Source of the DNA: Bacillota bacterium | GTDB lineage: Bacteria; Bacillota; Bacilli; Alicyclobacillales; SLC66 | Assembly: GCA_021797415.1 (NCBI GenBank) | Contig: JAJZZT010000340.1 | Span: 1 to 8,955 of the forward strand | Length of the DNA: 8,955 nt | Reading direction: 5' to 3' | In this document: positions 1 through 8,955 of the stretch, piece by piece | Position numbering within the stretch: position 1 is the first letter of the stretch | Layout of the letters: every line of letters starts with the position of its first letter | Made by a program: the position numbers and the translations under genes | The notes under the pieces: generated by a model | The model's input: only the letters and a program-made list of their open reading frames with translations | What the model was told of the DNA's origin: nothing | Databases searched by the model: none

Positions 1-1
1 C

Positions 2-757
2 CGGGGAGGGCCCGCGCGGCCGATTGAACAGTTCCACCGCGATGAAGCCCTTGCGCGCATGCGGGAGGCGGGTTTGAGCGATCCCGTGGTTCATCTGTCC
101 TATCTCGTCAATCTCGCCAGCGAGCGGCCGGAGACGCTGGAGTACGGTCGCATGGTGCTCCAGGAAGAGATCAGGCGTGTGGAGTACCTGGGATTTCAGT
201 ATATCGTCATGCACCCGGGCAGCCATGTCGGGGCGGGGATCGCGACGGGCATCATGCGGATAGCGGATGCTTTGAACGGGATTTTGACGGGTGAGGAGAA
301 GGTCTGGATCTGTCTTGAGACCATGGCGGGCGATGGTTCAAAGGTAGGAAACCGCTTGGAGGAAATCGCGGAGATCATCGCTTTGGTCAAGCACCGGCAG
401 CGACTGGCCGTCTGTATCGACACCTGCCACAACTACAGTGCAGGTTACGACATCGTGAACGATTTTGACGGATTTCTTGCGCTGTTCGATAAGCTGCTCG
501 GCCTCGAACTGCTGAAGGTTGCGCACATCAACGATTCCAAGCATCCGTTCGGCGCTCGCAAAGACAGGCACGCCAATATCGGACGGGGATCGATCGGGGT
601 ATCCGCGCTGCAGCGCATTGTGCGGCATGAAGCGTTGCGTGACATTCCGTTGATTCTGGAGACGCCCGGCGGACATTACCGGCATGAGATTGCGCTGCTC
701 AGGGGGGAGACAGATGAATTGCCCCCGGAATCGGACGCCGGGGACACCGAAGGATGA
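2..757 (+). CDS. nfo: Endonuclease IV (AP endonuclease), 5'-truncated by window edge
   Basis: Metal-dependent apurinic/apyrimidinic endonuclease of base excision repair; it cuts the DNA backbone 5' to abasic sites. The open frame runs from base 2 without a stop and already reads family sequence before the first ATG (position 59), so that ATG is internal and the true start lies outside the window. The 251 residues present lack roughly the first 35-40 of a usual 280-300 residue protein. All expected metal ligands of the TIM-barrel family are visible (numbered from base 2): His31 in VVHLSYLVNLAS, His71 in VMHPGSH, Glu106 in CLETMAG, Asp140 and His143 in CIDTCH, His175 in VAHINDS, Asp188 and His190 in KDRH, and Glu220 in LILETPG. 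The AP2EC signatures are intact, so the enzyme should be active. The C-terminal tail after LETPGG is acidic and unremarkable. It is convergent with the lipoprotein gene, with 16 bp between the stop codons. Confidence 0.96.
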   Translation, partial: RGGPARPIEQFHRDEALARMREAGLSDPVVHLSYLVNLASERPETLEYGRMVLQEEIRRVEYLGFQYIVMHPGSHVGAGIATGIMRIADALNGILTGEEKVWICLETMAGDGSKVGNRLEEIAEIIALVKHRQRLAVCIDTCHNYSAGYDIVNDFDGFLALFDKLLGLELLKVAHINDSKHPFGARKDRHANIGRGSIGVSALQRIVRHEALRDIPLILETPGGHYRHEIALLRGETDELPPESDAGDTEG

Positions 758-773
758 TGTGTTTTCGGCGCTG

Positions 774-2378
774 TCATCGGGTCCCCTTTTGCGCTGGGGT
801 CCAGAGGGTCCAATCGGCGGCGGTGTTCAGGGGCTCCAGTCCAGGTCCGTCCAAGCGGATGCTCTGCGCGCTTGCCGTGGTGAAATGAAGCAAGGTGGAG
901 ACAAAATCTCCTGACGCCGGATTGATTCTGACGTTCACGACCCCGCCAGTGGCAAGCGGTGTAGGGGAGTGTGTCAGCGCGCGCCCGATGAGATAGGACA
1001 GCAGTTCCGTTTGGCCGGTGTCCGACGGGGATGTGAAGGGACCGATTACATATGTCCACCCTCCACTGCGAAAACTGGCAAACCATCCGCGCGTGACAGA
1101 GCGTTTTCCGCTTGCCGCGTCGATCCACTGGATCGTGGGGCCTTCACTGGAAGAGAGCTGAAATTCATGCTCTGTCCGCCATATGCCGAAGTAAGACGGC
1201 ACCGTTGTGGGAAGAGGACGGTTGCCGCTTTGCGATGCGGCTGCCCCGTCAGTGGAGGGACCGCCGGTTTTGGCGGTTTTGGGCAGTGTCACCTGGGCCG
1301 TGAGTTCCAGTGGATTCTGCGGACCTGCCACATGCGCCAGCGTGTATGCCCTCAAACTGGCGGAGAGCTTCCAGGAACCTGTCAACGCGTCGGAAAAGGT
1401 GTCGGGTGCGAACAGTGTGCGCCCGGGGAGCAGAGTTGACATCCGCGCGATCATAAGCGGATTGGGAGCGGCCCATGTGCTGTGGATCCGGCCATCCGGC
1501 CGTATGAGAGTGATCTGTGGACCGGATTGCAATATGACAGAGCCAACGCGGGTGGTGACGGTGAGTGGCCACTGAGTGGCCGGAAGAGAAGTGGGTTGAT
1601 TGATCCGTGCCGAATTGACCAGAGAAACGCTGTCAATACGCCATCCGTACTGCGTTTCCGCGGCTTGCGCCACGATCGCGCCGCGCGCGGCCGGCCAGGC
1701 GAGAACGGCCTGATGGGCGTCAAGCCTGCGCTGCAGGAGCTGGACAGGTGATCCGGTGTACGGAATGAAATACAGCAAAAAAACCGACTTTCCATCAGAA
1801 AGAGCCCACTCGCTCGAATACAGCGCGGCATCCGTGCCGGCGATGAGCGCGTTCTGCAGGAGTGTCGCGTTTGTCAGGGTCGGCGGCGAAATGAGCGTTT
1901 TTGCGCCGTCGAGTGGAACCGGTTGCGGGCCCGTCGCAGCCGGTGAGGTCAGATGGACTGCGGTCAAAAAACCTGCCTGCGTCGCATTGGATGCGAGATG
2001 GGATTGCGGCGGAGCAGTCAGAGTCCACAGGATGCCGGCAGGAACGACAGCGTAGACAAGCCGCCATCCGGGACCGGGCAGATGGATGAAGTAGCGGGAA
2101 CTGTCTATCGCGATGACACCGGTTGCAGAGCTGTGCGTCATGTTGTCCTGCATGGCGGGAGGTGCGGAAACAGGCGGCGCGCTGATCACGGCCCGCGTAA
2201 GGAGCGGCGCCGACGCTGCGCCGGATGGGGCGGTTCCCTGGTGTGTATTGTGCTTGGCAGGCTTCTTCGCGCCGCTTGGAGGCGGACTGGCGGCAGCGTG
2301 AAAGCCGCAACCCGCCAAAGAGAAACTCAGAACGGCCATTACCGCCGCCCCGATCGTTTGCCGGGCGCTCACGCGCAT
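774..2378 (-). CDS. Putative secreted lipoprotein of unknown function
   Basis: A 534-residue protein that I do not recognise as any family. The N-terminus is a classic lipoprotein signal: MRVSAR, a hydrophobic stretch, then the lipobox LAGC with Cys24. This Cys is the only cysteine I see in the protein, which supports lipid attachment and an extracytoplasmic location. A Pro/Ala/Ser/Lys-rich low-complexity spacer follows to about residue 75. The rest alternates short beta-like segments with Thr/Ser/Pro-rich turns, which suggests a beta-rich extracellular fold, and has several Trp-containing strands (for example near GWRLVYAVVP and GGWTYVIGPF). No HExxH, catalytic triad or nucleotide-binding motif is evident. 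The start is well supported by GGGGGAGG ending 4 nt before the ATG. It probably forms its own transcription unit: upstream is a tandem-repeat region and the SpoIID-like gene in the same orientation, about 350 bp away. Confidence 0.85.
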   Translation of the reverse strand: MRVSARQTIGAAVMAVLSFSLAGCGFHAAASPPPSGAKKPAKHNTHQGTAPSGAASAPLLTRAVISAPPVSAPPAMQDNMTHSSATGVIAIDSSRYFIHLPGPGWRLVYAVVPAGILWTLTAPPQSHLASNATQAGFLTAVHLTSPAATGPQPVPLDGAKTLISPPTLTNATLLQNALIAGTDAALYSSEWALSDGKSVFLLYFIPYTGSPVQLLQRRLDAHQAVLAWPAARGAIVAQAAETQYGWRIDSVSLVNSARINQPTSLPATQWPLTVTTRVGSVILQSGPQITLIRPDGRIHSTWAAPNPLMIARMSTLLPGRTLFAPDTFSDALTGSWKLSASLRAYTLAHVAGPQNPLELTAQVTLPKTAKTGGPSTDGAAASQSGNRPLPTTVPSYFGIWRTEHEFQLSSSEGPTIQWIDAASGKRSVTRGWFASFRSGGWTYVIGPFTSPSDTGQTELLSYLIGRALTHSPTPLATGGVVNVRINPASGDFVSTLLHFTTASAQSIRLDGPGLEPLNTAADWTLWTPAQKGTR

Positions 2379-2390
2379 GCTTCCTCCCCC
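2379..2390 (-). promoter_or_regulatory. Ribosome binding site of the lipoprotein gene
   Basis: Read on the minus strand, a G-rich GGGGGAGG followed by AAGC stands directly before the ATG. This strong purine-rich site fixes the start of the lipoprotein at 2378, immediately before the signal peptide. Confidence 0.7.
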
Positions 2391-2403
2391 TTTTAAATGG
2401 ACC

Positions 2404-2566
2404 CCCTATGCCCTGCGAGTTCCGCGCCATGGACAAGTTTGCTGGGCCGTCGCCATGCCCTATGCCCGGCGAGTTTGGCGCCATGGGCAAGGTTTGCTGG
2501 GCCGTCGCCATGCCCTATGCCTGCGAGTTTAGCGCCATGGACAAGGTTTGCTGAGCCGCAGGCATC
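2404..2566. repeat. Tandem repeat, period 54-55 bp, three clear copies
   Basis: Copies begin at the word CCCTATG at 2404, 2458 and 2513, so the spacings are 54 and 55 bp. Shared blocks are CCCTATGCC, GCGAGTT, GCGCCATGG, CAAGGTTTGCTG and GGCCGTCGCCATG; the copies differ by scattered substitutions and one-base indels. A fourth, decayed copy seems to start near 2567 (CCCTTTG then CGCGAGTTTAGCG). The array lies just upstream of the lipoprotein start codon. The repeats encode short periodic peptides on both strands, but no good ribosome binding site and no conserved frame (the unit is not always a multiple of three), so I do not call a gene. Confidence 0.85.
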
Positions 2567-2620
2567 CCTTTGCTCGTCGCGAGTTTAGCGATAGCGGTGT
2601 CCGAGCAGGAGCAAAGGGAT
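2564..2620. repeat. 12-bp perfect inverted repeat with 33-nt spacer
   Basis: ATCCCTTTGCTC at 2564-2575 is the exact reverse complement of GAGCAAAGGGAT at 2609-2620. Inside the spacer TCGC (2577-2580) can pair with GCGA (2588-2591), so a branched hairpin is possible on either strand. It stands at the end of the 54-bp tandem array and about 105 bp past the stop of the SpoIID-like gene. No T-tract follows on either strand, so a classical intrinsic terminator is not supported; a processed RNA hairpin or the end of a mobile repeat are alternatives. The remaining bases 2621-2725 show no gene or other signal that I can identify. Confidence 0.7.
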
Positions 2621-2725
2621 ACTGGCGGCTAGCCCCTGACCCTCATTTTCAAGATAGCGTAGCATGATTTGCCGTCCCATCGCAATGTCAGGATCGCCCG
2701 CACACCCTGAAACCGCCCGAGCGCC

Positions 2726-3952
2726 CTACGGGTGTTCATATCCCTCGCCGAGCTGAGAAGGCCGCCTGAACCGGTCGGCCAATTGGATGAGCCACAGCCT
2801 GTGGTACGGTTCCTGATACAGCACAGGCTCAATCCGCGTGTTCGGTCCGGGTATGATCTTGTACTGCCAGATGGTGACCTTGGTCTGCGCACGCTCGTTG
2901 ACCCGCACCCCCATATGAATAGAATCCTGATAACCGTTTTTGTACGAGATCAATGTGAGTTGCCCGTGCAGTTCATTGACGAGAAAGCGAAAGCGCGCGC
3001 TGCGCAGCACAGGCGCCTGAATCCAGGGCGTCAATCCGTTCGCGTCCGTGCGGTACCTCTTTTCCGTTTCCAGCACGACCACCTCCGCTCCTGCAAGCGG
3101 TTTTTGGTTGCGGCCATCGATCACCTTGACGCGCAATTGACCCAACGCCTGACCGGGCGTAGTGGGCACGAAGCTGCCGGCGGGCGCTTTCCCGCTCGGT
3201 CCGGGAGCGGACGGCGGGGACGCCGCAGGCGCCGTATCCGGAGCGACCGTGGCGGCCACGACGGCGGGCGCTTTCTCCGCGCCGCCCGCAGCCGCACTGA
3301 CGCCGCCCACGCCGGGGATGTTGACCATCTGTCTTCCTGTGTAGTAGAAGTTCAGGATCTGAAGTGGCGTCCAGCCCTGTATCGCCAGATAGTCGCTGCC
3401 CCACTGGGCCATTTTTTGCGCATTTCTGTACTGCCAGTTCGGACTGCCCTGGTAGCCCGAACGATAATTCAATTCCTGAATGTGCATGGACGGCCGGACG
3501 TACGCCAGCGGTCTTGTCGCGTAATACGCCTGGTCGGTCGTCACCTGCTCCGTTTGTTCGCGGTAGGTTTGGAAATTGACCGTGTTGTCCACATCGAACG
3601 TGAACCCGCCCACAGTGACGGGGTGCAGGTGGTGGTACCAGCCGAACATCTTGACCGCGATAGCGCCGGCCTGCAAGGATGAGGACGGCCAGCTTGGAAA
3701 CCATTCATTGGGCAGCACGTCTCTGCAGTATGTGTCAAAACTCACGGTCTGGACGTATAAAATAGGCCCGCGGGGATCGGGTTCGCCGAATGCGTTGGTC
3801 TGCCGGATGGCCACGCGGATGGTGCTGGGGAAACCCGTTGTACCGATTTTGTACACTTGGGCGCATGCGTGCGGAGCGGTGGGAGTTGCGTAGAGGATTC
3901 CCGTTGTGCAGCATGCGATTGAGGCCAAGGCCAATGATCTGGGAATTCGCAT
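2726..3952 (-). CDS. Secreted SpoIID/LytB-domain protein with carboxypeptidase-regulatory-like C-terminal domain
   Basis: A 408-residue exported protein. It has a signal peptide (MRIPRSLALASIACC..., cleavage probably near Ala31). A SpoIID/LytB-type domain spans about residues 40-215: VLPNEWFPSWPSSSLQAGAIAVKM (two stretches of 79-102) corresponds to the SpoIID core, where Glu83 matches the catalytic glutamate, and NAQKMAQWGSDYLAIQGW with ILNFYYTG (177-206) is the family's C-terminal signature. A Pro/Ala-rich linker covers about 216-268, followed by a beta-sandwich resembling carboxypeptidase-regulatory/CnaB domains (272-365). In SpoIID this fold is a peptidoglycan lytic transglycosylase acting on denuded glycan during engulfment; the same activity here is inference, and a general cell-wall role is equally possible. 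The start at 3952 is chosen because AGGAGG lies 8 nt upstream; an in-frame upstream ATG (4060) has no ribosome binding site and would bury the signal peptide. It is divergent from the YwhD gene. Confidence 0.85.
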   Translation of the reverse strand: MRIPRSLALASIACCTTGILYATPTAPHACAQVYKIGTTGFPSTIRVAIRQTNAFGEPDPRGPILYVQTVSFDTYCRDVLPNEWFPSWPSSSLQAGAIAVKMFGWYHHLHPVTVGGFTFDVDNTVNFQTYREQTEQVTTDQAYYATRPLAYVRPSMHIQELNYRSGYQGSPNWQYRNAQKMAQWGSDYLAIQGWTPLQILNFYYTGRQMVNIPGVGGVSAAAGGAEKAPAVVAATVAPDTAPAASPPSAPGPSGKAPAGSFVPTTPGQALGQLRVKVIDGRNQKPLAGAEVVVLETEKRYRTDANGLTPWIQAPVLRSARFRFLVNELHGQLTLISYKNGYQDSIHMGVRVNERAQTKVTIWQYKIIPGPNTRIEPVLYQEPYHRLWLIQLADRFRRPSQLGEGYEHP

Positions 3953-3959
3953 GGAGTTC

Positions 3960-3966
3960 GCCTCCT
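3960..3966 (-). promoter_or_regulatory. Ribosome binding site deciding the SpoIID-like start
   Basis: On the minus strand AGGAGGC precedes the ATG at 3952 with about 8 nt spacing. It selects this start over the in-frame ATG 108 bp upstream. Confidence 0.7.
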
Positions 3967-4141
3967 GTTTTAGAGGTTGTTCAGAATAGATGTTACGGTC
4001 ACGCTTATTTAGCAATTCCCGGATTCTGGAGAAACATGTGTCTGAAGATGATTGGTCCAAGCGGATGATTGACCCAAATTGGGCGATTGCAATTCAAGAG
4101 TGCCTGCGGGTGTTGAGTGCGCATTTCGCCGCCCGAAGCTG

Positions 4142-4147
4142 TACAAT
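4142..4147 (+). promoter_or_regulatory. Weak candidate -10 box for the ywhD-decarboxylase unit
   Basis: TACAAT matches five of six bases of the sigma-A -10 consensus, but no good -35 sits 16-18 bp upstream (TTGAGT at 4113 is 23 bp away). It is listed only because no better candidate lies before the YwhD gene. Confidence 0.2.
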
Positions 4148-4159
4148 GAACACAGAGAA

Positions 4160-4178
4160 TCTACAAGATCATGGTTCA
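4160..4178 (+). repeat. 19-bp direct repeat, copy 1
   Basis: TCTACAAGATCATGGTTCA occurs here and again, identically, at 4319-4337. The two copies flank the hairpin-rich 140-bp segment, as a duplicated target or a recombination product would. Confidence 0.85.
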
Positions 4179-4216
4179 AAAAGGGGCGGGTAAGACCCGC
4201 GCAGTGCAAGAAAGCA

Positions 4217-4270
4217 GCCAGGAATGCGGACCGAGCGGACGTTTTTGGCACGTGAGAGAGCATTCCTGGC
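4217..4270. repeat. 11-bp perfect inverted repeat (hairpin core)
   Basis: GCCAGGAATGC (4217-4227) pairs with GCATTCCTGGC (4260-4270) across a 32-nt spacer. It is nested inside the larger TTCAAAAAGGGG/CCCCTTTTTGAA pair, giving a long, interrupted stem between 4175 and 4313. Confidence 0.7.
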
Positions 4271-4318
4271 GATGACGAGGCAATGCGCCGGGGAGTTCTG
4301 CCCCCTTTTTGAACAACC

Positions 4319-4337
4319 TCTACAAGATCATGGTTCA
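4319..4337 (+). repeat. 19-bp direct repeat, copy 2
   Basis: Identical to 4160-4178. This copy overlaps the inverted-repeat end at 4310-4322 and ends only 16 bp before the likely start codon of the YwhD gene, so it contributes to that gene's leader. Confidence 0.85.
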
Positions 4338-4353
4338 TGGAAGGTGGGTCGTC

Positions 4354-4980
4354 GTGGAGCGACTACAGTTGACTGGCGCAAACCGCCATCGTGCGCCCGA
4401 TGCGTTGTCCAATCTGTCCGCGGTGTTGATCGACGGGGAGGACATCCGGATCGACAACGGGGCCATCCACGGGAAAGCTTACGTGGAACGCGGCATCCGC
4501 TTTGTGGGCGATCCGGAGGATGTGCCGAATCCCCGGCGCATCGCGGTGGTGTGGGTGACGCTGCGGCGTGCCGTTCCCGGACTCGGCGTAAACGGTCTGG
4601 GAGCGAGCGTCATGCAGATTGACGCCGATGCGGGAGTCGGGTATAAGCATCTCGCCGATCAGGTGAACAAAATGGACGGCGCGGTCAGGGGCAAAATCAT
4701 GCTGGAATCTCTCACCCAGACGGAGCATCGTCTGTTGGGCGCTTTTTTGATGGCCCAACGGGCCGAATTGTGGGAGAATGCGACGGAGGCCGTGTGGGCG
4801 GAGTGGCTCACTCCCGAACAGTACGCTCCGATGAAAGAGAAGATGGACGACGCTTTGCGCCACCGGGAGGAACTGCGCATCCAAGCGGAGGCGGAGGCCA
4901 AACAGGATTTGGCGCCTCCCTCGAATGGGGGTCTTCGTCCGCGATACGCTGACAGGGAAGCCGGGGAGGGAGAAGCCTGA
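4354..4980 (+). CDS. ywhD: YwhD family protein
   Basis: A 208-residue cytoplasmic protein that resembles the Bacilli YwhD family. The recognisable stretches are SAVLIDGEDIRIDNGAIHGK with VERGIRF following, VVWVTLRR, GYKHLADQVNKMDGAVRGKI and LLGAFLMAQRAELWE. The biochemical role of the family is not established as far as I know. In Bacillus subtilis ywhD lies close to the spermidine synthase and agmatinase genes; here it immediately precedes a decarboxylase that could make agmatine, so a link to polyamine metabolism is a reasonable inference. I choose GTG 4354 because GGAAGGTGG lies about 7 nt upstream; ATG 4330 is in frame but has no ribosome binding site and falls inside the 19-bp repeat. 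The C-terminus is a charged, Ala/Glu/Arg-rich tail after about residue 165, longer than I would expect. The stop is 2 bp before the next start, so the two genes are cotranscribed and probably translationally coupled. Confidence 0.8.
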   Translation: MERLQLTGANRHRAPDALSNLSAVLIDGEDIRIDNGAIHGKAYVERGIRFVGDPEDVPNPRRIAVVWVTLRRAVPGLGVNGLGASVMQIDADAGVGYKHLADQVNKMDGAVRGKIMLESLTQTEHRLLGAFLMAQRAELWENATEAVWAEWLTPEQYAPMKEKMDDALRHREELRIQAEAEAKQDLAPPSNGGLRPRYADREAGEGEA

Positions 4981-4982
4981 GC

Positions 4983-6470
4983 GTGTTGGATATCGCATTC
5001 TGCCGCAATGCGGATCGTCTCGACCAATCAATCACACCGTTGTTTTCAGCCTTGCGCGAACATGCGGCCAGGCGTCCCGTGCAATTTCACATTCCCGGAC
5101 ACAAGACAGGGCGCGCGATGGATCCCGAATTTCGCGAGTTTCTCGGTGAGCGCGCGCTCAGCATCGATCTCATCAACATCACGCCGCTCGATGATCTCAT
5201 GCACCCGACGGGCATTATCGCGCAGGCGCAAAAACTGGCGGCCGAGGCGTTCGGGGCAGACGCGACTTTTTTTTCCGTCCAGGGAACGAGCGGGGCAATC
5301 ATGGCGATGATCATGGCGGTCGTCGGGCCCGGCGAAGAAATCCTGGTTCCGCGCAATATTCACAAGTCTGTTTTGGCGGCCATCATTCTGTCCGGCGCAA
5401 AACCGTACTTTCTGCATCCGGAGATCGATCCGAAACTGGGCATCGCCCACGGTGTGCGCGCCGAGTCTGTCGCGGCCGGACTGGCAGCACACCCGCACGT
5501 GAAAGCGGTCCTTGTGATCAATCCGACGTATTTCGGCGTTGCGACCGACCTGCAGCGCATCGTTGGGATTGCGCATGCCCGCGGCGTCGCGGTGTTGGTC
5601 GACGAAGCACACGGCGTGCACACGTATTTTCACGAAGACTTGCCGATTTCAGCGATGGCCGCGGGATGTGACATGGCCGCCACCAGTGTGCACAAACTGG
5701 GCGGATCGTTGACCCAGAGTTCCATTCTGAACGTCAAAGAAGGGATCGTCAGGGCGCGGCATGTGCACTCGGTGCTGTCCATGCTGACGACGACATCCAC
5801 TTCGTACATTCTGCTCGCGTCGCTTGACGCGGCGCGGCGCCAGTTGGCCCTGTCCGGACGGGCGATGCTGGAGTGCGCCATTGAACTGGCGCAGCGCGCC
5901 AGGCGCCGGATCAATGAACTGCCCGGCCTGTATTGCTTTGGCGAGGAGATTCTCAGTTGCTCCGCCACGTATGCTTTCGATCCGCTGAAGCTGACGGTCC
6001 GCGTCGCTGATCTGGGGTTGACGGGGTACGAGGTGGAGCGGCTGTTGCGCGAGCAGTACGGGATCGAAGTGGAACTGTCCGATTTGTACAATATATTGTG
6101 CATCGTCAGTTTTGGCGATGACGAGTCGACGGTGAGCGCGCTTCTCGCCGCGCTCTCGGATATCAGCAAAAATCATCCTCCGCGGCCGGGCGCGCCGCCG
6201 AAGATATTCGCCCCGTCCACTCCCCGTCTTGCCATGCCGCCGCGAGAGGCGTTCTATGCCGACGCGGAAGTGGTTCCGCTGCGCGAATCGATCGGCCGGA
6301 CGATAGCGGACATGATCATGGTCTATCCCCCCGGCATTCCAATCCTGCTGCCCGGAGAGATCGTCACATTGGACAACGTGCAGTACATCGAGGAGTCGTT
6401 GCATGCCGGATTGCCTGTTCAGGGACCGGACGATCCAACCATCTCCCTCGTGCGCGTGGTGCGGCAATAA
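4983..6470 (+). CDS. speA: Orn/Lys/Arg decarboxylase-family PLP enzyme (probable arginine decarboxylase)
   Basis: A 495-residue fold-type I PLP decarboxylase of the Orn/Lys/Arg major-domain family, in the compact Bacilli form without the wing domain of the long enterobacterial enzymes. Landmarks are HIPGHKTG at residues 36-43, the SVQGTSGAIMAMI glycine-rich cofactor loop, DEAHG with Asp207 (pyridine nitrogen) and His210, and SVHKLGGSLTQSS with Lys238 as the Schiff-base lysine. The C-terminal domain has VYPPGIPILLPGE (447-459), the family's end signature. The expected reaction is arginine to agmatine plus CO2, the first step of the agmatine route to putrescine and spermidine. Lysine or ornithine specificity cannot be excluded from motifs alone. 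The GTG start is supported by GGGGAGGGAG at 4963-4972, inside the end of ywhD. Unlike in some Bacilli, no spermidine synthase or agmatinase gene follows. Confidence 0.9.
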   Translation: MLDIAFCRNADRLDQSITPLFSALREHAARRPVQFHIPGHKTGRAMDPEFREFLGERALSIDLINITPLDDLMHPTGIIAQAQKLAAEAFGADATFFSVQGTSGAIMAMIMAVVGPGEEILVPRNIHKSVLAAIILSGAKPYFLHPEIDPKLGIAHGVRAESVAAGLAAHPHVKAVLVINPTYFGVATDLQRIVGIAHARGVAVLVDEAHGVHTYFHEDLPISAMAAGCDMAATSVHKLGGSLTQSSILNVKEGIVRARHVHSVLSMLTTTSTSYILLASLDAARRQLALSGRAMLECAIELAQRARRRINELPGLYCFGEEILSCSATYAFDPLKLTVRVADLGLTGYEVERLLREQYGIEVELSDLYNILCIVSFGDDESTVSALLAALSDISKNHPPRPGAPPKIFAPSTPRLAMPPREAFYADAEVVPLRESIGRTIADMIMVYPPGIPILLPGEIVTLDNVQYIEESLHAGLPVQGPDDPTISLVRVVRQ

Positions 6471-6492
6471 CTCCTCAGGAAGAAACCACCGG

Positions 6493-6521
6493 CTGACAGG
6501 CGTGCGCTCTTCCGGTAGCAT
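6493..6521 (+). promoter_or_regulatory. Sigma-A-type promoter for the riboswitch-controlled gene
   Basis: CTGACA (6493-6498, five of six to TTGACA) and TAGCAT (6516-6521, four of six to TATAAT) are separated by exactly 17 bp. The predicted start near 6528 lies just before the riboswitch, which is where a leader promoter should be. Confidence 0.55.
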
Positions 6522-6540
6522 GAGTGCTGAAACCACATAG

Positions 6541-6646
6541 CCGAATCGCGCCGTATGGCGCGTACGGAGGAACCGTATGGAACTGGGGTGAACTCTTCGC
6601 GAGCGGGCAACCTTCGCCCGAACCCGTCAGCTAACTCCGGAGGCGC
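6541..6646 (+). ncRNA. c-di-AMP riboswitch (ydaO/yuaA leader)
   Basis: The leader carries the conserved words of the ydaO-yuaA class in the right order: GGAGGAACCG (6566-6575), TGGGGTGAACTC, GGGCAACCTTCGCCCGAACC and CCGTCAGCTAACTCCGGAGG. P1 can form between CGGAG (6565-6569) and CTCCG (6635-6639), extended across a small symmetrical loop by GCGC (6558-6561) with GCGC (6643-6646). GCGCC (6548-6552) can instead pair with GGCGC at 6557-6561 or with GGCGC at 6642-6646, a potential switch between two folds. The class binds cyclic di-AMP and usually turns off genes for cell-wall hydrolases and osmolyte transport. The downstream gene is a LysM-3D cell-wall protein, one of the classical targets. I see no intrinsic terminator between the aptamer and the start codon; the ribosome binding site directly abuts P1. 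Confidence 0.93.
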
Positions 6647-6653
6647 AGGAGGG
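6647..6653 (+). promoter_or_regulatory. Ribosome binding site abutting the riboswitch P1 stem
   Basis: AGGAGGG starts on the base after the last P1 base and ends 3 nt before the ATG at 6657. It fixes the start after the aptamer (an in-frame ATG at 6555 lies inside the riboswitch and is spurious) and is well placed to be blocked when P1 is stabilised. Confidence 0.65.
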
Positions 6654-6656
6654 ACC

Positions 6657-7445
6657 ATGCCGGACATATCACGGAGACGCGCTGCGGCCGCCGTTTGCGC
6701 GGTTGCAGGAAGCGCCTGTCTGACGTTTTTCACTCTTCCCCCATCCTTTGCCGCGGCCGCTGGATTGCCGTCGGCGCCCCATATCGTGAGTGCCGGAGAA
6801 ACTGTTCAGTCCGTCGCGGCGGTCGGCGAATTCGGACTGGCGGATTTTCTTCGGGTCAACCATCTCTTGGCATCGTCCCGTCTCTATTCGGGTGAGCGAC
6901 TTGCCCTGCCGTTTCTGTACAAGGTGCAGGCAGGAGACCAACTGGGCTATCTGGCTCGCCAGTATCAAACGACAGTGGCGTCGATCTGCGCTTTGAACCA
7001 TCTGTCGCCTTCATTGCCCTTGTGCGCCGGACAGGTGCTCTTGATTGCACGCGGCAGCACGACGGCAACCGGCGCGGGGATCCTGCGCCGGCCCCTGTTG
7101 CGGCGTTTCATCCCGGTTGCCGCGCCTGTGAAGAGAATGACGGCCACCGCGTATGATGCCTCTTCCGCTTCCAACGGCGGGTATGGCGGGGTGAATGCCT
7201 TGGGCCAGCCGCTGCGTTTTGGCGGTGTGGCTGTCGACCCATCCGTGATTCCCTTGGGAAGCAGGCTGTTTATCAGCGGCTACAGCGATCCCGCGTTGCC
7301 AAAGGGCGGATTTTACGCGGTGGCCAACGATGTGGGGGGTGCGATCCAGGGGAACCGGATCGACATTTTCCTGCCCGGCGGTCGGAGTAATGCGGATGCT
7401 TTCGGCATTGAACAGGTGATGGTGCGGATTCTGGCGCGCGGTTAG
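6657..7445 (+). CDS. Secreted LysM-3D domain protein (probable peptidoglycan hydrolase)
   Basis: A 262-residue exported cell-wall protein of the kind typically found under c-di-AMP riboswitches. Residues 1-35 are a signal peptide (MPDISRRR, a hydrophobic Ala/Val/Leu core, then SFAAAAG). Two LysM peptidoglycan-binding repeats follow: a degenerate one at about 42-85 (HIVSAGETVQSVA) and a clear one at 88-131 (YKVQAGDQLGYLARQYQTTV). The C-terminal 3D domain spans about 158-260 with its three hallmark aspartates at Asp194 (GVAVDPSVIPLG), Asp225 (AVANDVGGAI) and Asp236 (GNRIDIFL); TATAYDASS opens the domain. 3D domains have a double-psi barrel like MltA and are thought to cleave glycan strands, as in YocH or resuscitation-promoting factors. 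The likely role is wall remodelling, repressed when c-di-AMP is high. It appears to be a single-gene unit. Confidence 0.92.
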   Translation: MPDISRRRAAAAVCAVAGSACLTFFTLPPSFAAAAGLPSAPHIVSAGETVQSVAAVGEFGLADFLRVNHLLASSRLYSGERLALPFLYKVQAGDQLGYLARQYQTTVASICALNHLSPSLPLCAGQVLLIARGSTTATGAGILRRPLLRRFIPVAAPVKRMTATAYDASSASNGGYGGVNALGQPLRFGGVAVDPSVIPLGSRLFISGYSDPALPKGGFYAVANDVGGAIQGNRIDIFLPGGRSNADAFGIEQVMVRILARG

Positions 7446-7446
7446 G

Positions 7447-7474
7447 GGACGTGGGATAAAGGACGTGGGATAAA
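7447..7474 (+). repeat. 14-bp perfect tandem direct repeat (possible operator)
   Basis: GGACGTGGGATAAA occurs twice back to back, at 7447-7460 and 7461-7474, in the short gap before the peroxiredoxin gene. It begins 2 bp after the preceding stop and covers the position where a -35 box would stand relative to the TATACT -10 element. An activator or repressor site is a plausible reading; a chance or slippage duplication is the alternative. Confidence 0.8.
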
Positions 7475-7488
7475 GTCCAAATCTCCTG

Positions 7489-7494
7489 TATACT
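7489..7494 (+). promoter_or_regulatory. Candidate -10 box of the peroxiredoxin gene
   Basis: TATACT matches five of six bases of the sigma-A consensus. No good -35 lies 16-18 bp upstream (TGGGAT at 7466-7471 is poor); that position is inside the 14-bp direct repeats, which would suit an activator-dependent promoter. The implied leader is only about 15 nt, beginning at the ribosome binding site. Confidence 0.45.
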
Positions 7495-7501
7495 GTGCGC
7501 G

Positions 7502-7508
7502 AGGAGGG
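7502..7508 (+). promoter_or_regulatory. Ribosome binding site of the peroxiredoxin gene
   Basis: AGGAGGG with 7 nt to the ATG at 7516. It argues that the segment before the TGA is truly translated and not dead sequence. Confidence 0.75.
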
Positions 7509-7515
7509 ATTGGGC

Positions 7516-7992
7516 ATGCCGCTTGAAGTCGGACAGGCCGCGCCGGTGTTCACGTTGCCGGCGACAAGCGCCGAAGAAGTGTCTTTGGAAGAGTACCGGG
7601 GACGGATTGTCGTGCTGTTTTTCTACCCCAAAGACGATACGCCCGGCTGAACGAACGAGGCCGGCCAGTTCCGCGACGCATATGCGGCGTTCACGGAATT
7701 GGGGGCACAGGTGCTGGGTCTCAGCACGGACAGCATCGCATCACATGAAAAGTTTTCCCGCAAACTGGCGTTGCCGTATCCCCTGTTGTCCGACGCCGAC
7801 GCCGCAGTCTGTTCGGCGTACGGGGTGTACAAAGAAAAGAACATGTACGGGAAGAAGTACATGGGGATTGAACGAACGACGGTTGTGATCGACGAACGCG
7901 GGATGATTCGTCGCGTCTATCCGAAAGTGAAGGTGGAGGGCCACGCGCGGGCGGTGTTGGACGATCTGAACGCCGATCGGCAAAAGGTGTGA
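7516..7992 (+). CDS. bcp: Selenocysteine-containing thiol peroxidase (PrxQ/BCP type), TGA read as Sec at codon 45
   Basis: A thioredoxin-fold peroxiredoxin that reduces hydrogen peroxide and organic hydroperoxides. Read through the in-frame TGA at 7648-7650 it gives 158 residues, the normal BCP/PrxQ length. The TGA sits exactly at the peroxidatic cysteine: FYPKDDTPG-U-TNEAGQFRD, where relatives have Cys after DTPG. Family sequence continues in the same frame on both sides, including GLSTDSIASHEKF, LLSDADAAVCSAYGVY and GIERTTVVID, with no other disruption. The most economical reading is selenocysteine. The resolving Cys of PrxQ enzymes, five residues on, is Gly50 here; Cys99 is the only cysteine. 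AGGAGGG 8 nt before the ATG is an excellent ribosome binding site, so translation starts well upstream of the TGA. A nonsense mutation or a base error changing TGC or TGT to TGA cannot be excluded without the genome's sel genes. Standard annotation would give a 44-residue stub plus a false ORF from 7699. Confidence 0.85.
7648..7693 (+). promoter_or_regulatory. Candidate bacterial SECIS stem-loop beginning at the UGA
   Basis: TGAACG (7648-7653, including the UGA itself) is the exact reverse complement of CGTTCA (7688-7693). Within it, CCGC (7671-7674) can pair with GCGG (7684-7687), leaving a 9-nt apical loop that begins with G, 27 nt after the start of the UGA. That spacing and a G at the first loop positions fit the general bacterial SECIS description, but the upper stem is only 4 bp. 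A competing hairpin joins GAAC (7653-7656) with GTTC (7668-7671). This is hand-drawn pairing, not a computed fold. Confidence 0.4.
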
Positions 7993-8015
7993 ACAATCCA
8001 CCTGTTTAAACTGCG

Positions 8016-8050
8016 ACTCTCCCGTCCATCCTGTGAGGAAACGGGAGAGT
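8016..8050 (+). promoter_or_regulatory. Perfect 10-bp hairpin covering the next ribosome binding site
   Basis: ACTCTCCCGT (8016-8025) is the exact reverse complement of ACGGGAGAGT (8041-8050). The 15-nt loop can form a further 4-bp stem (TCCT 8029-8032 with AGGA 8036-8039). The 3' arm contains GGGAG (8043-8047), the ribosome binding site of the metalloprotease gene, so the fold would hide it. GATTTT follows the stem, so it could alternatively be a weak terminator of the peroxiredoxin transcript. Confidence 0.65.
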
Positions 8051-8057
8051 GATTTTG

Positions 8058-8955
8058 ATGCGTATTGCACCGCTGCTGGTGCTTGGGGCAATGGCCGTAT
8101 TCACGCTGTCGCAGATGCCCGCCTCCCGGGTGCGCGCCGCCAGTGAAGCGATCGGCCGGAGCATCGCCAATCTGGAGGTGCAGGGTTGGCGTTGGTTCAA
8201 CGACGATCCCGCGCGGCGAGCCGAGTTGGACAGGCTGGCCGCTGAGATCGGGCGCGGTCTTGCCGCTGCGCAATCCTGGGTTTTTGGCGCAGTTGGCGGG
8301 TTCTCCGGCCATCTGCACACGATTGCGGGCGTACAGATGCAGATTGACGGCGCTGCGGCGGACAAACAGGCGATCGTCCGTCTGGCCGGCGGCATCTCCA
8401 TCCCGCAGATCCAGCGGACACTGGGAATGACGTTTCATGGGCCGATTGCAGTCAGCTTGCTCCAGGACAAGAGTGCTTACGATAAGGCGCTGATGTCGCT
8501 GGGAGCGACGGGATCCCAGGCGGGCGTCATGGTGGATCGGACATCGGGCGTCGAGGCGGGGGACAGCGTGTATCTACCGCTGTTCAACGATGGCGGCAAA
8601 TATATGCTGGCGAATGTGCTGACCCATGAATTGACGCACGTCCTCTTTTATCAAAATAATCTATCCAACACCTTGCCCACATGGTTGAACGAGGGGACAG
8701 CCTGGTATGAGGGGCTGACGGCGGAACGCTCGCTGTCCCGGTTGTCTGCCGATCATCAGCTTGAAGTGGGCCTGCAGGGAGTGGGCGTCGCGTCTTCATC
8801 GGGAACGGCATTGTCGTTGCAGGCGACGGAGGCCCAACTGCTGCGCGCCCCGTATGACGTGGAGATCCAGGATTATGAAGCGGTTTCGCTTCTGGTGGCG
8901 CTGCACGGGTTTGCGCATTACGCCGCGTTTTTGCGCGAAGTTCGTCGGACTAGCG
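8058..8955 (+). CDS. Secreted HExxH zinc metalloprotease (peptidase MA-like), 3'-truncated by window edge
   Basis: An exported gluzincin-type metallopeptidase, open to the end of the window (299 codons, no stop). The signal peptide is MRIAPLLVLGAMAVFTLSQ... with probable cleavage after Ala27. The catalytic zinc site is HELTH at residues 190-194, with Glu191 as general base, and the third ligand Glu212 lies in LPTWLNEGTAWYEG. This HExxH...PxWLxEG arrangement is that of the peptidase MA-like family, whose substrates are mostly unknown. Residues 28-185 form a mostly alpha/beta N-terminal region (Trp- and Arg-rich at first) that I cannot assign. The C-terminal part after about 255 (YEAVSLLVALHGFAHYAAFL) looks helical, as in the helical half of such peptidases. 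ATG 8058 is preferred with GGGAG 10 nt upstream; in-frame GTG 8049 and TTG 8055 are alternatives that would add 3 or 1 residues. The gene starts 65 bp after the selenoprotein stop and may be cotranscribed. Confidence 0.85.
   Translation, partial: MRIAPLLVLGAMAVFTLSQMPASRVRAASEAIGRSIANLEVQGWRWFNDDPARRAELDRLAAEIGRGLAAAQSWVFGAVGGFSGHLHTIAGVQMQIDGAAADKQAIVRLAGGISIPQIQRTLGMTFHGPIAVSLLQDKSAYDKALMSLGATGSQAGVMVDRTSGVEAGDSVYLPLFNDGGKYMLANVLTHELTHVLFYQNNLSNTLPTWLNEGTAWYEGLTAERSLSRLSADHQLEVGLQGVGVASSSGTALSLQATEAQLLRAPYDVEIQDYEAVSLLVALHGFAHYAAFLREVRRTS

What the first reader, a model, noticed from the sequence alone, without database searches (positions are those of the whole stretch)
7516..7992. Probable selenocysteine peroxiredoxin (PrxQ/BCP) hidden by an in-frame TGA
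The sequence shows one in-frame TGA, located precisely at the peroxidatic cysteine codon of an otherwise intact PrxQ/BCP gene with a strong ribosome binding site. Cys-to-Sec exchange at redox catalytic positions is the hallmark of bacterial selenoproteins, and peroxiredoxin selenoproteins are known. A random nonsense mutation hitting exactly this codon, with no other decay, is much less likely. A PrxQ-type selenoprotein in a Bacilli-like genome would be unusual and would be missed by routine annotation.
Basis: partly seen in the sequence, partly recalled or inferred. Interest (0 to 1): 0.92.

Follow-up and report, generated by a model that had tools for sequence, protein, structure and literature searches.

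The report
Selenocysteine peroxiredoxin in acid-loving Bacilli
The gene looks broken by a stop codon but is almost certainly intact: the stop is read as the rare amino acid selenocysteine at the active site of a peroxide-destroying enzyme, a known kind of selenoprotein here found in a group of mostly acid-tolerant, spore-forming bacteria where gene annotation may miss it.

Summary
Confirmed. Window 7516-7992 encodes a PrxQ/BCP peroxiredoxin with one in-frame TGA (7648-7650) exactly at the peroxidatic cysteine. It is not a one-off mutation: 18 of the 56 gene-bearing genomes (59 searched) in the order of Ferroacidibacillus organovorans carry TGA at that codon, frame intact behind it. All 18 show tRNA-Sec or selA; 10 of 38 genomes with a Cys codon do (p about 1e-7, kinship not corrected). 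In the nearest family most genomes carry selA, selB, selD (itself with TGA) and tRNA-Sec. Selection acts on both sides of the TGA. No genome is held for the window itself, so its own Sec machinery is inferred from kin. Most TGA genes of the order share a hairpin at about +17 to +54, weaker in Cys genes, but the window's fails the standard SECIS loop rule. Sec-containing COG1225/Bcp peroxiredoxin is an already described selenoprotein family (PMC9312934, PMC1088965; passages seen), so this is a new member of a known kind. The fresher point: 18 of 19 Sec forms lack the usual resolving cysteine, against 8 of 38 Cys forms.

The parts
7516..7992 (+). prxQ/bcp gene, 158 aa with codon 45 read as selenocysteine; ends in TGA (7990-7992)
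7648..7650 (+). in-frame TGA at the peroxidatic (C_P) codon, predicted selenocysteine 45 (TPG-U-TNEA; TxxU motif)
7502..7507 (+). Shine-Dalgarno-like AGGAGG, 8 nt before the ATG
   Evidence: read directly
7665..7702 (+). SECIS-like hairpin, 17-54 nt after the T of TGA; arms about 7666-7679 and 7688-7701
   Evidence: in the window it does not satisfy the published G-in-loop rule
7663..7665 (+). codon 50 (GGC, Gly), the place of the classic +5 resolving cysteine, absent here
7810..7812 (+). Cys99, the only other cysteine of the protein; possible but unproven partner of Sec45
4354..4980 (+). YwhD-family gene, conserved neighbour
4983..6470 (+). Orn/Lys/Arg decarboxylase-like gene, conserved neighbour, used to place the window among its kin
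6657..7445 (+). LysM-3D cell-wall protein gene just upstream, neighbour in most loci of the closer family

Best explanation
The gene is a functional selenoprotein gene: UGA at codon 45 is decoded as selenocysteine by SelB and Sec-tRNA(Sec), probably guided by the hairpin just downstream, giving a PrxQ/BCP peroxiredoxin whose peroxidatic residue is Sec instead of Cys. Shown by comparison: UGA conserved at this codon at a syntenic locus, intact and selected frame behind it, Sec machinery in the same genomes. Inferred: that the window's own genome has that machinery, that the hairpin is the SECIS, and the chemistry. Likely chemistry: the selenolate reduces H2O2 or an organic peroxide and becomes a selenenic acid. 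With neither usual resolving cysteine present (+5 or helix 3; positions recalled), that is reduced by Cys99 or by an outside thiol (thioredoxin or bacillithiol): a one-Sec cycle rather than the classic two-Cys cycle.
For: TGA at the C_P codon in 3 of the 80 best loci, from F. organovorans, a Bacillota MAG and Alicyclobacillus sp. SP_1, and in 18 of 56 gene-bearing genomes of the order plus the window. Sec machinery: 18 of 18 TGA genomes have tRNA-Sec or selA vs 10 of 38 Cys genomes, p 1.2e-7; selA alone 17 of 18 vs 10 of 38; tRNA-Sec alone 16 of 18 vs 10 of 38. In the family of 18 genomes selB, selA and selD pass the cut-off in 16, 16 and 17, and the selD hit carries one in-frame TGA in those 17. 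ARAGORN calls tRNA-SeC(tca) at 15 of the 19 loci given to it, one per genome; the other 4 are tRNA-Ser. Outside the order, 3 TGA genomes all have tRNA-Sec and the 3 top-scoring Cys genomes have none at E 1e-9. Behind the TGA, third codon positions differ 2.1 to 2.8 times as often as first or second ones against five orthologues. YwhD and the decarboxylase sit beside prxQ in 18 of 18 TGA loci of the order. Hairpin: 78.3% of cells paired vs at most 52.5% in slid registers, covariation score 0.317 vs 0.207 shuffled; mean energy -14.1 kcal/mol in 17 distinct TGA genes vs -9.4 in 38 Cys genes.
Against: No genome is held for the window, so its own selA, selB, selD and tRNA-Sec were not seen. Among TGA genomes, G015 and G016 show no true tRNA-Sec and G044 no selA. 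A simple scan near the published SECIS form (perfect stem of at least 4 pairs, loop of 3-8, G in its first two places) hits 10 of 19 TGA genes but 34 of 38 Cys genes, so it gives no support, and the window itself fails it. The hairpin register was chosen on the same sequences that were then counted; pairs with changes on both sides alone are not striking (37 of 500 shuffles as high); G004 and G049 barely form it (3 and 5 of 9 lower pairs); and the three TGA genes outside the order do not share it (another strong hairpin at +30 to +51). Sec-using genomes need not use Sec here: 10 have a Cys gene. No protein-level evidence exists.
Confidence: 0.95

Rival explanations
1. Pseudogene: the TGA is a recent nonsense mutation and the gene is dying.
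For: TGA is a normal stop of other genes of the window; one in-frame stop is what a fresh pseudogene shows.
Against: Same codon in 18 of 56 gene-bearing genomes of the order and in 3 more outside it; no other in-frame stop before the end; purifying selection behind the TGA.
Confidence: 0.02
2. Assembly or sequencing error in a metagenome contig.
For: No genome is held; the identical decarboxylase is known from one contig of 11,666 bases, so the window seems to be a metagenome contig.
Against: Orthologues in named genome records (Ferroacidibacillus organovorans SLC66, Alicyclobacillus sp. SP_1) show the same TGA.
Confidence: 0.01
3. UGA is read, but as something else: Cys, Trp or Gly by reassignment or near-cognate readthrough, or it is mainly a regulatory stop that gives a 44-residue peptide.
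For: The SECIS is not of the textbook form; Cys insertion at UGA under low selenium is known for some selenoproteins (recalled).
Against: TGA ends two other genes of the window, so no general reassignment; at this codon the 56 genomes have only TGA or Cys codons, and TGA goes with selA and tRNA-Sec.
Confidence: 0.02

Closest known systems
Sec-containing peroxiredoxin family Prx (COG1225/Bcp, motif TxxU); type case PrxU of Eubacterium acidaminophilum (Sohling 2001, seen only as a reference in PMC9312934 and PMC13188914)
   Same: Same family, TxxU motif, UGA at the peroxidatic position.
   Different: Host group (mostly acid-tolerant Bacilli) not seen in print in my searches; resolving Cys at +5 replaced; SECIS-like hairpin not of the standard form. 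The NCBIfam PrxU model scores only 68.6 of 270 bits, so it is not PrxU itself.
Cys-containing two-Cys PrxQ/BCP (solved: 5enu, 5iiz/5iph, 3gkn and others; their source organisms are recalled as Burkholderia, Xylella, Xanthomonas)
   Same: Same sequence family and active-site surroundings.
   Different: Sec instead of Cys at C_P; no cysteine at +5 or at position 81, the helix-3 place.
Thiol peroxidase Prx-SUH (NF045827)
   Same: Another listed selenoprotein peroxidase related to Prx.
   Different: Listed with motif CxxU (PMC13188914 table, passage); only 24.8 of 298 bits here.

Membership tests
Sec-containing peroxiredoxin (COG1225/Bcp, TxxU) | PrxQ/BCP sequence family | tested here: met
   NF006960 143.9 bits vs cut-off 140; PF00578 E 2.9e-42
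Sec-containing peroxiredoxin (COG1225/Bcp, TxxU) | UGA at the peroxidatic position in a TxxU motif | tested here: met
   DDTPG-U-TNEA, codon 45
Sec-containing peroxiredoxin (COG1225/Bcp, TxxU) | UGA conserved and paired with Cys in homologues | tested here: met
   TGA in 18, Cys in 38 of 56 gene-bearing genomes of the order
Sec-containing peroxiredoxin (COG1225/Bcp, TxxU) | Sec machinery in the host genome | tested here: inconclusive
   Window genome not held; in kin 18 of 18 TGA genomes have tRNA-Sec or selA
Sec-containing peroxiredoxin (COG1225/Bcp, TxxU) | Bacterial SECIS: 3-9 nt loop with G in the first two places, 4-16 bp stem, 16-37 nt from UGA (PMC13188914, passage) | tested here: inconclusive
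   Shared hairpin with covariation, but 9 of 19 TGA genes, the window among them, fail a perfect-stem scan near this rule, and that scan hits 34 of 38 Cys genes
Sec-containing peroxiredoxin (COG1225/Bcp, TxxU) | Selenium shown in the protein | not testable with these tools
   needs 75Se labelling or mass spectrometry
Two-Cys PrxQ | Resolving Cys at +5 (helix 2) or in helix 3 (positions recalled) | tested here: not met
   Gly50 and Ser81 in the window; +5 Cys in 1 of 19 Sec genes of the order (window included) vs 30 of 38 Cys genes; position 81 Cys in none of either set

The most novel reading that the evidence does not exclude
In this order PrxQ has switched from a two-Cys to a one-Sec enzyme: Sec at the active site goes with loss of the resolving cysteine. 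Cys genes that lack it in Sec-using genomes (G006, G009, G010, G011, G054) would be later Sec-to-Cys reversions. The locus would be a natural series for asking what Sec buys a peroxidase in aerobic, acidic, metal-rich habitats. The UGA may also be served by a SECIS outside the standard model. Against it: G036 and G037 lack both Sec machinery and the +5 Cys, and G004 has Sec with the +5 Cys kept.
Probability: 0.45. Interest if true: 0.55.

Novelty: new member of a known kind. Interest (0 to 1): 0.42.

Why it matters
Standard annotation may miss the gene: the 120 listed best hits among 5.8 billion predicted proteins reach at most 64% identity (8000 candidates scored), while genome DNA holds TGA orthologues at 63-70%, 7 of 11 at 66% or more. 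It extends Sec-peroxiredoxin to a group of Bacilli and shows Sec and Cys forms exchanged at what looks like one syntenic locus (18 of 18 TGA and 4 of 4 examined Cys loci have the decarboxylase beside it), with the resolving cysteine lost alongside. That makes the question of what Sec adds to a peroxidase testable in close natural pairs.

Tried and rejected
Single-sequence folding just behind the TGA gave nothing unusual for 53 nt (z -0.03) and a weak signal for 81 nt (z -2.19). A perfect-stem scan near the published SECIS form did not separate TGA from Cys genes. RNAalifold on all 19 TGA genes gave no structure; on the 12 of the closer family a weak one. The i+j=71 hairpin register, found by eye, held for the order but not for the three TGA genes outside it. 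SelD genes show a different, shorter hairpin: my script read 9 of 19 selD loci, took a wrong frame in one (L158) and found none in 9; 6 of the 9 have GGUCC-loop-GGACC. No sigma-70-like promoter was found before the gene. PrxU and Prx-SUH membership rejected on score. Literature: searches showed no report of a selenoprotein in Alicyclobacillus, Ferroacidibacillus, Sulfoacidibacillus or Effusibacillus. These were listings; of the 5 papers in one search only PMC4378227 was looked into (two passages, on Sec formate dehydrogenase in Sulfobacillus), and the two papers of one search that hold both 'seleno' and Effusibacillus were not opened. Supplements could not be read.

Full report
Observation. 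The window holds a complete prxQ/bcp gene at 7516-7992 (+) with AGGAGG 8 nt before its ATG and a single in-frame TGA at 7648-7650. With that codon as Cys the 158-residue protein passes the NCBIfam cut-off for thioredoxin-dependent thiol peroxidase (143.9 vs 140 bits) and matches Pfam AhpC-TSA. Codon 45 is the peroxidatic Cys of the PGCT motif, present in all 15 hits aligned (15 of 120 listed).

Conservation of the TGA. F. organovorans is of class Bacilli, family Alicyclobacillaceae in NCBI's taxonomy; 'family', 'order' and 'class' below are the groups of the genome search tool. In its family (18 genomes) 16 have the gene and 11 of these carry TGA. In its order (59 genomes) 56 have it and 18 carry TGA. 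Re-alignment of all 56 put the TGA on codon 45 in all 18, with the next stop 107 or more codons on. In a sample of 398 genomes of the class 348 match; only the best part of the matches was printed, and there 3 genomes outside the order carry TGA (G071, G122, G082), at codon 45.

Sec machinery. In the family, selB, selA and selD exceed their cut-offs in 16, 16 and 17 of 18 genomes, and the selD hit carries one in-frame TGA in those 17. tRNA-Sec scores 53-70 bits in 27 of 59 genomes of the order. Hits near 49 bits were dropped: G015 and a second one in G003 are tRNA-Ser by ARAGORN, G048 was not checked. ARAGORN calls tRNA-SeC(tca) at 15 of 19 loci given to it. Against the codon: 18 of 18 TGA genomes have tRNA-Sec or selA, 10 of 38 Cys genomes do (Fisher p 1.2e-7; kinship not corrected). 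Gaps: G015 and G016 lack tRNA-Sec, G044 lacks selA. Outside the order, the 3 TGA genomes have tRNA-Sec and the 3 top-scoring Cys genomes do not. The window's own genome is not held. By its PrxQ it falls in the F. organovorans family clade (100/98 support; 17 rows, 12 Sec), and it shares the gene order YwhD, decarboxylase, LysM-3D, PrxQ.

Selection. Between the window and five TGA orthologues, differences per codon behind the TGA are 0.22-0.27 (first position), 0.21-0.24 (second) and 0.56-0.61 (third): the frame behind the TGA is under protein-level selection. TGA terminates two other genes of the window, so the code is not generally changed.

Hairpin. In 17 distinct TGA genes of the order (window included) a stem-loop at about +17 to +54 recurs in one register: 15 of 17 form 6 or more of 9 lower pairs (G049 5, G004 3) against 11 of 38 Cys genes (p 1.1e-5). 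Thirteen pairs give 78.3% paired cells (68.8% shuffled; 29-52.5% in slid registers) and a covariation score of 0.317 (0.207 shuffled), while the number of pairs with changes on both sides is matched by 37 of 500 shuffles. Mean fold energy is -14.1 kcal/mol vs -9.4 in the Cys genes, despite lower G+C. Against it: the register was chosen on the same data; it is absent from the three TGA genes outside the order, which have another hairpin at +30 to +51; and the published loop rule (passages of PMC13188914) is met by 10 of 19 TGA genes in a strict scan that also hits 34 of 38 Cys genes. I call it a SECIS candidate.

Mechanism. Sec forms lack the +5 resolving Cys in 18 of 19 cases in the order (window included), Cys forms in 8 of 38 (p 7.7e-8, kinship not corrected); the three outside also lack it. 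Position 81, the helix-3 alternative (recalled), is Cys in neither set. Cys99 is the only other cysteine in the window protein and is present in 18 of 19 Sec and 37 of 38 Cys genes of the order. So a one-Sec cycle with an outside thiol, or with Cys99, is likely; this is inference. The PrxQ tree needs 5 changes of the Sec label, at least 2 by well-supported branches, so Sec and Cys were probably exchanged more than once. Results that do not fit a simple story: G004 has Sec and the +5 Cys; G036 and G037 have neither Sec machinery nor the +5 Cys.

Known or new. PMC9312934 (passages) lists peroxiredoxin COG1225 (Bcp) TxxU as a selenoprotein family; PMC1088965 (passages) found 43 Sec-Prx of COG1225 in the Sargasso Sea; PMC1794560 (passages) counts 12 Sec-Prx in all and 3 selenoproteins in Bacillales. 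The kind is known. The host group was not seen in print in searches. PMC5330540 (tRNA-Sec survey) has no occurrence of Alicyclobacill-, Bacilli, Firmicutes or Bacillales in its main text, and the genome announcement PMC4888994 none of 'seleno' or 'selenium'.

Noticed in passing
window 3968-4325: MITE-like stretch: 19-nt inverted ends (89%), inner 13-nt inverted repeat, and a 19-nt direct repeat at 4160 and 4319.
   Followed up: partly
window 2411-2630: Three copies of a 49-nt unit spaced 54-55 nt, then a 22-nt inverted repeat (86%).
   Followed up: partly
window 6529-6660: c-di-AMP riboswitch (RF00379, 70.1 bits) directly before the LysM-3D cell-wall gene.
   Followed up: no
L203 (G014, contig C80): A second AhpC/TSA-type gene (39% identical) with an in-frame TGA at the active-site position: another possible selenoprotein.
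   Followed up: partly
L146-L165 (selD loci): SelD in 17 of 18 genomes of the family is itself a predicted selenoprotein; a GGUCC-loop-GGACC hairpin about 15-27 nt after its UGA is seen in 6 of the 9 loci that the script read.
   Followed up: partly
window 8049-8954: ORF cut by the window end with an HELTH...NEG metal-protease-like motif; no Pfam match. The motif reading is recalled.
   Followed up: no
G006, G009, G010, G011, G038, G039, G040, G054, G055, G059: Ten genomes of the order have Sec machinery but a Cys PrxQ; five of them (G006, G009, G010, G011, G054) also lack the +5 cysteine, as expected of Sec-to-Cys reversion.
   Followed up: partly
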